The position numbers and the translations under genes are program-made. Below are positions 1-64,000 of a stretch of 64,000 bases of DNA, piece by piece (position 1 is the first letter of the stretch; each line of letters starts with the position of its first letter). The DNA is from Cellulomonas sp. APG4 (GTDB lineage Bacteria; Actinomycetota; Actinomycetes; Actinomycetales; Cellulomonadaceae), in contig NZ_JAACYI010000013.1 in NCBI RefSeq assembly GCF_009996735.1, forward strand, positions 1 through 64,000, in the 5' to 3' direction. The notes beneath the pieces were generated by a model. It searched no databases. It was not told the origin of the DNA and saw nothing but the letters and a program-made list of their open reading frames with translations.

Positions 1-812
1 GTGAACGAGACCATCTCCTGAGCCATGTCCGTGTCACGGATCCGGCTCTCCGACGCGGACAGGTTCTCCACCGCGACGTTGATGTTCTTGATCGTGTGCT
101 CGAACCGGTTCTGGTACGCACCCAGCTGGGCACGCGCCGTCGACACGTTGCCGATCTGGGCGTCGATATACTTGATCGACTCCTGAGCGTTCGCGTGGGT
201 CGACACGTTGAAGCCCGAGGCGGCGATCGTCGCGGTACCGCTGGACACGGTCAGCATCGAGGCCACGGCGTCGACCGAGGCGGCGTTCAGGTCGACGGTG
301 ATCGCGGAGTTGGTGTTGCCGTCGGCACCCACCTGGAAGGCGAGCGCCGTGCCACCCGTGCGGGCGCCTGCAGCGAGTGCCGACCCGGCGTTGCCCTTGA
401 GGAGGGCGGTGCCGTTGAAGTTGGTCGACTCCGCGATCCGGCTCAGCTCCGAGACCAGGCTCGTGGCCTCGGTGGTGATGTTGGCGCGCGCGTCGGCGTT
501 GTTCGAGTCGTTGGCGCCCTGGACGGCGAGGTCACGCACACGCTGCAGGATCGCGTGGACCTCGGTCAGCGCACCCTCGGCGGTCTGCACGACCGAGATG
601 CCGTCCTGGGCGTTGCGGGCGGCGACCTTCAGGCCACCGACCTGCGAGCGCAGACCCTCGGAGATCGCCAGACCAGCGGCGTCGTCCGCGGCCCGGTTGA
701 TCCGGAAGCCCGACGACAGCTTCTCGAGCGACTTGCTCAGGTCGTTCTGCGTGTTGGACAGGTTGCGGTACGAGTTGATCGCCGCGATGTTCTGGTTGAT
801 CGACAGACCCAT
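1..812 (-). CDS. fliC: Flagellin, C-terminus cut by window edge
   Basis: This is the flagellar filament subunit. The protein starts MGLSINQNIAAINSYRNLS, the conserved flagellin D0 N-terminus that forms the filament core coiled coil. It continues with the D1 signatures SSGFRINRAADDAAGLAISE and GISVVQTAEGAL. The last codons visible, near position 1, read ASESRIRDTDMAQEMV, the conserved C-terminal D0 helix, so only a few residues should be missing. About 270 codons are present, and the central variable domain is short. The ATG is preceded by GGAGG at about 821-826. A FliA-type promoter lies 63 bases upstream. The gene for a FliA-type sigma factor is immediately upstream on the same strand. Confidence 0.96.
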   Translation of the reverse strand, partial: MGLSINQNIAAINSYRNLSNTQNDLSKSLEKLSSGFRINRAADDAAGLAISEGLRSQVGGLKVAARNAQDGISVVQTAEGALTEVHAILQRVRDLAVQGANDSNNADARANITTEATSLVSELSRIAESTNFNGTALLKGNAGSALAAGARTGGTALAFQVGADGNTNSAITVDLNAASVDAVASMLTVSSGTATIAASGFNVSTHANAQESIKYIDAQIGNVSTARAQLGAYQNRFEHTIKNINVAVENLSASESRIRDTDMAQEMVSF

Positions 813-874
813 GATGAAGCTCCTCCGTGAGTGGGGTCACTGCGTGCCGCCCATCCATGGGCGAGCCACTGGTC

Positions 875-902
875 CGATCGGCCGCGTGACGTGGAAGCTG
901 AG
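875..902 (-). promoter_or_regulatory. FliA (sigma-28)-type promoter of the flagellin gene
   Basis: On the minus strand the sequence reads CTCAG (898-902), exactly 15 bases, then GCCGATCG (875-882). The FliA/WhiG consensus is TAAA-N15-GCCGATAA, so the -10 element and spacing match well and the -35 only partly. The same layout (TCA, N15, GCCGATC) occurs before flgN. The -10 lies 63 bases from the flagellin start codon. Confidence 0.75.
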
Positions 903-955
903 CAGTTCGGGCGGGCGGGTCGACCGCCGCACCCGAACGGGAGCGGATCCGGGTG

Positions 956-1843
956 TCAGCCCGCGAGCGCGCGTCCGGCCGCCTGGTACGCCTCGATGCC
1001 GTCGTGCTCGCCCACACGCTGCGCGGGCACCTGGGCCAGGGTCGCGGCGGCCGAGGTCTGGGCGGCGCGTGCCGCGACCTGGGCGAAGTAGGCCTGGCGA
1101 CGGCGCTCGGCGACGCCCGAGGGGCGCTCGGCGGCCGGCACCAGCTCGGGGTCCAGGCTCGCGTTCATGCCGTCCTTGAGCAGCGCGAGGGCCTCGGTGC
1201 GCAGCTGGCTGATGCGGGACTGGGTGACGCCCAGCTCGGCGGCCAGCTCGACCACGGGGCGGTCGTGGAAGAAGAGCTCGGTGACCACGTGGCGGAGGCG
1301 CTCGGGCAGCGAGTCGACGCCCGCGCGCAGGTAGGTGAGGCGCTCGTCGGCCAGCACGCGGTCCTCGGGGGTGAGGTCCTCGTCGGCGACGGTCTCGGCA
1401 CCCGAGCCCTCCATGCCGTCCATGCTGAGGACGCGCACGTCGGCGTCGCCGCGCGCGGCGTCCACCTCGTCGGCGCTGACGCCGAGGGCCTCGGCGAGCT
1501 CCTCGCGCGAGGGCACACGGCCCAGCTGCGCGGTGAGCGCGTCGGACACCTCGGTGAACCGGCGGACGCGACGGCGGGCGCCGCGGCTGATCCAGTCCAT
1601 GCCGCGCAGCTCGTCCACGAGCGCGCCGCGGATGCGGACCGCTGCGTAGCGCGCGAACGGCACCCCGGTGCTCGCGTCGTAGGCACGGGCGGCCTGGACG
1701 AGGGCGAGGTAGCCGGCCGAGGCGAGCTCGGCACGCGAGACGTAGGCGGGAACCCGGCCGAGCATGGAGCTCACGTGGTAGCCCACGAGGGCGAGGTTCT
1801 CGACGACGAGGGCGTCGGCGGCGATGCGGTCTGGTGCGGTCAC
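956..1843 (-). CDS. fliA: FliA/WhiG-type alternative sigma factor
   Basis: This is an RNA polymerase sigma factor of about 295 residues, expected to direct transcription of late flagellar genes. Region 2 carries the family hallmark RIRGALVDELRGMDW. A region 3 segment (VPSREELAEALGV) follows, and region 4 has a helix-turn-helix with ELAAELGVTQSRISQLRTEAL. The C-terminus extends about 60 residues beyond region 4 and is Ala/Gln-rich, which is longer than usual for FliA. The chosen start is a GTG with no clear ribosome site, so the start is moderately certain. The gene is divergent from flgN and lies just upstream of flagellin. I see no flgM anti-sigma gene in the window. Confidence 0.9.
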   Translation of the reverse strand: MTAPDRIAADALVVENLALVGYHVSSMLGRVPAYVSRAELASAGYLALVQAARAYDASTGVPFARYAAVRIRGALVDELRGMDWISRGARRRVRRFTEVSDALTAQLGRVPSREELAEALGVSADEVDAARGDADVRVLSMDGMEGSGAETVADEDLTPEDRVLADERLTYLRAGVDSLPERLRHVVTELFFHDRPVVELAAELGVTQSRISQLRTEALALLKDGMNASLDPELVPAAERPSGVAERRRQAYFAQVAARAAQTSAAATLAQVPAQRVGEHDGIEAYQAAGRALAG

Positions 1844-1959
1844 GGAGCAGGTGTCGTCGTCACGGCGACCGGACTTGAGCGGCGCGAGCGGGTGAAGGAT
1901 CGTGGCACCGCGTGTCGGGGGCCCGACGGCGGTGCGGAGTCGGTATGCCTTGACGCGAT

Positions 1960-1983
1960 GTGTCCGATTCCGGATCCGGACAC
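1960..1983. repeat. GTGTCCG inverted repeat in the fliA-flgN intergenic region
   Basis: Arms GTGTCCG (1960-1966) and CGGACAC (1977-1983) are separated by 10 bases containing part of the perfect palindrome CCGGATCCGG. A third GTGTCCG occurs at 1992-1998. The segment sits in the 304-base divergent gap between fliA and flgN. It could be an operator for an unidentified regulator; no factor can be named from the sequence. Confidence 0.4.
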
Positions 1984-2007
1984 ACCGGCACGTGTCCGAC
2001 CTGTACC

Positions 2008-2023
2008 TGTGACTTAGATCACA
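2008..2023. promoter_or_regulatory. Perfect Crp/GlxR-type binding site
   Basis: The sequence TGTGACTTAGATCACA matches TGTGA-N6-TCACA and also the central TA of the actinobacterial GlxR/Crp consensus TGTGANNTANNTCACA. It lies between the divergent fliA and flgN genes, about 48 bases upstream of the -35 of the flgN promoter. A cAMP receptor protein bound here could control the flagellar sigma factor, flgN, or both. The match is seen directly; the regulation is inferred. Confidence 0.75.
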
Positions 2024-2070
2024 TCACCCGCCCGGCGCAGCGCCGCGCGAGAGTTTTCCGCACGGAATCC

Positions 2071-2098
2071 GTCACACGGCGGTGCGACGCGCCGATCA
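2071..2098 (+). promoter_or_regulatory. FliA-type promoter for flgN-flgK-flgL-fliW
   Basis: GTCAC (2071-2075), a 15-base spacer, and GCCGATCA (2091-2098) reproduce the arrangement of the flagellin promoter. The -10 is 50 bases before the flgN start, and no terminator is visible between flgN and fliW. One transcript for the hook-associated genes is therefore likely. Confidence 0.7.
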
Positions 2099-2147
2099 GT
2101 AACCAGACGCGGGACGGCATGGTCCCGGCAGACGAGGAGTGGAGCAG

Positions 2148-2630
2148 ATGAGCCTGAACGAGCTCTCCGGGGTGCTGTGGCGCGAACGCCAGCTCCTCGA
2201 GCTCCTGCTGTTCAAGCTCGAGGAGGAGCAGCTCGTGCTGACCAGCGGTCGCACGCGGTGGCTCGGACACGCGACCCGTGAGGTCGAGAGCGTCCTCGAG
2301 CAGATCCGTACCGCCGAGCTGGGCCGCGCCGTCGAGGCCGACGCCGCCGCCCGCGAGCTCGGCGTCCCCGAGGGCAGCAGCCTCTCGGTGCTCGCGGCGT
2401 CCGCCCCCGCCCCGTGGGACGACCTGCTGCGTGAGCACCACGAGGCCTTCGTGTCCCTGACCGACGAGATCAAGAGCCTCGCCGAGAGCAACCGCGACCT
2501 GCTCGCGACCTCCCACCGTGCGGCTCAGGAGACCCTGATGAGCCTCCAGGACACCGTCCAGACCTACGACCCGCGGGGCACCGCGAGCTCGGCGACCGGC
2601 AGCGTCCAGCTGCTCGACCAGGCCCTGTGA
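2148..2630 (+). CDS. flgN: FlgN-family flagellar export chaperone
   Basis: A 160-residue, mostly helical, acidic protein. Its N-terminus (MSLNELSGVLWRERQLLELL, then LFKLEEEQLVL) fits the FlgN family, which keeps the hook-associated proteins FlgK and FlgL export-competent. The ATG at 2148 follows GAGGAG at 2134-2139; an in-frame GTG at 2139 would overlap that ribosome site and is less likely. flgK starts five bases after the stop, and flgL follows, so chaperone and both clients are encoded together. A FliA-type promoter precedes it. Confidence 0.88.
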   Translation: MSLNELSGVLWRERQLLELLLFKLEEEQLVLTSGRTRWLGHATREVESVLEQIRTAELGRAVEADAAARELGVPEGSSLSVLAASAPAPWDDLLREHHEAFVSLTDEIKSLAESNRDLLATSHRAAQETLMSLQDTVQTYDPRGTASSATGSVQLLDQAL

Positions 2631-2634
2631 TCGC

Positions 2635-4068
2635 ATGAGCAGCTTCGCCGGCCTCTCCACGGCCCTGTCGTCCCTGATCGCCCAGCGCGCCGCGCTCGAG
2701 GTGTCGGGCCAGAACGTCGCGAACGCCAACACCAAGGGCTACACGCGCCAGCGCGCGGACATGTCCGCCGTGCAGGCGCTCTCGGCGCCCTCGATGTTCT
2801 CCTCGGCCCAGGCGGCCGGGAACGGCGTCAAGGTCACCGGGATCACGCGCATGGGCGACGTGTTCCTCGACGCCCGCGTGCGCGCCGAGACCTCGAGCTC
2901 GAGCTTCGCGAAGGCGCAGGCGCAGTCCCTCTCGCGGCTCGAGTCGACCATCGCCGAGCCCTCGGACACCGGTGTGGCGACCCAGCTGCAGAAGTTCTGG
3001 GCCGGCTGGCAGGAGGTCGGCAACCGACCCGACGACGCCGCGGCGCGCAACGTGCTGCTGGGTGACGCCCGGGCGCTCGTCGAGCAGGTCGCGAGCGGCT
3101 ACCGGGCCGTCGAGACGCAGTGGTCGCAGATGCGCACCGAGGCCGACACCCTCGTGGTCGAGGTGAACTCGACCGCGCAGTCGGTCGCCGACTTCAACGA
3201 GCGCATCCGCGCCGTGCTCGTCTCGGGCGGGAGCGCCAACGAGCTCATCGACCAGCGCAACGTGCTGGTCACCAAGCTGTCCGAGCTGGTCGGGGCCCAG
3301 GGCCGCGAGCGCGAGGACGGCACGCTCGACGTGATGGTGGGTGGCAACGCCCTCGTCCGCGGCACCCGCGCCAACCCGATCGAGGTCACCGGCTCGTACA
3401 CCATGGGTGTCGCGATCGACGGCACCAACGGCCAGCAGGTCGCCCTGCAGTGGGTGGGCACCGGCACGGCGCTCCCGCTCGACGGTGGCAAGCTCGCGAG
3501 CCACCTCGCGGACCTCTCCCCGAGCGGGTTGCTCGCGAACGCGGCCGCCTCGTGGAACGGCGTGGCGCAGTCCCTCGCCGACACCGTGAACCCGACGCAC
3601 GCCGCGGGCGCGACGGTCGCCGACCCCACGGTCGCGGCCGGGACCCCCTTCTTCGGCTTCGACGCCGGCCCGCCGGCGCCCCCGGCCGCCCTCGGCCTGC
3701 ACGTGGCGATCACGGACGCGGACGACATCGCCGCCGCCACGCCCGGCCAGGGCGCGCTCGACGGCTCGAACGCCGACGCGATCGCCCGGCTCGCGGACGC
3801 CGTCGGCGGGCCGGACGCGCTCTACCGCGCGTTCGTCGTGCAGATCGGTGTCGACACCCGGGCCGCGACGCAGCGCGCGACGGTCACCGAGGCCTCGCGC
3901 GCGACGGCCGAGAACCTTCAGCTCTCGAACGCCTCGGTCGATCTGGACGAGGAGTCCGTCAACATGCTCGCCTACCAGCGGGCCTACGAGGGCGCGGCCC
4001 GCGTCCTGACGGCCGTCGACGAGATGCTCGACGTGCTGATCAACCGCACCGGCGTCGTGGGGAGGTGA
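2635..4068 (+). CDS. flgK: Flagellar hook-associated protein 1 (FlgK)
   Basis: FlgK forms the first junction ring between hook and filament. The 477-residue protein begins SSFAGLSTALSSLIAQRAAL and contains SGQNVANANTKGYTRQ, the flagellar rod/hook-type N-terminal motif. It ends with VNMLAYQRAYEGAARVLTAVDEMLDVLI, the conserved C-terminal helix of rod, hook and hook-associated proteins. The central part (roughly residues 230-370) is a variable domain rich in Ala and Gly. It lies four bases after flgN and five before flgL. Confidence 0.96.
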   Translation: MSSFAGLSTALSSLIAQRAALEVSGQNVANANTKGYTRQRADMSAVQALSAPSMFSSAQAAGNGVKVTGITRMGDVFLDARVRAETSSSSFAKAQAQSLSRLESTIAEPSDTGVATQLQKFWAGWQEVGNRPDDAAARNVLLGDARALVEQVASGYRAVETQWSQMRTEADTLVVEVNSTAQSVADFNERIRAVLVSGGSANELIDQRNVLVTKLSELVGAQGREREDGTLDVMVGGNALVRGTRANPIEVTGSYTMGVAIDGTNGQQVALQWVGTGTALPLDGGKLASHLADLSPSGLLANAAASWNGVAQSLADTVNPTHAAGATVADPTVAAGTPFFGFDAGPPAPPAALGLHVAITDADDIAAATPGQGALDGSNADAIARLADAVGGPDALYRAFVVQIGVDTRAATQRATVTEASRATAENLQLSNASVDLDEESVNMLAYQRAYEGAARVLTAVDEMLDVLINRTGVVGR

Positions 4069-4073
4069 CCTGA

Positions 4074-4958
4074 GTGATCAACCGCGTGACGCACCAGACG
4101 GTCCAGGCCTCGACCCTGGCGAACCTGCAGCTCAACCTCGGCAAGATGAGCGACCTGCAGGCCAAGCTCTCGGGCGGGAAGAACATCACCCGGCCGTCCG
4201 ACGACCCGGGTGGCACCGCGAGCACCCTGCAGCTGCGGGCCTCGCAGCGCGCCGCCGAGCAGTACTCCCGCAACACCGACGACGCCCTGGGCTGGCTCAC
4301 GACCGTCGACTCGGCGCTCCAGGCCTCGGTCGCCGCCCTGCGCCAGGCCCGCGACCTCACGGTCCGTGGTGCCAACGAGGGTTCGCTCGGCCAGACCTCG
4401 CGCGACGCGATCGCGGTCGAGCTCGAGGGCATCCGGGACGCGATGCTCGCCCAGGCGAACACGACGTACCTGGGCCGCTCGGTCTTCGCCGGCACCTCGA
4501 ACGAGGGCGTGGCGTTCCGGCCCGACTTCACCTGGTCCGGCCAGGCAGGCGCGTCGGTCGAGCGCCGCCTCGCGTCCGACACGACGGTGCGCGCGGACGC
4601 GGACGGCAGCGCCGTCTTCGGCGAGGGCGCGACGTCGGTCTTCGCCCTCATCGACACCATCGCCGCCGATCTGCGCTCGGGCACGAACGTGGGCCCCCGG
4701 CTGAACGAGATCGACGCCCACCTCGAGACGATGCTCGGCGAGCTCGCCGCCGCCGGAACCCGCTACGCGCAGGCCGAGGCCGCGCAGAGTGCGAGCGTGA
4801 AGACCCTCATGGACCTCAAGGGGCAGATCTCCGCGATCGAGGACATCGACCTGGCGGCGACGCTGGTCGACATCCAGTCGCAGGAGGTCGCCTACCAAGC
4901 CGCGCTCGGTGCGACCGCCCGGGTGCTCCAGCCGAGCCTCATGGACTTCCTGCGATGA
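4074..4958 (+). CDS. flgL: Flagellar hook-associated protein 3 (FlgL)
   Basis: FlgL is the second hook-filament junction protein and is related to flagellin. The 294-residue product has the N-terminal helix MINRVTHQTVQASTLANLQ and the segment LSGGKNITRPSDDPGGTAST, typical of FlgL, with flagellin-like helices at the C-terminus (DLAATLVDIQSQEVAYQAAL). The GTG start follows GGAGGTGA, which overlaps the flgK stop region. The last four bases overlap the fliW start (ATGA), indicating translational coupling. Confidence 0.94.
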   Translation: MINRVTHQTVQASTLANLQLNLGKMSDLQAKLSGGKNITRPSDDPGGTASTLQLRASQRAAEQYSRNTDDALGWLTTVDSALQASVAALRQARDLTVRGANEGSLGQTSRDAIAVELEGIRDAMLAQANTTYLGRSVFAGTSNEGVAFRPDFTWSGQAGASVERRLASDTTVRADADGSAVFGEGATSVFALIDTIAADLRSGTNVGPRLNEIDAHLETMLGELAAAGTRYAQAEAAQSASVKTLMDLKGQISAIEDIDLAATLVDIQSQEVAYQAALGATARVLQPSLMDFLR

Positions 4959-5389
4959 GCGTCACGATCTGCGTCGACAGCGAGCCGACGACGTCCGTCC
5001 CCACGACGGCGTCGGACGAGCTCGAGTTCACCTCGCCCCCGCCCGGCATGGCCGACCTGCGTCGCTTCACCCTCACGGCGCTCGACGACACCGGGTTCCT
5101 GTTCGCGCTGCACAGCGTCGAGCGACCCGGCGTGCGGCTGTTCGTCGTCCCCCCGCGGCCCTACTTCCCCGAGTACGCGCCGCGGGTCGACCCCGCCGCG
5201 CTCGCGTCTCTCGCGCTCGACGGCGTCGAGCCCGTCCTGCTCGTCGTGGTGCACCCCGGCCAGGACGGCGAGCCGCCGACGGCGAACCTGCTCGCCCCGA
5301 TCGTCGTCGACCCCACGAGCGGCCGCGCCGTCCAGGTGGTGCTCGACGGCGACGAGTGGCCGCTGCGCGCCCCGATGCGCGCCTCCTGA
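4955..5389 (+). CDS. fliW: Flagellar assembly factor FliW
   Basis: FliW binds flagellin and, in bacteria studied, antagonises the RNA-binding repressor CsrA, so that flagellin translation follows filament export. The 144-residue protein carries the family core (FTLTALDDTGFLFALHSVE) and the diagnostic segment TANLLAPIVVDPTSGRAVQV. Its first 25 residues are Ser/Thr/Pro-rich. The ATG overlaps the flgL stop. The usual partner gene csrA does not follow: only 69 noncoding bases separate fliW from the next gene. Confidence 0.92.
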   Translation: MSVTICVDSEPTTSVPTTASDELEFTSPPPGMADLRRFTLTALDDTGFLFALHSVERPGVRLFVVPPRPYFPEYAPRVDPAALASLALDGVEPVLLVVVHPGQDGEPPTANLLAPIVVDPTSGRAVQVVLDGDEWPLRAPMRAS

Positions 5390-5458
5390 CCCGACCCCAC
5401 CCACCGACCCCACCGGCACGCGGACCGCGGCCGGCCGCCGACCGACCCGGGAGCCCTC

Positions 5459-6760
5459 GTGACCAGCATGCCCCCGCTCACCAGCAGCCCCGTCGGTGCG
5501 CCCGTGCAGCTCGGCGCCCAGTCCGTCCCGGCGACCGCGCAGGCGCCGGACGCCGGCTCGCCGCTCGCGAGCACGCGCTCGACGGTCCACCGCGAGCCCG
5601 TCGCGACGCTCGACGGCCGGATCGTCGGCTACGCGGTGAGCGTGACGGTCGACGCCTCGGCCCCGGTCTCGGCGGACCTGCTGCACGCGCAGTACATGGC
5701 GCTCGACCTGCCGAACATCGTCGCGGACCGCTACGTGTTCCTCCCGGCGACCGAGGCGATGCTCGACGGGTTCCTCCCGCCGCCCGTCGTCCCGGGCCGC
5801 CTGGTGCTCGACCTGCCGCCCGGCTACGAGGACCGCCCGGACGCCGTCGAGCGCGCCGCGGCCCTGCGCGCCCTCGGCGTGCAGCTGACGCTCCTCGACT
5901 ACCGCGGCGAGCCCGCGCAGGAGGCGCTGCTGCCCCACGTCGGGTTCGTCGTGGTGCGCGCCGACGACCCCGAGATGCCGCTGTCGCCCGTGGTGCACCA
6001 CCTGCACGGTCACGGCTGCCGCGTGCTCGCGGCCGACGTCCGCACGTCCGCCCTGGCCGACGAGTGCCGCGCCGCCGGCGTCGACGCGCTGCGCGGCGGT
6101 CACGCCGAGCGCGCGCGTGAGGCGAGCACCCCGCCCCCCGGTGGCTCGGCGCGCGTGCTGCGTGCGGGCGAGCTCCAGTGCCTCGCGGTGATGGACCTGC
6201 TGGGCCGGCCCGAGGTCGACTTCGACGAGGTCTCGCAGGTCATCGACACCGACCCGGTGCTGACCCTGCGCGTGCTGCACCTGGTCAACAGCGGTGCGTT
6301 CGCGCTCAACCACGAGGTCGACACCGTCCAGCGCGCCGTCGTGCTGCTCGGCGCACGCGAGGTCTCGACCCTCGTCTCGGCGCTCCTGCTCGACGCGCGC
6401 CCCGACGCGATGGACAGCCTATGGTTCATCCTGGCGCGGGCGCTCACGTGCGAGGAGCTCGCGGACGACCAGGCCGGCTACACCGTGGGCATGCTCTCGG
6501 CGCTCGCCGAGCAGCTCGGGGTCCCGGCCGCGGCGATCGTCGACAAGGTCGGCGTCTCGCCCACGGTCGCCCAGGCGATCCGCGACGAGGCCGGCCCGCT
6601 CGGCACCGTGCTGTTCGCGGTCCGGTCGCACGAGCGCAACGACTCGGACGGCGTGCTCGCGACGGGCCTCAACCCCGCCGTCGTGTCCTCGACCTACGTG
6701 AGCTGCCTCGGCAACGCCCTCGCGACGGCGCGCGCCGTGACGCGCGGCGACGGGCTCTGA
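5459..6760 (+). CDS. EAL-like/HDOD signalling protein (YuxH/CdgJ type)
   Basis: A 433-residue protein in two parts. Residues about 35-215 resemble an EAL domain, but it appears degenerate: the Glu-Ala-Leu metal-binding signature and most catalytic acidic residues are not visible, so c-di-GMP hydrolysis is unlikely. Residues about 220-410 form an HDOD domain (VIDTDPVLTLRVLHLVNSGA and the following helices), an HD-like output module lacking the catalytic His-Asp pair. Proteins with this build act in motility and c-di-GMP signalling. The GTG start follows GGGAG at about 5449-5453. Position directly after fliW suggests a motility role. Confidence 0.85.
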   Translation: MTSMPPLTSSPVGAPVQLGAQSVPATAQAPDAGSPLASTRSTVHREPVATLDGRIVGYAVSVTVDASAPVSADLLHAQYMALDLPNIVADRYVFLPATEAMLDGFLPPPVVPGRLVLDLPPGYEDRPDAVERAAALRALGVQLTLLDYRGEPAQEALLPHVGFVVVRADDPEMPLSPVVHHLHGHGCRVLAADVRTSALADECRAAGVDALRGGHAERAREASTPPPGGSARVLRAGELQCLAVMDLLGRPEVDFDEVSQVIDTDPVLTLRVLHLVNSGAFALNHEVDTVQRAVVLLGAREVSTLVSALLLDARPDAMDSLWFILARALTCEELADDQAGYTVGMLSALAEQLGVPAAAIVDKVGVSPTVAQAIRDEAGPLGTVLFAVRSHERNDSDGVLATGLNPAVVSSTYVSCLGNALATARAVTRGDGL

Positions 6761-6898
6761 CCCACCGGCCGGCGTCGAGCCGCGCACCACGGGCGTCGTC
6801 GGCCGCGTCGTCGGGGCGGCCTGTGCAGTCACGTGCCCCCGTGTCGGGGCCGGGGGCTAGCCTGCCGACGAACGCCCTCGCGGCAGGACGGAGCGGCC

Positions 6899-7960
6899 AT
6901 GACGCACAGGCACGACGTCGCGCTGATGCGGCTCGTCGCGCAGCGCGTGGTGGGCCCACCCCACGCGACCCCCGAGGACGCCGTCGGGCACCTCCTGGCG
7001 GTGCAGGCGCAGGACCTTCCCGGCTCGATCACGTCGGTCGCGCTCCGGACCTCCGCGCGCTCGTCGGACGCGGTGCGGAGCGCGTTCGACGACGGCCGGA
7101 TCGTGCGGACCTGGCCCATGCGCGGCACCCTGCACACCCTGCGGGCCGAGGACGTGCGCTGGCCCCTCGACCTCCTGGCGGCAGGCCCGATGCGCCAGAT
7201 GGCCCGGCGGCGGGTCGAGCTGGGGCTCGACGACGCGACCCTCGCACGGGCCCGTGACCTGCTGACCGGGGCCCTCGACGACGGCGGTGCCCTCACCCGG
7301 GCGGAGGTGCTCGCGCTCTGGGGCGAGCACGGGATCTCGACGGCGGGTGGGCACGGCTACCACCTGCTGGCCCACCTGGCGCACGTGCAGCTCATCTGCC
7401 TGGGCCCGACCCGCGGCAAGGACCAGGCGTTCGTGCTGGTCGACGCGTGGGCGCCCGGCGCGCGACGGCTCGAGCCCGACGAGGCCCTGGGCGAGCTCGC
7501 ACTGCGCTTCTTCCGCTCGCACGGCCCCGCGACGGTGGCCGACCTCGCACGCTGGTCGGGCCTGCCGAGGGGTGACGTGCGGCGAGGGATCGCTGCCGCG
7601 GGCGACGCGCTCGCGACGCTCGAGGTCGACGGCGTCGACCACCTGCTCGACCCGGAGGTGCCCGACCTCACGGCCCGGTTCAGGGCCGAGGCCCGCGGCG
7701 TGCACCTGCTGCCCGGGTTCGACGAGATCGTCCTCGGCTACGCCGATCGCAGCGCGACCGTGCCGCCCGAGTTCGCGGACGCGATCGTCCCGGGGGGCAA
7801 CGGCGTGTTCCGGCCCACGGTGCTGCACGACGGCGTCGCGGTCGGCACCTGGCGGCGCGGGAAGCGACGCAGCGACCCGCCGGTCACGGTCGAGCCGTTC
7901 ACCGAGCTCGCGCCGGAGGTGGCCGCGGCCGTCGACGAGCGGTTCGCGGCGCTGCCGTAG
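6899..7960 (+). CDS. HTH_42 winged-helix protein, possible AlkZ-like DNA glycosylase
   Basis: A 353-residue protein of the winged-helix DNA-binding (HTH_42) family, which includes the DNA glycosylases AlkZ and YcaQ/AlkX. Near the N-terminus it has HLLAVQAQDLPG, with Gln36 and Gln38 placed like the catalytic Gln-x-Gln of AlkZ. Other family segments are RTWPMRGTLHTLRAED and LLPGFDEIVLGYADRS. AlkZ removes alkylated bases and interstrand crosslinks. Many family members are uncharacterised, so the activity is inferred. The ATG start is chosen over an upstream in-frame codon because the family begins here. It stands alone on the plus strand, facing a minus-strand transporter 16 bases away. Confidence 0.75.
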   Translation: MTHRHDVALMRLVAQRVVGPPHATPEDAVGHLLAVQAQDLPGSITSVALRTSARSSDAVRSAFDDGRIVRTWPMRGTLHTLRAEDVRWPLDLLAAGPMRQMARRRVELGLDDATLARARDLLTGALDDGGALTRAEVLALWGEHGISTAGGHGYHLLAHLAHVQLICLGPTRGKDQAFVLVDAWAPGARRLEPDEALGELALRFFRSHGPATVADLARWSGLPRGDVRRGIAAAGDALATLEVDGVDHLLDPEVPDLTARFRAEARGVHLLPGFDEIVLGYADRSATVPPEFADAIVPGGNGVFRPTVLHDGVAVGTWRRGKRRSDPPVTVEPFTELAPEVAAAVDERFAALP

Positions 7961-7976
7961 CGCCCGCGGGGCGCCC

Positions 7977-9542
7977 TCAGCCGAGGATCACCTGCACCAG
8001 GAGGATCTTCACGATGATCCCGAGCGCGAACAGCGCCGCGTACCCGGCCTCGACCCGCTCGTCCGTCACGCGGCCCGCGGCGTAGGCGAGGATCGCCGGC
8101 TGCCCGACGAGCCCCGACAGCGCGCCCGCGGCGCGCGGTGCGCTCACGCCGACCAGCCGCGCGCCGAGCACCATGAGCCCGGCGGTCACGCCCACCACCG
8201 CGACCGCGAGCACCACGACCCGCAGCCCGGTGAGGGTGAACGCCTCGGACGCGAACGCCTGACCCGAGGCCAGGCCGACCGCCGCGAGGAACAGCACCAG
8301 GCCCAGCTGCCGGATCGTCAGGTTGGCCGCGAGCGGCATGCCCCACACGAACGGCCCGGTGCGCTCGAGCCTGCCCAGCACCATCCCGACGACGAGCGGC
8401 CCCGCGGCCGAGCCCAGCGCGAACTGCGCCCCGCCCGGGAGCGCGAGCGTCACGAGGCCCACCGCGAGACCGAGGGCGAGGCCCGCCCCGGCCGTGAGCG
8501 GGTCGATCTCCGACACGCGGCGCTCGGAGTCGCCGAAGAACGCCGACGCCGCGTCGAGGCGCTCGCGCGGCACCACGGCGAGCACCCGGTCGCCCAGCTC
8601 GAGGGTGAGGTCGTCGCGTGCGAGCAGGTCGAGGTCGCCCCGGCGCACACGGGTGATGACCCCGTCGAACCGTCCCGGCACGTCGAGCTCGGCCACCGTG
8701 CGACCCGCGACCCAGCGGTCCGAGACCACGAAGCGCCGGTTCTCCACCACCGACCTGTCGTCAGCGAGGTGCTCGGCCACCTCGTCGCCCAGGTGCGTGA
8801 CCGCGAGCGCGACCTGCTCGGCGGGCCCCACGACCACCACGCGATCCCCCGGTTCGAGCCGCTCCCCGGGGTCCACCACGCGCGTGCGGCCGTCACGCGC
8901 GAGGTAGGACAGGCGCACGCGCTGCTCGGTGAACCCGGGCACCTCGGCGAGGGTCGTCGCCGTCCGCACGTGCGCCGTGACCGCCTCGAGCCCGACACCC
9001 GCGGCGGGCTGCGGGTCGCGCGGGCCCGGCCAGGTGCGGGTGACGGTCGCCGCGACCACGAGGATCGTCAGGGTGACGCCCACCGGGTAGGCGAGCGAGT
9101 AGCCGACGGCCGGCTCGGTGCTCCCCGCGGCCTGCTGGGCGGCGGCGAGCGCGGGCGTCGAGGTCTGCGCGCCGGTGAACGCGCCCGCGACGAGCGGCGC
9201 GTCGAGCCCGAGCAGCCGGCCCACCACGACCGCCGTCGTGCCCGCGACCGCGAGCACCGCGACGCCCACCCCCATGAGCGGGAGCTGGCGGCGCAGGTCA
9301 CGGAAGAACGTGCTGCCCGCCGCGAGCCCCACCGTGTAGACGAACAGCGCGAGGCCCAGGGTCTGCACCAGCGCGAGGCCCTCACCCAGACGTTCGTCGG
9401 CCGCACCCAGCGCGAGGCCCACGAACAGGGCGCCCGCCGGGCCGAACCGCACGGGTCCCAGCGGCACGGCGCCCACGGCAGTGCCGAGCGCGACGACCAC
9501 GAAGAGGGTCAGCAGCGGCGAGGCGGCGAGCACGTCGAGCAC
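7977..9542 (-). CDS. AAE-type (AspT/YidE-like) transporter with two TrkA-C domains
   Basis: A 521-residue membrane protein with about five hydrophobic helices, a soluble middle of roughly 200 residues, then about five more helices. The middle carries two TrkA-C-type modules (for example VVDPGERLEPGDRVVVVGPAEQVA and DLTLELGDRVLAVVPRERLD). This is the layout of the aspartate:alanine exchanger/YidE-YbjL family; the substrate cannot be told. I chose the GTG at 9542 (MLDVLAASPLLTLF) because upstream in-frame sequence is not hydrophobic and would run into the divergent neighbour. The ribosome site is weak. Confidence 0.85.
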   Translation of the reverse strand: MLDVLAASPLLTLFVVVALGTAVGAVPLGPVRFGPAGALFVGLALGAADERLGEGLALVQTLGLALFVYTVGLAAGSTFFRDLRRQLPLMGVGVAVLAVAGTTAVVVGRLLGLDAPLVAGAFTGAQTSTPALAAAQQAAGSTEPAVGYSLAYPVGVTLTILVVAATVTRTWPGPRDPQPAAGVGLEAVTAHVRTATTLAEVPGFTEQRVRLSYLARDGRTRVVDPGERLEPGDRVVVVGPAEQVALAVTHLGDEVAEHLADDRSVVENRRFVVSDRWVAGRTVAELDVPGRFDGVITRVRRGDLDLLARDDLTLELGDRVLAVVPRERLDAASAFFGDSERRVSEIDPLTAGAGLALGLAVGLVTLALPGGAQFALGSAAGPLVVGMVLGRLERTGPFVWGMPLAANLTIRQLGLVLFLAAVGLASGQAFASEAFTLTGLRVVVLAVAVVGVTAGLMVLGARLVGVSAPRAAGALSGLVGQPAILAYAAGRVTDERVEAGYAALFALGIIVKILLVQVILG

Positions 9543-9618
9543 GGCCCCAGCCTGGCACGCCGTCCGGAGCCGTGAGCGTGCTCTGGACAGCCACCCGGGC
9601 GGGGAGCACAGTGGCTCC

Positions 9619-10017
9619 ATGGGAGACGTCGTCGCACTTCCTGCCGCGGGGGCCGCGACCGCCGCGTCGCTCCCGGACGCGCGCGGCGGGCACCGCGCGC
9701 TCCAGGTCACGTGGCACGACGACGACGGCGTGGTCGTGGTGAGCTCGTGGCGTCACGGGCGCTGCGTGGCGAGCGTGCGGCTCACGGCCGACGAGGCCGC
9801 GGCACTCATCGGCACCCTCGCGCACGGGCTCGCGCGGCGCGCCGAACCCGTGGTCCGCCCAGGGGCGACCGTCACCCCGGTCGCCCCGAGGCGCTCAGCC
9901 ACCGGCGTCGCGCACCGCCGGACGCCGCCACCCGTCGTGCCGCCGTCGGCCCCGGGACGCGAGGACCTCACCGACGCCGACGCGCGGTCCGGTGGCACCT
10001 GGGCGCCACCCGCCTGA
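9619..10017 (+). CDS. Hypothetical protein
   Basis: A 132-residue protein of unknown function. The first half may be folded, with alternating hydrophobic strands (ALQVTWHDDDGVVVVSSWRH, then GRCVASVRLTADEAAALIGTL). The second half is Pro/Arg/Ala-rich and probably disordered. There is no signal peptide or membrane segment. It is divergent from the AAE-type transporter and lies 125 bases before the phytochrome gene. The ATG at 9619 follows GGGGAG at about 9601-9606. Confidence 0.55.
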   Translation: MGDVVALPAAGAATAASLPDARGGHRALQVTWHDDDGVVVVSSWRHGRCVASVRLTADEAAALIGTLAHGLARRAEPVVRPGATVTPVAPRRSATGVAHRRTPPPVVPPSAPGREDLTDADARSGGTWAPPA

Positions 10018-10142
10018 CGCGTGGATCGCGCCGTCCTCCGGTCGTCACCCGGTCGGTGTGCGGTCGCGACCGGTCCAGGAGCGTTCGGGGCGACGCCGCC
10101 ACGTCGGCTTGGTTGACTCGCCGGACCGACGTCAGGAGACCC

Positions 10143-12482
10143 ATGCCCGGCACCCCCGAGGCCACCCCCGCTGCCCCCACGCCTGCTGTGCCCGCACCCG
10201 CAGCGCCGGCCACCCCGGCGACGGGCGAGCCCACCGACGTGATCGACTGCGCCGACGAGCCCATCCGGATCCCCGGATCGGTCCAGCCGCACGGCGTGCT
10301 GCTCGCGGTCGACCCGGCGACGTTCCGCGTGGCCATGGCGTCGGCGAGCAGCGCCGAGCACCTGGGGCTCGCGGCCGAGGACGTCCTGGGGTGCGAGCTC
10401 ACCGAGGTGCTCGGTGCCGAGGCCGTGCCGACGCTGCCGCTCGCCGAGGACGCGCTCGACCCCCGGACCGTCACCCTGACGCTCGCCGACGGCACGCGGC
10501 GGCAGGCGGACCTGCTGGTGCACGAGGCGGACGGCCTCCTGGTGGTCGAGGTCGAACCGCTGCGCTCGTCCGGTCCGTCACGCGCGCTGCGCGTGCGTCC
10601 CGCGCTGCGCGCGCTCCAGCGCGCGGGAACCCCCGAGGACCTCACGCGTGACCTCGCCCGTCAGGTGCGGGACCTCACGGGCTTCGACCGCGTGATGGTC
10701 TACCGCTTCGACGACCAGTGGAACGGCGAGGTGGTCGCCGAGGAGGTGCGCGCGGGCCTCGCCACCTTCGCGGGGCTGCACTTCCCGGCCTCGGACATCC
10801 CCGCGCAGGCGCGTGAGCTCTACGCGCGCCAGTGGATGCGCTCGATCCCCGACGCGCGCTACACCCCCAGCCCTCTGGTGCCGCCCTTCCGGCCCGACGA
10901 CGGCGCACCGCTCGACCTCGCGGGCTCGGCCCTGCGCAGCGTCTCCCCCGTGCACCTCGAGTACCTCGCGAACATGGGCGTGCGCGCGTCCATGTCCGTC
11001 TCCCTCCTGGTGCACGGACGCCTGTGGGGCTTGGTCGCGTGCCATCACGAGTCCGGGCCGCACTTCCCCGACGCCGCGACCCGCGGTGCCGCGGAGTTCC
11101 TGGGCCGCACCGCGTCGCTGCTGCTCCAGGGCATGGCCGACGCGGCGACCAACGTCGACACGCTCGCGGTCGCGGCGGCGTCGGGTGAGCTGGTCCGCGA
11201 GCTCGGTGCGCGCGTGCACGACCCCCTGGGCGTCCTCGCCGACGGCGATCGCATGCTCGACCTGATCGAGGGTGCGACGGGCGCCGTGGCACGGATCAAC
11301 GGCGAGACCGTGCTCGTGGGTCGCACGCCGTCACGCGCCGAGGTCGAGCGTCTGCACGGCCTGCTCTGGACACCCGGCACCGCGGTCGTCGCGAGCGCGA
11401 CCGTGGGGCGCGACCTGCGCGCCGAGGTCTCGGACGACGTCGTCGCGACCGCGAGCGGCGTGCTCGGCGTGCGGCTCGCGGCCGGCGGCGGGCGCGACTT
11501 CCTCGCGTGGCTGCGGCCCGAGGTGCTGCGCGAGGTGCACTGGGCGGGCGACCCCGGGACGAAGGGGTACGCGGCCACGCCCGAGGGCCTGCGGCTCACC
11601 CCGCGCGCGTCGTTCGCCGACTGGGTCGAGCAGGTGCGCGGCACGAGCGAGCCGTGGACCCCCGCGCAGGTCGCCGCGGTCACGCGGCTCGGCCAGGACG
11701 TCGACGAGCTGCTGGTGCGCCAGCGCTCCGAGCAGGAGCGCGTCACGGCCGCGCTGCGCCGGATCGTCCTGACCGAGCGGCCACAGCTGCCGGCCGGCTA
11801 CGAGCTGACGCAGGTCTTCGAGCCCTCGGGCACCGATGCGCTGGGCGGCGACTGGTACGACGTGACCGCCCTGCCCGACGGTCGCGTGGTGCTCATGGTG
11901 GGTGACGTCGCGGGCCACGGGATCGCCGTCGCGGCCATCACGGCCCAGATCCGCCACGCGCTGCGCGCCTACCTCGTCGACGACGGCGGAGCGGCCGCCG
12001 CACTCGGGCGGATCAGCTCGCTCATCTCGACCCTGCTGCCCGGCGAGCTCGCGACGGTCGTGGCCGCCGAGGTGTGCCCGACGACCAACGAGGTGCTGGT
12101 GTCGCGGGCCGGTCACCTGCCCGCGCTCGTCGTGCGTGCCGACGGGGCGCACTTCGTCGCAGGTGCGGACGGTCCGGCCCTCGGGCTGGACCTCGGGCCC
12201 GCGGGGACCTTCACGAGCGCGAGCGTCCACCTCGAGCCCGGTGACTGCCTGGTGCTCTACACCGACGGCCTGGTCGAGGAGCGCGGCGCGCAGATGTCGA
12301 CGAGCCTCGAGCGGTTCCGCGCACGTGCGGCCGAGGTGGGTCCCGACCGCGAGGCCCTGGGTCGCGCGCTGCGCGCCGCGGGCCCGACGACGTCCGACGA
12401 CGTCACCCTCGTGGTGCTGCAGCGCTCGACGCGCGACGCCCGGGTGACGGCTGTGGACGACGGCGTGCTCCGCGCCCCCTGA
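10143..12482 (+). CDS. Bacteriophytochrome with SpoIIE/PP2C phosphatase output
   Basis: A 779-residue red/far-red photoreceptor fused to a phosphatase. Order: Ala/Pro-rich tail (1-30); PAS (about 31-140) with Cys36 in DCADEPIRIPGSVQPHG, where biliverdin-binding Cys lies; GAF (about 160-330) with ASDIP at 216-220 and CHH at 300-302; PHY (about 345-500) with the tongue motif PRASF at 487-491; then a SpoIIE-type PP2C domain (about 550-765) with GGDWYDV, GDVAGHG, YTDGLVE and SDDVTL, the metal-binding Asp motifs. Light may therefore control dephosphorylation of an anti-sigma antagonist-like target. No heme oxygenase, histidine kinase or anti-sigma gene is adjacent. The ATG follows AGGAG. Confidence 0.93.
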   Translation: MPGTPEATPAAPTPAVPAPAAPATPATGEPTDVIDCADEPIRIPGSVQPHGVLLAVDPATFRVAMASASSAEHLGLAAEDVLGCELTEVLGAEAVPTLPLAEDALDPRTVTLTLADGTRRQADLLVHEADGLLVVEVEPLRSSGPSRALRVRPALRALQRAGTPEDLTRDLARQVRDLTGFDRVMVYRFDDQWNGEVVAEEVRAGLATFAGLHFPASDIPAQARELYARQWMRSIPDARYTPSPLVPPFRPDDGAPLDLAGSALRSVSPVHLEYLANMGVRASMSVSLLVHGRLWGLVACHHESGPHFPDAATRGAAEFLGRTASLLLQGMADAATNVDTLAVAAASGELVRELGARVHDPLGVLADGDRMLDLIEGATGAVARINGETVLVGRTPSRAEVERLHGLLWTPGTAVVASATVGRDLRAEVSDDVVATASGVLGVRLAAGGGRDFLAWLRPEVLREVHWAGDPGTKGYAATPEGLRLTPRASFADWVEQVRGTSEPWTPAQVAAVTRLGQDVDELLVRQRSEQERVTAALRRIVLTERPQLPAGYELTQVFEPSGTDALGGDWYDVTALPDGRVVLMVGDVAGHGIAVAAITAQIRHALRAYLVDDGGAAAALGRISSLISTLLPGELATVVAAEVCPTTNEVLVSRAGHLPALVVRADGAHFVAGADGPALGLDLGPAGTFTSASVHLEPGDCLVLYTDGLVEERGAQMSTSLERFRARAAEVGPDREALGRALRAAGPTTSDDVTLVVLQRSTRDARVTAVDDGVLRAP

Positions 12483-12522
12483 GCACCGCCGTCTGCGCTC
12501 GCTCCCGGGCGCACCGAGGGCG

Positions 12523-13929
12523 TCAGCCGACGATGGGCGCGGCCTCGGGGTGACGGAACAGCCGGTTGCGCTCGCGCAGCGCGAGCGCGGTGCCCAGCGT
12601 GATCGGCCCGAGCCGACCGACGAACATGAGCACCACGAGCAGCAGCTGGTGCCCGGGTCCCAGGTCGGCGGTGATGCCGGTCGACAGACCCACGGTCGCG
12701 AACGCCGACACCACCTCGAAGAGCACCCGGTCCACCGTGAACGGCGAGCTGAGGGCGATCGCGAGCGTGCTCACCACCACCGCGGCCACGCTGATCAGCG
12801 CGACGGCGAGCGCCTGGCGCTGGACCGTCGGCGAGATGCGCCGGTCGAACGTGGTGACGTCGGGGTCGCCGCGCAGCTCCGACCAGATGACGTAGCCGAG
12901 CACGGCGAACGTCGTGACCTTGATCCCGCCCGCGGTGCCGCCGCTCCCGCCGCCGATGAACATGAGCACGTCCGTGCCGAGCCACGTGCCGTCCCGCATG
13001 TCGCCCGTGGGGAGCGCGTTGAAGCCCGCCGTGCGGGTCATCACCGACTCGAAGACGCCCGCGAGCAGCTTTCCGGGCACGTCGAGCCCGCCGAGGGTGC
13101 GCGGGTTCCCCCACTCGGCGGCGAGCACGAACAACGCCCCGAGCGGCAGGAGCACACCGGTGGCGACGAGCGTGATCTTGGTGTGCAGGCTCCAGCGCGA
13201 CGGCCTGCGGTGCTGCCGGCGCAGCTCGAACAGCACCGGGAAGCCGATGCCGCCCAGCACCACGGCGCCCGCGACCGGGAGCAGCACCCACGGGTCGGCC
13301 ACGTAGCCCATGAGGCTGTCGCTGCGGGTCGAGAACCCGGCGTTGTTGAACGCCGAGATCGCGTGGAAGACGCCGAACCACGCGGCCCTGCCCGGGGTCT
13401 CGCCGAGGCCGAGCCACAGCCGCAGGGTGAGCACGACCGCGACCACCGACTCGACCAGCAGGCTCACGCGCACCACGCCCAGCAGCACCGAGCGCACGTC
13501 GCCCAGGTCGACGGTGCGCGTCGCGGCGGCCACGACCAGGCGCGACCCGAGCCCCAGCCGGCGTGAGATCAGCAGGCCCAGCAGCGTCGCGAGCGTCATG
13601 ATCCCGAGGCCGCCCACCTGGATGAGCACGAGGATCACCACCTGGCCGAACCCGCTCCAGTGCGTGGCCGTGTCGACCACCACGAGGCCCGTCACGCACA
13701 CCGCCGAGGTCGCGGTGAAGAGGGCCTCGAGCCACGTGGCGGGCCCGTCCTGGCTGGCGACGGGGAGCCGCAGCACGACGGTGCCGACGGCGATCGCCGC
13801 GGCGAAGCCGAGCGCGACCAGCTGGCCCGGCCGCCGGCGCACGCCCGTGCGGTGGTGGGCGGCGGGTGCGGGGGCGCGGCCGATGAGCGTCGGACGCGTG
13901 TCGCGCGCGTCCGGGAGGTGCTCCAGCAT
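12523..13929 (-). CDS. ktrB: TrkH/KtrB-family potassium uptake channel subunit
   Basis: A 468-residue integral membrane protein that conducts K+ (often with Na+ coupling). The four pore-loop repeats are visible: TSAVCVTGL, SAFNNAGFS, MTRTAGFNA and SAFATVGLS, each with the selectivity-filter Gly. Size and fold suit KtrB rather than the larger TrkH. The ATG at 13929 (MLEHLPDARD) is preferred: further upstream in-frame sequence is Arg-rich and nonhydrophobic. The regulatory partner KtrA/TrkA is not in the window. A KdpDE-like pair lies just upstream on the same strand, and candidate response-regulator boxes sit in the gap. Confidence 0.92.
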   Translation of the reverse strand: MLEHLPDARDTRPTLIGRAPAPAAHHRTGVRRRPGQLVALGFAAAIAVGTVVLRLPVASQDGPATWLEALFTATSAVCVTGLVVVDTATHWSGFGQVVILVLIQVGGLGIMTLATLLGLLISRRLGLGSRLVVAAATRTVDLGDVRSVLLGVVRVSLLVESVVAVVLTLRLWLGLGETPGRAAWFGVFHAISAFNNAGFSTRSDSLMGYVADPWVLLPVAGAVVLGGIGFPVLFELRRQHRRPSRWSLHTKITLVATGVLLPLGALFVLAAEWGNPRTLGGLDVPGKLLAGVFESVMTRTAGFNALPTGDMRDGTWLGTDVLMFIGGGSGGTAGGIKVTTFAVLGYVIWSELRGDPDVTTFDRRISPTVQRQALAVALISVAAVVVSTLAIALSSPFTVDRVLFEVVSAFATVGLSTGITADLGPGHQLLLVVLMFVGRLGPITLGTALALRERNRLFRHPEAAPIVG

Positions 13930-14035
13930 CGCGGACGCTCTCTCGTGGGGACCGGTGCACGTCGTTCGCACACCGGCGTCGAGTGTGCGCGCGCGGCGAC
14001 GGGGCCGGACGCGCCCGTGCGGGCGTCGGCGGTGA

Positions 14036-14054
14036 TCTTGACGTTTTCCTGACG
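14036..14054 (-). promoter_or_regulatory. Candidate KdpE-type direct-repeat operator before ktrB
   Basis: On the minus strand CGTCAGGA (14047-14054) and CGTCAAGA (14036-14043) are direct repeats spaced 11 bases start to start, one helical turn, as expected for an OmpR-family dimer. They lie about 25 bases after the kdpE-like stop and about 107 bases before ktrB. Binding by the neighbouring regulator is inferred. Confidence 0.5.
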
Positions 14055-14078
14055 GCGGCGCGTCCGTCCGGGCGAACC

Positions 14079-14768
14079 TCATGGGTCGAACACGTAGCCC
14101 CGGCCCGGCCGGGTCACCAGGTGCCGCGGCCGGGCGGGGTCCGCCTCGAGCTTACGCCGCAGCTGCGCCGTGTAGACGCGCAGGTAGTTGCTCTCGGTGC
14201 CGTACGCCGGGCCCCACACCGCCCGGAGGATCTCGGCCGTCGGCACCACGTGGCCGCGGCGTCGCACGAGCAGCTCGAGCACCGCCCACTCGGTCGGGGT
14301 GAGCCGCACCTCGACGCCCTCGCGGTGGACGCGTCCGCGCGCGAGATCGATGCGCAGGGCGCCCGTCTCCACGACCGGGGCGTCCTGCGCGGGGTCGGCC
14401 CGGCGCACCGCGGCGCGCAGCCTGGCCAGCAGCTCGTCCACGGAGAAGGGCTTGGTCACGTAGTCGTCGGCGCCCGCGTCGAGGGCACGCACGGCCTCTG
14501 CCCGCGCGTGGCGCGCGGTCAGCACGACGACGGGGGTCTGCGACCACGTGCGCAGGCGGGCGAGCACGTCGTGGCCGTCGAGGTCGGGCAGCCCGAGGTC
14601 GAGCACCACGACGTCCGGCCGTGCCGTCTCCGCGAGCTCGAGGCCGGTCGCGCCGTCGTGAGCGACGAGGGCCCGCCACCCGCGCGAGCGGAGGCTGATG
14701 ACGAGGGTGCGCGTGAGCGTGCGGTCGTCGTCCACGACGACGACCGTGCGCTCGGCGGCGAGGCTCAT
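14079..14768 (-). CDS. kdpE: KdpE-like OmpR-family response regulator
   Basis: A 229-residue response regulator. The receiver domain (1-120) has the acidic DDD pocket, the phosphoacceptor Asp in VVLDLGLPDLDG, and Lys in VTKPF. The winged-helix domain (about 130-229) has LTPTEWAVLELLVRRRGHVV and ESNYLRVYTAQLRRKLE, close to KdpE. Its ATG overlaps the kinase stop (ATGA), so the two are translationally coupled. kdpFABC is absent from the window, while ktrB lies directly downstream, so control of K+ uptake is the likely job. Confidence 0.88.
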   Translation of the reverse strand: MSLAAERTVVVVDDDRTLTRTLVISLRSRGWRALVAHDGATGLELAETARPDVVVLDLGLPDLDGHDVLARLRTWSQTPVVVLTARHARAEAVRALDAGADDYVTKPFSVDELLARLRAAVRRADPAQDAPVVETGALRIDLARGRVHREGVEVRLTPTEWAVLELLVRRRGHVVPTAEILRAVWGPAYGTESNYLRVYTAQLRRKLEADPARPRHLVTRPGRGYVFDP

Positions 14769-15871
14769 GCGGGCACCTCGACGGGCGGCACGTCGCGCGG
14801 GACGACGAGCACCATCGTGAGTCCGCCGCCCGGGGTGTCGCGCGCCTCGAGCCGGGCGCCCACGGCCGCCGACAACCCCTGGGCCGCGGCGAGACCGAGG
14901 CCCAGGCCCGGCGGGCGCGGGCCAGGGGACACGTCGTCGAGCCGCTGGAACGGCTCGAACATACGGCCTCGGGCCGAGGTGGTGACGCCGGGGCCGTGGT
15001 CGACGACGTGCACCTCCACGGAGTCCGTGCGCACCGCGGCCCGCACCTCGACGCGCTCGGCGGTGAAGCGCAGCGCGTTGCCGATCACGTTGGCGAGCAC
15101 CCGCTCGAGCAGCCCGGGGTCGGTGCGGACGTCGGGGAGGCCTTCGTCGAGGTCGAGGGCCACCCGGTGGGCGTGGCCCTCGCCCGCACCCTCGACGGCC
15201 GCGGGGACGAACTCCTCGAGGCTCGCGGCCCGCAGCTCGGGGCTCAACGCACCGGTGTGCAGCATCGACAGGTCGAGCAGGTTGTCGATCAGGCGCTCGA
15301 GCCGGCTCGTCGACGCGTCGATCGCCTCGACGAGCTCACGTCGCTCGGACGGCGACGGCCCGGGGACGGCGAGGCCGTCCACGGCGGTGCGGATCGTGGC
15401 GAGGGGTGAGCGCAGGTCGTGCGACGCGGCCGTGAGGAGCGCGGTGCGCACGCCCGCGGCGTGCTCGAGCTCGGCCGCGCGCAAGGCCCGCGTGCGCATA
15501 CGTTCGGCGACCTCGACGAGGGACGCGACCGCCAGGGCGACCAGGGTGAAGAGGACCACCGCGAGCGCCTGCTCGGGGTCGGAGATCGTCAGCCCGCCCG
15601 TGGGCTCGGTGAAGAAGTAGTTGAGCAGCGACGAGCCCAGCACGGCGCACGCGAGGGCGGGGAACAGGCCGCCCACGAGGGCCGTGCCGACGACGAGCGT
15701 GATGAAGAAGAGCAGGTCGGTCGCGAGTCCGAGCAGGCCGCGCTGCTGGAGCAGCACCACGGTGAGGACGGGCGGGCCGGCCAGGGCGAGCAACCAGCCT
15801 GCGGTCACGCGCCGCCGTCCGAGGGGCGCCGGCCGGCGCAGCCACGGGACGGCCGGGGCTCGTGACGTCAC
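14765..15871 (-). CDS. Short KdpD-like sensor histidine kinase
   Basis: A 368-residue kinase. About four N-terminal membrane helices (roughly residues 20-110) match the DUF4118 membrane domain of KdpD, including NYFFTEPTGGLTI. HisKA follows with the phosphoacceptor His in TAASHDLRSPLATIRT, then an HATPase domain with the N-box ANVIGNALRFT, DHGPGV and a GLGLGLAAA lid. It lacks the large N-terminal KdpD/Usp cytoplasmic domains (about 400 residues) of canonical KdpD. The GTG start overlaps the MFS gene stop by four bases (GTGA), and its stop overlaps the kdpE start. Confidence 0.87.
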   Translation of the reverse strand: MTSRAPAVPWLRRPAPLGRRRVTAGWLLALAGPPVLTVVLLQQRGLLGLATDLLFFITLVVGTALVGGLFPALACAVLGSSLLNYFFTEPTGGLTISDPEQALAVVLFTLVALAVASLVEVAERMRTRALRAAELEHAAGVRTALLTAASHDLRSPLATIRTAVDGLAVPGPSPSERRELVEAIDASTSRLERLIDNLLDLSMLHTGALSPELRAASLEEFVPAAVEGAGEGHAHRVALDLDEGLPDVRTDPGLLERVLANVIGNALRFTAERVEVRAAVRTDSVEVHVVDHGPGVTTSARGRMFEPFQRLDDVSPGPRPPGLGLGLAAAQGLSAAVGARLEARDTPGGGLTMVLVVPRDVPPVEVPA

Positions 15872-17145
15872 GTGCCCAGCGTGCCAGGTGCGCCGTCGTC
15901 GGCCCCACCGCCGGGCGTGGTGGCCTCCTCGTCGGCGTGCGCGACGTGCCGCAGCTGACGCCAGATGAGCACCACGAAGAGGCCCGATCCCACGAACGCG
16001 AACCAGAACGGCGCGGTCACGTCCCAGCGCTCGGCCAGCACACCGCCCAGCACCGAGCCCAGCACGAGGCCCCCGAACACGCCGAGGGTGTTGACGCTGC
16101 CCACGCGGCCCTGGAGCGCGGTGGGCACCGCGCGCTGGCGGATCGTCACCGACGTGGTGCCCCACACGAACGCGTGCGCACCGAACACGCCGAAGATCGC
16201 GAGGGCCACGGCGGGTGTCGTGGTCAGCGCGAGGCCCAGGTGCGTGAACGTCTCGATGATCAGGCCGGCGCGCATGACGTTCGCGAGGCTCACCCGTCGG
16301 GTGATCCAGCCGTACGCGGCGACCCCCGCGAGGCCCCCGATCGCACTCGCCGTGGTGAGCAGCCCGAAGCCCACCTCGCCCATGCCCAGGCGCCGCGTCG
16401 CGTAGAGCACGAGCACACCCCACGCGGCACCGAAGGTGATGTTGAAGCTGAAGATCGTGAGCACCAGGGTGCGCACGGCCGCGTGCCGCACCACCCAGCG
16501 GAAGCCCTCGGCGATGTCGTGCCGCAGGTGGGTGCGCTCGTGCGGGCGCTCGACGGCGGGCAGCACGACGCGCGAGACCAGCAGCACTCCCGCGAGGACC
16601 ACGATCACCTGCCCCGCGAACGGCCACACCGCGCCCAGCGCGAACAGGGCGGCACCCACGGGCGGGCCGGCCATCTGGTTGAGCGTGATGAAGCCCGCCT
16701 GCATGCGCGCGTTGCCCAACGCGAGGTCGTCCCGGCGCACGAGCATCGGCAGCAAGGTGTGCGAGGTGTTGTCCACGAACACCTCGCACGTGCCGAGCAC
16801 GAACAGCACCGTGAGCACGAGCGCCACCGTGACGTGACCGGTCGCGATCGTGACGGCCAGGCCCGTGAGCACGAGCGCACGCACGAGGTTGACCGCGACG
16901 ACGATGCGCTTGCGGTCGAGGCGGTCCGAGAGCGCACCTGCGAGCAGGCCGAAGAGCAGCGGCGGGAGCCACTGCAGGGTCGCGCCGAGCGCGACGAGCC
17001 GCGCGTCGCGGGTCAGGGACGCGATCAGCAGCGGGCCGGCCGCGAGCGCGACGCCGTCGCCCAGGTTGGTCACCCACGACGAGGCGAGCAGCCAGCGGAA
17101 GCCGGTGCCGAGGCGCCGGGGCAGCACGATCTCGACGAGGCCCAC
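15868..17145 (-). CDS. MFS exporter (MFS_3/enterobactin-exporter-like)
   Basis: About 425 residues and roughly twelve hydrophobic helices, with the MFS loop GALSDRLDRKRIVVAVNLVRA between helices 2 and 3 and the N-terminal family segment RWLLASSWVTNLGDGVALAAGPLL. This subgroup includes drug and siderophore exporters; the substrate is unknown. Starts at 17145 or 17127 (GTG) place the protein at normal family length; a GTG at 17241 would add about 32 non-hydrophobic residues. No start has a clear ribosome site. Its stop overlaps the sensor-kinase start, so this and the two-component genes probably form one transcript. Confidence 0.82.
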   Translation of the reverse strand: MGLVEIVLPRRLGTGFRWLLASSWVTNLGDGVALAAGPLLIASLTRDARLVALGATLQWLPPLLFGLLAGALSDRLDRKRIVVAVNLVRALVLTGLAVTIATGHVTVALVLTVLFVLGTCEVFVDNTSHTLLPMLVRRDDLALGNARMQAGFITLNQMAGPPVGAALFALGAVWPFAGQVIVVLAGVLLVSRVVLPAVERPHERTHLRHDIAEGFRWVVRHAAVRTLVLTIFSFNITFGAAWGVLVLYATRRLGMGEVGFGLLTTASAIGGLAGVAAYGWITRRVSLANVMRAGLIIETFTHLGLALTTTPAVALAIFGVFGAHAFVWGTTSVTIRQRAVPTALQGRVGSVNTLGVFGGLVLGSVLGGVLAERWDVTAPFWFAFVGSGLFVVLIWRQLRHVAHADEEATTPGGGADDGAPGTLGT

Positions 17146-17252
17146 GAGGGGCGAACCTACCCGCGTCCCCGGCGGCGCCTGGAACGCTTTGCCGGCCGGG
17201 CCCGTTGCACCGGTGTCAGCCACGCACGGGCGAGCGGTCACGAGGGGGATGC

Positions 17253-17768
17253 ATGCGGGTCGAGCTGGATGCCACGACGGTGCGCGAGAGCGTGGTGGCC
17301 GGGGTCACGACGACCCTCTGGTACGCCGCGCCCGACGTCGTCCGGTCGCGCCCGGCGCGCACCGTCCTGAAGGTCGGCCTGGTCGCGGCCGGCGTCGCGG
17401 GCATGAGCCTGCCCGCCCCGCGCCGCGGGAACGCCGACGACGACGCCGCGGTGCCGTCCACGTCACCCGGCGACCCGGGCACGCGTGCCCGGATCCGCGC
17501 GCTCACCGGCACGGCTCCCGTGCTGGACGGCTCCGCGGTCGGTCTCGCCGCCCCGGGTCGCCTGCCGGTGGCCCGGCTGGCGCTGGGCACGGCGGTCGCG
17601 GCCGCGAGCCTCGCGCTGACCGTGGGGATCGAGCGAGGTCTCTTCGCGCTGGGCGAGCGCGGTCACGCGGCGGGCCGGCCGTGGGCGCACACGCGCATCG
17701 GCGTGGTCGCCGGCGTCGCGGCGGTCGCCCTCACCCTCCTCACCCCGCGCGGACCCCGCGAGAGCTGA
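17253..17768 (+). CDS. Hypothetical membrane protein
   Basis: A 171-residue protein of unknown function. It has hydrophobic segments around residues 40-55 (VGLVAAGVAGMSLPA), 105-125 (VARLALGTAVAAASLALTVG) and 145-162 (IGVVAGVAAVALTLL), with an Asp/Pro/Thr-rich loop between the first two. It starts MRVELDATTVRESVVAGV with a strong GAGGGGG ribosome site at 17242-17248. It is divergent from the MFS gene and convergent with the alpha-galactosidase gene, with a hairpin in the gap. Confidence 0.65.
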   Translation: MRVELDATTVRESVVAGVTTTLWYAAPDVVRSRPARTVLKVGLVAAGVAGMSLPAPRRGNADDDAAVPSTSPGDPGTRARIRALTGTAPVLDGSAVGLAAPGRLPVARLALGTAVAAASLALTVGIERGLFALGERGHAAGRPWAHTRIGVVAGVAAVALTLLTPRGPRES

Positions 17769-17774
17769 CGCGTA

Positions 17775-17793
17775 CGCCGCCGTCCGGGCGGCG
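17775..17793. terminator. Hairpin between convergent genes
   Basis: CGCCGCC (17775-17781), loop GTCCG, GGCGGCG (17787-17793) form a 7-bp GC stem between two convergent genes. There is no T-run, which is common in high-GC actinobacteria; it could serve as a weak bidirectional terminator. Confidence 0.4.
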
Positions 17794-17823
17794 CGGTCCG
17801 GGCGGTCGCGCGCGGGGGGTCGA

Positions 17824-19899
17824 TCAGACCGCGGTGAACCGCAGCACCGCGGCCTGCCCGGGCAGCAGCAGCGGCATCGGGAGACCGAGCTCGGTGAGCA
17901 CCCGCCCCGACGCGGTGAGCCCGCCCGCGGCCCACCAGGCCGGCGGGGCGTCCTGCAGCATCCGCGGCTCCGCGCCGAGGGGCACGACGGCGACGCGGTG
18001 GTCGCGCGTCGGGTCGAGCCCGCGCATGCGCAGCGGCGCGGGCACCGCGGCACGCGGGTTCGCGAGCGTCGCGTACGAGACGAGGGCCTCACCGCCGTCG
18101 GGCGCGACCACGCCGTGCGCGACGACCGCGGGATCGGTGCCGTCGAGGCGCACCACGCGACCCGAGTGCAGCAAACCGCGCAGGTCGCGGTACGTGCCGA
18201 CCCACGCCCCCAGGGCCGCCTGCTCGTCGGGCGTGGTGCGGGTGAGGTCCCACTCGAGACCTGCGGAGCCGAACAGGGCCGTCGCGAGCCGCAGTCCCAG
18301 GTCGCTCGCGCGCCCCGTGGTGTGCGCGGGCGAGGGACCCACGTGGCTGCCGAGGTACTCGGGCGGCACCAGGCCCGCGCTCCAGCGCTGGATGGTCTGG
18401 CGCTCGAGCGGGTCGTTGTCGTCCGACGTCCAGAACCTGTCGACGCGCTCGAGGATCCCGAGGTCCACGCGCGCACCCCCGGACGCGCACGCCTCGACCT
18501 CGAGCCCGGGGTGGCGCGCGCGCAGCTCGTCGAGCAGCCGGTAGACCGCCGTGGTCTGCGCGTGCACCCCCGCGGGGACGTCGCGGTTGTGGTCCCACTT
18601 GAGGTAGGCGATCGGGTACTCGGTGACGAGCGCGTCGAGGCGCTCGAGCACGTGCGCGTAGGCGTCGGGGTGTGCGAGGTCGAGCACGTGCTGGTGGCGC
18701 CACGTGGGTCCGCGCGACAGCACCCAGTCGGGGTGCTCGCGCGCGGTCGCCGAGTCGGGGCTGACCATCTCGGGCTCGACCCACAGGCCCAGCTCCATCC
18801 CGAGGCCCGTCACGTGGTCCGCGAGCGGGTGCAGCCCGTGCGGCCAGCGCTCGGTGTCGACGGTCCAGTCGCCCAGGGCCCGACGGTCGTCGGTGCGTCC
18901 CTGGAACCAGCCGTCGTCGAGCACGAACCGCTCGACCCCGATGCGGGCGCCCGCATCGGCGAGCGCGCGCAACCGGTCGAGGTCGTGGTCGAAGTACACG
19001 GCCTCCCACGTGTTGAGCGTGACGGGCCTCGGCCCCGGGACGGGCGAGGTGGCGCGCACCCAGCCGTGCAGCCGCTCGGCGAGCCCGTCGAGGCCGGCGT
19101 CCGACCACACCGCGTACGTCCAGGGCGTGGTCCACTCCTCGCCCGGCCCCAGGCGCAGCTCCCCGGGCGCGAGCAGCTCGCCTCCCCCGAGCACCGTGAC
19201 ACCGAGCGGCTGACGCTCGACCCAGTGCACGGTGTCGCCGCTCCAGCCGACGTGCAGCCCCCACACCTCGCCGTGCCCGAACCCGAAGCCGGGCGTGCCG
19301 GCGACCAGCAGGTACGGGTGGTCGTGGCCCGGCCGGCCGTGCCGGGACTCGCGCACCCAGGCGCCGTCGCGCACGGTCCCGCGCTGCGGGCGGCGCTCGT
19401 GCGCCCACGTCCCGCTGTGGTCGAGCACCTCCTGCGCCCGGTCGGGCACGGGAAGCACCGTCGCGAGGGCCGCGGGGCGCACGACGGCGGCACCCACGTT
19501 GGTCCACGTGTGCCGCACGCGGAGCACGCCCTGGTCGGTGAGCTCGACCTCGGTGGTGACCCGCGTGCCGTCGTCGGCCGCGAGCCCGTACGTCACCGAC
19601 GACGGCGTGGCGGTCACGTCGCGCAGGGCCCAGGGGCCGTGCACGGGGCCGTCGTCCACGGCGCCACTGATCCCGGGGCGTCCCGTCCAGCCCTCGAGGG
19701 CCGTGGGCAGCAGGCTCAGGCGGAACGGCACGTCGAGCGAGCTCGGGGCGACGGCCGGGACCCGCGCGTCCACGAGCCGCTCGAGCTCGGCGTCGTCGAG
19801 CGGGCCCAGGTCCGTGCCCCAGTGCACGACCGCGGGCACGGCAGGGCCGCGGGCATCCAGCACGAGGCCGGTGCCCGCGGCCCTCAGGTGACAGATCAC
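17824..19899 (-). CDS. Alpha-galactosidase, GH36
   Basis: A 691-residue retaining alpha-galactosidase, hydrolysing terminal alpha-1,6-galactose from melibiose, raffinose-type sugars or galactomannan fragments. The N-terminal beta-sandwich (about 1-300) leads to the barrel with ERFVLDDGWFQGR, the nucleophile Asp in YLKWDHNRD, and ACASGGARVD followed by WTSDDNDPLERQ, which carries the acid/base Asp. There is no signal peptide, so it acts on imported sugar. The GTG at 19899 has GAGG upstream and begins 13 bases after the binding-protein stop; it is the last gene of the operon. Confidence 0.95.
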   Translation of the reverse strand: MICHLRAAGTGLVLDARGPAVPAVVHWGTDLGPLDDAELERLVDARVPAVAPSSLDVPFRLSLLPTALEGWTGRPGISGAVDDGPVHGPWALRDVTATPSSVTYGLAADDGTRVTTEVELTDQGVLRVRHTWTNVGAAVVRPAALATVLPVPDRAQEVLDHSGTWAHERRPQRGTVRDGAWVRESRHGRPGHDHPYLLVAGTPGFGFGHGEVWGLHVGWSGDTVHWVERQPLGVTVLGGGELLAPGELRLGPGEEWTTPWTYAVWSDAGLDGLAERLHGWVRATSPVPGPRPVTLNTWEAVYFDHDLDRLRALADAGARIGVERFVLDDGWFQGRTDDRRALGDWTVDTERWPHGLHPLADHVTGLGMELGLWVEPEMVSPDSATAREHPDWVLSRGPTWRHQHVLDLAHPDAYAHVLERLDALVTEYPIAYLKWDHNRDVPAGVHAQTTAVYRLLDELRARHPGLEVEACASGGARVDLGILERVDRFWTSDDNDPLERQTIQRWSAGLVPPEYLGSHVGPSPAHTTGRASDLGLRLATALFGSAGLEWDLTRTTPDEQAALGAWVGTYRDLRGLLHSGRVVRLDGTDPAVVAHGVVAPDGGEALVSYATLANPRAAVPAPLRMRGLDPTRDHRVAVVPLGAEPRMLQDAPPAWWAAGGLTASGRVLTELGLPMPLLLPGQAAVLRFTAV

Positions 19900-19912
19900 C
19901 AGGCCATCATCC

Positions 19913-21256
19913 TCATTCGGCGACGGGGATCGACTGCGACTCGAGCGCGGCCACCGTCGACTCCTGCGCGTCGCCCAACGCGTCGCCCAGGCTGCCGTCA
20001 CCCGAGATCGCACCCGAGAACCCGTCCGACAGGTCGTTGTAGACCTGGGTCATCGTGGGGCCCCACGTCCAGCCCGCCGGGACGCCCGGCCCGGCCTCGC
20101 CGAACACCTCGTAGATCTCCTGACCGCCGTAGAACTCGACGCCCTCGGCGAGCGCGGGACGCTGCTGACCCTCGATCGTGGCCGGGTAGAGGTTCGCCGC
20201 CTCGATGAGCGCGTCGAGCGCCTCGTCGGACGTGTTGAGCCAGAGCGCGAACTGCGCGGCCTCGTAGGGGTGCTCGGTGCCGTTGAACACGGCGGTCGTC
20301 GAGCCGCCCCAGTTGCCCGCGGCGCCGCCGCCGGCCTCCCACTGCGGCATCGGTGCGACGCGCCACGAGCCCGCGGTGTCCGGCGCACCCGTCATGATCG
20401 AGTTCGCGCCCCACACGGCCGAGACCCACGTCCACGCCTGGCCCGTGTTGTAGGCGTTGTCCCACTCGCTGGTCCAGCCGGGCAGCGTCGAGACCAGGTC
20501 GCGCTCGATCAGGTCCTGCCAGTAGTCGGCCACCTCGACGGACTCGGCCGAGTCGAGGCCCACCTCCCACGCGTCGCCGTCGTTCGCGAACCACGAGCCG
20601 TCCGCCTGCCACACCAGGCCCGCGAACTGGTTGATGTCCGCCACCGAGAAGTTGGTGATGTAGCCGCCCTGCTCACGCACCTGCTCGGCCGCAGTCGCGA
20701 ACTCCTCCCACGTCGTGGGGATCTCGATGCCGGCCTCGGTGAACAGGTCCTCGCGGTAGAACATGGCCATGGGGCCGCTGTCCTGCGGGATCGCGTAGAC
20801 CGAACCCTCCTCGCCCAGGGTCGCCTGGCTCCAGGTCCAGTCGACGAACTGGTCGGCGGCCTCCTGGACGCCCTCGCACGCGCCGATGTCCTGCAGGCCG
20901 TCCTGCACGCGGAAGTTGGGCAGCGCGTCGAACTCGATCTGGCCCAGGTCGGGGGCGTTGCCCGCCTCGAGCTGGTTGAAGAAGTTCTGGTAGGTGCCGC
21001 TGTTGCCGTTGGGCCCGGTCTGGACCTCGACCTGCACGTCCGGGTTCTGCTCGTTCCAGATCGCGACGACGTCCTCGATCCCGGGCACCCAGGAGGTGAA
21101 CTGCAGCGTGACCTCGCCGTCGGACGGCTCGCAGGCCGCCGCGTCCCCGCCCCCCGCTGCGCCCCCGCCGTCGGCGTCGCCGCTGCAGGCTGCGAGCGCG
21201 AGCGGGCTGAGCAGGGCGAGCGAGGCGACACTGACCGCTCGTCGTGTGATGCGCAT
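19913..21256 (-). CDS. ABC transporter sugar-binding lipoprotein
   Basis: A 447-residue extracellular solute-binding protein (family 1). The signal peptide MRITRRAVSVASLALLSPLA ends in a lipobox LAAC with Cys24, so it is anchored to the outer face of the membrane. The mature part starts with a Gly/Asp-rich linker and has VTLQFTSWVPGIEDVVAIWN and FYREDLFTEAGIEIPTTWEE, typical of oligosaccharide-binding proteins. Ligand: probably galactosyl oligosaccharides, inferred from the flanking GH42 and GH36. The ATG follows GAAGGACC. Unusually, it lies after both permease genes. Confidence 0.95.
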   Translation of the reverse strand: MRITRRAVSVASLALLSPLALAACSGDADGGGAAGGGDAAACEPSDGEVTLQFTSWVPGIEDVVAIWNEQNPDVQVEVQTGPNGNSGTYQNFFNQLEAGNAPDLGQIEFDALPNFRVQDGLQDIGACEGVQEAADQFVDWTWSQATLGEEGSVYAIPQDSGPMAMFYREDLFTEAGIEIPTTWEEFATAAEQVREQGGYITNFSVADINQFAGLVWQADGSWFANDGDAWEVGLDSAESVEVADYWQDLIERDLVSTLPGWTSEWDNAYNTGQAWTWVSAVWGANSIMTGAPDTAGSWRVAPMPQWEAGGGAAGNWGGSTTAVFNGTEHPYEAAQFALWLNTSDEALDALIEAANLYPATIEGQQRPALAEGVEFYGGQEIYEVFGEAGPGVPAGWTWGPTMTQVYNDLSDGFSGAISGDGSLGDALGDAQESTVAALESQSIPVAE

Positions 21257-21318
21257 CCTTGGTCCTTCTTTCCGGGGGTTGGGATGGGTCGGTCGGGGAG
21301 TGCGGAGGGCGGGTCGAC

Positions 21319-22224
21319 TCACTTGACGGCGCCCGTGCCGAGGCCGCCGCGCCAGAAGCGCTGGAGCAGCAGGAAGACGGCGATGAGGGGCACGATCGAG
21401 ACGAACGCGCCGGTGAGGACGTACAGGCGCAGCTCGGGCACCTGGTTCACCACGGTGTTCCAGTTGTAGAGACCGAGCGTCACGGGGAAGAGCGCCTCGT
21501 CACGCAGCATGATCAGCGGGAGGAAGAAGTTGTTCCAGATCGTCACGAACTGGAACAGGAACACCGTCACCAGGGCCGGGACCATGAGCCGCACCGACAC
21601 GGTGAAGAACGTGCGCACCTCGCCCGCGCCGTCGAGCCGCGCAGCCTCCATGAGCTCGAGCGGCACGGCCGAGGCCGCGTAGATGCGCGCGAGGTACACG
21701 CCGAACGGGCTCACGACGCTCGGCAGGAACACGGCCCAGAACGTGTTGGTCGCGCCCACCTGGCTGAAGATGAGGAAGAGCGGCAGCGCGAGCGCCGTCG
21801 CGGGTACCAGCACCCCGCCCAGCACCACGTTGAAGAACAGGTCGCGGCCCGGGAAGCGGTACTTGGCGATCGCGTACCCGCACATGCCCGCGAGCAGCGT
21901 CGCGACGAGCGCCCCGCCGCCCGCGTACAGGACGCTGTTGAGCAGCCAGCGGGGCAGCACGCCGCCGTCGTAGGAGAAGACGGCCGCGAGGTTCTCGCCC
22001 AGCCGTACGTCCGAGAACCACAGCGGGCTGGTCGAGGTGAGGTCACCGCGGCTCTTGGTCGAGGCGACCAGCAGCCACCAGATCGGCGTGAGGAAGTACA
22101 GCGTGGCCAGTCCCATGACGAGCATGGCACCGCTGCGCGACAGCACGGACTCGCGCGGGCCGGCGGGGCGGGAGGCGGCCGTGGCCGCTGCCCGGCTGGG
22201 ACGGGGGGCGGGACGGGTGCTCAC
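21319..22224 (-). CDS. Sugar ABC transporter permease (MalG type)
   Basis: A 301-residue inner-membrane permease with about six helices. The ATPase-contacting EAA loop reads ELMEAARLDGAGEVRTFFTV. The N-terminal 30 residues are Pro/Ala/Arg-rich and cytoplasmic. The GTG start overlaps the stop of the upstream permease by four bases (GTGA). It pairs with that permease to form the channel of a carbohydrate importer. The ATPase subunit is not in the operon, as is common for systems that share an MsiK-type ATPase. Confidence 0.94.
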   Translation of the reverse strand: MSTRPAPRPSRAAATAASRPAGPRESVLSRSGAMLVMGLATLYFLTPIWWLLVASTKSRGDLTSTSPLWFSDVRLGENLAAVFSYDGGVLPRWLLNSVLYAGGGALVATLLAGMCGYAIAKYRFPGRDLFFNVVLGGVLVPATALALPLFLIFSQVGATNTFWAVFLPSVVSPFGVYLARIYAASAVPLELMEAARLDGAGEVRTFFTVSVRLMVPALVTVFLFQFVTIWNNFFLPLIMLRDEALFPVTLGLYNWNTVVNQVPELRLYVLTGAFVSIVPLIAVFLLLQRFWRGGLGTGAVK

Positions 22225-23141
22225 TGGAAGGCCCTCCGCTGCGTCAACCTGAGGAACGTGAAGGACAGCACGCACGTCGCGAGCGCGAGCACCACCGAGA
22301 ACGCCGCCGCGAGCGGCTGGTTGGGCACCGAGGCCGTCGTGTAGACGAGCAGGTTCGGCGTGTACGTGCTGGTGACCGCCGTCGAGAAGGTGCGGAAGAC
22401 GAGCGGCTCGGCGAGCAGCTGGAGCGTCCCGATGATCGAGAACACCGCGGTGAGGATGATCGCGGGCATCGCGAGCGGGATCTTGATCGACCACGCGATG
22501 CGCAGCTGCGACGCCCCGTCGAGCCGCGCGGCCTCGTACACCTCGGCCGGGATCGCGAGCAGCGACGAGTAGATGATCAGCATGTTGTAGCCCACGAACA
22601 CCCAGGTCACGACGTTGGCCATGGACCACAGCACGAGGTCGGCCGAGAGCAGGTCGACGGCCTGGGTCACGTCGCGGAACGGGGAGAGGTTGGGCGAGTA
22701 CAGGAAGCCCCACATGATCGCGGCGACCACCCCGGGAACCGCGTAGGGCGCGAAGAACGCGAGCCTGAAGAACCTGCGGCCGCGCACCAGTGGCGAGTCG
22801 AGCAGCAGCGCGAGCACGAGGGCCAGCCCGAGCATCACAGGCACCTGGACCACGCCGAACAGCAGCACGCGGCCGATCGACGACCAGAACGCGTCGTTCG
22901 CGAGCACCTCGCGGTACTGGGTGAGCCCGCCGAACACCTCGCGCGGCGGTCCGAACGTGCCCTCGCGCTCGACCACCTGCGTCGAGCGCCACACGGCCGT
23001 GCCGATCGGCAGCAGGTAGAACAGCGCGAACAGCACGCCGAAGGGCACGACGAAGAACGCGATCGCTCGCTTGTGCGGCACACGGGTGCGCGCCCGGGGT
23101 GCTGGGGACGCGACGGTGGGTGCGACGGCGGTGGGCGTCAT
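22221..23141 (-). CDS. Sugar ABC transporter permease (MalF type)
   Basis: A 306-residue permease with six helices after an Ala/Pro/Arg-rich cytoplasmic N-terminus. The EAA loop is EVYEAARLDGASQLRIAWSI. Segment VPHKRAIAFFVVPFGVLFAL is the first membrane helix. The ATG overlaps the GH42 stop (ATGA), and the stop overlaps the next permease. The gene is therefore translationally coupled on both sides within the galactoside operon. Confidence 0.94.
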   Translation of the reverse strand: MTPTAVAPTVASPAPRARTRVPHKRAIAFFVVPFGVLFALFYLLPIGTAVWRSTQVVEREGTFGPPREVFGGLTQYREVLANDAFWSSIGRVLLFGVVQVPVMLGLALVLALLLDSPLVRGRRFFRLAFFAPYAVPGVVAAIMWGFLYSPNLSPFRDVTQAVDLLSADLVLWSMANVVTWVFVGYNMLIIYSSLLAIPAEVYEAARLDGASQLRIAWSIKIPLAMPAIILTAVFSIIGTLQLLAEPLVFRTFSTAVTSTYTPNLLVYTTASVPNQPLAAAFSVVLALATCVLSFTFLRLTQRRAFQ

Positions 23142-25162
23142 CGCGGGACCTCCTCCCTGACCACGCGCACGGCCCCGGCGGGGACGGTGAGCGCCGTGAT
23201 CGGCTGCTGCTCGACGAGCTCGAAGCCTGCCGCCTCGACCTCGACCGGGGTGCTGCCGTGGTTGAGCACGAACAGCCAGCTCCGTGCGCCGTCGGTGCGG
23301 CGCACCACGTCGACGTCGGCACCCGCGCCGGGGAGGGGTCGCACCCCGGCGCCGTCGGCGACCTCGCGCACCAGTCGGGTGGTGGCGTCGAGGTCGGGGG
23401 TCGTCGCGACGTACCAGGCGGCGCCGGCGCCGTGCGCGCTGCGGGTGACGACGGGCGCCCCGGGCACCGGCCCGTCCGTGGCGTGCACCCGCGTCTCGGC
23501 CGTCGTCGTACGCAGCTCCTCGGCCCACAGGCTGCCCGCGCCGCCGTCGTCCAGGGTGAGCATCTCGCCCGGAAGCAACGGGTGGAACTGCTCGACGTGC
23601 ACGCCGAGGAGGTCCCGGAACGCGCCGGGGTACCCGCCCAGGCGTACGCGCAGGTCGGCGTCGACGATGCCGCTGAAGTAGGTGACGAGGGCGTGGCCGC
23701 CGTTCGCGACGAGCCGCTCGACCGCGGCCGCGTCGCCGTCCCGCGTCAGGAACAGCTCGGGCACGACGACGAGGCGGTACCCGTCGAGCGGGGCGCCCGG
23801 GGCGACGACGTCGACCCCGATCCCGGCGGCCCGCAGCGCGCGGTACCAGTGGTGCACCTGCTCGAGGTACCGCACGTGCTGCGAGGGGTGCCCTTCGCCG
23901 TCGGCCGCCCACCACGCCTCGAACGAGAAGACGAGTGCGACGTCGTGGCGCACGGTGCTGCCCGCGACCTCCTCGAGGCGCCCCAGGGTCGCGCCGAGCT
24001 CGACCACCTCGCGCCACACCCCCGTGTCCGTGCCGGCGTGCGGCACCATCGCCGAGTGGAACTTCTCGGCGCCCTGGGCCGAGGCACGCCACTGGAAGAA
24101 GCACAGCGCGTCGGCACCGCGCGCGAGGTGCAGCAGAGAGGTGCGCAGCAGCTCGCCGGGACGCTTGGCGACGTTGACCGGCTGCCAGTTCACCGCACTC
24201 GTCGAGTGCTCCATGAGCATCCACGGCCGCCCGCCCGCGAGACCGCGCGTGACGTCGGCGCTGAAGGCGAGCTCGGCGAGCGGGTCGGGGAGGCGGTGGT
24301 CGAGGTAGTGGTCGTTGGCGACCAGGTCCATGTGCGGGGCCCACTGCCAGTAGTCCACGTCGCGGCGGTGGGCCGTGACCATGAAGTTGGTGGTGACCGG
24401 GATGTCGCTGTGCCGGCGGATCACCTCGGCCTCGGCCCGGTGGTGCGCGAGCAGCTCGTCCGAGCTGAAGCGCTGGAAGTCGAGCACCTGCGTGGGGTTG
24501 GGCGTCGAGACGGTGAGGCGCGGCGTGCCCACCTGGTCCCACGCGCCGTACCGCTGGCTCCAGAAGGTGGTCCCCCACGCGGAGTTGAGCGCCTCGATCG
24601 TCCCGTAGCGCGCGCGCAGCCAGTCCCGGAACGCCGCCGCCGAGACGTCGCACCAGCAGTGCGCGTTGTGGCAGCCCAGCTCGTTCGACACGTGCCACAG
24701 CCGGACGGCGGGGTGGCTGCCGTACCTGCGGGCGACCTGCTCGGCCAGCGCGACCGCGCGCTCCCGGAACACCGGTGAGCTCGGGCACCACGCCTGGCGG
24801 CCGCCCGGGTGGCGGCGCGTGCCGTCCGCGGCCATCGGCAGGATCTCGGGGTGCTGCGTGCTCAGCCACGGCGGCGGGCTCGCGGTCCCCGTGCCGAGGT
24901 TCACGCCGATCCCGTGCGCGTGCAGCAGGTCGAGCACGGCGTCGAGACGCTCGAACTCGTACCTGCCGGGCTCGGGCTCCACGTCGGACCAGCCGAAGAC
25001 GTTGACCGCGACCAGCGACACCCCGGCCTCACGCATGAGGGCGACGTCCTCGTGCCACACCTCGGGCGACCACTGCTCGGGGTTGTAGTCGCAGCCGAGC
25101 ACGAGCCCGGGCACGGGGCCGACTCCTGCCTCGCGGCGGGTGGCGGCGACGTCGGCGCTCAT
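23138..25162 (-). CDS. Beta-galactosidase, GH42
   Basis: A 674-residue retaining beta-galactosidase. The barrel starts LGCDYNPEQWSPEVW. The acid/base is Glu161 in RLWHVSNELGCH and the nucleophile is Glu318 in MLMEHSTSAVNW. Cys126, Cys164, Cys169 and Cys171 lie where many GH42 enzymes bind zinc. The trimerisation domain and small C-terminal beta domain follow. There is no signal peptide: it acts on sugars brought in by the adjacent permeases. The ATG at 25162 follows GAAGGAG. It is the first gene of the operon, directly behind two palindromic operators. Confidence 0.95.
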   Translation of the reverse strand: MSADVAATRREAGVGPVPGLVLGCDYNPEQWSPEVWHEDVALMREAGVSLVAVNVFGWSDVEPEPGRYEFERLDAVLDLLHAHGIGVNLGTGTASPPPWLSTQHPEILPMAADGTRRHPGGRQAWCPSSPVFRERAVALAEQVARRYGSHPAVRLWHVSNELGCHNAHCWCDVSAAAFRDWLRARYGTIEALNSAWGTTFWSQRYGAWDQVGTPRLTVSTPNPTQVLDFQRFSSDELLAHHRAEAEVIRRHSDIPVTTNFMVTAHRRDVDYWQWAPHMDLVANDHYLDHRLPDPLAELAFSADVTRGLAGGRPWMLMEHSTSAVNWQPVNVAKRPGELLRTSLLHLARGADALCFFQWRASAQGAEKFHSAMVPHAGTDTGVWREVVELGATLGRLEEVAGSTVRHDVALVFSFEAWWAADGEGHPSQHVRYLEQVHHWYRALRAAGIGVDVVAPGAPLDGYRLVVVPELFLTRDGDAAAVERLVANGGHALVTYFSGIVDADLRVRLGGYPGAFRDLLGVHVEQFHPLLPGEMLTLDDGGAGSLWAEELRTTTAETRVHATDGPVPGAPVVTRSAHGAGAAWYVATTPDLDATTRLVREVADGAGVRPLPGAGADVDVVRRTDGARSWLFVLNHGSTPVEVEAAGFELVEQQPITALTVPAGAVRVVREEVPR

Positions 25163-25207
25163 CGTGCTCCTTCGCACTGGTCCTCGGTGAACGGGTCTCT
25201 CGCAGGG

Positions 25208-25225
25208 TCTGTGACCGGTCACAGA
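25208..25225. promoter_or_regulatory. LacI-type operator, copy 1
   Basis: A perfect 18-bp palindrome, TCTGTGACCGGTCACAGA, with the central CG typical of LacI-family operators. It lies 46 bases upstream of the GH42 start codon, in the divergent gap shared with the LacI regulator gene. Confidence 0.88.
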
Positions 25226-25254
25226 ACGCAGTCGGCCGTCTGTGGCGTAAAGTT

Positions 25255-25274
25255 CTCTGTGACCGGTCACAGAG
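25255..25274. promoter_or_regulatory. LacI-type operator, copy 2
   Basis: The same 18-bp palindrome as at 25208-25225, here extended to a perfect 20-bp CTCTGTGACCGGTCACAGAG. The two copies are 48 bases apart centre to centre. This copy lies 61 bases before the lacI-type start, so it may also mediate autoregulation. Confidence 0.88.
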
Positions 25275-25335
25275 TAGGAACGTCCGTTTCCGGATGTCAA
25301 CACCCCGGTCCGGGACCACCCAGGAGGGCGCCGTC

Positions 25336-26379
25336 GTGACGGGCACTAGCATCCGTGGCATGCCGTCCACCGGAGCCCCTCGGCGGGCGACGATCCGCGA
25401 CGTCGCGGTCGAGGCCGGACTGTCCCGCGGCACCGTCACGCGCGTGCTCAACGGCGAGCGCTACGTGTCCCCCGCGGCCCGCGAGGCGGTCGAGCGCGCG
25501 GTCGCCAAGGTCGGCTACGTGCCCAACACCGCGGCGCGCAACCTCGCCCTGCGCCGCACGCACGCGATCGGCTTCTGCGTGCACGAGCCCCACGCGTTGT
25601 TCCTCGAGGACCCGAACATCGGGTCGATCCTGCTGGGCGCCAACAGCGTGCTCTCGGCAGCCGACTTCCAGATGGTCAGCATCGTCATCGACTCGCTCCG
25701 CGACAGCGAGCGCGTCGCGCGCTACCTCAGCGGCGGGTTCGTGGACGGCGCCATCGTGGTCTCGGCGCGGCAGGACGACAGCCTCTTCGACGTGCTGCAC
25801 CGGCTCTCGGTGCCCGCGACCCTCGTGGGCCGCCCACCCGAGGGCATCACGATGCCCTGGGTGGGGATCGACAACCGCGGAGCCGCGGCCGCGGTCGCGA
25901 CGCACCTGCTCGCCACGGGCCGCCGTCGGGTCGGCATGCTCGCGGCCGCGCTCGACCGCGACTCGGGCGCCGATCGCCTCGCCGGCTTCCGCGACGCCCT
26001 GGGCGACAGGTTCGACCCGGAGCTCGTCGTCGAGCTGCCCCTCTACGAGTACACGGCGGGCCGCGCCGCGATGACGCAGCTGCTCGCGCGCGCCCCCGAG
26101 CTCGACGCCGTGTTCGCAGCCTCCGACGCCGTCGCGGCCGGCGCTCTCGAGGCGCTGCGGGCCGCGGGACGCCGCGTGCCCGACGACGTCGCGCTGGTCG
26201 GGTTCGACGACAGCTCGTGGGCGCTGCGCTGCGACCCCCCGCTCACCACCGTGCACCAGCCGGCCCGTGTGCTGGGCGAGCGGGCGGCCCAGTCCGTGCT
26301 CGCGCAGCTGCGCGGCGCGCCGGCCGACCTCGACGGTTCACTGCTCGAGACGCACGTCGTGGTGCGCGGCTCCGCCTGA
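25336..26379 (+). CDS. LacI-family transcriptional regulator of the galactoside operon
   Basis: A 347-residue repressor. The N-terminal helix-turn-helix and hinge are ATIRDVAVEAGLSRGTVTRV followed by LNGERYVSP. The rest is a periplasmic-binding-protein-like sugar-sensing domain, with MPWVGIDNRGAAAAVATHLL and VALVGFDDSSWALRCDPPLT. The GTG at 25336 has a strong AGGAGGG seven bases upstream; ATGs at 25294 and 25360 in the same frame lack this. It is divergent from the GH42-permease operon, and the two palindromes between them are its likely binding sites. The inducer is probably a galactoside. Confidence 0.94.
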   Translation: MTGTSIRGMPSTGAPRRATIRDVAVEAGLSRGTVTRVLNGERYVSPAAREAVERAVAKVGYVPNTAARNLALRRTHAIGFCVHEPHALFLEDPNIGSILLGANSVLSAADFQMVSIVIDSLRDSERVARYLSGGFVDGAIVVSARQDDSLFDVLHRLSVPATLVGRPPEGITMPWVGIDNRGAAAAVATHLLATGRRRVGMLAAALDRDSGADRLAGFRDALGDRFDPELVVELPLYEYTAGRAAMTQLLARAPELDAVFAASDAVAAGALEALRAAGRRVPDDVALVGFDDSSWALRCDPPLTTVHQPARVLGERAAQSVLAQLRGAPADLDGSLLETHVVVRGSA

Positions 26380-26390
26380 CGCGACCCAGG

Positions 26391-27002
26391 TCACGCCGCG
26401 AGCACGAGCGAGGCCGCGATCGCGAGCATGACCAGCGCGATCGCGCCGTCGAGCAGGCGCCAGGCGCCCGGCCGTGCGAAGACCGGTCGCAGCAGACGCG
26501 CACCGAGGCCCAGGGCCGTGAACCACACGACGCTGCCCACGGCGGCCCCGGCCGCGAACCACCACTCGTCGCCCGGGTGCCCGTGGGCGATCGAGCCCAG
26601 CAGCACCACCGTGTCGAGGTACACATGGGGGTTGAGCCACGTGAGCGCGAGCGCGGTGCCCACCGCCGCGGCCCGCGAGCCGGGCGCTGCGCCCTGTGCC
26701 GCGTCGAGCGCCTGCGGGCGTGCTGCCCGGCGTGCCGCGACCAGCGCGTAGACCACCAGGAACGCGGCTCCGCCCAGCCGGACGGCCGTGAGCAGGCCGG
26801 GCCTGTCCTGCACCAGCGCGCCGGCCCCCGCGACACCGGCACCGATGAGCACGACGTCGGAGGCCGCGCACACGGCGACGATCGCAGCCACGTGCTCGCG
26901 TCTCAGGCCCTGGCGCAGCACGAAGGCGTTCTGCGCGCCGATCGCCACGATGAGCGACAGCCCGAGGCCCAGGCCCGAGGCCGCGGCGAGGAGGTGCGTC
27001 AC
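26391..27002 (-). CDS. lysE: LysE/ArgO-family amino-acid exporter
   Basis: A membrane protein of about 203 residues and six helices with the family signature GLGLGLSLIVAIGAQNAFVLRQG and, later, ALTWLNPHVYLDTVVLLGS. Relatives export lysine and/or arginine when internal levels rise. Start is uncertain: GTG at 27002 gives the usual family N-terminus, GTG at 27023 adds seven residues; neither has a ribosome site, so a leaderless message is possible. It is divergent from a LysR-type gene of the ArgP/LysG group, the classic exporter-regulator arrangement. Confidence 0.9.
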   Translation of the reverse strand: MTHLLAAASGLGLGLSLIVAIGAQNAFVLRQGLRREHVAAIVAVCAASDVVLIGAGVAGAGALVQDRPGLLTAVRLGGAAFLVVYALVAARRAARPQALDAAQGAAPGSRAAAVGTALALTWLNPHVYLDTVVLLGSIAHGHPGDEWWFAAGAAVGSVVWFTALGLGARLLRPVFARPGAWRLLDGAIALVMLAIAASLVLAA

Positions 27003-27046
27003 GCAGGCGACGCTAAGGGGCACGGCCGATGAAGCACAGCTCAGGT

Positions 27047-27059
27047 TGCTACGTATGCA
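27047..27059. promoter_or_regulatory. Possible LysR-type T-N11-A box
   Basis: TGCTACGTATGCA fits T-N11-A with dyad symmetry (TGC..GCA around TACGTA). It lies in the 70-base gap between lysE and the LysR-type gene, where such a regulator binds in the LysG-LysE pair. The motif is short, so confidence is low. Confidence 0.35.
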
Positions 27060-27072
27060 TTAGCGTCGCTTC

Positions 27073-27981
27073 ATGGACCTCGACCCCGCGCAGCTGCGCG
27101 CCCTGGCGGCCACCGTCGCCACCGGCTCGCTCGAGGCGGCCGCCCGCGAGCTGCACGTCACGCCGTCGGCCGTGAGCCAGCGGCTGCGCGGGCTCGAGGT
27201 CGCCACGGGGCGCGTGCTGCTGGTCCGCAGCCGGCCCGTACAGGCCACCGCGTCGGGCGAGGTGGTGCTGCGCCTCGCGCGTCAGGTCGACGCCGCGACG
27301 CGCGACGCCCTGGCCGAGCTGGGGGCCGAGGGCGACGGTCCGCGCACCCTGCCCGTCGCCGTCAACGCGGACTCGCTGGCCACCTGGGTGCTGCCCGCCC
27401 TCGCTCCGTTCGCGGACGTCGCCTCGCTCGAGCTGCACCGCGACGACGAGGAGCACACGGCCGAGCTGCTGCGCTCGGGCGTCGTGGTCGCGGCGATCAC
27501 CACGGACACCGCGCCCGTGCCGGGCTGCGCGGTGACCCGGCTGGGTGCCCTGCGCTACCGACCCACGGCCACGCCGTCGTTCGTCGGGCGCTGGTTCCCG
27601 CAGGGCCCGACGAGCTCAGCACTTCGCCGCGCACCCGTGGTGCACTTCGACGCCAAGGACGACCTGCAGCACCGCTACCTGCGCACGCGCGGCGTGCCCG
27701 AGCACGCGGGCCCGGCCCACCACGTGCCGTCGTCGGCCGACTTCCTCGCCGCCGTCCGCAGCGGCATGGGCTGGGGCATGGTGCCCGAGCTGCACGCCGG
27801 CGCAGGCCTCACGAGCGGCGAGCTGGTGACGCTGGACCCCGCGGGAGTGCTCGACGTCGAGCTGCACTGGCAGCGCTGGAAGCTGCGCTCACCCCTGCTC
27901 GACGAGCTGACGGACGCCCTCACGCGCGCCGCCCGCACCCACCTCCGCCCCCTGACCCCTGCCCTCTCGCACACGCCGTAG
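27073..27981 (+). CDS. lysG: LysR-family regulator, ArgP/LysG type
   Basis: A 302-residue LysR-type regulator. Helix-turn-helix at about residues 15-45 (GSLEAAARELHVTPSAVSQRLRGLE); effector domain with the ArgP-group segment VAVNADSLATWVLPAL and HHVPSSADFLAAVRSGMGWGMVPE. Members of this group sense basic amino acids and activate lysE/argO exporters. The exporter gene is divergent next door, which supports the assignment. The C-terminus, after LHWQRWKLRSPLLDELTDAL, has a short Pro/Leu tail. Confidence 0.9.
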   Translation: MDLDPAQLRALAATVATGSLEAAARELHVTPSAVSQRLRGLEVATGRVLLVRSRPVQATASGEVVLRLARQVDAATRDALAELGAEGDGPRTLPVAVNADSLATWVLPALAPFADVASLELHRDDEEHTAELLRSGVVVAAITTDTAPVPGCAVTRLGALRYRPTATPSFVGRWFPQGPTSSALRRAPVVHFDAKDDLQHRYLRTRGVPEHAGPAHHVPSSADFLAAVRSGMGWGMVPELHAGAGLTSGELVTLDPAGVLDVELHWQRWKLRSPLLDELTDALTRAARTHLRPLTPALSHTP

Positions 27982-28034
27982 TCTCGGGGTGACCGGCGGG
28001 CGACACCCCGACCCGATCCTTCGGAGGCCTGCTC

Positions 28035-28849
28035 GTGCGGACGACCGGACCGACCTCGTCCGCCGCTGCGCTCGGGCTCGCCCTCGCTCTTGCCGGCTGC
28101 GGCGCTGCGACGCCCGAGGAGTCGACGACGGCGTCACGATCTCCCGAGAGCACCCGTTCAGCCGCGCCGCCCTCGGCCGGACCGACACCGAGCGCCGAGC
28201 CGGAGACGGTCGACCTCTCTGCCGAGATCGGTGCGCTCGAGGACCAGTTCGCGGCCCGGGTCGGCGTGAGCGTCGTCGACACGGGCACCGGCACGACCGT
28301 GGAGCACCGGGCCGACGAGCGCTTCGGCTTCGCCTCGACGATCAAGCTCTTCGCCGCGGCCGCGCTGCTGCGCGACGTGCCGCCCGGAACCTGGTCATGG
28401 AGCGGCTCGGCGGACCCGCAGGCCTCGAGGCAGCCCTCGCGGACCTGGGCAACGCGACCACGAAGGTCGCCGACGTCGAGCCGGGTCTGAACCGCGTGGA
28501 TCCTGCGGACGCCGCCAACACGACCACCCCGAGGGCGTTCACGGCCACCCTCCGCTCGCTGCTGCTCACCGCGGCGCTCACGGACGACGACCGTGCCCTG
28601 CTGCTCGACTGGGCGAGCGGCAACGCGACCGGTGACGCCCTCGTCCGTGCGGGCGCGCCGGCCGGCTGGGAGGTCGCGGACAAGTCGGGCGGGGCCGGTG
28701 CGATCCGCAACGACGTCGCCGTCGTCACCCCACCCGGCCGGGCCCCGATCCTCCTGACGATCCTCACGGAGAAGCGCGATCCGGCCGCCGCGTACGACGA
28801 CGCCCTCGTGGCTCGCGTGGCGGAGACCGTCCTGACCGCCCTCGTCTGA
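28035..28849 (+). pseudogene. Class A beta-lactamase pseudogene (internal deletion and frameshift)
   Basis: Frame 1 (28035-28490) gives a lipoprotein signal ending LALAGC, a Ser/Pro linker, and a beta-lactamase N-domain with the active-site SxxK as STIK in FGFASTIKLFAAAALL. At about 28380-28390 homology jumps to another frame: RNLVMERLGGPAGLEAAL, then EPGLN (ExxLN, Glu166 region), TTTPRAF, and DKSGG (K-S-G), ending at 28849. The stretch between the SxxK helix and NLVMERLGGP, about 50-60 residues including the catalytic SDN motif, is missing and the reading frame changes. No active enzyme can be made; frame 1 would stop after 151 residues. A sequencing error could explain a frameshift but not the missing segment. 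Confidence 0.88.
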
Positions 28850-28869
28850 CCCCGCACGCCGAGGTCCGA

Positions 28870-29238
28870 TCAGTCCGAGGCGTCGTCGAAGCGGTCGCGG
28901 GCGTTCTCGACCTCGGGCAGGTGGGCGGTGCACCAGGCCAGGAGCGCGTCCACGGGCTCGCGCAGCGTCTTGCCCAGCGGGGTGATGCGGTACTCCACCG
29001 CGACCGGCCTGGTGCGCACCACGAGGCGCTCGACGATCCCGTTGCGCTCGAGACGCCGCAGCGTCGTCGTCAGCGACTTCCCCGTCACGGCGGGGATGGC
29101 GCGTCGGAGCTCGCTGAACCGCAGGGGACGTTCGCAGAGCAGCTCCAGGACCTGCAGCGACCAGGTGTCGAGCACCTGGCCGAGCAGCTCCCGGTGGGGC
29201 GCGGTGAGATCGAGCTGGGCGTGGGCGGTTTCCGTCAC
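28870..29238 (-). CDS. HxlR-family transcriptional regulator
   Basis: A 122-residue winged-helix regulator: TWSLQVLELLCERPLRFSELRRAI and GKSLTTTLRRLERNGIVERLV are the family's helix-turn-helix and wing. The family's usual early Cys, which senses oxidants or electrophiles in some members, is not evident in this copy. It is divergent from a RidA-like gene 72 bases away, which is its most likely target. The intergenic bases include GGTA-N9-TACC, possibly an operator. Confidence 0.88.
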   Translation of the reverse strand: MTETAHAQLDLTAPHRELLGQVLDTWSLQVLELLCERPLRFSELRRAIPAVTGKSLTTTLRRLERNGIVERLVVRTRPVAVEYRITPLGKTLREPVDALLAWCTAHLPEVENARDRFDDASD

Positions 29239-29310
29239 GCCACCTAGTCTCGTTGAAGTGCCTTCCGGTGACCAGGTATCCCTGAGCTACCGATCGAGAG
29301 GAGCACTCCC

Positions 29311-29721
29311 GTGCCTGTCCGGCTCATGAGCCCCGACACCCTGATGCAGCCCGTCCCCTACCACCACGTCGCCGTCGCGACCGGCACCCGCCACGTCCAC
29401 GTCGCCGGTCAGATCGCGCGCGACCCCCAGGGCGCCCAGGTCGCGCCCGGGGACCTGACCGCCCAGGTCGCCCACGCCCTGCGGAACACCGCCGCCGGCC
29501 TCGCGGCCGCGGGGGCCACGTACGACGACGTCGTCCGGCTCACGTTCTACGTCGTCGACTGGACCCCGGAGAAGATCGGTCCGTTCATGGCCGGGGTCGA
29601 GCAGGTCGCCGCCGAGCTGGGGCTGCCGCAGCCGCTGCCGCCGTCGTCGTTGATCGGCGTCGCCTACCTGTTCGAGCCCGACGTGCTCGTCGAGGTGGAG
29701 GCCACCGCCGTCCTCGCCTGA
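29311..29721 (+). CDS. Rid-family (YjgF/UK114) protein, non-canonical
   Basis: A 136-residue Rid-family protein with the trimer-forming fold: YHHVAVATGTRHVHVAGQIA, LRNTAAGLAAAGATYDDVVR and LVEVEATAVLA. True RidA uses an Arg just before the last strands (ARSCVEV in E. coli) for enamine/imine deamination; here the position reads PPSSLIGVA, with Ser, so standard RidA activity is doubtful. The GTG start follows GAGAGGAG. It is divergent from an HxlR regulator and followed by a strong terminator. Confidence 0.85.
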   Translation: MPVRLMSPDTLMQPVPYHHVAVATGTRHVHVAGQIARDPQGAQVAPGDLTAQVAHALRNTAAGLAAAGATYDDVVRLTFYVVDWTPEKIGPFMAGVEQVAAELGLPQPLPPSSLIGVAYLFEPDVLVEVEATAVLA

Positions 29722-29751
29722 GCCGGCCGTACCCACCGGTCCCCCGACGAC

Positions 29752-29781
29752 GAAGAGCCCGGCCGACCGGCCGGGCTCTTC
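29752..29781. terminator. Strong stem-loop terminator
   Basis: GAAGAGCCCGGCC, loop GACC, GGCCGGGCTCTTC: a perfect 13-bp stem. It follows the Rid-family gene by 30 bases and faces the 3' end of tRNA-Leu on the other strand, so it probably stops transcription from both sides. Confidence 0.85.
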
Positions 29782-29794
29782 GTGTGACCCTCTG

Positions 29795-29877
29795 TGCGCG
29801 AGGGGGGACTTGAACCCCCACGTCCTTTCGGACACTGGCACCTGAAGCCAGCGCGTCTGCCATTTCGCCACTCGCGC
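29795..29877 (-). tRNA. tRNA-Leu (anticodon CAG)
   Basis: The minus strand folds as a class II tRNA: acceptor GCGCGAG/CTCGCGC, anticodon loop CTTCAGG giving CAG, a long variable arm (TGTCCGAAAGGACG), T-loop GGTTCAAGTCC and discriminator A. It reads leucine CUG codons, the main Leu codon in such a GC-rich genome. CCA is not encoded. Confidence 0.96.
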
Positions 29878-30123
29878 GCGTGCAGAGCAGGCAGAAGGCT
29901 AACACGGTCGCCACGCCCACCGTTCGGCCCACCGTGCACCGCTCCTGGGCCGTGCGGCGGATACGATCACCGTGGACCTCTGGGCGGTCGGACGACCGGT
30001 CGGCGCGTCACGCAGCCCGGCACGGCGTCGGCTGCCGTGGCAGGCTGGGCGGCCAGCCGTCCCGGGACGACGTCGTCGCGGTGCCGGCGGCGCAGGCCGG
30101 GCACCACGGACGGAGGAGGTGAG

Positions 30124-30831
30124 ATGGGAGTTCTCGACAGGTTCGAGAAGGGCGTCGAGCGCGTGGTCAACACAGCGTTCGCCAAGGCCTTCCGCAGCGA
30201 GGTCAAGCCCGTCGAGCTGGCCTCCGCTCTGCGCCGTGAGGTGGACGACCGCGCCGCCGTCGTCGGCCGCGACCGCACCGTGGTGCCCAACGAGTTCACC
30301 ATCGAGCTCTCGCCGGCCGACCACCAGCAGGTCGAGGCCTGGGGCGCCGAGCCCCTCGCGGACGAGCTCGCGGCCAACGTCACCGACCACGCCACCGAGC
30401 AGCGCTACGCGTTCGTGGGCCCGGTGACGGTCGCGTTCGTCGAGGACGAGACCCTCGAGACCGGTCGCTTCCAGGTGCGCAGCGCGACCGTGCGCGGCGC
30501 CGTCGCCCCCGCGACCACCGTCGCCGCGAGCGCCCGCCACCCCCTGGTCGACATCGACGGCCAGCGCTACCTGCTCACCGGGCCGGTCACGGTGATCGGC
30601 CGCGGCAGCGAGGCGGACATCATCGTCGACGACCCGGGCATCTCGCGTCGGCACCTCGAGATCCGTGTGACGCCCGACGGCGTGATCGCGACGGACCTCG
30701 GCTCGACGAACGGCACCTTCGTCGAGGACCACAAGGTCACCGCCGCGACGCTCGTCGACGGCAACACCCTGACCATCGGCCGCACGCGCATCCTGTTCTG
30801 GACAGGTGCCGACGAGGCCGGGGACGGGTGA
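30124..30831 (+). CDS. fhaA: FhaA: DUF3662 and FHA-domain protein
   Basis: A 235-residue protein. The N-terminal DUF3662 domain (about 1-120, MGVLDRFEKGVERVVNTAF) is followed by a short linker and an FHA domain (about 145-230) with VIGRGSEADIIVDDPGISRRHLEI and LGSTNGTF, which bind phosphothreonine. In mycobacteria FhaA binds phosphorylated MviN and regulates peptidoglycan precursor export. It opens the seven-gene fhaA-pknB operon. The ATG follows GGAGGTGA. A TACGAT -10-like element lies at 29962-29967, without an evident -35. Confidence 0.93.
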   Translation: MGVLDRFEKGVERVVNTAFAKAFRSEVKPVELASALRREVDDRAAVVGRDRTVVPNEFTIELSPADHQQVEAWGAEPLADELAANVTDHATEQRYAFVGPVTVAFVEDETLETGRFQVRSATVRGAVAPATTVAASARHPLVDIDGQRYLLTGPVTVIGRGSEADIIVDDPGISRRHLEIRVTPDGVIATDLGSTNGTFVEDHKVTAATLVDGNTLTIGRTRILFWTGADEAGDG

Positions 30832-30838
30832 GCGCCGG

Positions 30839-31342
30839 GTGAGCGAGCTCACGATCACCCTGCTGCGGCTGGGCTACCTGGTGCTGCTGTGGCTGTTCGT
30901 CCTCGCGGCGATCGGCGTCCTGCGCCGCGACCTCTACGGCACCAAGATCGTGAACCGACGTCTGCGCCGGGCCGAGCGCACCGTGAGCCCCGCGGTCACC
31001 GCTCCCCCGCCCGCGCCCGGCCGCCCCGGGCCCATCCCGCGCCGCGAGGTCAACCCGCGCCGCCTGGTGGTGACCGCCGGCCCGCTGCGCGGCACCACCC
31101 TCCCGCTGAGCACGTCGGCGATCCTCATCGGCCGCGCGCCGTCGTGCACGCTCGTGCTCGACGACGACTACTCGTCGTCCCGGCACGCCCGCGTGTTCCC
31201 GCAGGACGGCGACTGGTGGGTCGAGGACCTGGGCTCGACCAACGGGACGTTCCTGGGCCGCGAGCGCGTGACCGAGCCCACGCCCGTGCGTCCCGGCACC
31301 CAGATCCGGGTGGGCCAGAGCACCCTCGAGCTGCAGAGGTGA
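30839..31342 (+). CDS. fhaB: FhaB/FipA: membrane-anchored FHA-domain protein
   Basis: A 167-residue protein with one N-terminal membrane helix (LTITLLRLGYLVLLWLFVLA), a Pro/Arg linker, and a C-terminal FHA domain with LIGRAPSCTLVLDDDYSSSRH and LGSTNGTF. Its mycobacterial homologue links FtsZ and FtsQ at the septum and is a kinase substrate. The GTG start is eight bases after the fhaA stop; an upstream in-frame ATG inside fhaA is not used by the family. pstP follows after four bases. Confidence 0.92.
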   Translation: MSELTITLLRLGYLVLLWLFVLAAIGVLRRDLYGTKIVNRRLRRAERTVSPAVTAPPPAPGRPGPIPRREVNPRRLVVTAGPLRGTTLPLSTSAILIGRAPSCTLVLDDDYSSSRHARVFPQDGDWWVEDLGSTNGTFLGRERVTEPTPVRPGTQIRVGQSTLELQR

Positions 31343-31346
31343 CCGC

Positions 31347-32591
31347 GTGACCATCGCCCTGCGCTACGCCGCGCGCTCCGACGTGGGCCTCGTGCGCTCG
31401 AACAACCAGGACTCCGCCTACGCGGGTCCGCACCTGCTGGTGGTCGCCGACGGCATGGGCGGTCACGCGGGCGGCGACGTCGCGAGCTCCGTGGCCGTCG
31501 CCCACCTGGCCCCGCTCGACGACGAGGCGCACGGCCCCGACGACGCCCTCGACGAGCTGGGCCGCGCGATCACCACCGCGCACGACGAGCTGCTGGCCCG
31601 CGCCGAGGAGAACCCCGAGCTCGCGGGCCTCGGCACCACCGTCACGGCGCTGCTGCGCTCGGGCAACAAGCTCGCGATGGCGCACATCGGCGACTCGCGG
31701 GCCTACCTGCTCCGCGACGGCACGCTCAGCCAGGTCACCACCGACCACTCGTTCGTGCAGCACCTGGTCAACACCGGGAAGATCACGGCCGAGGAGGCCG
31801 AGCACCACCCGCAGCGCTCGGTGCTGCTGCGGGTGCTGGGCGACTTCGACATGGAGATCGTGCCGGACATGTCGGTGCGCGAGGCGCGCGCGGGCGACCG
31901 CTGGCTGCTGTGCTCGGACGGCCTCTCGGGCGTGGTGAGCGGTGACACCCTCGCGGCGACGTTGCGTGACGTCACGGACACCGACGCGTGCGCCGACCAG
32001 CTCGTCCAGCTCGCGCTGCGCGGCGGCGCCCCGGACAACGTCACGGTCGTGATCGGCGACGTGCTCGAGGTGGACGAGCTGCCCGACGGCGCCGCACCCG
32101 CGACCACGTCGCACGTGGTGGGCGCCGCGGCGCTCGACCGCCACCGGCCCACCCTCGGCGGCGACAGCCCTGCGGCCCGCGCCGCCCAGCACTCCGCGCA
32201 GACCCGCGCCGCGTCCCGGCCCGAGGGCGAGCCGCCGAACCGCGAGGTGGACGACGACGAGCCGCGCCGTCGCGGACGTCGCTGGCTGGTCGCGCTCGGG
32301 GTGCTGGTGGTGCTCGCAGCGCTCGGCGCGGGTGGTGTGCTGGGCTACCGCTGGACGCAGGAGCAGTACTACGTGGGGGTGTCGGAGGACCGCATCGCGG
32401 TGTTCCAGGGCATCCCGCAGACCGTGGGTCCGCTCGAGCTCTCGTCGGTCGTCGAGACGTCGGGCACGCGCGTCGACGAGCTGCCCGAGTTCATGCGCGA
32501 GCGCGTGCGGCGTGCGCTGCCCGCCGACAGCCTCGCGGAGGCGCGCGAACGGCTCGCGGATCTCGAGGCAGAGGCGGCGGGATCGTCGTGA
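31347..32591 (+). CDS. pstP: PstP: PP2C-type Ser/Thr phosphatase
   Basis: A 414-residue phosphatase opposing PknA and PknB. The N-terminal PP2C domain (about 1-235) has RSNNQDSAYAG, VVADGMGGHAGGDVAS, HIGDSRAYLLRDG, WLLCSDGLSGVV and PDNVTVVIGDV, covering the metal-binding Asp residues. A basic linker precedes one membrane helix (WLVALGVLVVLAALGAGGVL), and about 85 extracytoplasmic residues follow. The GTG start overlaps no gene but lies four bases after fhaB. Confidence 0.95.
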   Translation: MTIALRYAARSDVGLVRSNNQDSAYAGPHLLVVADGMGGHAGGDVASSVAVAHLAPLDDEAHGPDDALDELGRAITTAHDELLARAEENPELAGLGTTVTALLRSGNKLAMAHIGDSRAYLLRDGTLSQVTTDHSFVQHLVNTGKITAEEAEHHPQRSVLLRVLGDFDMEIVPDMSVREARAGDRWLLCSDGLSGVVSGDTLAATLRDVTDTDACADQLVQLALRGGAPDNVTVVIGDVLEVDELPDGAAPATTSHVVGAAALDRHRPTLGGDSPAARAAQHSAQTRAASRPEGEPPNREVDDDEPRRRGRRWLVALGVLVVLAALGAGGVLGYRWTQEQYYVGVSEDRIAVFQGIPQTVGPLELSSVVETSGTRVDELPEFMRERVRRALPADSLAEARERLADLEAEAAGSS

Positions 32592-32638
32592 GGGTGGCCG
32601 GGACACCGGACGCCCGCACCCGGCGGGGGGTGCGGTGA

Positions 32639-34090
32639 ATGGCGACCGTCGCACCGCACCGCGTGCGCCCCGGGAGGAGCGTCGAGCTGGGGCTGCTCGC
32701 CCTCGCCCTCGCCCTCGGCGTGAGCGCCTACGCACTCGTCGGGCTGGCCGAGACGGGCACGCTGCCGGCTGACATCTTCGGCTACGGCGCGGGTCTCGTG
32801 GGGCTCTCGGTGGGCCTGCACCTCGTGCTGCGCTGGCGCGCGCCCTACGCGGACCCTGTCATCCTCCCGACCGTCGTCGCGCTCAACGGCCTCGGCCTCG
32901 CGATGATCTACCGCATCGACCTCGCCTACGAGGCGCGCGAGCGTGCCGCCGGGTTCGCGGAGCGCCAGCTCGGCTGGACGGCTCTGGGGATGGTGCTGGC
33001 CGCCGTCGTGCTCGTGCTGCTGCGCGACCACCGGACGCTGCGCCGCTACACGTACACCGCGATGGTCGTCGGCCTCGCGCTGATCGTCCTGCCCCTGGTC
33101 CCGGGCCTCGGCACGGAGATCAACGGGGCGCGCATCTGGATCCGCGTCGCGGGCAACTCGTTCCAGCCGGCCGAGATCGGCAAGATCGTGCTCGCGGTGT
33201 TCTTCGCGGGCTACCTCGTGACCAACCGCGACACGCTCGCCCTCGCGGGTCCCAAGGTGCTGGGCCTGCAGCTCCCGCGCCCGCGGGACCTCGGCCCCAT
33301 CCTGCTCGCCTGGGCCGCGTCGCTCGCCGTCCTCGTCCTCGAGCGCGACCTGGGCACCTCGTTGCTGTTCTTCGGCCTGTTCGTCGGGATGCTCTACCTC
33401 GCGACCGAGCGGATCAGCTGGGTCGCGATCGGCCTGGCCCTGTTCGTGGGCGGGGCGCTGCTCGCCTCACGCGTCTTCACCCACGTGGGCGACCGCTTCG
33501 ACGCGTGGCTGCACCCGTTCGACGACGCCAACTTCAACGCCGAGTTCGGCGGCTCGGGTCAGCTGGTCCGGGGCCTGTACGGGCTCGCGAACGGCGGCCT
33601 CTTCGGCACCGGGTGGGGGCAGGGGCGGCCGGACCTCGTGCCGTGGGCCGAGTCCGACTTCATCGTCGCCTCGCTCGGTGAGGAGCTCGGCCTCACCGGC
33701 CTGCTCGCGATCCTCGTGCTGTACCTGGTGCTCGCGCAGCGCGGCCTGCGCACCGCCATCGGCGTGCGCGACGGCTTCGGCAAGCTCTTCGCGGGCGGCA
33801 TGGCGTTCGTCGTCGCCTTCCAGTGCTTCGTGGTGGTGGGCGGCGTGACCCGGCTCATCCCGCTCACGGGCCTGACCATGCCCTTCCTCGCCTACGGCGG
33901 CTCCTCGCTGCTCGCGAACTGGGTGATCGTCGCGTTGCTGCTGCGCATCTCCGACAGCGCGCGACGGCCGGCCTCCGAGCTCGCCGCACCCGGTGGCCCC
34001 GGCGACGACGACGTGCCCGACGCCGTCACGGGCCCCGCCCCCGCGGGCTCCGACCAGGCGACCGAGCTGATCGACGTGCGTCCGTCATGA
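32639..34090 (+). CDS. rodA: RodA/FtsW-type SEDS peptidoglycan polymerase
   Basis: A 483-residue SEDS glycosyltransferase with about twelve membrane helices after VELGLLALALALGVSAYALV. Signatures: NSFQPAEIGKIVLAVFFAGYL, the extracellular loop with WLHPFDD and GGLFGTGWGQG, and LTGLTMPFLAYGGSSLLANW near the end. Position in the fha-pstP-pbpA-pkn operon marks it as the elongation-type RodA rather than septal FtsW. A GGGGGG stretch precedes the ATG. The stop overlaps the pbpA start (ATGA). Confidence 0.94.
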   Translation: MATVAPHRVRPGRSVELGLLALALALGVSAYALVGLAETGTLPADIFGYGAGLVGLSVGLHLVLRWRAPYADPVILPTVVALNGLGLAMIYRIDLAYEARERAAGFAERQLGWTALGMVLAAVVLVLLRDHRTLRRYTYTAMVVGLALIVLPLVPGLGTEINGARIWIRVAGNSFQPAEIGKIVLAVFFAGYLVTNRDTLALAGPKVLGLQLPRPRDLGPILLAWAASLAVLVLERDLGTSLLFFGLFVGMLYLATERISWVAIGLALFVGGALLASRVFTHVGDRFDAWLHPFDDANFNAEFGGSGQLVRGLYGLANGGLFGTGWGQGRPDLVPWAESDFIVASLGEELGLTGLLAILVLYLVLAQRGLRTAIGVRDGFGKLFAGGMAFVVAFQCFVVVGGVTRLIPLTGLTMPFLAYGGSSLLANWVIVALLLRISDSARRPASELAAPGGPGDDDVPDAVTGPAPAGSDQATELIDVRPS

Positions 34091-35538
34091 ACACCCCGCT
34101 GCGCAGGCTCGCGACCGTCGTCGTCGTCATGTTCCTCGCCCTCATGGGCGGGGCCACGTGGGTCCAGTTCTTCCAGGCGGGTGAGCTCAACGCCGACCAG
34201 CGCAACGTGCGCACCCTGTACCGGGAGTTCGGCAGCGACCGGGGCCCGATCGTCGTCGCGGGCGAGTCGATCGCCTCGTCGGCTCCCGTCGACGACGCGT
34301 TCGGCTACCAGCGCTCCTACGCGCAGGGACCGCTGTACGCGCACGTGACGGGCTTCTACTCGGTGGTCTACCGGCGCTCGGGCATCGAGGCGGCGATGAA
34401 CACCGAGCTCAACGGCTCGGCCGACTCGCTGTTCTACTCGCGCCTGCAGGACCTGGTGACCGGTCGCGAGCCGCAGGGCGCCGCGGTCGAGCTGACGATC
34501 GACCCCGCGGCACAGCAGGCCGCATGGGACGCGCTGGGCGACCAGCGCGGCGCCGTCGTCGCCCTCGACCCGCGCACCGGTGCGATCCTCGCGCTCGTCT
34601 CCAAGCCCAGCTTCGACCCGAACGTGCTCGCGGGGCACGACACGGCCGCCGTCGTCGCCGCGTGGGAGGACCTGCAGGCCGCCGAGGGCGACCCGATGGC
34701 CAACCGGGCCATCGCGGGCACCACGTACCCGCCCGGGTCGACGTTCAAGCTGGTCACGGCCGCGGCCGCGCTCGAGGGCGGCCTCGCCCCGGACGCCCCC
34801 ATCCCGGCGCCGGACACGTACACGCTGCCGACGACGAGCACCTCGCTCGGGAACTTCGGCGGCTCCTCCTGCAGCCCGACCGGCGAGACCACGCTCGCCG
34901 ACGCCCTCCGCATCTCGTGCAACACGGCGTTCGCCCAGCTCGGCGTCGAGCTCGGCGACCGGCTGCTGCGCGAGCAGGCCGAGGCGTTCGGCTTCGGGAC
35001 CCCGCTCGACGTGCCGATGAAGGTGACGGAGAGCAGCTTCCCCGCCGACCCCTCGGCTCCCGACACCGCGCTCTCCGCGATCGGTCAGTACGAGGTGCGC
35101 GTGACTCCCCTGCAGGTGGCCATGATCTCCGCCGCCATCGCCAACGACGGCGTCCTCATGGAGCCCCACCTCGTGCGGGCCGTGCGCAGCGGCGACCTCG
35201 AGGTGGTCACCGAGACGGACCCGACCGAGCTGGGCCGACCCGTCTCGACCCAGACCGCCGCGACCCTGCGCGACATGATGGTCGGGGTGGTCGAGAGCGG
35301 CACCGGGCAGCGCGCGCAGATCTCTGGCGTGCAGGTCGCGGGCAAGAGCGGCACGGCCGAGACCACGGACGACGTCGCCCCGCACGCGTGGTTCACGGCC
35401 TTCGCCCCGGCGGACGACCCCCAGGTCGCGGTCGCCGTCATCGTCGAGAACGGCGGGGACCTGGGCAGCGAGGCCACGGGCGGTGCGGTCGCCGCACCGA
35501 TCGCGCGCGCGGTCATCGAGGCGGTGCTGGCCGAGTGA
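34087..35538 (+). CDS. pbpA: PbpA: class B penicillin-binding protein (transpeptidase)
   Basis: A 483-residue transpeptidase that crosslinks the glycan made by its SEDS partner RodA. One N-terminal membrane helix (VVVVMFLALMGGATWVQFF), a PBP dimerisation domain, and a transpeptidase domain with SxxK as STFK in TTYPPGSTFKLVT, SxN as SCNTAF, and KSGTAE. The N-terminal QRNVRTLYREFGSDRGPI is characteristic of actinobacterial PbpA. Its start overlaps rodA and its stop overlaps the pknA GTG, so the genes are translationally coupled. Confidence 0.95.
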   Translation: MNTPLRRLATVVVVMFLALMGGATWVQFFQAGELNADQRNVRTLYREFGSDRGPIVVAGESIASSAPVDDAFGYQRSYAQGPLYAHVTGFYSVVYRRSGIEAAMNTELNGSADSLFYSRLQDLVTGREPQGAAVELTIDPAAQQAAWDALGDQRGAVVALDPRTGAILALVSKPSFDPNVLAGHDTAAVVAAWEDLQAAEGDPMANRAIAGTTYPPGSTFKLVTAAAALEGGLAPDAPIPAPDTYTLPTTSTSLGNFGGSSCSPTGETTLADALRISCNTAFAQLGVELGDRLLREQAEAFGFGTPLDVPMKVTESSFPADPSAPDTALSAIGQYEVRVTPLQVAMISAAIANDGVLMEPHLVRAVRSGDLEVVTETDPTELGRPVSTQTAATLRDMMVGVVESGTGQRAQISGVQVAGKSGTAETTDDVAPHAWFTAFAPADDPQVAVAVIVENGGDLGSEATGGAVAAPIARAVIEAVLAE

Positions 35539-36994
35539 AGCCCGAGGCAGGCAGGGCCATGGGCGGCCGGTACCGGCTGGTCTCCCGGATCGCCGTCGGC
35601 GGCATGGGCGAGGTGTGGGTCGCGCACGACGACTCGCTCGCGCGTGACGTCGCGGTCAAGGTGCTGCGTGAGGAGTTCGCGGGTGACGCCGGGTTCCTCG
35701 AGCGGTTCCGCACCGAGGCGCGCAACAGCGCGGGGCTCTCGCACCCGAACATCGCCTCGCTCTACGACTACGGCGAGCAGGACGGCTCGGGGTTCCTGGT
35801 GATGGAGCTCGTGCTCGGCGAGCCGATGTCCGACCTGCTGGACCGGCAGCCGGTGCTGCCGACGAGGCGGCTGCTGCCGATCCTCGCCCAGACCGCCCGC
35901 GCGCTGCACGCGGCGCACGTGGGCGGCGTGGTGCACCGCGACGTCAAGCCCGGCAACATCCTGCTCGCACGCTCGGGCCAGGTGAAGATCACGGACTTCG
36001 GCATCTCGATGGCGGTCAACCAGGTGCCGATGACGGCGTCCGGCATGGTGATGGGGACCGCGCAGTACCTGTCGCCCGAGCAGGCCATCGGCAAGGCCGC
36101 GACGCCCGCGTCGGACGTGTACTCCCTCGGGATCGTCGCCTACGAGGCCCTCGTGGGGAACCGACCGTTCACGGGCCCCACGGCGGTCGACATCGCCGTC
36201 GCGCACGTGAACACACCGGTGCCGCCGCTGCCGTCGGACGTCGACGCCGAGCTCGCCGACCTCGTGATGCGGATGCTCGCGAAGGACCCCGAGCAGCGCC
36301 CGCGCTCGGCGGCCTCGCTCGCGCGGCAGCTCGACGACCTGCTCGACGGCACGCCGCCGGGGGGCGTCCCGGTGGCCGGGGGTCGGCACACGCGGTTCGT
36401 CGACGTCGTGGACGCCGTCGAGACCGGCAGCCTGGCCGTGCCGCAGCGCGCCGAGGTGCCGCCGGCGGGTGGCGCCCCCTCCTCCGCGGACGCCGCTGCG
36501 CCCGGGGCGGCCGGAACGGGGGTGCGGTCGTGGAGCCCGGGCCCTACGTCGACCGAGGCGGCCGCGGCGCCGTCGGCCCTGCCGCTGCTCGCGCCCGACG
36601 GCGCCGTCGCCGTGCCCGGTCGTCAGGAACGGCCCCCGGGCGCCCCGGAGACGGAGGCGCACCCGCCCGTCTTCGTCCCCGCGAGCCCCACCCGCGCCGA
36701 GCTGCGCGCGACGCGCACGCACCGCAACCCGCTGCGGACCTCGACCACCACCGGACTACGCTGGGGGCAGTTCTCCCGGCCCCTGCTCGCGCTGATCCTG
36801 ATGGTGGTCTTCGCCCTCCTGGGCGCGGCGTTCGCGGATAGGGTCTGGGGACCCTCCCGCGCGGAGGACGACGGCACGAGCCGGTCGCAGGTGAGCGCCT
36901 CCGCCGCCGGGACCGGGACGAGTGGGATGATCACGACGCACGCCCGGGACGGCGCCGGCCCGTACCCGCAGACGACGACAGCGAAGGACCTGTA

Positions 36995-36995
<1 letters not shown>
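35535..36995 (+). CDS. pknA: PknA: membrane Ser/Thr protein kinase
   Basis: A 486-residue Hanks-type kinase. Kinase domain about 10-275: GGMGEVWVA loop, VAVKVL Lys, HRDVKPGNILL catalytic loop, DFG, and MGTAQYLSPEQ activation segment. A Pro/Ala/Glu-rich linker of roughly 130 residues leads to one membrane helix (PLLALILMVVFALLGAAFA) and a short outer tail without PASTA repeats. The GTG overlaps the pbpA stop (GTGA), and the stop shares one base with pknB. Substrates in relatives include division and wall-growth proteins. Confidence 0.94.
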
Positions 36996-39019
<2,024 letters not shown>

Positions 39020-39028
39020 GCGGTCGCG

Positions 39029-39688
39029 TCAGGCGTGCGGGGTCTCCCGCACGAGCGGGTGCATGCCCGACGACCGCTCGACGGCACCCTCGAGCCCGCA
39101 CACCTCGAGCCAGTTCGCGAGCAGGCGGTGACCGCCCTCGGTGAGCACGGACTCGGGGTGGAACTGCACGCCGTGCAGCGGGAGCTCGCGGTGCTGCACG
39201 CCCATGATCACGCCCGGCGCGCCGTCGTCGGCGTCGTGGTGCGTGCGGGCCGTGACGACGAGCTCAAGGGGCACCGTGCCGTCGACCACCGCGAGGGAGT
39301 GGTAGCGCGTGGCCGTGAACGGGCTCGCGAGACCGGCGAGGACGCCGGTGCCGGCGTGCTCGACCTCGCTCGTCTTGCCGTGCATGAGCTCGGCGGCATG
39401 GGTGACCGTCGCGCCGTAGACCTCCGCGAGCGCCTGGTGCCCGAGGCACACGCCGAGCATCGGGGTCCCCGTCTGCGCGCAGTCGCGGATGACGTCCATG
39501 CTCGCTCCCGCCGCACGGGGGGTGCCGGGACCGGGCGAGACGAGCACGCCGTCGTACTCCGCGCGCTCGTCGGCTGCGGGCACCGCGTCGTTGCGCACGA
39601 CGACCGTCTGCGCCCCGAGCTGGTCGAGGTAGCCCACGATCGTGTAGACGAACGAGTCGTAGTTGTCCACGACGAGGATGCGGGTCAT
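39029..39688 (-). CDS. pabA: PabA/TrpG-type glutamine amidotransferase
   Basis: A 219-residue class I glutaminase that supplies ammonia to aminodeoxychorismate or anthranilate synthase. It starts MTRILVVDNYDSFVYTIVGY and has the catalytic Cys in LGVCLGHQAL and His/Glu in GVQFHPESVLTE. The chorismate-binding partner (pabB or trpE) is not in the window, so which pathway it serves is undecided. Actinobacteria commonly carry this gene beside pknB. It ends a four-gene minus-strand group. Confidence 0.9.
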   Translation of the reverse strand: MTRILVVDNYDSFVYTIVGYLDQLGAQTVVVRNDAVPAADERAEYDGVLVSPGPGTPRAAGASMDVIRDCAQTGTPMLGVCLGHQALAEVYGATVTHAAELMHGKTSEVEHAGTGVLAGLASPFTATRYHSLAVVDGTVPLELVVTARTHHDADDGAPGVIMGVQHRELPLHGVQFHPESVLTEGGHRLLANWLEVCGLEGAVERSSGMHPLVRETPHA

Positions 39689-39689
39689 C

Positions 39690-39848
39690 TCACTCCACCG
39701 TGATCTCGTTGAAGGGCAGGTGCGGCGCGATCGCCGGGAACACCCACAGGAAGCAGGCGGCCACCACGGCGACCGCGAGGACGGCCAGCTCGACGACGCG
39801 CAGCCACGCGGGTCCCGGCAGCGCGCGCCAGAGCCATCCGTACATCAT
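39690..39848 (-). CDS. Tiny membrane protein between sortase and pabA
   Basis: A 52-residue protein (MMYGWLWRALPGPAWLRVVE, then LAVLAVAVVAACFLWVFPAI) with one membrane helix and a short acidic end (FNEITVE). Its first ATG overlaps the sortase stop as ATGA; the second ATG at 39845 has better spacing from GGGAGG at 39852-39857. One base separates its stop from the pabA start codon. This tight packing and good ribosome site argue that it is real. Function unknown. Confidence 0.75.
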   Translation of the reverse strand: MMYGWLWRALPGPAWLRVVELAVLAVAVVAACFLWVFPAIAPHLPFNEITVE

Positions 39849-40654
39849 GCGCCTCCCGTGCCGGTGGGTGCCTCGACGTCCGTGCCCGCCCCGGCCTCGG
39901 CCGGCACCTCGCCGAGGGCCTCTGGGAGACCCTCGCTGACCGGCTGCCACGTGTCGAGCTCGGCGTGGACGATGAACCGCTCGCGCGCGCTGAACATCGG
40001 GTGGCACGTGGTGAGCGTCATCATCGCGGTGGTGGGCTCCGCACCCGGGTCGCCGGGGACCGGCGCGATCACCTCGACGTCGCGGGGAAGCACCACCCGG
40101 GTCTCGGTGACCCGGTAGACGAACCACGCCTCGGGTGTCTGCACCACGAGCGGGTCACCCACCTGGAGGTCCTCGACCAGATGGAACGGCTTGGCGTAGG
40201 TCGTGCGGTGCGCGGCCAGCGCGAAGTTGCCCACCTCGCCCGGCATCGCCGTGCCCTCGTAGTGACCGATGCCGAGCACGTCGAGCACGTCCGGCCGGCT
40301 GGTCCCCTGCGACACGGGCCGCACGTAGTCGCTGCCCCACCGCGGAACGCGCAGGGTGGCGAAGGTCGTGGCGTGGGCCGGCTCGTCGAGCACGGGTGGG
40401 TCGGACGGCGTCGTGGGCTCGGACGCGGCCTCGGGCAGGGGGACGTCGTCGGTGTCGACCGCCCAGTCGAGGTCCTCGACGACGGCACGCTGCTCGCGGC
40501 CCGCCTCGACGTCCGTCCACCACAGCTGCCACACCACGAACAGCGCGACGAGCACGCCGAGCGTGACGAGCAGCTCGCCCAGGACGGTCAGGACGAGGTG
40601 CCCGGGTGAGGGTCGTCGCGCCGGGGGACGGACGGGTGCCGTCGTGGTGCTCAC
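39845..40654 (-). CDS. Class E sortase
   Basis: A 269-residue membrane transpeptidase that attaches surface proteins to the wall, in Actinobacteria usually those with LAxTG signals. N-terminal membrane helix (HLVLTVLGELLVTLGVLVAL), acidic/Pro stalk, then the sortase domain with His in ALAAHRTTYAK, Cys in TLTTCHPMFSA and Arg in ARERFIVHAEL. A Pro/Ala/Glu tail follows. The GTG start overlaps the DUF881 stop (GTGA). No LPxTG-type substrate gene is seen in the window. Confidence 0.93.
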   Translation of the reverse strand: MSTTTAPVRPPARRPSPGHLVLTVLGELLVTLGVLVALFVVWQLWWTDVEAGREQRAVVEDLDWAVDTDDVPLPEAASEPTTPSDPPVLDEPAHATTFATLRVPRWGSDYVRPVSQGTSRPDVLDVLGIGHYEGTAMPGEVGNFALAAHRTTYAKPFHLVEDLQVGDPLVVQTPEAWFVYRVTETRVVLPRDVEVIAPVPGDPGAEPTTAMMTLTTCHPMFSARERFIVHAELDTWQPVSEGLPEALGEVPAEAGAGTDVEAPTGTGGA

Positions 40655-41421
40655 GCGTCGGCCTGCTCGGGCAGCCGGGCGTGGCTGAGCTCGAGGCTGC
40701 CCTGGTAGCCGGCGAGCTCGAGGTCGGTCGACTCCTCGACCTGGTAGCCGAGACCGATGGTCGCGGCGGCGTCCTCGATCGCCTGCACCTTGCGTGAGTC
40801 GGCGAGGGCGTCGCGCAGGTCCTCCGGGTCACCGATCGCGCGCACCACGTAGGGCGGGGAGTACGTGCGGCCGTGCAGCAGCAGCACGTTCCCCACGCAG
40901 CGGAACGCCGAGGTGGACACCACGCGCTCGTCCTGGAGGGTCATCGCCTCGGCGCCCCCGGCCCACAGCGCGTTGATGACGGCCTCGAGATCCTGCTGGT
41001 GGATCACGAGCATGTCGTTGGTGACCCAGTCGGGCTGCGGCAGGTTGGTCGGCGCGTCCGTCAGGCGCACCGTGACCCCGTCTCCCGCGACCGGGGTGCG
41101 TCCTGCGACCAGCTCGGTGAGCAGCTGCTGCTCGTCGTCGACCGAGGGCAGACCCGCCGTACCGACGTCCGTGAGGCGGTCGACCTCCCCACGCAGCTCC
41201 TCGACCTCGCCGGCGAGCTGCTCCGAGCGGTCGACCTCGGCCTGGACGAGGCCCAGCAGGTCCTGGGCCTCGCGGTCCCCGACCCCGCCGGAGAGACGGG
41301 CGTTCGCCGCGAAGAGGAAACCTGCGAGCACCAGGACGAGGCCCACGCCGACGGCCCCGCGCACACCCCTACGGGTGCGTCGGGCCGGCGGTGGGCTCTC
41401 GGCCCCGGGGTCGGTGGTCAC
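40651..41421 (-). CDS. DUF881-family membrane protein
   Basis: A 256-residue protein: basic N-terminus, one membrane helix (VGVGLVLVLAGFLFAANARL), a coiled coil (about residues 55-85, LLGLVQAEVDRSEQLAGEVE), then the DUF881 domain with VTNDMLVIHQQDLEAVINAL, GAEAMTLQDERVVSTSAFRC and GRTYSPPYVVRAIGD. The family is found near division and wall genes in Gram-positives; its biochemical role is unknown. First gene of the DUF881-sortase-small protein-pabA group, divergent from crgA. Confidence 0.9.
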   Translation of the reverse strand: MTTDPGAESPPPARRTRRGVRGAVGVGLVLVLAGFLFAANARLSGGVGDREAQDLLGLVQAEVDRSEQLAGEVEELRGEVDRLTDVGTAGLPSVDDEQQLLTELVAGRTPVAGDGVTVRLTDAPTNLPQPDWVTNDMLVIHQQDLEAVINALWAGGAEAMTLQDERVVSTSAFRCVGNVLLLHGRTYSPPYVVRAIGDPEDLRDALADSRKVQAIEDAAATIGLGYQVEESTDLELAGYQGSLELSHARLPEQADA

Positions 41422-41510
41422 GCGGCTCCTCGTCGACAGGTGCGCCCACTACGCTAGACGACGAACCACGGGCGACGGTGCCCGTCGCCCCACGCTCGCC
41501 AGGAGATGTC

Positions 41511-41756
41511 GTGCCCGAGTCCCGGTCCCGCAAGAAGCCCGCCTACACGCCGCCGCCCGAGGCGAAGGCCGAGAAGGGCAACCCGCCGTGGCTGGTGCCC
41601 ACGATGGTCGGGCTCATGCTGCTGGGCCTCGCGTGGGTCGTGGTCACCTACATCACGCAGACCGCGTGGCCCATCCCGAACATCGGGAACTACAACCTGC
41701 TCATCGGCTTCGCGCTCATCATCGCGGGCTTCGGGCTCACCACCCGCTGGCGCTGA
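41511..41756 (+). CDS. crgA: Cell division protein CrgA
   Basis: An 81-residue protein with two membrane helices (WLVPTMVGLMLLGLAWVVVT and YNLLIGFALIIAGFGLTT) linked by ITQTAWPIPNIGN, the CrgA family pattern, after a basic SRSRKKPAYTPPP tail. CrgA is an actinobacterial divisome factor that recruits FtsI and, in Streptomyces, affects septation. The GTG at 41511 follows AGGAG at 41501-41505; upstream in-frame sequence belongs to the intergenic region. Confidence 0.93.
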   Translation: MPESRSRKKPAYTPPPEAKAEKGNPPWLVPTMVGLMLLGLAWVVVTYITQTAWPIPNIGNYNLLIGFALIIAGFGLTTRWR

Positions 41757-41819
41757 CCCCCGGGCCTCCGGCCGCACACCGCACCACGGGCCCCGTCGAC
41801 GCACCAGCGTCGGCGGGGC

Positions 41820-41910
41820 TCGTCCGTCCCCGCGCACCGTCCACCCTCGTCCGTCCCCGCGCGCGGTCCACCCTCGTCCGTCCCCGCGCACCGTCCACCC
41901 TCGTCCGTCC
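41820..41910. repeat. 27-bp tandem repeat, three copies plus a partial
   Basis: Units start at 41820, 41847 and 41874 and begin TCGTCCGTCCCCGCG; the second differs from the others by two bases (GCGCGG for GCACCG). A fourth partial unit runs to 41910. The unit length is a multiple of three, but no gene covers it. Confidence 0.9.
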
Positions 41911-41960
41911 GGCCGCCGGGGCCGGCCATACCCTCCGCCGCGGTCGGTCCCGGCGGTCCT

Positions 41961-41999
41961 TGTGACGGACGGGACTCCCGTGGCCGATGGGACGTCACA
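41961..41999. repeat. Nested inverted repeats
   Basis: Outer arms TGTGACG (41961-41967) and CGTCACA (41993-41999) enclose an inner palindrome ACGGGA-C-TCCCGT (41969-41981). The structure could form a cruciform or a folded RNA. No downstream gene on either strand would use it as an operator. Confidence 0.6.
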
Positions 42000-42174
42000 T
42001 CCGACACTCCGTCCACTCCCGCACCAAGCACCGCGACGACGGACCGCGCAGGGCCGTGGGCCGGCGTCCGGACGTCACGGGTCTGGTGGCCGTTCCCCGA
42101 CCACGGAGGGCTTCGGGTCGCCGCGCCTCGCCCTCGGCGGCGAGGCCTCGTCCGTCCCCAGGGGTGGAGATCTC

Positions 42175-42204
42175 TGTGGATAACTACACGGGTGTAGTTC
42201 CACA
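42175..42204. promoter_or_regulatory. Perfect DnaA box within a long palindrome
   Basis: 42175-42183 is TGTGGATAA, the complement of the classical DnaA box TTATCCACA. It overlaps AACTACAC-GG-GTGTAGTT (42182-42199), a perfect 8-bp dyad, and outer TGTGG (42175-42179) pairs with CCACA (42200-42204), leaving a two-base bulge. Function unknown; a DnaA titration or binding site is one possibility. Confidence 0.6.
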
Positions 42205-42408
42205 GGTGTGAGCAACCCTGGGGACGACGAGCGCGTACCTCCGGCCACCCTCCTCCACGCCGACGCAGGCCCACCGCACGGGGCCTGCGGGGAGGGTCAC
42301 CGAGACGTGTGGAAGGCTCCCGTCGCCGTGCGAGTGAGATCCTCCACGGCCCGGGGCGGGCAGCATGCCCCGCACCCTCGACGTCCGCCGCGCAGACTCA
42401 GCGGGGGA

Positions 42409-43245
42409 TCAGAGGGCGGCGTACGCCGTCAGCGCGACGACGACGAGCAGCACCGCCATGACGACGGGGGCGGCCCAGCCCACGAGCGCCCGGCGGTCGC
42501 GGGGCACGTACGCGAACGCCGCGCCGAGGGCGGCGCCCACCACGAGCCCGCCCAGGTGCGCCTGCCACGCGATGCCGGGCACCACGAACCCGATCACCGC
42601 GTTGATCGCGAGGAGCACCAGGATCTGCCGTGCGTCGGCGCCCACGCGGCGCAGCACCACGAGGACGGCGCCGAAGAGCCCGAACACGGCTCCTGACGCA
42701 CCGACCACCCACTGCAGGTATTCACCGAGCAGCAGGAAGCCGACGGACCCGCCGACCGCCGAGAGCACGAACAGGGCCACGAACCTCGCCCGTCCCAGCT
42801 GCTGCTCGAGGAACGGCCCCACGAGCCACAGCGCGTACAGGTTGAAGGCGATGTGCAGCACCATCCCGCGGCTGTGCAGGAAGGCCGCGGTGAGGAACCG
42901 CCACGGCTCGTACTCGCCCCAGGCGGGGCTGAAGATCCAGCGTGACTCCCACGCCCAGCCGAGCGCGAGCTGCAGCGCGAAGCTCACGAGGCACAGCCCC
43001 AGGATGGTCAGCGTGACCACCGGCCGACCGCCTCGCACGGGAGCGCCGAACCGCGTGCGCGTCTGCGGTGCCGTGCGCGCGGCCTCGCGCACGCAGTCCA
43101 CGCAGTGGATGCCGACGGCGGCCTGACGCTGGCACTCGGGGCACGCCGGCCGCCCGCAGCGCTGGCAGCGCACGTAGGACACCCTGTCGGGGTGTCGCGG
43201 GCAGACCGGCGTCTCGACCTGGGCCGACGGGTCGTCGGTACTCAT
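42409..43245 (-). CDS. Rhomboid-family intramembrane serine protease
   Basis: A 278-residue protein. The N-terminus is a B-box-like zinc finger (CPRHPDRVSYVRCQRCGRPA, CPECQ and CVDC pairs). A membrane domain of about six helices follows, with WRFLTAAFLHSRGMVLHIAFN, the catalytic Ser in VVGASGAVFGLFG and the catalytic His in WQAHLGGLVVG. Rhomboids cleave transmembrane substrates within the bilayer; the substrate is unknown. The ATG is 34 bases after the cyclophilin... on the reverse order the cyclophilin gene lies upstream, so the two may share a transcript? Its start (43245) lies 34 bases downstream of the cyclophilin stop (43280), consistent with co-transcription. Confidence 0.92.
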   Translation of the reverse strand: MSTDDPSAQVETPVCPRHPDRVSYVRCQRCGRPACPECQRQAAVGIHCVDCVREAARTAPQTRTRFGAPVRGGRPVVTLTILGLCLVSFALQLALGWAWESRWIFSPAWGEYEPWRFLTAAFLHSRGMVLHIAFNLYALWLVGPFLEQQLGRARFVALFVLSAVGGSVGFLLLGEYLQWVVGASGAVFGLFGAVLVVLRRVGADARQILVLLAINAVIGFVVPGIAWQAHLGGLVVGAALGAAFAYVPRDRRALVGWAAPVVMAVLLVVVALTAYAAL

Positions 43246-43279
43246 CGGCTCGGTCCCTGAGACGTGCGAGCGGGAGTGC

Positions 43280-43819
43280 TCAGCGCTCGACGGAGACCGA
43301 CGTCAGGGTGATGTCCTCGACCGGCCGGTCGCCCGGGCGCGTGGGGGTCGTCGCGATCGCGTCCACGACCGCGCGGCTCTCGTCGTCCGCGACCTTGCCG
43401 AAGATCGTGTGCTTGCCGTTGAGCCACGGCGTCGCGGCCACAGAGATGAAGAACTGCGAGCCGTTGGTGCCGCCCGGCTTGCCCGTGACCGGGTCCCGGC
43501 GCTGGCCCGCGTTGGCCATCGCGAGCAGGTAGGGCTCACCGAAGTTCAGCTCGGGGTGGATCTCATCGTCGAAGGTGTAGCCCGGGCCACCGGTGCCGGT
43601 GCCCAGCGGGTCCCCACCCTGGATCATGAAGCCCGCGATGACGCGGTGGAAGAGCAGGTCCGAGTACAGCGGGTCCGTGCGCTCGGCGCCCGTGGACGGG
43701 TCCGTCCAGGTCTGCTCGCCCGTGGCGAGGCCGACGAAGTTGCGGACCGTCTTCGGGGCGTGGTTCTCGAAGAGCTCGATGCGGATGTCACCGGCGGAGG
43801 TGTGCAGGGTCGCGAACAT
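43280..43819 (-). CDS. ppiA: Cyclophilin-type peptidyl-prolyl cis-trans isomerase
   Basis: A 179-residue cytosolic cyclophilin accelerating proline isomerisation during folding. It begins MFATLHTSAGDIRIELFENH and carries the active-site Arg/Phe/Gln in FHRVIAGFMIQGGDP, then NGSQFFISVAATPWLNGKHT. No signal peptide. The ATG at 43819 has GAGG at about eight bases upstream; the longer in-frame extension upstream reads through the neighbouring gene and is not real. The rhomboid gene follows 34 bases downstream. Confidence 0.95.
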   Translation of the reverse strand: MFATLHTSAGDIRIELFENHAPKTVRNFVGLATGEQTWTDPSTGAERTDPLYSDLLFHRVIAGFMIQGGDPLGTGTGGPGYTFDDEIHPELNFGEPYLLAMANAGQRRDPVTGKPGGTNGSQFFISVAATPWLNGKHTIFGKVADDESRAVVDAIATTPTRPGDRPVEDITLTSVSVER

Positions 43820-43931
43820 GTCGCCATCCTCGCACGAGGCGCCGACCCCCGCGCAGACCGGGCCCAACGGTGGCAGCATGGACGGACGGGCCCCCGCGCG
43901 GGGCCGCACGCAGCCGCCGACCAGGGAGTCG

Positions 43932-45023
43932 ATGATGTTCCACACACGCCGTCCTGCCCGCACGAGCGTCGATGCCGAGCGTCTCAAGAGCCAGGCGGCG
44001 GAGGTGGGTGCGGTGCTGGCCGACGCGGGCAGCCACGCCGGCAAGACGGCGACGCAGCTGGCCGAGCAGGCGAAGGTCGCAGCCGAGCACGCGAGGGAGT
44101 GGGCCTCGCCGCGCGTCGAGCACGCGGTCGACTGGGCGTCGCCCCGCGTCGAGAAGGCGTGGCACGACGTGAGCAAGGCCGCCGGCCCCAAGGTCGAGAA
44201 GGCGGCCGGCAAGGCGGTCCCGCTCGTCGACACGGCGCACGACAAGCTGCTCGAGGACCTGCTGCCCAAGGTCGTCGCCGCGCTCAACGCTGCCGCCGCG
44301 GCGACCGCGGTGGGCGTCGACAAGGCGCACGACGTCGCGTCGGCCAAGCTCTCGGAGATCGCGCACCTCGAGCCGCCGGCACCGCCCAAGAAGCACACCG
44401 GAGCCAAGGTCTTCTGGTTCCTCGCGGGCCTCGCCGCCCTCGGCGCGGCGTTCACGGCCTGGCGCCGCAGCCAGCCCCAGACCGACCCGTGGGCGGAGCA
44501 GCCGTGGGAGCCGGCCGAGCGCCGCGAGGAGATGCTGAGCGAGGTGCGCCACGGGATCGGCGAGGCCGCCGAGGCCGTCGGCGAGGCCGCCGGGGGAGCC
44601 GTCGCCAAGACCCGCGAGGCCACCGAGAAGGCGCGCGAGGCGACCGAGAAGGCCGCGGAGAAGGCCCGTGAGGCCGGCGCGAAGGCAGGCCCGCGACGCT
44701 CCTCCTCGGCGGACACCGAGACCACGCAGGCTCTGCCGACCTCGGGCACCTCGACGTCGTCGTCCGCCTCGACCGGCACGAGCTCGACGGACAAGGGCAC
44801 CAGCGACAAGGGCACCGGAGCGACGTCGTCGTCCGCGACCGGCACCTCCTCGGGCAGCAAGGGCGGCAAGGCCACGGGCGGCTCGAGCACCTCGGCGGCC
44901 GGGACCACGCGCCGCTCCTCGACCAGCAGCAGCACGGGTGCCTCGGGCACCACCCGCAAGAAGAGCACGGGCACCTCGGGAACCAAGCCCACGACCGGGG
45001 ACACGGGCGGCTCCGCCTCCTGA
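43932..45023 (+). CDS. Ala/Lys/Ser-rich membrane protein, possibly DUF5324-like
   Basis: A 363-residue protein. The N-terminal part (about 1-150) is amphipathic helix rich in Ala, Lys and Val (EHAREWASPRVEHAVDWASP, with a near repeat SPRVEKAWHDVSK). One membrane helix follows (AKVFWFLAGLAALGAAFTAW), then 11-residue-type repeats KTREATEKAREATEKAAEKA, and a long Ser/Thr/Gly tail with TSSTDKGTSDKGTG. Streptomyces DUF5324 proteins beside cyclophilin genes look similar, but I cannot confirm membership. Start may be either ATG (43932 or 43935) after AGGGAG. Divergent from ppiA. Confidence 0.75.
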   Translation: MMFHTRRPARTSVDAERLKSQAAEVGAVLADAGSHAGKTATQLAEQAKVAAEHAREWASPRVEHAVDWASPRVEKAWHDVSKAAGPKVEKAAGKAVPLVDTAHDKLLEDLLPKVVAALNAAAAATAVGVDKAHDVASAKLSEIAHLEPPAPPKKHTGAKVFWFLAGLAALGAAFTAWRRSQPQTDPWAEQPWEPAERREEMLSEVRHGIGEAAEAVGEAAGGAVAKTREATEKAREATEKAAEKAREAGAKAGPRRSSSADTETTQALPTSGTSTSSSASTGTSSTDKGTSDKGTGATSSSATGTSSGSKGGKATGGSSTSAAGTTRRSSTSSSTGASGTTRKKSTGTSGTKPTTGDTGGSAS

Positions 45024-45040
45024 CCTCCGCACCGGCAGCG

Positions 45041-45077
45041 ACGAGAGCCCGTCACCACCGCGGTGACGGGCTCTCGT
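45041..45077. terminator. Strong bidirectional stem-loop
   Basis: ACGAGAGCCCGTCACC (45041-45056), loop ACCGC, and its exact complement (45062-45077) form a 16-bp stem between two convergent genes. Confidence 0.88.
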
Positions 45078-45096
45078 GCGTACGGGGCGGTGCCGG

Positions 45097-45696
45097 TCAG
45101 CCGGTCAGCCGGCGCGACACGTCGATCGTCCGCACCGCCAGGTGGTCGAGCGCGGCCAGCACGTCGTCACCCGGCTCCCAGTCGCTCTGCGGCCCCGACA
45201 CGTGCGAGACCCCGTACGGGTTGCCGTCGGCGAACTTGAGCGGGTCCGTGTACCCGGGGGCCACAAGGATCCCGCCGAAGTGGCACACCATGCGGTAGAT
45301 CGACAGCAGCGTGGACTCCTGGCCGCCGTGCTTGGTCTGCGACGACGTGAAGCCCGCGAACACCTTGTCCACGAGGCCACCCTCGGCCCACAACGGGCCG
45401 AGCGTGTCGACGTACTGCTGGAACTGGCTGGTCACGTTGCCGAAGCGGGTGGGGGAGCCGAAGAGCACGACGTCGGCCCACGCGGCGTCGTCGGGCGTGG
45501 CGCGAGGTTCGTCCGCGGTGCGCTCGACGTGCTCCGCCCAGTCGGGGTTTCCCTCGATCGCCTCGCGCGGGGCGATCTCCGGGACCTGCCGGCGCCGCAC
45601 CTCGGCGCCGTGCCCGACGGCGGCCTGCTCGAGGCGTTGCGCCATCGAGTGCAGGTTCCCGGTGGCGGAGTAGTAGATGATCGCGACGTTCGTCAT
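45097..45696 (-). CDS. wrbA: WrbA-type NAD(P)H:quinone oxidoreductase
   Basis: A 199-residue flavodoxin-fold protein that reduces quinones by two electrons, limiting redox cycling. It begins MTNVAIIYYSATGNLHSMAQ (FMN phosphate loop) and has FGSPTRFGNVTSQFQQYVDT and the WrbA segment FTSSQTKHGGQESTLLSIY. It ends in VLAALDHLAVRTIDVSRRL. A conserved-size ATG start and GGAGG-like site are at 45700. It lies downstream of an ECF sigma gene on the same strand, 94 bases away. Confidence 0.94.
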   Translation of the reverse strand: MTNVAIIYYSATGNLHSMAQRLEQAAVGHGAEVRRRQVPEIAPREAIEGNPDWAEHVERTADEPRATPDDAAWADVVLFGSPTRFGNVTSQFQQYVDTLGPLWAEGGLVDKVFAGFTSSQTKHGGQESTLLSIYRMVCHFGGILVAPGYTDPLKFADGNPYGVSHVSGPQSDWEPGDDVLAALDHLAVRTIDVSRRLTG

Positions 45697-45790
45697 GGCA
45701 CCTCCTGTGTGGTGCCTCGATCGTCCGTCGCGCGGCGCCGCCCCGCATCCCGGGCACGACGGTGGCCCGTGGCGCGACCGCGCGGGGAGC

Positions 45791-46777
45791 TCAGTCCGCG
45801 GGGAGCTCCGCGGGCAGGCCCACGCGCGCGAACAGCGCGGTGTCGAACCAGGCGGTCACGCGTGCGACGCCGTCGGGGGTGACCGTCGGCAGGTGCAGGT
45901 TGAACGCCCGGTGCACGCCGTCCTCGCCGCGCATGTACAGGCCGAGCACCACCTGCCCGTTCGCCCGTGCGGGCAGCAGCCGCATGTCGCCCGGACCGTT
46001 CGCCGGGCAGTGCTGGGTGATGAGGGCCGCGATCTGCCGAGCGCCCTCGAACCAGTCGAGGAACGGCGGCATCTCCCACACGGCGTCCTCGGTGAGCGCC
46101 GCGACGAGGCGCTCCATGTCGTACTCCTCGAACGCGCGCACGTACTCCTCGAGCAACGTGCGCAGGCGCGGGTCGCCGTCGTCGAGCGCGACCGGCTCCT
46201 GCTCGGCGACCTTCGCGAGGTGGGCCCGCGCGCGCTGGAGGCTGCTGTTGACCGACGCGACGGAGATCCCGAGCGCCTCCGCCGCCTCGGCGGCCCGCCA
46301 GCGGAGCACGTCGCACAGCAGCACGACGGCGCGCTGCTGCGCCGTGAGGTGCTGCAGCGCGGCCACCAGGGCGAGGCGCACGTTGTCGCGGGTGACCACC
46401 TCGTCCGCCGGGTCCGTCGCCGGGCCCGACCAGAGCACGTCGTCGGGCACCGGCTCGAGCCACGGGACCTCGTGCCGTGGGTTGAGCTCGTGCGCCGGGT
46501 CCGCCGCGGGCTGGCCGAGGCCCGTGGGCAGGGGTCGGCGCGCGCGTCCCTCGAGCGCCGTGAGGCACGTGTTGGTCGCGATGCGGTACATCCACGTGCG
46601 CACGGACGAGCGGTTCTCGAAGCCGTGGAACGCGCGCCAGGCACGCAGGTACGTCTCCTGGACCAGGTCCTCGGCGTCCTGGACTGAGCCGACCATGCGG
46701 TAGCAGTGGGCGAGCAGCTCGCGCCGGAGCGGCTCTGTCTGCGTGAGGAAGGTCTCCTCGGTCGCGGCGAGGGTCAC
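45791..46777 (-). CDS. ECF sigma factor with SnoaL-like C-terminal domain
   Basis: A 328-residue sigma-70 family protein. Region 2: LLAHCYRMVGSVQDAEDLVQETYLRAW; region 4: LQHLTAQQRAVVLLCDVLRWRAAEAAEAL and ISVASVNSSLQRAR. The last 130 residues (FEEYDMERLVAALTEDAVWE onward) form a SnoaL/NTF2-like domain, as in ECF groups regulated by this extension instead of a separate anti-sigma factor. No anti-sigma gene is adjacent. The GTG at 46777 gives normal length. Divergent from a VOC-family gene. Confidence 0.9.
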   Translation of the reverse strand: MTLAATEETFLTQTEPLRRELLAHCYRMVGSVQDAEDLVQETYLRAWRAFHGFENRSSVRTWMYRIATNTCLTALEGRARRPLPTGLGQPAADPAHELNPRHEVPWLEPVPDDVLWSGPATDPADEVVTRDNVRLALVAALQHLTAQQRAVVLLCDVLRWRAAEAAEALGISVASVNSSLQRARAHLAKVAEQEPVALDDGDPRLRTLLEEYVRAFEEYDMERLVAALTEDAVWEMPPFLDWFEGARQIAALITQHCPANGPGDMRLLPARANGQVVLGLYMRGEDGVHRAFNLHLPTVTPDGVARVTAWFDTALFARVGLPAELPAD

Positions 46778-46865
46778 CCGCGTGACGCTACCCCCGATGA
46801 GTTCGCGTGCGGAAGAGGTCGGTACCCATGACGGCGTCACCGCGGCGCCGAGGAGGAGGGCTCCC

Positions 46866-47264
46866 GTGGACCGCATGCTGTTCGTCAACCTGCCGGTCGC
46901 CGACCTCGAGGCCTCGCGCCGCTTCTACACCGGCCTGGGCTTCGGGGTGAACGAGATGTTCTCGGACGACAGGTGCGCGTGCGTCGTCGTCTCCGACGCG
47001 ATCTTCGTGATGCTGCTCGACCGCGACCGCTTCGCCGACTTCACCGACCGGCCCACGGCGGACCCGACGGCGAGCACGGGTGTCGTCAACTGCCTGTCGG
47101 CGGACTCGCGCGACGAGGTCGACGCCCTCGTCGCGTCCGCCGAGGCGCACGGCGGCCGGAGCGGTCGCACGTTCGCCGACGGCCCCATGTACGGCCGCTC
47201 GTTCGACGACCCGGACGGCCACGTCTGGGAGGTGCTGCACATGGAGCTCGCGGGCGTCCCGTGA
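46866..47264 (+). CDS. VOC-superfamily (glyoxalase-like) protein
   Basis: A 132-residue protein with the two beta-alpha-beta-beta-beta modules of the vicinal oxygen chelate fold: MLFVNLPVADLEASRRFYTG at the start and YGRSFDDPDGHVWEVLHMEL at the end. Relatives include glyoxalase, bleomycin-resistance and dioxygenase-like proteins; the substrate here is unknown. The GTG at 46866 follows AGGAGGAGGG at 46851-46860. Divergent from the ECF sigma gene. Confidence 0.88.
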   Translation: MDRMLFVNLPVADLEASRRFYTGLGFGVNEMFSDDRCACVVVSDAIFVMLLDRDRFADFTDRPTADPTASTGVVNCLSADSRDEVDALVASAEAHGGRSGRTFADGPMYGRSFDDPDGHVWEVLHMELAGVP

Positions 47265-47307
47265 GCGCCGCGAGAGCGACCCCCGCCGACGACGGTGCCG
47301 TGCGGGC

Positions 47308-48600
47308 TCAGGCGAGCCGCGCCGTCACCTCGGCAGCCCCGGGCTCGAGCCGGAGGCCCGACGACGTGCCGCGCGCGCTCACCTCGTAGTCGCCCCACCA
47401 GCCGCGCAGGGTCACGCGACCCTGCGCGTCGGTGCGCGCAGCCGTCGGTGCGAGCCACCACTCACCCTTCACGAGCCTCAGCAGCTCGTCGTACGCGGGC
47501 TTGGGCGTGCCGTCGGCGCGCACGAACCCGCCGGGCGCCCCCAGCCACATCCCGTCGTCGGTCAGGCCCCAGTAGGTCGTCGCCTCGACCCGCGGGTGCG
47601 AGAGCAGCGTGCGGTAGTGCCGCAGCACCTCGTCGGCCTGCCGCTCCTCGCCCTCGGGTGTCGAGGGCCAGTGCTCGGGCTGGAAGTCGTTGAGGTCCTC
47701 GATCTCGGGCGGCATCACCTCGCCCGAGAGGAGGGTGGTCTCCGTGAAGTGGATGGGCAGACCGTAGCGGCTGAAGCGCTCGAGTGTCGCGAGGGTCTTC
47801 TCCTCGCCCCAGTACCCCTGGTGCATGTGGCTCTGCAGGCCGAGCACGTCGACCTCGATCCCCGCCTCGAGCACGCCCTCGATCAGGCACTCGTACGCGG
47901 TGGACATGTCGAAGTCGTTGAGCAGCAGCCTGACGTCGGGGTTCGCGGCGCGCGCCTCGTCGAACGCGAGGCGGATGGTCTCGAGGCGGCCCTTGGCCCG
48001 GGCGAGCGGTGTGATCGCGTTCTCGCCGTTGTCGAACACCGGCATGATCACGGCCTCGTTGATCGCGTCCCAGGTGTCGACCAGCCCACGGAAGTCCGTC
48101 ACCTCGCGGCGGATCCTTGCGCGCTGGAGACGCTCGACCTCCTCGAGCGGGCGGCCGAGGAGCCACGCGGGCTGGACCGTGTGCCACATGAGCGGGTGAC
48201 CCTTGAGCTCGACCCCGCGCTCGGCGAACCACTGCGCGGTGCGCTGCAGCCGCTCGGTGTCAGGCCGTCCCTCGACCGGCTCGAAGCGGCCCCAGTAGAA
48301 CGGCAGGGTCGCGGTGTTGAACAGGTCGAGCCACAGCGCGGCGAGCTGTTCGAGCCGCTCGAGCGACGCGCCGCCGAACGTCTCGACGTCCTCGGGGCGT
48401 GCCTGGTGCTCGCCGTTGGCCAGGGGGATGAAGTCGAACCCGATGTTGCCGAAGCCGAAGGCGTGCCGGGTCTGCGCGAGGGTCACCTCGACGTCCGCGA
48501 GCGGTGCGCCGTCGGGCCCGAGCACCTGGACCGACGTCGCGCCCTGCCGGTGGGCGAGCGTGGGGTCCGGGGTCCAGCTCTGGTTCAGGTCGCGGCTCAT
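47308..48600 (-). CDS. Endo-1,4-beta-xylanase, GH10, without signal peptide
   Basis: A 430-residue GH10 enzyme. A small beta-rich segment (about 20-50, VQVLGPDGAPLADVEVTLAQ) precedes the barrel. Visible GH10 motifs: YWGRFEPVEGRPD, KGHPLMWH, the acid/base Glu182 in DTWDAINEAV, LLLNDFDM, LGLQSHMHQGYW, and the nucleophile Glu287 in IHFTETTLLSG, then TYWGLTDDGMW. There is no signal peptide, so it probably works inside the cell on imported xylo-oligosaccharides, unlike the secreted xylanases of cellulolytic relatives. The ATG follows GGAGGAG. Confidence 0.92.
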   Translation of the reverse strand: MSRDLNQSWTPDPTLAHRQGATSVQVLGPDGAPLADVEVTLAQTRHAFGFGNIGFDFIPLANGEHQARPEDVETFGGASLERLEQLAALWLDLFNTATLPFYWGRFEPVEGRPDTERLQRTAQWFAERGVELKGHPLMWHTVQPAWLLGRPLEEVERLQRARIRREVTDFRGLVDTWDAINEAVIMPVFDNGENAITPLARAKGRLETIRLAFDEARAANPDVRLLLNDFDMSTAYECLIEGVLEAGIEVDVLGLQSHMHQGYWGEEKTLATLERFSRYGLPIHFTETTLLSGEVMPPEIEDLNDFQPEHWPSTPEGEERQADEVLRHYRTLLSHPRVEATTYWGLTDDGMWLGAPGGFVRADGTPKPAYDELLRLVKGEWWLAPTAARTDAQGRVTLRGWWGDYEVSARGTSSGLRLEPGAAEVTARLA

Positions 48601-48709
48601 ACGGCGTGCTCCTCCTCGTCGAGGGCACCAGCCTGCCACATGTGGCCGAATCGTTTCGAGCGCTGAGACGCGGTCACGGGTCAGCGCCGCCGCCCGTCGT
48701 CCGGCGGGG

Positions 48710-48883
48710 TCAGCCCTGCGGGCCCGGGCCGTGGTCGGGGGGCGCGTACGGGCCGGCGGCCCCGCGCACGTCGGTGAGCGCGTGGCGCACCGCGAGCCGG
48801 ATCACCCAGTAGAGCGCGAGCAGGATCACTGCCGGGATCACCAGGTAGAGCAGCAGCACGACCGGGCCGAAGAGCATCTCCAT
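48710..48883 (-). CDS. Small hypothetical membrane protein
   Basis: A 57-residue protein: one long hydrophobic stretch (MLFGPVVLLLYLVIPAVILL, continuing ALYWVIRLA) and a Pro/Gly tail (PPDHGPGPQG). ATG at 48883 or 48877; the ribosome site is weak. Function unknown. It sits between the xylanase and the divergent ThuA-like gene. Confidence 0.6.
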   Translation of the reverse strand: MEMLFGPVVLLLYLVIPAVILLALYWVIRLAVRHALTDVRGAAGPYAPPDHGPGPQG

Positions 48884-48932
48884 GGCCGTGACCCTAGAGC
48901 CTGGCGCCCACGCGCGTGCCACGCTTGCCGCC

Positions 48933-49583
48933 ATGTCCCGCGCCCTGGTGTTCACCCGCACCACCGACTACCGGCACGAGTCGATCGAGCACGGCACCGC
49001 GGTCGTGCGGCGCCTCCTCGCCGACGACGGGGTCGCGAGCGACCACACGGAGGAACCTGCGGCCTTCCACGCCACGTCGCTCAGCCGCTACGACCTCGTG
49101 GTGTGGCTCTCGACCACCGGAGACGTGCTCGACGACGACGGACGGCGGGCCCTGGCCTCCTGGCTCGCGGGCGGTGGCGCCTGGGCGGGGGTCCACGGCG
49201 CGACGGTCGCGGAGCCGGGGTGGCCCGAGTTCGAGCGGATCGCGGGCGCGGTCTTCACCGACCACCCCGAGATCCAGCCGGCTCGCGTGCGCGTGGCGGA
49301 CGCATCGCACCCGTCCACCTCGCAGCTCCCCGTCACCTGGGAGCACACCGACGAGTGGTACAACTTCCGGCGTCGCCCGGGCCCCGAGCAGACCGTGCTG
49401 CTGACCGTCGACGAGGCGACGTACGCCGGGGGCACGATGGGCGCGGACCACCCGGTCGCATGGCACGGCGGCTACGGCGCCGGGCGCACCTGGTACACCT
49501 CGCTCGGGCACGCGGCGGAGACCTTCGACGACCCGACGTTCGTCGCCCACCTCCGCGGCGGTCTGCGCAGCCTGCTGGCCTGA
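48933..49583 (+). CDS. ThuA-like domain protein
   Basis: A 216-residue protein of the ThuA/class I glutaminase-like superfamily, seen in trehalose and sugar utilisation clusters. It begins MSRALVFTRTTDYRHESIEH, and has DLVVWLSTTGDVLDDDGRRAL, GAWAGVHGATV, WEHTDEWYNF, HPVAWHGGYGAGRTWYTSLG. The enzymatic role of the family is poorly known. No signal peptide. It is alone on the plus strand and convergent with the FocA-family gene 12 bases away. Confidence 0.87.
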   Translation: MSRALVFTRTTDYRHESIEHGTAVVRRLLADDGVASDHTEEPAAFHATSLSRYDLVVWLSTTGDVLDDDGRRALASWLAGGGAWAGVHGATVAEPGWPEFERIAGAVFTDHPEIQPARVRVADASHPSTSQLPVTWEHTDEWYNFRRRPGPEQTVLLTVDEATYAGGTMGADHPVAWHGGYGAGRTWYTSLGHAAETFDDPTFVAHLRGGLRSLLA

Positions 49584-49595
49584 GGCCGGGCGTCG

Positions 49596-50450
49596 TCAGC
49601 CCGCCCTGCGCCACTGCTCGAGGCGTTCCCGGCTGCGGACCACGCGCAGCAGCGTGGTCAGGACGAGCCCGCCGACCAGGTTGCCGAGCACCACGAACCC
49701 GAACCACGGCAGCCACGCGTCCCACGCCGCGGCGGGGGAGCCCGCGTGCATGCCGACGAAGATGATGAGCGAGTCCAGGATCGAGTGGAACAGGCCGCCC
49801 CCCACGATCACGAGGGCGATGCCGACGGCGGCGACCAGCTTGGCCAGGTCGTCGTCCGTCCCGCCCTGCATCCGCGTGAGGAGGGTGATCGCCGCACCGG
49901 CGAGCACCGCGAGGGTGAAGGTCTGCAGGTCGAGCGGGGCCTCGGTGAACTCCCGCGCCATGGTGTCCGCGGTCTCGTGCAGGTCCGGCAGCGCCACGGC
50001 GATGAGCCACGCGAGCACGAACCCGCCCACGAGGTTGCCCACGAGCGTGCCCACCCACAGCCGGACGAGCTGCCACCAGGTCGCCTCCTCGGCGAGGACG
50101 ACCATCACGGGCACGTGGAAGCCCTCGGTGAACAGCTCGCTGTGGCCGAGCCGCAGTGCGATCAGGCCGATGGAGAACGCGAGCGCCCCGAGCAGGCGAC
50201 TTCCGGTCGCTGCCTCGACGGCCAGGAGGGCGAGCACGCCGATCGCCACCTCGATGCCGGCGACGGCCCCTGTCGCGAGCAGGTCGGCCGTCCCGCGGTG
50301 CAGCCGCGGCCGGCCCTCGAGGATCACCCGGTCGAGCGCGTGGTCCTTCTCCTCGGTGGTCCCGGCGTCGTCCTCACGCTCGTGCGGTTCGTCCTTCGAC
50401 GTGGCGTTCGCCGACGACGACGCGTCGTGCTCGGGGGAGTTCTCGGTCAC
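49596..50450 (-). CDS. Formate/nitrite transporter (FNT) family channel
   Basis: A 284-residue protein. After a charged, Ser/Glu/Asp-rich cytoplasmic tail of about 50 residues come six membrane helices with GHSELFTEGFHVPVMVVLAE, WVGTLVGNLVGGFVLAWLIA, GGLFHSILDSLIIFVGMHAG and FVVLGNLVGGLVL, typical of this aquaporin-like pentamer family. Substrate may be formate, nitrite or another small acid; no metabolic neighbour decides. GTG at 50450 is the most likely start. Confidence 0.88.
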   Translation of the reverse strand: MTENSPEHDASSSANATSKDEPHEREDDAGTTEEKDHALDRVILEGRPRLHRGTADLLATGAVAGIEVAIGVLALLAVEAATGSRLLGALAFSIGLIALRLGHSELFTEGFHVPVMVVLAEEATWWQLVRLWVGTLVGNLVGGFVLAWLIAVALPDLHETADTMAREFTEAPLDLQTFTLAVLAGAAITLLTRMQGGTDDDLAKLVAAVGIALVIVGGGLFHSILDSLIIFVGMHAGSPAAAWDAWLPWFGFVVLGNLVGGLVLTTLLRVVRSRERLEQWRRAG

Positions 50451-50510
50451 CCGTGCAGTCTGCGGCACGGGTGACGGCCCTGCGCGCCGGTGGGCGCGCG
50501 TGCCCGGATG

Positions 50511-50583
50511 TGGAGCCAAGGGGACTCGAACCCCTAACCCCCTGCTTGCAAAGCAGGTGCGCTACCAATTGCGCCATGGCCCC
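50511..50583 (-). tRNA. tRNA-Ala (anticodon TGC)
   Basis: The minus strand folds as a standard cloverleaf: acceptor GGGGCCA/TGGCTCC with one G-T pair, D-arm GCGCAATTGGTAGCGC, anticodon loop TTTGCAA giving TGC, T-loop GGTTCGAGTCC, discriminator A. CCA is not encoded. It lies downstream of tRNA-Ile and gyrA, an order conserved in Actinobacteria. Confidence 0.97.
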
Positions 50584-50598
50584 TGGGTGCGGAGTCGG

Positions 50599-50718
50599 TC
50601 AGTCGACCGTGTCGGTGACCTCGGTCCACAGGTCCCGCTCGTCGCGGTCCTCCGCGTACGTGCGCCAGAGGACGTATGCCGCCGCAGCGGCGAGCAGCGC
50701 GACCACGAGCTTCTTCAT
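50599..50718 (-). CDS. DLW-39 family mini-protein
   Basis: Exactly 39 residues: MKKLVVALLAAAAAYVLWRT then YAEDRDERDLWTEVTDTVD, with the diagnostic DLW at residues 29-31. One short N-terminal hydrophobic helix and an acidic tail. This family is found beside gyrA and tRNA genes in Actinobacteria; its function is unknown. The ATG at 50718 follows GGAGGACC. It is too short for most gene finders and lies between tRNA-Ile and tRNA-Ala. Confidence 0.93.
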   Translation of the reverse strand: MKKLVVALLAAAAAYVLWRTYAEDRDERDLWTEVTDTVD

Positions 50719-50740
50719 CGGTCCTCCGCGGGTGGGGGAG

Positions 50741-50814
50741 TGGGCCTAAGAGGACTTGAACCTCTGACCTCTTCCTTATCAGGGAAGCGCTCTAACCGTC
50801 TGAGCTATAGGCCC
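50741..50814 (-). tRNA. tRNA-Ile (anticodon GAT)
   Basis: The minus strand gives acceptor GGGCCTA/TAGGCCC, D-arm GCTCAGACGGTTAGAGC, anticodon loop CTGATAA giving GAT, T-loop GGTTCAAGTCC, discriminator A. CCA is not encoded. Confidence 0.97.
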
Positions 50815-50912
50815 TCGCGCACGACGTCGCCGACGTGCGCCGCACGAGACTACCCCAGGGCCGCCGCCGGACCCAACTCGCCCCCGCGCCCCTGGCCGCC
50901 CCCTCGCCCGAC

Positions 50913-51602
50913 TCAGTCGTCGGTGAGGGTCAGGTGGATGCCACCCACGAGCGCGGCGACGATGTTGTACAGGAACGCACCGATCGTCGACAGCGCCGTG
51001 AGCAGGACGATGTCGACCACGGCGACCATCACGGCGAGCGAGATGACCCGGTCGAACGCCACGAACTCGAGCAGGTCGAAGAACGACGTCGAGCCGGTGA
51101 TCTCCGCGATCGTGGTGTTGACCTGGGTGAAGACCTCGAGGCTGTTGAGGGTCTGCCAGATCACGGCGGCCGAGACCACGATCATGATCCCGATCGCGAC
51201 CGACAGCAGGAACGAGAGCTTCATGACCGACCAGGGGTCGATGCGCGAGACCGCGAGCCGCACCTTGCGCGGGCCGGCGGCGGCCGCGGGCTCGGCGGAC
51301 GGCCGGGTCGCAGGAGCCTCGTCCTGCTCGACCTCGACGTCACCGGACCGCGTCGGCATCGCGTTGCGTGCCGTCTCGGTCACGCCCTGGGCGGCCCGCT
51401 TGAGCCGATCCGTGACGCCACCACCTCTCGAGGTCGTCTCGGAGGTGGACGGCCGCCCGCCCCCGGACGACGGCGGGGTGGTGCCGGAGACAGGTCCGGT
51501 CGCCGGGCGCGGACGCGGGTTCTCGGTCCGCACGCCCGTCGACCCCGCAGGCTTGCGCGGCGCGATCGAGGGCGGAGGTGTGCCGTCGGTGCCGGTGCTC
51601 AT
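50913..51602 (-). CDS. DUF3566-family transmembrane protein
   Basis: A 229-residue protein. The first 115 residues are Pro/Ser/Thr/Gly-rich and probably disordered. The DUF3566 domain follows, with [20 protein letters not shown], a helix ending in [12 protein letters not shown], and a second helix ([20 protein letters not shown]). The family regularly follows gyrA in Actinobacteria; its function is unknown. The ATG overlaps the gyrA stop (ATGA). Confidence 0.93.
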
Positions 51603-54247
51603 CGGTCTCCCTCGTCGGCCGGGTGGGTGTCCACGGGCTCGCCCGCGGGGGCGCCGCCCTGCTCGTCAGCCGAGGTGGTCCCCTGCGGCTCGTCCGTCGC
51701 CCCAGCGTCCGTCGTCAGGGCGTCCTGGTCAACGGTAGCCGCATCAGCCTCAAGGTTTCTCTCCACGTTGCGCGCAACCGAGAGGATGCGGTCCCCCGTG
51801 TCGGGCTTCGCGAGGATCACACCGGTCGCGTCACGACCGTGCACCGGGATCTCCTCGACGAGCGAGCGGACCACCTTGCCGCGCTCCATGACCACGAGGA
51901 TCTCGTCGGTCGAGGCCACCATGGTCGCGCCCACGAGCACGCCCCGGTCGTCCGGCAGGCGTGCGGCGCGCACGCCCAGGCCGCCGCGGCGCGTGCGTCG
52001 GTAGTCGAGGTTGCCGTCGGAGTTGACGCGGTGCATGTCCGAGCGCTTGGCCGTGCCGCCGTCCGTCACCGTCACCAGGAACGAACCCTCCTGGATCACG
52101 TCCATCGACAGCAGCTCGTCGTCCTCGCGGAACCGCATGCCGGTGACGCCGGACGTCGCGCGGCCCATGGGACGCAGCTCTTCCGAGGTCGCCCGGAACC
52201 GGACGGCCTGACCCTTGCGCGAGACCAGCAGCAGCTCGGAGTCCTCGTCGGCGAGAACGGCCGAGACCAGCTCGTCCGGCACGCCGTCGTCGTCCTCGCG
52301 CAGGTTGATCGCGATGAGCCCGCCCGAGCGGTTGGAGTCGTACTCCGCGAGGCGCGTCTTCTTGACCAGCCCGCGCCTGGTCGCGAGGACCAGGTACTCG
52401 GCCTGGTCGTAGTCGCGCAGGTCGACCACGCGCGCGATCTCCTCGCCCGGCTGGAAGGCCAGCAGGTTCGCGACGTGCTGCCCCTTCGAGTCGCGGCCGC
52501 CCTCGGGAAGCTCGTACGCCTTGGCGCGGTAGACCCGTCCGAGGTTCGTGAAGAAGAGCAGCCAGTGGTGGGTGGTCGTCACCCCGAAGTGCTCGACGAC
52601 GTCGTCGGCCCGCAGCTGGGCCCCGCGCACGCCCTTGCCGCCGCGCTTCTGCACGCGGTACTGGTCGCTCCGGGTCCGCTTGGCGTACCCGCCGCGGGTG
52701 ATCGTGACGACCACCTCCTCCTCGGCGATGAGGTCCTCCATCGAGACCTCACCGTCGAACGGCAGGATCTGCGTGCGCCGCTCGTCGCCGTAGCGCGCGA
52801 CGATCTCGTCGAGCTCCTCGCCGACGATCCGCCGCTGCCGCTCGGGCTTGGCCAGGATGTCCTTGAGGTCCTCGATCTTGACCATCAGGCCGTCGTACTC
52901 GTCGATGATCTTCTGCCGCTCGAGGGCCGCGAGGCGGCGCAGCTGCAGGTTGAGGATCGCGGTCGCCTGGATCTCGTCGACCTCGAGCAGGTCCATGAGG
53001 CCCGCGCGTGCCTCCTCGACGTCGGGCGAGCGGCGGATCAGCGCGATGACCTCGTCGAGCGCGTCGAGCGCCTTGAGGTAGCCGCGCAGGATGTGCGCCT
53101 TCTCCTCGGCCTCGCGCAGCCGGTACGTGGTGCGGCGCACGATCACGTCGAGCTGGTGCGTCACCCAGTGCCGCACGAACGCGTCGAGGCTCAGCGTGCG
53201 TGGGACGTCGTCGACGAGCGCGAGCATGTTCGCGCCGAACGTGTCCTGGAGCTGGGTGTGCTTGTAGAGGTTGTTGAGCACGACCTTGGCGACCGCGTCG
53301 CGCTTGAGCACGATCACGAGGCGCTGGCCGGTGCGACCCGAGGTCTCGTCGCGGATGTCCGCGATGCCCTGCACGCGGCCGTCCTTGACGAGGTCCGCGA
53401 TCTTGGCCGCGAGGTTGTCGGGGTTGACCTGGTACGGCAGCTCGGTCACCACGAGGCAGATCCGGTTCTGGATCTCCTCGACCGTCACGACCGCGCGCAT
53501 GGTGATCGAGCCGCGGCCGGTGCGGTACGCCTCCTCGATGCCCCGCCGGCCCAGGATGGTCGCGCCGGTCGGGAAGTCGGGGCCGGGGATCCGCTCGATC
53601 AGTGCCTCGAGCAGCTCCTCCTTCGAGGCCTCGGGGTTCTCGAGGTGCCAGCGCACGCCCTCCGCGAGCTCGCGCAGGTTGTGCGGCGGGATGTTCGTGG
53701 CCATTCCGACGGCGATCCCCGCGCTGCCGTTGGCGAGCAGGCTCGGGAAGCGCGCGGGCAGGACGGCGGGCTCCTGCGTACGGCCGTCGTAGTTGTCGCG
53801 GAAGTCGACGGTCTCCTCGTCGATGTCCCGCACCATCTCCATCGCGAGCGGGGCCATCTTGCACTCGGTGTACCGCGGTGCGGCGGCCGGGTCGTTCCCG
53901 GGCGAGCCGAAGTTCCCCTGCCCGGCCACGAGCGGGTAGCGCAGCGACCAGTCCTGGACCAGGCGCACCAGGGCGTCGTAGATCGCCGTGTCGCCGTGCG
54001 GGTGGTACTTGCCCATCACGTCGCCGACCACGCGGCTGCACTTCGAGAACTGCCGGTCAGGCCGGTAGCCGCCGTCGTACATCGCGTACAGGACGCGGCG
54101 GTGCACGGGCTTGAGCCCGTCCCGCACGTCGGGCAGTGCGCGCCCCACGATCACGCTCATCGCGTAGTCGAGGTAGGACCGCTGCATCTCGAGCTGCAGG
54201 TCCACCGAGCTCACTCGGTCACCGACCGGGGGAGTCACGTCCGTCAC
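51599..54247 (-). CDS. gyrA: DNA gyrase subunit A
   Basis: An 882-residue subunit that cleaves and rejoins DNA to introduce negative supercoils. It begins with the family segment [35 protein letters not shown]. The catalytic Tyr is in APRYTECKM, and the quinolone-determining region reads [15 protein letters not shown] (Thr at the E. coli Ser83 position, Asp at 87). The C-terminal pinwheel begins near [14 protein letters not shown] and has the GyrA box QKRGGKGV, needed for DNA wrapping. The last 45 residues are acidic and variable. GTG start, 61 bases after gyrB. Confidence 0.98.
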
Positions 54248-54308
54248 AGGTCTCTACCTCTCGTGCGCGCGCGTGCGCGCGTCGTGTCGTGCTGCTGCTC
54301 GCCGGGCC

Positions 54309-56369
<2,061 letters not shown>

Positions 56370-56632
56370 GGGCCGTGGTGCTCCTTCGGGTGGACGTGCG
56401 CGCACGCGGCGCCCGCCGGACCGGGGCACCACGCCGGACGCCGCACAGCAGCACCGGAACGGCCCCCCGCGCACCCGTGCGAGCACCAGGAATGACAGGA
56501 GTCAGTCTACCCCGTCAACAGCCCGTCTCAGCGGTTTCCCCAGCGGTGTGGGCCGAATCCGAACCCAGGGTGTGACCAGGTGGTGGCGCGGGGCGGCTCG
56601 AGGCGTCTCAGGCCGGTTCCCGCCGATCGACG

Positions 56633-57241
56633 TCAGCCGTAGGTGTCGCGCGGCCCGCGACCCGCGACCCGTCGTCCGCCACGGCCCCACCCCGGCCCCG
56701 CAGGGCCCAGCACGGTGACCTCGCGGACCACCCCGCTGCCCAGCTCGACCTCGAGCCTGCCGAGCAGCTCGGGCACGAGCAGCCGCAGGTTCGTCGCCCA
56801 CGTGGTCGAGTCGGTGCGGATGACCAGCCTGCCCTCCTCGAAGGTCTCGGGCGTGCAGTGGTCCGCGACCTGGTCACCGACGACCTCGCGCCAGCGGCCC
56901 ACCACGCCACCCACCGACAGCTCGGCGGACCAGCCGCGTTCGGCCGCGAGCCGGGCGAGGGTGTCGCCGAGCAGGGCCGGGTCCCTGCCGTCCGCGCCCG
57001 GGCCCGACGTCGGACCCGACGTGCGTGCAGGTCGCGGCTTGCCCGGTGCCCCGGGTCGCACCCCCCTCGCGCGTGCGGCCGCCACCGCACGGTTGAGCGC
57101 GGCGCGCGCCACCTCGGCCGGCGGCGTCAGGCCGAGCTGCTCGGCCACGGGACGGTGGGGGTCCAGCGGGGTGCGACCGGCCGGCGGCGCCGGCACCTCG
57201 TCCGCCACGTCCTCATCCCGGCCGGGGACCTCATCGGACAC
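56633..57241 (-). CDS. dciA: DciA-like protein (DUF721), putative helicase-loading factor
   Basis: A 202-residue protein. The N-terminal half is Pro/Ala/Arg-rich; the DUF721/DciA domain (about 110-190) has [20 protein letters not shown] and [20 protein letters not shown], with [20 protein letters not shown]. DciA is the ancestral partner of the replicative helicase DnaB in bacteria lacking DnaC/DnaI. The GTG start overlaps the recF stop by 11 bases. Position between recF and gyrB is conserved in Actinobacteria. Confidence 0.88.
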
Positions 57242-58448
57242 GCGTGACCTGCCCCGCCATGACGTCGTAACGCGCCCCCTCGAGCTGCTCGGGCACGTCC
57301 TCGGCGACCGCGGCCGTGACGAGCACCTGCTCAGCACGCGCCACGAGGGTCGCCAGGCGCCCCCGGCGGCGCGAGTCGAGCTCGGCGAAGACGTCGTCCA
57401 GGATCAGCACCGGCTCCGAGCCCTCGCCCCAGTCCGAGATGCCGGTCCCCGCGGCGTCGTCGGGCGTGCCGTGCGTCAGCAGCTCGTAGGACGCGAGCCT
57501 GAGTGCGAGCGCGTACGACCACGACTCGCCGTGGCTCGCGTAGCCCTTGGCGGGGAGCCCACCGAGGGTCAGGACGAGGTCGTCACGGTGCGGGCCGACG
57601 AGGTTGACGCCCCGGTCGATCTCCTGCGTTCGGCGCCGGCTCATCGCCTCGAGCAGCTGCGCCTCGAGCAGCTCGGTGGTCGCGTCGAGGTGCGGCACCC
57701 GCTCGGCGCCGCCCGGCTCGTCGTCCTGGGCCTGGACGAGCGACGACCGGTACCCCAGCTCTGCGGCCCCCTGCCCGTCGCTGACCTGCGCGTACGCGCG
57801 TTCGACGTGCGGCGCCAGGTGGTTCACGAGCCGCACCCGGCGCGCAAGGATCTGCGCGCCGAGATGGGCGAGGCGCCCGTCCCAGACGTCGAGGGTGCGC
57901 AGGTCAGCCTCCTCGTCCCCGCGCCGTCCGCGGCGCACGGCACCTGCCGACTTGAGCAGCGCACCACGCTGACGCAGCACACGCTCGTAGTCCGCGAGGA
58001 GGCCCGCGGTCCGCGGCGCGACCTGCACCGCGAGGTCGTCGAGGAAGCGGCGGCGCGTGTCCGGGTCCCCCTTGACGAGCGCCAGGTCCTCGGGCGCGAA
58101 GAGCACGGTGCGCAGGATGCCGAGGACGTCACGCGCGCGACGCGTAGGGGCACGGTTCACCTGCGCACGGTTGGCCCGGCCCGGGTTGATCTCGAGCTCG
58201 ACGAGGCTCGAGCGGTCCCCACGCGCAGCACGCAGGCGCACGACAGCGCGCGGGGCACCCGCGCGCACGAGCGCGGCATCGGTCGGGACCCGGTGGCTGC
58301 CGAGCGTCGCGACGTAGCCGACCGCCTCGACGAGGTTCGTCTTGCCCTGGCCGTTGGGACCGACGAGGGCGCTGACGCCGGGCTCCAGCGTCACGTCGAC
58401 CTGCTCGTAGGAGCGGAAGTCGGTCAGGGAGAGGGCGCTGACGTGCAC
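57231..58448 (-). CDS. recF: DNA replication and repair protein RecF
   Basis: A 405-residue SMC-like ATPase that helps load RecA at gaps through RecO and RecR. It starts [19 protein letters not shown]; Walker [10 protein letters not shown], signature [15 protein letters not shown] and Walker [18 protein letters not shown] are all present. GTG start two bases after the gnd stop. Part of dnaN-gnd-recF-dciA. Confidence 0.97.
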
Positions 58449-58449
58449 G

Positions 58450-59346
58450 TCAGGCGGGCGGGCCGGCGGGCCGCACGGCGTGCCCGCCGAACTGCTGGCG
58501 AAGTGCGGCGACGGCCTTCATCGCGGGGGAGTCCACCTGGCGCGACGAGAAGCGCGCGAAGAGCGCGGCCGAGATCACGGGGAGCGGGACCGCCTGGTCG
58601 ATCGCCTCGTCCACCGTCCAACGTCCCTCGCCGGAGTCCTCGACGAAGTCGTCGATCGAGGCGAGCGACGGATCCTGCTCGAGGGCCTCGACGAGCAGGT
58701 CGAGGAGCCAGGACCGCACCACGGTGCCCTGCGTCCACGCGCGGAGCGTGCCCGTCACGTCGGTGACGACGTCCTGGGCGACCAGCAGCTCGTAACCCTC
58801 GGCGTAGGCCTGCATGAGCCCGTACTCGATGCCGTTGTGCACCATCTTCGCGTAGTGGCCCGCGCCCACGGAGCCCGCGTGGACGAAGCCGTTCGCGCGC
58901 TCACCGTCGGGACGGAGGGCGTCGAACACGGGCATGAGGCGCGCGATGTCGTCCTCGGCGCCGCCCGCCATGAGGCCGTAGCCGTTGGTGAGGCCCCAGA
59001 CGCCGCCCGAGACGCCGACGTCCACGTAGCCGATCCCGTGCTCGGCGAGGCGGGCCGCGTGCTCGCGGTCGTCGGTGAAGTGGGAGTTCCCACCCTCCAC
59101 CACGAGGTCCCCGGCCGTCAGCAGGCCGGCGAGCTCCTCGACCACACCGCGAGTCACGTCCCCTGCGGGCACCATGACCCATACGACGCGCCCGCCCTCG
59201 GGCAGCGCCGCGACAAGCTCGCCGAGGCTCGCGACGTCCGAGACGTCGGGGTTGCGGTCGTAGCCCGTGACCTCGACCCCGCGTTCGCGCATGCGGGTGC
59301 GCATGTTCGCACCCATCTTGCCGAGACCGACGAGACCGATGTGCAT
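58450..59346 (-). CDS. gnd: 6-phosphogluconate dehydrogenase, short (GndA) type
   Basis: A 298-residue oxidoreductase of the pentose phosphate pathway (6-phosphogluconate to ribulose-5-phosphate and CO2). Rossmann start [20 protein letters not shown]; substrate region [11 protein letters not shown] and [16 protein letters not shown]; catalytic Lys in [21 protein letters not shown]. About 300 residues marks the short form, often NAD-preferring, rather than the 470-residue enzyme. ATG at 59346 is preferred over GTG at 59355. Insertion between dnaN and recF is usual in Actinobacteria. Confidence 0.95.
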
Positions 59347-59356
59347 GTGCTCCACC

Positions 59357-60487
59357 TCAGCTGGCGAATCGGATCGGCACCAGGAGGTACCGATAGCTCC
59401 TGTCGTCGTCCCCCTCGAGGCTCTCCTGACCGGTGAACTCGACCGGCTTGTTCGGGTGGGTGAACGACATCCGGACGAAGTCCGTGCTCAGGGCACCGAG
59501 CCCGTCGAGCAGGAACTGCGGGTTGAAGGCGACCGTGATGTCCTCACCCGTGAGTGCGGACTCGAGCGCCTCCGACGCCTGGGCATCGTCTCCCTGGCCG
59601 GCGTCGAGCACAACCTGGCCCTCGGAGAACGCGAGCCGGATCGGGGTGTTGCGCTCGGCGACGAGCGAGACACGTCGGGCCGCCTCGGTGAGCTGCTGGG
59701 TCGACACGACCGCGTGGATCGGCGTCTCGTCCGGGAACAGGCGGCGCACGGCCGGGTAGTCGCCGTCGACCAGGAGGGAGGTCGTGTGACGTCCACCGGC
59801 CTCGAAGCCGATGAGGTCGACACCCGCACCGGTCGCGAGCGCGACGGTCACCTGGTCCGAGCCACCCAGGGACTTGGCGGCGTCGGACAACGTGCGCGCA
59901 CGCACGAGCGCGACCTGCGAGATGCCGGGGCTGGCCGGCGTCCACGTGAGCTCACGCAGCGCGAGGCGGTAACGGTCGGTCGCGAGCATGGTGATCGTGT
60001 CGTCGTCGATCTCCATGCGCACGCCCGTGAGGAGGGGGAGCGTGTCGTCACGGCTCGCGGCGACGGTCACCTGGGCGACCGCCTGGGTGAGGGCATCGCC
60101 TGCGATGCTCCCCACGACGTCGGGCATGGCCGGGAGGGCGGGGTAGTCCTCGACCGGCATCGTGAGCAGGGTGAACCGGCTCGCACCGCAGGTCACGGTC
60201 ACCTTGGAGCCGTCGAGCACCACGTCCACGGGCTTGGGGGGCAGCGCGCGCGAGATCTCCGCGAGGAGCCGGCCGGAGACGAGCACCACTCCCGGCTCGC
60301 TCACGTCTGCCGCGATCTCCGAACGTGCCGAGACCTCGTAGTCGAAGCTCGAGAGCTGGACGACGCCCGAGGAGTCGGCCTCGAGGCGCACACCGGCGAG
60401 CACGGGGACCGGGGGGCGGGTGGGCAGCGACCGAGCGGTCCAGGTGACCGCCTCGGCAAGGACGTCCCGGTCGACCCTGAACCTCAT
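59357..60487 (-). CDS. dnaN: DNA polymerase III beta sliding clamp
   Basis: A 376-residue clamp made of three repeated domains, with MRFRVDRDVLAEAVTWTARS, PVPVLAGVRLEADSSGVVQL, MLATDRYRLALREL and, at the end, SYRYLLVPIRFAS. The ATG at 60487 follows GAGGG at about 60496-60500. It is the first gene left of oriC and is transcribed away from it. Confidence 0.98.
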   Translation of the reverse strand: MRFRVDRDVLAEAVTWTARSLPTRPPVPVLAGVRLEADSSGVVQLSSFDYEVSARSEIAADVSEPGVVLVSGRLLAEISRALPPKPVDVVLDGSKVTVTCGASRFTLLTMPVEDYPALPAMPDVVGSIAGDALTQAVAQVTVAASRDDTLPLLTGVRMEIDDDTITMLATDRYRLALRELTWTPASPGISQVALVRARTLSDAAKSLGGSDQVTVALATGAGVDLIGFEAGGRHTTSLLVDGDYPAVRRLFPDETPIHAVVSTQQLTEAARRVSLVAERNTPIRLAFSEGQVVLDAGQGDDAQASEALESALTGEDITVAFNPQFLLDGLGALSTDFVRMSFTHPNKPVEFTGQESLEGDDDRSYRYLLVPIRFAS

Positions 60488-60964
60488 CGCTGTTTCCCTC
60501 CGCACGCAGGCAGCGCCGCGTGCCCGACGGCGCGCGGCTGATCCGTGTGAACAGTACGCGAGACGACCGTCACGGGGTACGCACGCGGACCACGTCGTCC
60601 GGGGCGGCTCTGCGTGATCACCCGGACGCTCGTCGGGCGCACCCGTAGGACGACTGTTCACACCTGTGGACATCCCTGTGGACGGCCGTGGACAGAGGCA
60701 CCCGTCCGTGTGGACACGTGTGGTCCCGTCCGTGGACGGCAGGTGAACAACATCCCGTCGTCCACGACGACCCCGCGCCGTCAACTACTCCGTCCTCAGC
60801 CGGTCCACACCCAGATCCGCTCGCTGACCTGCACGTCGACCGTGTGTCCACACTCTCCACACGACCGATGACGATGACGAGAACTTCCATCGAGGGGAGA
60901 TCGCACGCCTTCATCCCTGGCGGGCGTGGAGGCGGGGGTCGACCGGGAGCGACCCGGTAGTGCC
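60488..60964. other. Chromosomal replication origin (oriC)
   Basis: The 477-base dnaN-dnaA gap holds a cluster of degenerate DnaA boxes with the core TCCACA. In TGTGGA orientation: 60665, 60677, 60709 (TGTGGACAT, TGTGGACGG, TGTGGACAC), and weaker CGTGGAC at 60687 and 60731. In TCCACA orientation: 60654 (CTGTTCACA), 60801 (CGGTCCACA), 60844 (GTGTCCACA), 60853 (CTCTCCACA). The two orientations face each other. No clear AT-rich unwinding element is visible by eye. No gene lies here. Confidence 0.9.
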
Positions 60965-62422
60965 TCAGCCCCGGTGCTGCTGCTTGATGCGGTTCGTGAG
61001 CTCGGTGACCTGGTTGTAGATCGACCGGCGCTCCGCCATCAGCTCACGGATCTTGCGGTTGGCGTGCATCACCGTGGTGTGGTCGCGGCCGCCGAACTGC
61101 TGACCGATCTTGGGCAGGCTCATGTCCGTCAGCTCGCGGCAGAGGTACATCGCGATCTGCCGTGCGGTCACGAGGACGCGCGAGCGCGAGCTGCCGCACA
61201 GGTCGTCGATCGTGAGCCCGAAGTAGCTTGCGGTCTGCCCGATGATCGCCGCGGCCGTGATCTCGGCGGTGTCGTCGTCGGTGATCAGGTCCTTGAGGAC
61301 GATCTCGGCGAGTGCAAGGTCGACCTGCTGCCGGTTGAGGTTCGCGAACGCGGTGACGCGGATCAGTGCGCCCTCGAGCTCGCGGATGTTGGTGGAGATC
61401 TTCGAGGCGATGTACTCGAGCACGTCGTGCGGCGCCTGGAGGTTCTCGCTGCCGGCCTTCTTCCGCAGGATCGCGATGCGCGTCTCGAGGTCCGGCGGCT
61501 GGACGTCGGTGATGAGCCCCCACTCGAACCGCGACCTCATGCGGTCCTCGAACCCGTTGAGCTGCTTGGGCGGCAGGTCGGAGGTGATGACGACCTGCTT
61601 GTTCGCGTTGTGGAGCGTGTTGAACGTGTGGAAGAACTCCTCCATCGTCTGTTCCTTGCCCTGAAGGAACTGGATGTCGTCGATGAGGAGGACGTCCACC
61701 TCGCGGTAGCGCCTCTGGAACGCACCGGCGCGGCCCTCGCCGATGGAGTTGATGAAGTCGTTGGTGAACTCTTCCGAGTTCACGTACCGCACCCTGATCC
61801 CTGAGTAGAGCGACTGCGCGTAGTGCCCGATGGCGTGCAGGAGGTGGGTCTTGCCCAGCCCGGAGTCGCCGTAGATGAACAGCGGGTTGTACGCCTTGGC
61901 GGGCGCCTCGGCGACAGCGACGGCTGCGGCGTGGGCGAACCGGTTCGAGGACCCGATGACGAAGGTCTCGAAGAGGTACTTGGGATTGAGCCGCGCCGGC
62001 TCGGCGGGCGGCCGGCTCGAGGTGGGCCGCGCGGGGGCGCGGTCCTCGGGACGGGGTCCGGTGTCCTCGAGGTCGCCTTCGGCTGCGGAGTCCGGGCGGC
62101 GGACGGTGCCGAGCCGGTACCCGTCGTCTGCGGTGCGCGCGGGCTCGGCGTCGTCGAGCGCCGGGTCGACGGTCACGGCGAACCGGGCGTCCCTCTCGAG
62201 CACGGCGGTCAGGGCCCGTGTGATCTCCGTGCGGACGCGGGACTCGAGGTAGTCCTTCGTGAAGTCGTTGCCCACGGCGAGCAGCACGGTCCCGTCGAGC
62301 AACCCCATGGGTTCGGCCAGGCGGATGAACGCCAGCTGCTGCGCGCTCGTCGCCGGGTCGCGCGAGATGAGGTCGATGGCGGTGGCCCACACCTCGGCGA
62401 TGGGGTCGTCCTGTGCTGGCAC
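60965..62422 (-). CDS. dnaA: Chromosomal replication initiator DnaA
   Basis: A 485-residue AAA+ initiator. Domain I (about 1-90, [20 protein letters not shown]), an acidic/Pro linker, AAA+ domain with [23 protein letters not shown] (Walker A), [18 protein letters not shown] (Walker B) and the domain IV helix-turn-helix ending with [15 protein letters not shown], the DnaA-box-binding signature. GTG at 62422 has AGGAG seven bases upstream. It lies right of oriC and is transcribed toward it; boxes upstream of the gene suggest autoregulation. Confidence 0.98.
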
Positions 62423-62460
62423 TGAGGGGCTCCTGGTCTGCGCTGCGCGAGGCGTCGTCC

Positions 62461-62487
62461 GCGAGAAGTCTCGCACGGTGAACCGTG
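62461..62487. repeat. Two adjacent 6-2-6 palindromes in the dnaA leader
   Basis: GCGAGA-AG-TCTCGC (62461-62474) and CACGGT-GA-ACCGTG (62474-62487) touch end to end, about 40-65 bases upstream of the dnaA start codon. The second overlaps a near-consensus DnaA box (TGATCCACA at 62486). Two-base loops suggest DNA operators rather than RNA hairpins. Confidence 0.55.
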
Positions 62488-62565
62488 ATCCACACAGTTG
62501 TCCACAGACTGTGCGTGCAGGTCCGCCGCACGGGACGGGGACGTGAGGGACCCGGTCTGTCCACA
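62486..62565. promoter_or_regulatory. DnaA boxes upstream of dnaA
   Basis: TTGTCCACA at 62498-62506 matches the actinobacterial DnaA-box consensus exactly; TGATCCACA (62486-62494) and CTGTCCACA (62557-62565) differ by one base from consensus forms. They lie in the 457-base gap between dnaA and rpmH, where DnaA autoregulates in other bacteria. The rest of this gap holds the rpmH promoter and no gene. Confidence 0.75.
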
Positions 62566-62685
62566 GAGTTGTGCAGAGCTGTGGGTGCAGCCGATCATCC
62601 TGCCTCGGTGTGTCGGCGGCACGATTCGGCCGGAAGGGTGGATCCTGGAGAGTTGTGGTCGCCCCGCGCGAGCGAGACGTGTGGT

Positions 62686-62714
62686 TTGACCCCCGCGTGC
62701 CCTCCGCGTACCGT
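62686..62714 (+). promoter_or_regulatory. rpmH promoter (housekeeping sigma)
   Basis: TTGACC (62686-62691), 17-base spacer, TACCGT (62709-62714). A similar element precedes rpmH in other actinobacteria. It leaves a leader of about 160 bases before rpmH. Confidence 0.7.
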
Positions 62715-62879
62715 TGCACAGCCGTTCGTGACGGCTCTTGTCAGCGTGCCCGTGCATCGCCCGCCGGCCTGGTCCCCGACCGAGGCCAGTGCTGGGCGGA
62801 GGTGTGGGTAGGAGCCGCCCGACCGTACCGAGTGTCCGCCGACCAGGCGGTGACCTGAACCGAACCAGTGGAGTCCGAC

Positions 62880-63017
62880 GTGTCGAAGCGCACCTTCCAG
62901 CCGAACAACCGGCGTCGAGCCAAGACCCACGGCTTCCGGCTGCGCATGCGCACCCGGGCCGGCCGCGCGATCCTCGCCGCTCGCCGGCGCAAGGGTCGGT
63001 CCGAGCTCTCCGCCTGA
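62880..63017 (+). CDS. rpmH: 50S ribosomal protein L34
   Basis: Forty-five residues, very basic: [20 protein letters not shown] followed by [20 protein letters not shown]. This is the full L34 sequence pattern. GTG start with GGAG seven bases upstream. rnpA begins seven bases after the stop. Confidence 0.98.
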
Positions 63018-63023
63018 GCGCGG

Positions 63024-63383
63024 GTGCTTCCCGCACCCCTGCGACTGCGCCGGTCCGAGGACTTCGCGCATGCCGTCCGCAGGGGTGCCCGGGCAGGCCG
63101 TGACACGCTCGTCGTGCACTGCGTGAGGACCCACGGGCCCGACGGGCTCGTGGGCTTCGTCGTCGCAAGGTCGGTGGGCAACGCGGTCGTCCGGAACAAG
63201 GTCAGACGGAGGTTGCGAGGCGTGGTGGTCGAGCACAGCGACGCCCTGCCCGGTGGTGCGCACATCGTGGTGCGCGCCCTGCCCGCTGCCGCGACCGCGC
63301 CGTACGCGCGCCTGCGTGACGACTACCTCTCGGCGCTCGGCACGGCGGTGCGCCGCGCGCGTCCTGTCGACGGCGACGCGTGA
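63024..63383 (+). CDS. rnpA: Ribonuclease P protein component
   Basis: A 119-residue basic protein that assists the P RNA in trimming tRNA 5' ends. It has [40 protein letters not shown] and [10 protein letters not shown]; the central RNR-like motif ([10 protein letters not shown]) is the RNA-binding signature. GTG start. Stop overlaps the yidD start. Confidence 0.95.
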
Positions 63384-63736
63384 TGACCGCGGCCACGGCC
63401 GGGAGGTCGTTCCCGAGGCGAGGCCTCGAGCTCGTACGCGCCGTGCCGAGGCTGCTCCTCGTCGCACTCATCCGCGTGTACCAGACACTCGTGTCGCCGA
63501 TGACGGGCCCCAGCTGCCGCTACTACCCCTCCTGCTCGCAGTACGCCCTGGTCGCCGTCCAGCGCCACGGTGCCCTCCGCGGGAGCTGGCTCGCCGGGCG
63601 ACGGCTGCTGCGCTGCCACCCCTGGAGTCCGGGCGGTGTCGACGACGTGCCTCCGGCGAAGGTTCCTGATGCAGGTGCTCGTCCCCAGCGCTCGACCGAG
63701 CACGCGACCGACCCAACGAGGAGCTCCACCCGATGA
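63380..63736 (+). CDS. yidD: Membrane protein insertion efficiency factor YidD
   Basis: About 118 residues with the family core [40 protein letters not shown] and RCHPWSPGG, including the paired Cys residues. YidD assists YidC in membrane insertion. GTG at 63380 overlaps rnpA; an ATG at 63383 is also possible. The C-terminal 30 residues are Pro/Arg/Thr-rich. Stop overlaps yidC (ATGA). Confidence 0.94.
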
Positions 63737-64000
63737 GTTTTCCCGACAACATCCTCTGGCCGCTCATGGTGGCGGTCGCGTGGATCATGGTGCAGTTCCA
63801 CAAGCTCACCAGCACGCTGTTCGGCCTCGACGAGGCGTCCGGCCTGTCGTGGGCGCTGTCGATCGTCGGTCTCGTGATCGTCATCCGGATCCTGCTCATC
63901 CCGCTCTTCGTGAAGCAGATCAAGGCGTCACGCGGCATGCAGCTGCTTGCGCCCGACCTGCAGAAGATCCAGAAGAAGTACAAGGGGAAGACCGACCCGG
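63733..64000 (+). CDS. yidC: Membrane protein insertase YidC, 5' part only
   Basis: The first 89 codons of YidC/Oxa1, cut by the window end. First helix ([20 protein letters not shown]) and the second ([20 protein letters not shown]) are visible, then the conserved [20 protein letters not shown] and KIQKKYKGK cytoplasmic loop. It inserts membrane proteins alone or with SecYEG. ATG overlaps the yidD stop. Confidence 0.96.

What the first reader, a model, noticed from the sequence alone, without database searches (positions are those of the whole stretch)
41820..42204. Structured noncoding element near oriC in a convergent gap
A 27-bp tandem repeat, nested inverted repeats, an 8-bp stem and a DnaA-box palindrome lie within 400 bases where both flanking genes end. 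Neither gene needs control here. It could be a small RNA, a protein-binding chromosome site, or a relic of insertion.
Basis: partly seen in the sequence, partly recalled or inferred. Interest (0 to 1): 0.6.

Follow-up and report, generated by a model that had tools for sequence, protein, structure and literature searches.

The report
Likely ancient DnaA site beside crgA
Within this gap, a stretch of about 75 bases is kept across a large class of bacteria and is probably a docking site, away from the replication origin, for DnaA, the protein that starts chromosome copying; the tandem repeat beside it is a local oddity.

Summary
The features are real, but only part of them matters. The 27-bp tandem repeat (41819-41910) was not found in 17 relatives. 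A 74-bp core (42153-42226) is strongly conserved: a perfect DnaA box (TTATCCACA, minus strand) overlapping an 18-bp palindrome, with a box-like arm on each side. It is present in 18 of 19 genus genomes, and a model of it matches 241 of 297 genomes of the order at E <= 0.01. In 89 class genomes sampled by crgA, TCCACA occurs 2.18 times in the 200 bp after crgA, against 0.13-0.18 in the next windows. Pairing as RNA shows no covariation beyond shuffles. In one family it lies beside rpmH/dnaA instead. In 17 of 17 Mycobacterium contigs the palindrome sits 66 bp before the next presumed start. This matches the DnaA site that Hicks et al. (2020) mapped beside crgA in mycobacteria, for which they saw no counterpart in other bacteria. 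Best reading: a conserved extra-origin DnaA control locus, about 18.5 kb from oriC, working like datA, DARS or DnaA-box clusters. DnaA binding in this organism and the mode of action are inferred; spread beyond the class is only partly shown.

The parts
42153..42226 (.). Whole conserved element (two-armed DnaA-box/palindrome composite)
   Evidence: Window 42155-42226 is 82-97% identical in 15 relatives beside crgA; no other part of the gap is matched at those loci; model R1 match at 42152-42226
42175..42183 (-). Perfect DnaA box TTATCCACA
   Evidence: TGTGGA invariant in 17 genus sequences; TGTGG in the 38 order sequences aligned
42182..42199 (.). 18-bp palindrome AACTACACGGGTGTAGTT (class-wide form about AATTACACnnGTGTAATT), sharing two bases with the DnaA box
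   Evidence: class-wide scores
42153..42174 (.). Left (crgA-side) arm, CGTCCCCAGGGGTGGAGATCTC; in relatives it carries GTGGACA or GTGCACAA box-like sequence
42200..42226 (.). Right arm, CCACAGGTGTGAGCAACCCTGGGGACG; holds the degenerate box TTGCTCACA (minus, 42207-42215) and, in many relatives, CTGTGGA at its end
41511..41756 (+). crgA, the gene whose 3' end the element adjoins across the class
   Evidence: PF06781 match at 41514-41753; start codon taken as GTG 41511 by reading
42409..43245 (-). Rhomboid-family protease gene, convergent neighbour in this order
   Evidence: Pfam Rhomboid
41819..41910 (+). 27-bp tandem repeat, 3.4 copies; not part of the conserved element
   Evidence: unit not found in 17 relatives
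60490..60965 (.). dnaA-dnaN gap with TGTGGAC-type boxes, presumed oriC, about 18.5 kb from the element (limits approximate)
62486..62565 (+). DnaA boxes at or upstream of the dnaA start (TTGTCCACA 62498-62506; CTGTCCACA 62557-62565), the kind of place where the composite sits in another family

Best explanation
The element at 42153-42226 is a DNA-level, extra-origin binding locus for the replication initiator DnaA. It is the counterpart, in this organism, of the mycobacterial DnaA site between Rv0010c and Rv0011c (crgA). It lies about 18.5 kb from oriC, so it is duplicated soon after initiation. DnaA would load cooperatively on the strong box and the weaker boxes near it, with the palindrome holding either a head-to-head pair of weak DnaA boxes or a partner protein. 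This would change the amount or nucleotide state of DnaA free to act at oriC (titration, inactivation or reactivation) and so tie initiation to the division cycle. Shown here: the element, its conservation, its place next to crgA with at least two kinds of far-side gene, its presence at rpmH/dnaA in one family that lacks it beside crgA, and its match in form and position to the mycobacterial site. Shown by others in mycobacteria only: DnaA binding and longer cells in site mutants. Inferred: that DnaA binds it here, and which of the three DnaA-control modes applies.
For: (1) Conservation: 18 of 19 genus genomes; 241 of 297 order genomes match at E <= 0.01. Of the 30 best order loci, 30 have crgA and/or rhomboid beside the match. 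Of 20 weaker hits that I chose from the list, 12 lie near crgA and/or rhomboid, 6 beside rpmH on the dnaA side, 2 in neither. (2) Class sample anchored on CrgA, not on the element: 90 of 112 CrgA-bearing genomes read; of 89 with at least 200 bp, 85 have at least one and 70 at least two TCCACA within 200 bp of the crgA stop, mean 2.18, against 0.18, 0.17 and 0.13 in the next three windows; palindrome at 12 or more of 16 in 61 of 89, against 2 of 88, 1 of 87 and 0 of 87; at most 2 genomes in any of 50 shuffles. (3) DnaA: the boxes are TTnTCCACA; in family f6 the composite stands beside rpmH/dnaA, and crgA there has no boxes in the genomes read. (4) Named link: in 17 of 17 Mycobacterium contigs the palindrome lies 70-72 bp after crgA and 66 bp before the next presumed start. 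Hicks et al. (PMC7738170; abstract, two Results sections, passages) put the DnaA-site palindrome 65 bp upstream of Rv0010c, with DnaA binding by IDAP-seq, EMSA and M. smegmatis ChIP-seq, and longer cells in site mutants. (5) Not RNA.
Against: No binding data exist for this organism. Only one box in the window is perfect and the right-arm boxes are degenerate, whereas M. tuberculosis DnaA is reported not to bind a single box (PMC4285127, passage). Streptomyces-sized genomes (7-10 Mb, f21) keep the boxes but only a diverged palindrome (by eye). Four class genomes lack both box pair and palindrome within 400 bp of crgA (G788, G624, G752, G156); one genus genome has no match (G130); 56 of 297 order genomes have none at E <= 0.01, and some order matches are at rpmH/dnaA or elsewhere. 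In the phylum sample 260 of 296 genomes have no match at E <= 0.001 with the genus-trained model. The palindrome half-site differs from the DnaA box consensus, so it may belong to another protein; HigA2 binds there in M. tuberculosis in vitro, and Rv0010c is up-regulated without HigA2 (PMC11205783, passages).
Confidence: 0.72

Rival explanations
1. The palindrome is the operator of a separate dimeric regulator, and the DnaA boxes are there because that regulator and DnaA compete or cooperate; the locus integrates a second signal with DnaA.
For: The palindrome is kept as a unit across the class; its half-site AATTACAC departs from TTRTCCACA; it overlaps the strong box by two bases in the window; HigA2 binds an ATCAC(N)4-7GTGAT-type site at Rv0010c in vitro, which its authors equate with the DnaA site.
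Against: No partner gene identified; HigA2 was not sought elsewhere here; Hicks et al. read the palindrome as two DnaA-box-like sequences; the spacing between palindrome and first box varies by a base or two between lineages.
Confidence: 0.3
2. A structured small RNA or terminator between two convergent genes.
For: Very stable predicted hairpin in the window (-56 kcal/mol, z -7.05); convergent setting.
Against: 38 order sequences: 89.2% of cells paired against 88.6% after shuffling partners, 3 pairs with double changes against a mean of 3.9; RNAalifold on the genus alignment finds 5 pairs, none with compensatory change; no promoter- or terminator-like site by the simple scan; no Rfam match above threshold in the gap; in Mycobacterium the element lies before a presumed start on the crgA strand, not in a convergent gap.
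Confidence: 0.05
3. An operator or promoter element for crgA or for the gene beyond it.
For: It hugs the 3' end of crgA (median 49.5 bp from the stop in the 62 class genomes outside the order that score); in Mycobacterium it is upstream of a presumed start, and Rv0010c was up-regulated in a higA2 mutant of M. tuberculosis.
Against: It lies beyond the crgA stop, and in this window both genes end at it; the far-side gene is rhomboid, convergent, in this order and a same-strand frame in Mycobacterium; Hicks et al. report neither Rv0010c nor Rv0011c expression altered in dnaA mutants; in f6 it sits at rpmH/dnaA instead.
Confidence: 0.07
4. The 27-bp tandem repeat is the functional feature and the palindrome a by-product.
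For: 93% matches between units; unit start CTCGTCCGTCCCC resembles the left edge of the element (94% over 16 bases).
Against: Unit not found in 17 relatives, while the element is present in 18 of 19 genus genomes.
Confidence: 0.02

Closest known systems
DnaA site between Rv0010c and Rv0011c (crgA) in Mycobacterium tuberculosis / M. smegmatis (Hicks et al. 2020, PMC7738170)
   Same: At the crgA 3' end, an ACAC..GTGT palindrome plus DnaA-box-like sequences, near oriC; position of the palindrome agrees (66 bp in other Mycobacterium species, against 65 bp reported).
   Different: Here the gap is convergent with a rhomboid gene, the element is two-armed with the strong box on the crgA side, and it stands about 400 bp from crgA. 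The authors saw no obvious correspondence in other species.
datA and DARS1/DARS2 of Escherichia coli
   Same: Non-coding regions outside oriC that set DnaA activity (abstract starts seen; details recalled).
   Different: No IHF or Fis site was sought here; different sequence, place and phylum; effect on the nucleotide bound to DnaA untested.
DnaA-box clusters of Streptomyces coelicolor (Smulczyk-Krawczyszyn et al. 2006) and Bacillus subtilis (Okumura et al. 2012)
   Different: The 2006 paper is not held; whether its cluster named H69 (recalled) is the crgA-side site could not be checked. Streptomyces-sized genomes here do carry boxes beside crgA.

Membership tests
Rv0010c-Rv0011c-type DnaA site (crgA-linked) | Lies at the 3' end of crgA | tested here: met
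   Window; 17 of 17 Mycobacterium contigs:
Rv0010c-Rv0011c-type DnaA site (crgA-linked) | ACAC-nn-GTGT palindrome joined to DnaA-box-like sequences | tested here: met
   the M. tuberculosis letters themselves were not fetched
Rv0010c-Rv0011c-type DnaA site (crgA-linked) | Bound by DnaA | not testable with these tools
   Shown in mycobacteria only
Rv0010c-Rv0011c-type DnaA site (crgA-linked) | Changes in the site alter cell length | not testable with these tools
   Shown in M. tuberculosis
Extra-origin DnaA-box cluster | Two or more DnaA boxes close together outside oriC | tested here: inconclusive
   One perfect box plus degenerate ones in the window; two or more TCCACA in 70 of 89 class genomes
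datA / DARS | IHF (and for DARS2 Fis) site within the cluster (recalled) | not tested
   Not sought
datA / DARS | Promotes hydrolysis or exchange of DnaA-bound nucleotide | not testable with these tools
   Needs biochemistry
Structured RNA | Base pairs kept by compensatory change | tested here: not met
   no excess over shuffled partners in 38 chosen sequences

The most novel reading that the evidence does not exclude
The phylum Actinomycetota has an ancestral, origin-proximal DnaA control module of its own: DnaA boxes plus the palindrome AATTACACnnGTGTAATT, the latter being the landing site of a still unidentified dimeric partner. It is held beside crgA in most lineages and beside dnaA in others, and it does the job that datA or DARS do in Escherichia coli. 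The locus where tuberculosis clinical strains repeatedly mutate would then be a general cell-cycle switch, not a mycobacterial peculiarity.
Probability: 0.3. Interest if true: 0.85.

Novelty: new variant of a known kind. Interest (0 to 1): 0.7.

Why it matters
DnaA control outside the origin is best understood in Escherichia coli and Bacillus subtilis (recalled). The mycobacterial site next to crgA was reported as having no obvious counterpart elsewhere, and in the listings of my searches and the passages I read I saw no paper that describes it beyond mycobacteria; the library lacks most subscription journals. If it is an ancient element shared by Mycobacterium, Streptomyces-sized and many other actinomycete genomes, its role can be tested in safe, fast-growing relatives, its consensus tells which bases matter, and the repeated mutations in clinical tuberculosis strains gain an explanation in cell-cycle control.

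Tried and rejected
Small RNA: folds well as a single sequence, but covariation over 38 order sequences does not exceed shuffled partners and the RNAalifold consensus is minimal; rejected. The 38 loci were chosen by me from those held; loci whose right arm is missing or different (for example L034-L037, L039) and several weaker ones were left out. Rfam: nothing at gathering threshold in the gap (the three window hits are tRNAs elsewhere); the laxer search gave only hits far below threshold (mir-609 at E 0.05, sR23 at 0.75). Terminator or promoter: none by the simple scan. The 27-bp repeat as the functional part: unit not found in 17 relatives. First Pfam call on crgA returned nothing because I gave the wrong frame (41506-41756); the PF06781 genome search found it. 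A first count of class boxes used a stop finder that trimmed some loci; one search replaces it (2.04 became 2.18; 66 of 89 became 70 of 89). The side-of-palindrome counts come from that earlier trimming. The second copy of the relaxed palindrome in this genome (C17:34273) falls at or just before the start of a long open reading frame; not pursued. Whether the Streptomyces cluster H69 equals this element could not be checked: the 2006 paper is not held and no held passage I saw gave its place. Phylum level: of the 28 genomes outside the class that matched, 13 have a CrgA-like reading frame within about 150 bp (12 on its 3' side, L087 on its 5' side), 1 is at dnaA, 14 are unresolved. 22 of the 112 CrgA-bearing class genomes were not fetched for this count, only because of call size. 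AlphaFold and fold searches were not used, because the finding is DNA.

Full report
What is there. Between crgA (+, stop at 41756) and a rhomboid-family gene (minus, stop at 42409) the window holds a 652-bp convergent gap. It contains a 27-bp tandem repeat of 3.4 copies at 41819-41910, several inverted repeats, a perfect DnaA box TTATCCACA on the minus strand at 42175-42183, and a perfect 18-bp palindrome AACTACACGGGTGTAGTT at 42182-42199, framed by arms CGTCCCCAGGG and CCCTGGGGACG at 42153-42163 and 42216-42226. The exact palindrome occurs once in the genome.

Which part matters. A DNA search with the gap and its edges against the 19 genomes of the genus finds, at the crgA locus of the relatives, only the end of crgA and one segment, window 42155-42226; other parts give scattered short hits elsewhere. 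The segment is matched in 15 relatives at 82-97% identity (in some only its left two thirds), 32 to 237 bp beyond the crgA match; in the window the distance from the crgA stop is 399 bp. In 14 of the 15 it has the same orientation to crgA; in G151 it is inverted. The model search adds G079 and G143, and finds nothing in G130, a 550-contig assembly: 18 of 19 with the window's own. The 27-bp unit is not found in 17 relatives tested: best match 16-19 of 27 bases, shuffled sequence 16-20. So the tandem repeat is local, and with other extra sequence it lies between crgA and the element.

Breadth within the order. A sequence-only model of the genus alignment (17 sequences) matches 241 of 297 genomes of the order at E <= 0.01, and 230 of 281 of those at least 90% complete and at most 5% contaminated. 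All 30 best loci have crgA and/or rhomboid beside the match. I read 20 weaker hits, chosen from the list: 12 lie near crgA and/or rhomboid (one of them, L245, about 0.7 kb from rhomboid and in another arrangement), 6 beside rpmH on its dnaA side (dnaA itself within the stretch in 4), 2 in neither. So not every one of the 241 matches is the crgA-side element. In the 38 order sequences aligned the spacing TGTGG-A.AACTACA-...-TGTARTT-CCACA..TGTGA..AA..CTGTGG is nearly fixed. Some genera carry two modules in tandem (L067, L069, L078, L079). In L057 and L058 more than 1 kb separates crgA from the element, and in L027 about 0.5 kb lies between element and rhomboid, yet the element remains.

Breadth within the class, with an anchor other than the element. 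I took genomes by the crgA family (PF06781): 112 of 118 class genomes have it. I read the downstream side in 90 of them. Of the 89 with at least 200 bp, 85 have at least one and 70 at least two TCCACA/TGTGGA within 200 bp of the crgA stop (mean 2.18). The next three 200-bp windows have means 0.18, 0.17 and 0.13, with two or more in 2 of 88, 3 of 87 and 2 of 87; shuffled sequence gives 0.07. The palindrome scores 12 or more of 16 in 61 of 89, against 2 of 88, 1 of 87 and 0 of 87 further on; in 50 shuffles at most 2 genomes reached it. Five genomes show neither within 400 bp; one is the window's own genome, whose element starts at about 400 bp, so four are absences at that distance. Outside the order the usual arrangement is palindrome, TTnTCCACA, about 4 bp, TTGTCCACA, TGTGGAnAAC, with the boxes on the side away from crgA (41 of 48 loci; 5 ties, 2 the other way, on the earlier trimming). 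In the window's order both sides carry an arm, and the strong box is on the crgA side. Streptomyces-sized genomes (7-10 Mb, f21) keep the boxes with only a diverged palindrome (read by eye).

Beyond the class. In a phylum sample 36 of 296 genomes match the genus-trained model at E <= 0.001; 8 are of the window's class (its own included), 28 are outside it, and 260 have no match. Of those 28, 13 have a CrgA-like reading frame within about 150 bp (12 on its 3' side, one, L087, on its 5' side), one lies at dnaA, and 14 are unresolved. Spread beyond the class is likely but far less firmly shown.

Relocation. In five genomes of family f6 (G156, G344, G174, G231, G322) the composite AACCACAACGGTGTAATTATCCACA or a close form stands beside rpmH on the dnaA side; in G231 the record ends before dnaA. 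Within 500 bp downstream of crgA there is no TCCACA in the five f6 genomes (G344, G231, G322, G174, G296), and G156 has neither box pair nor palindrome within 400 bp. In family f7, G258, G365 and G323 have boxes and palindrome beside crgA, and G258 and G365 also have a composite beside rpmH; four smaller f7 genomes have no palindrome beside crgA. The element is therefore not tied to crgA as a gene; it seems to follow DnaA and the origin region.

Link to a known site. A pattern scan of named genomes, with a pattern I took from class genomes, returned 17 Mycobacterium contigs, among them M. paraense, M. palustre, M. alsense and M. interjectum. The letters are similar by selection; the position is not. 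In 17 of 17 the palindrome lies 70-72 bp after a CrgA C terminus and 66 bp before a start codon that I recognised by its MQQ-type pattern, not by annotation. Hicks et al. 2020 (PMC7738170; abstract, two Results sections and passages read) mapped DnaA by IDAP-seq in M. tuberculosis and ChIP-seq in M. [quoted passage not shown] They describe a small palindrome 65 bp upstream of the Rv0010c start, in which all but one of the recurrently mutated places fall, and report longer cells in site mutants, as in dnaA mutants. [quoted passage not shown] That Rv0011c is crgA is recalled. HigA2 was found to bind an ATCAC(N)4-7GTGAT-type site at Rv0010c, its authors equate it with the DnaA site, and Rv0010c was up-regulated in a higA2 mutant (PMC11205783, passages). 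The term Rv0010c-Rv0011c occurs in three held papers; DnaA boxes together with crgA in none.

Not an RNA. The hairpin of the window is very stable, but over 38 chosen sequences the pairing (89.2% of cells) equals that with shuffled partners (88.6%), and double changes are no more frequent. One central pair is broken in 15 of 38. No terminator or promoter by the simple scan, and no Rfam family at threshold in the gap.

How it most likely works. DnaA binds the strong box and, cooperatively, the weaker ones nearby; M. tuberculosis DnaA is reported to need more than one box (PMC4285127, passage). About 18.5 kb from the dnaA-dnaN gap the locus is copied soon after initiation, so it could buffer DnaA (titration, as in DnaA-box clusters), speed its inactivation (as datA) or reactivate it (as DARS). 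The published mycobacterial phenotype shows a shared DnaA pathway but does not decide between these. The palindrome half-site AATTACAC differs from TTRTCCACA; it may be a pair of weak DnaA boxes, as Hicks et al. read it, or the seat of a partner protein. DnaA binding in this organism, the mode of action and the partner are inference.

Verdict. A genuine, deeply conserved DNA element. It is a counterpart of a known mycobacterial DnaA site, with a breadth that I saw described in none of the listings and passages of my searches, plus a local tandem repeat that can be set aside.

Noticed in passing
62486-62565: Several DnaA boxes (TGATCCACA, TTGTCCACA, CTGTCCACA) lie at or upstream of the dnaA start, while the dnaA-dnaN gap has only near-matches.
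   Followed up: partly
L101, L254-L257 (family f6); L248, L249 (family f7): A palindrome plus DnaA box stands beside rpmH on the dnaA side; in f6 it is missing beside crgA, which looks like relocation of the element.
   Followed up: yes
L035 (G151, same genus): The element is inverted relative to crgA, with a second partial copy beside it.
   Followed up: no
L067, L069, L078, L079, L275: Two modules of the element in tandem in some genera, suggesting duplication of the whole unit.
   Followed up: partly
L057, L058, L027: Long extra stretches between crgA and the element (L057, L058) or between the element and rhomboid (L027); the element stays in the gap.
   Followed up: no
41819-41910: The tandem-repeat unit begins with CTCGTCCGTCCCC, the same letters as at 42147-42159 on the left edge of the element; it may have arisen from it.
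   Followed up: partly
L281 about 1474 (G000:C17:34273-34290): Second copy of the relaxed palindrome in the genome, at or just before the start of a long open reading frame.
   Followed up: partly
L151, L159, L160, L142, L145, L146: Streptomyces-sized genomes share TGTGGATAAC followed by GTTGACGCCGGTGTGAC or a close form beside crgA, perhaps a diverged palindrome on the other side of the box.
   Followed up: no
G130 (same genus): Only genus genome without a model match; it is a fragmented assembly of about 550 contigs.
   Followed up: no
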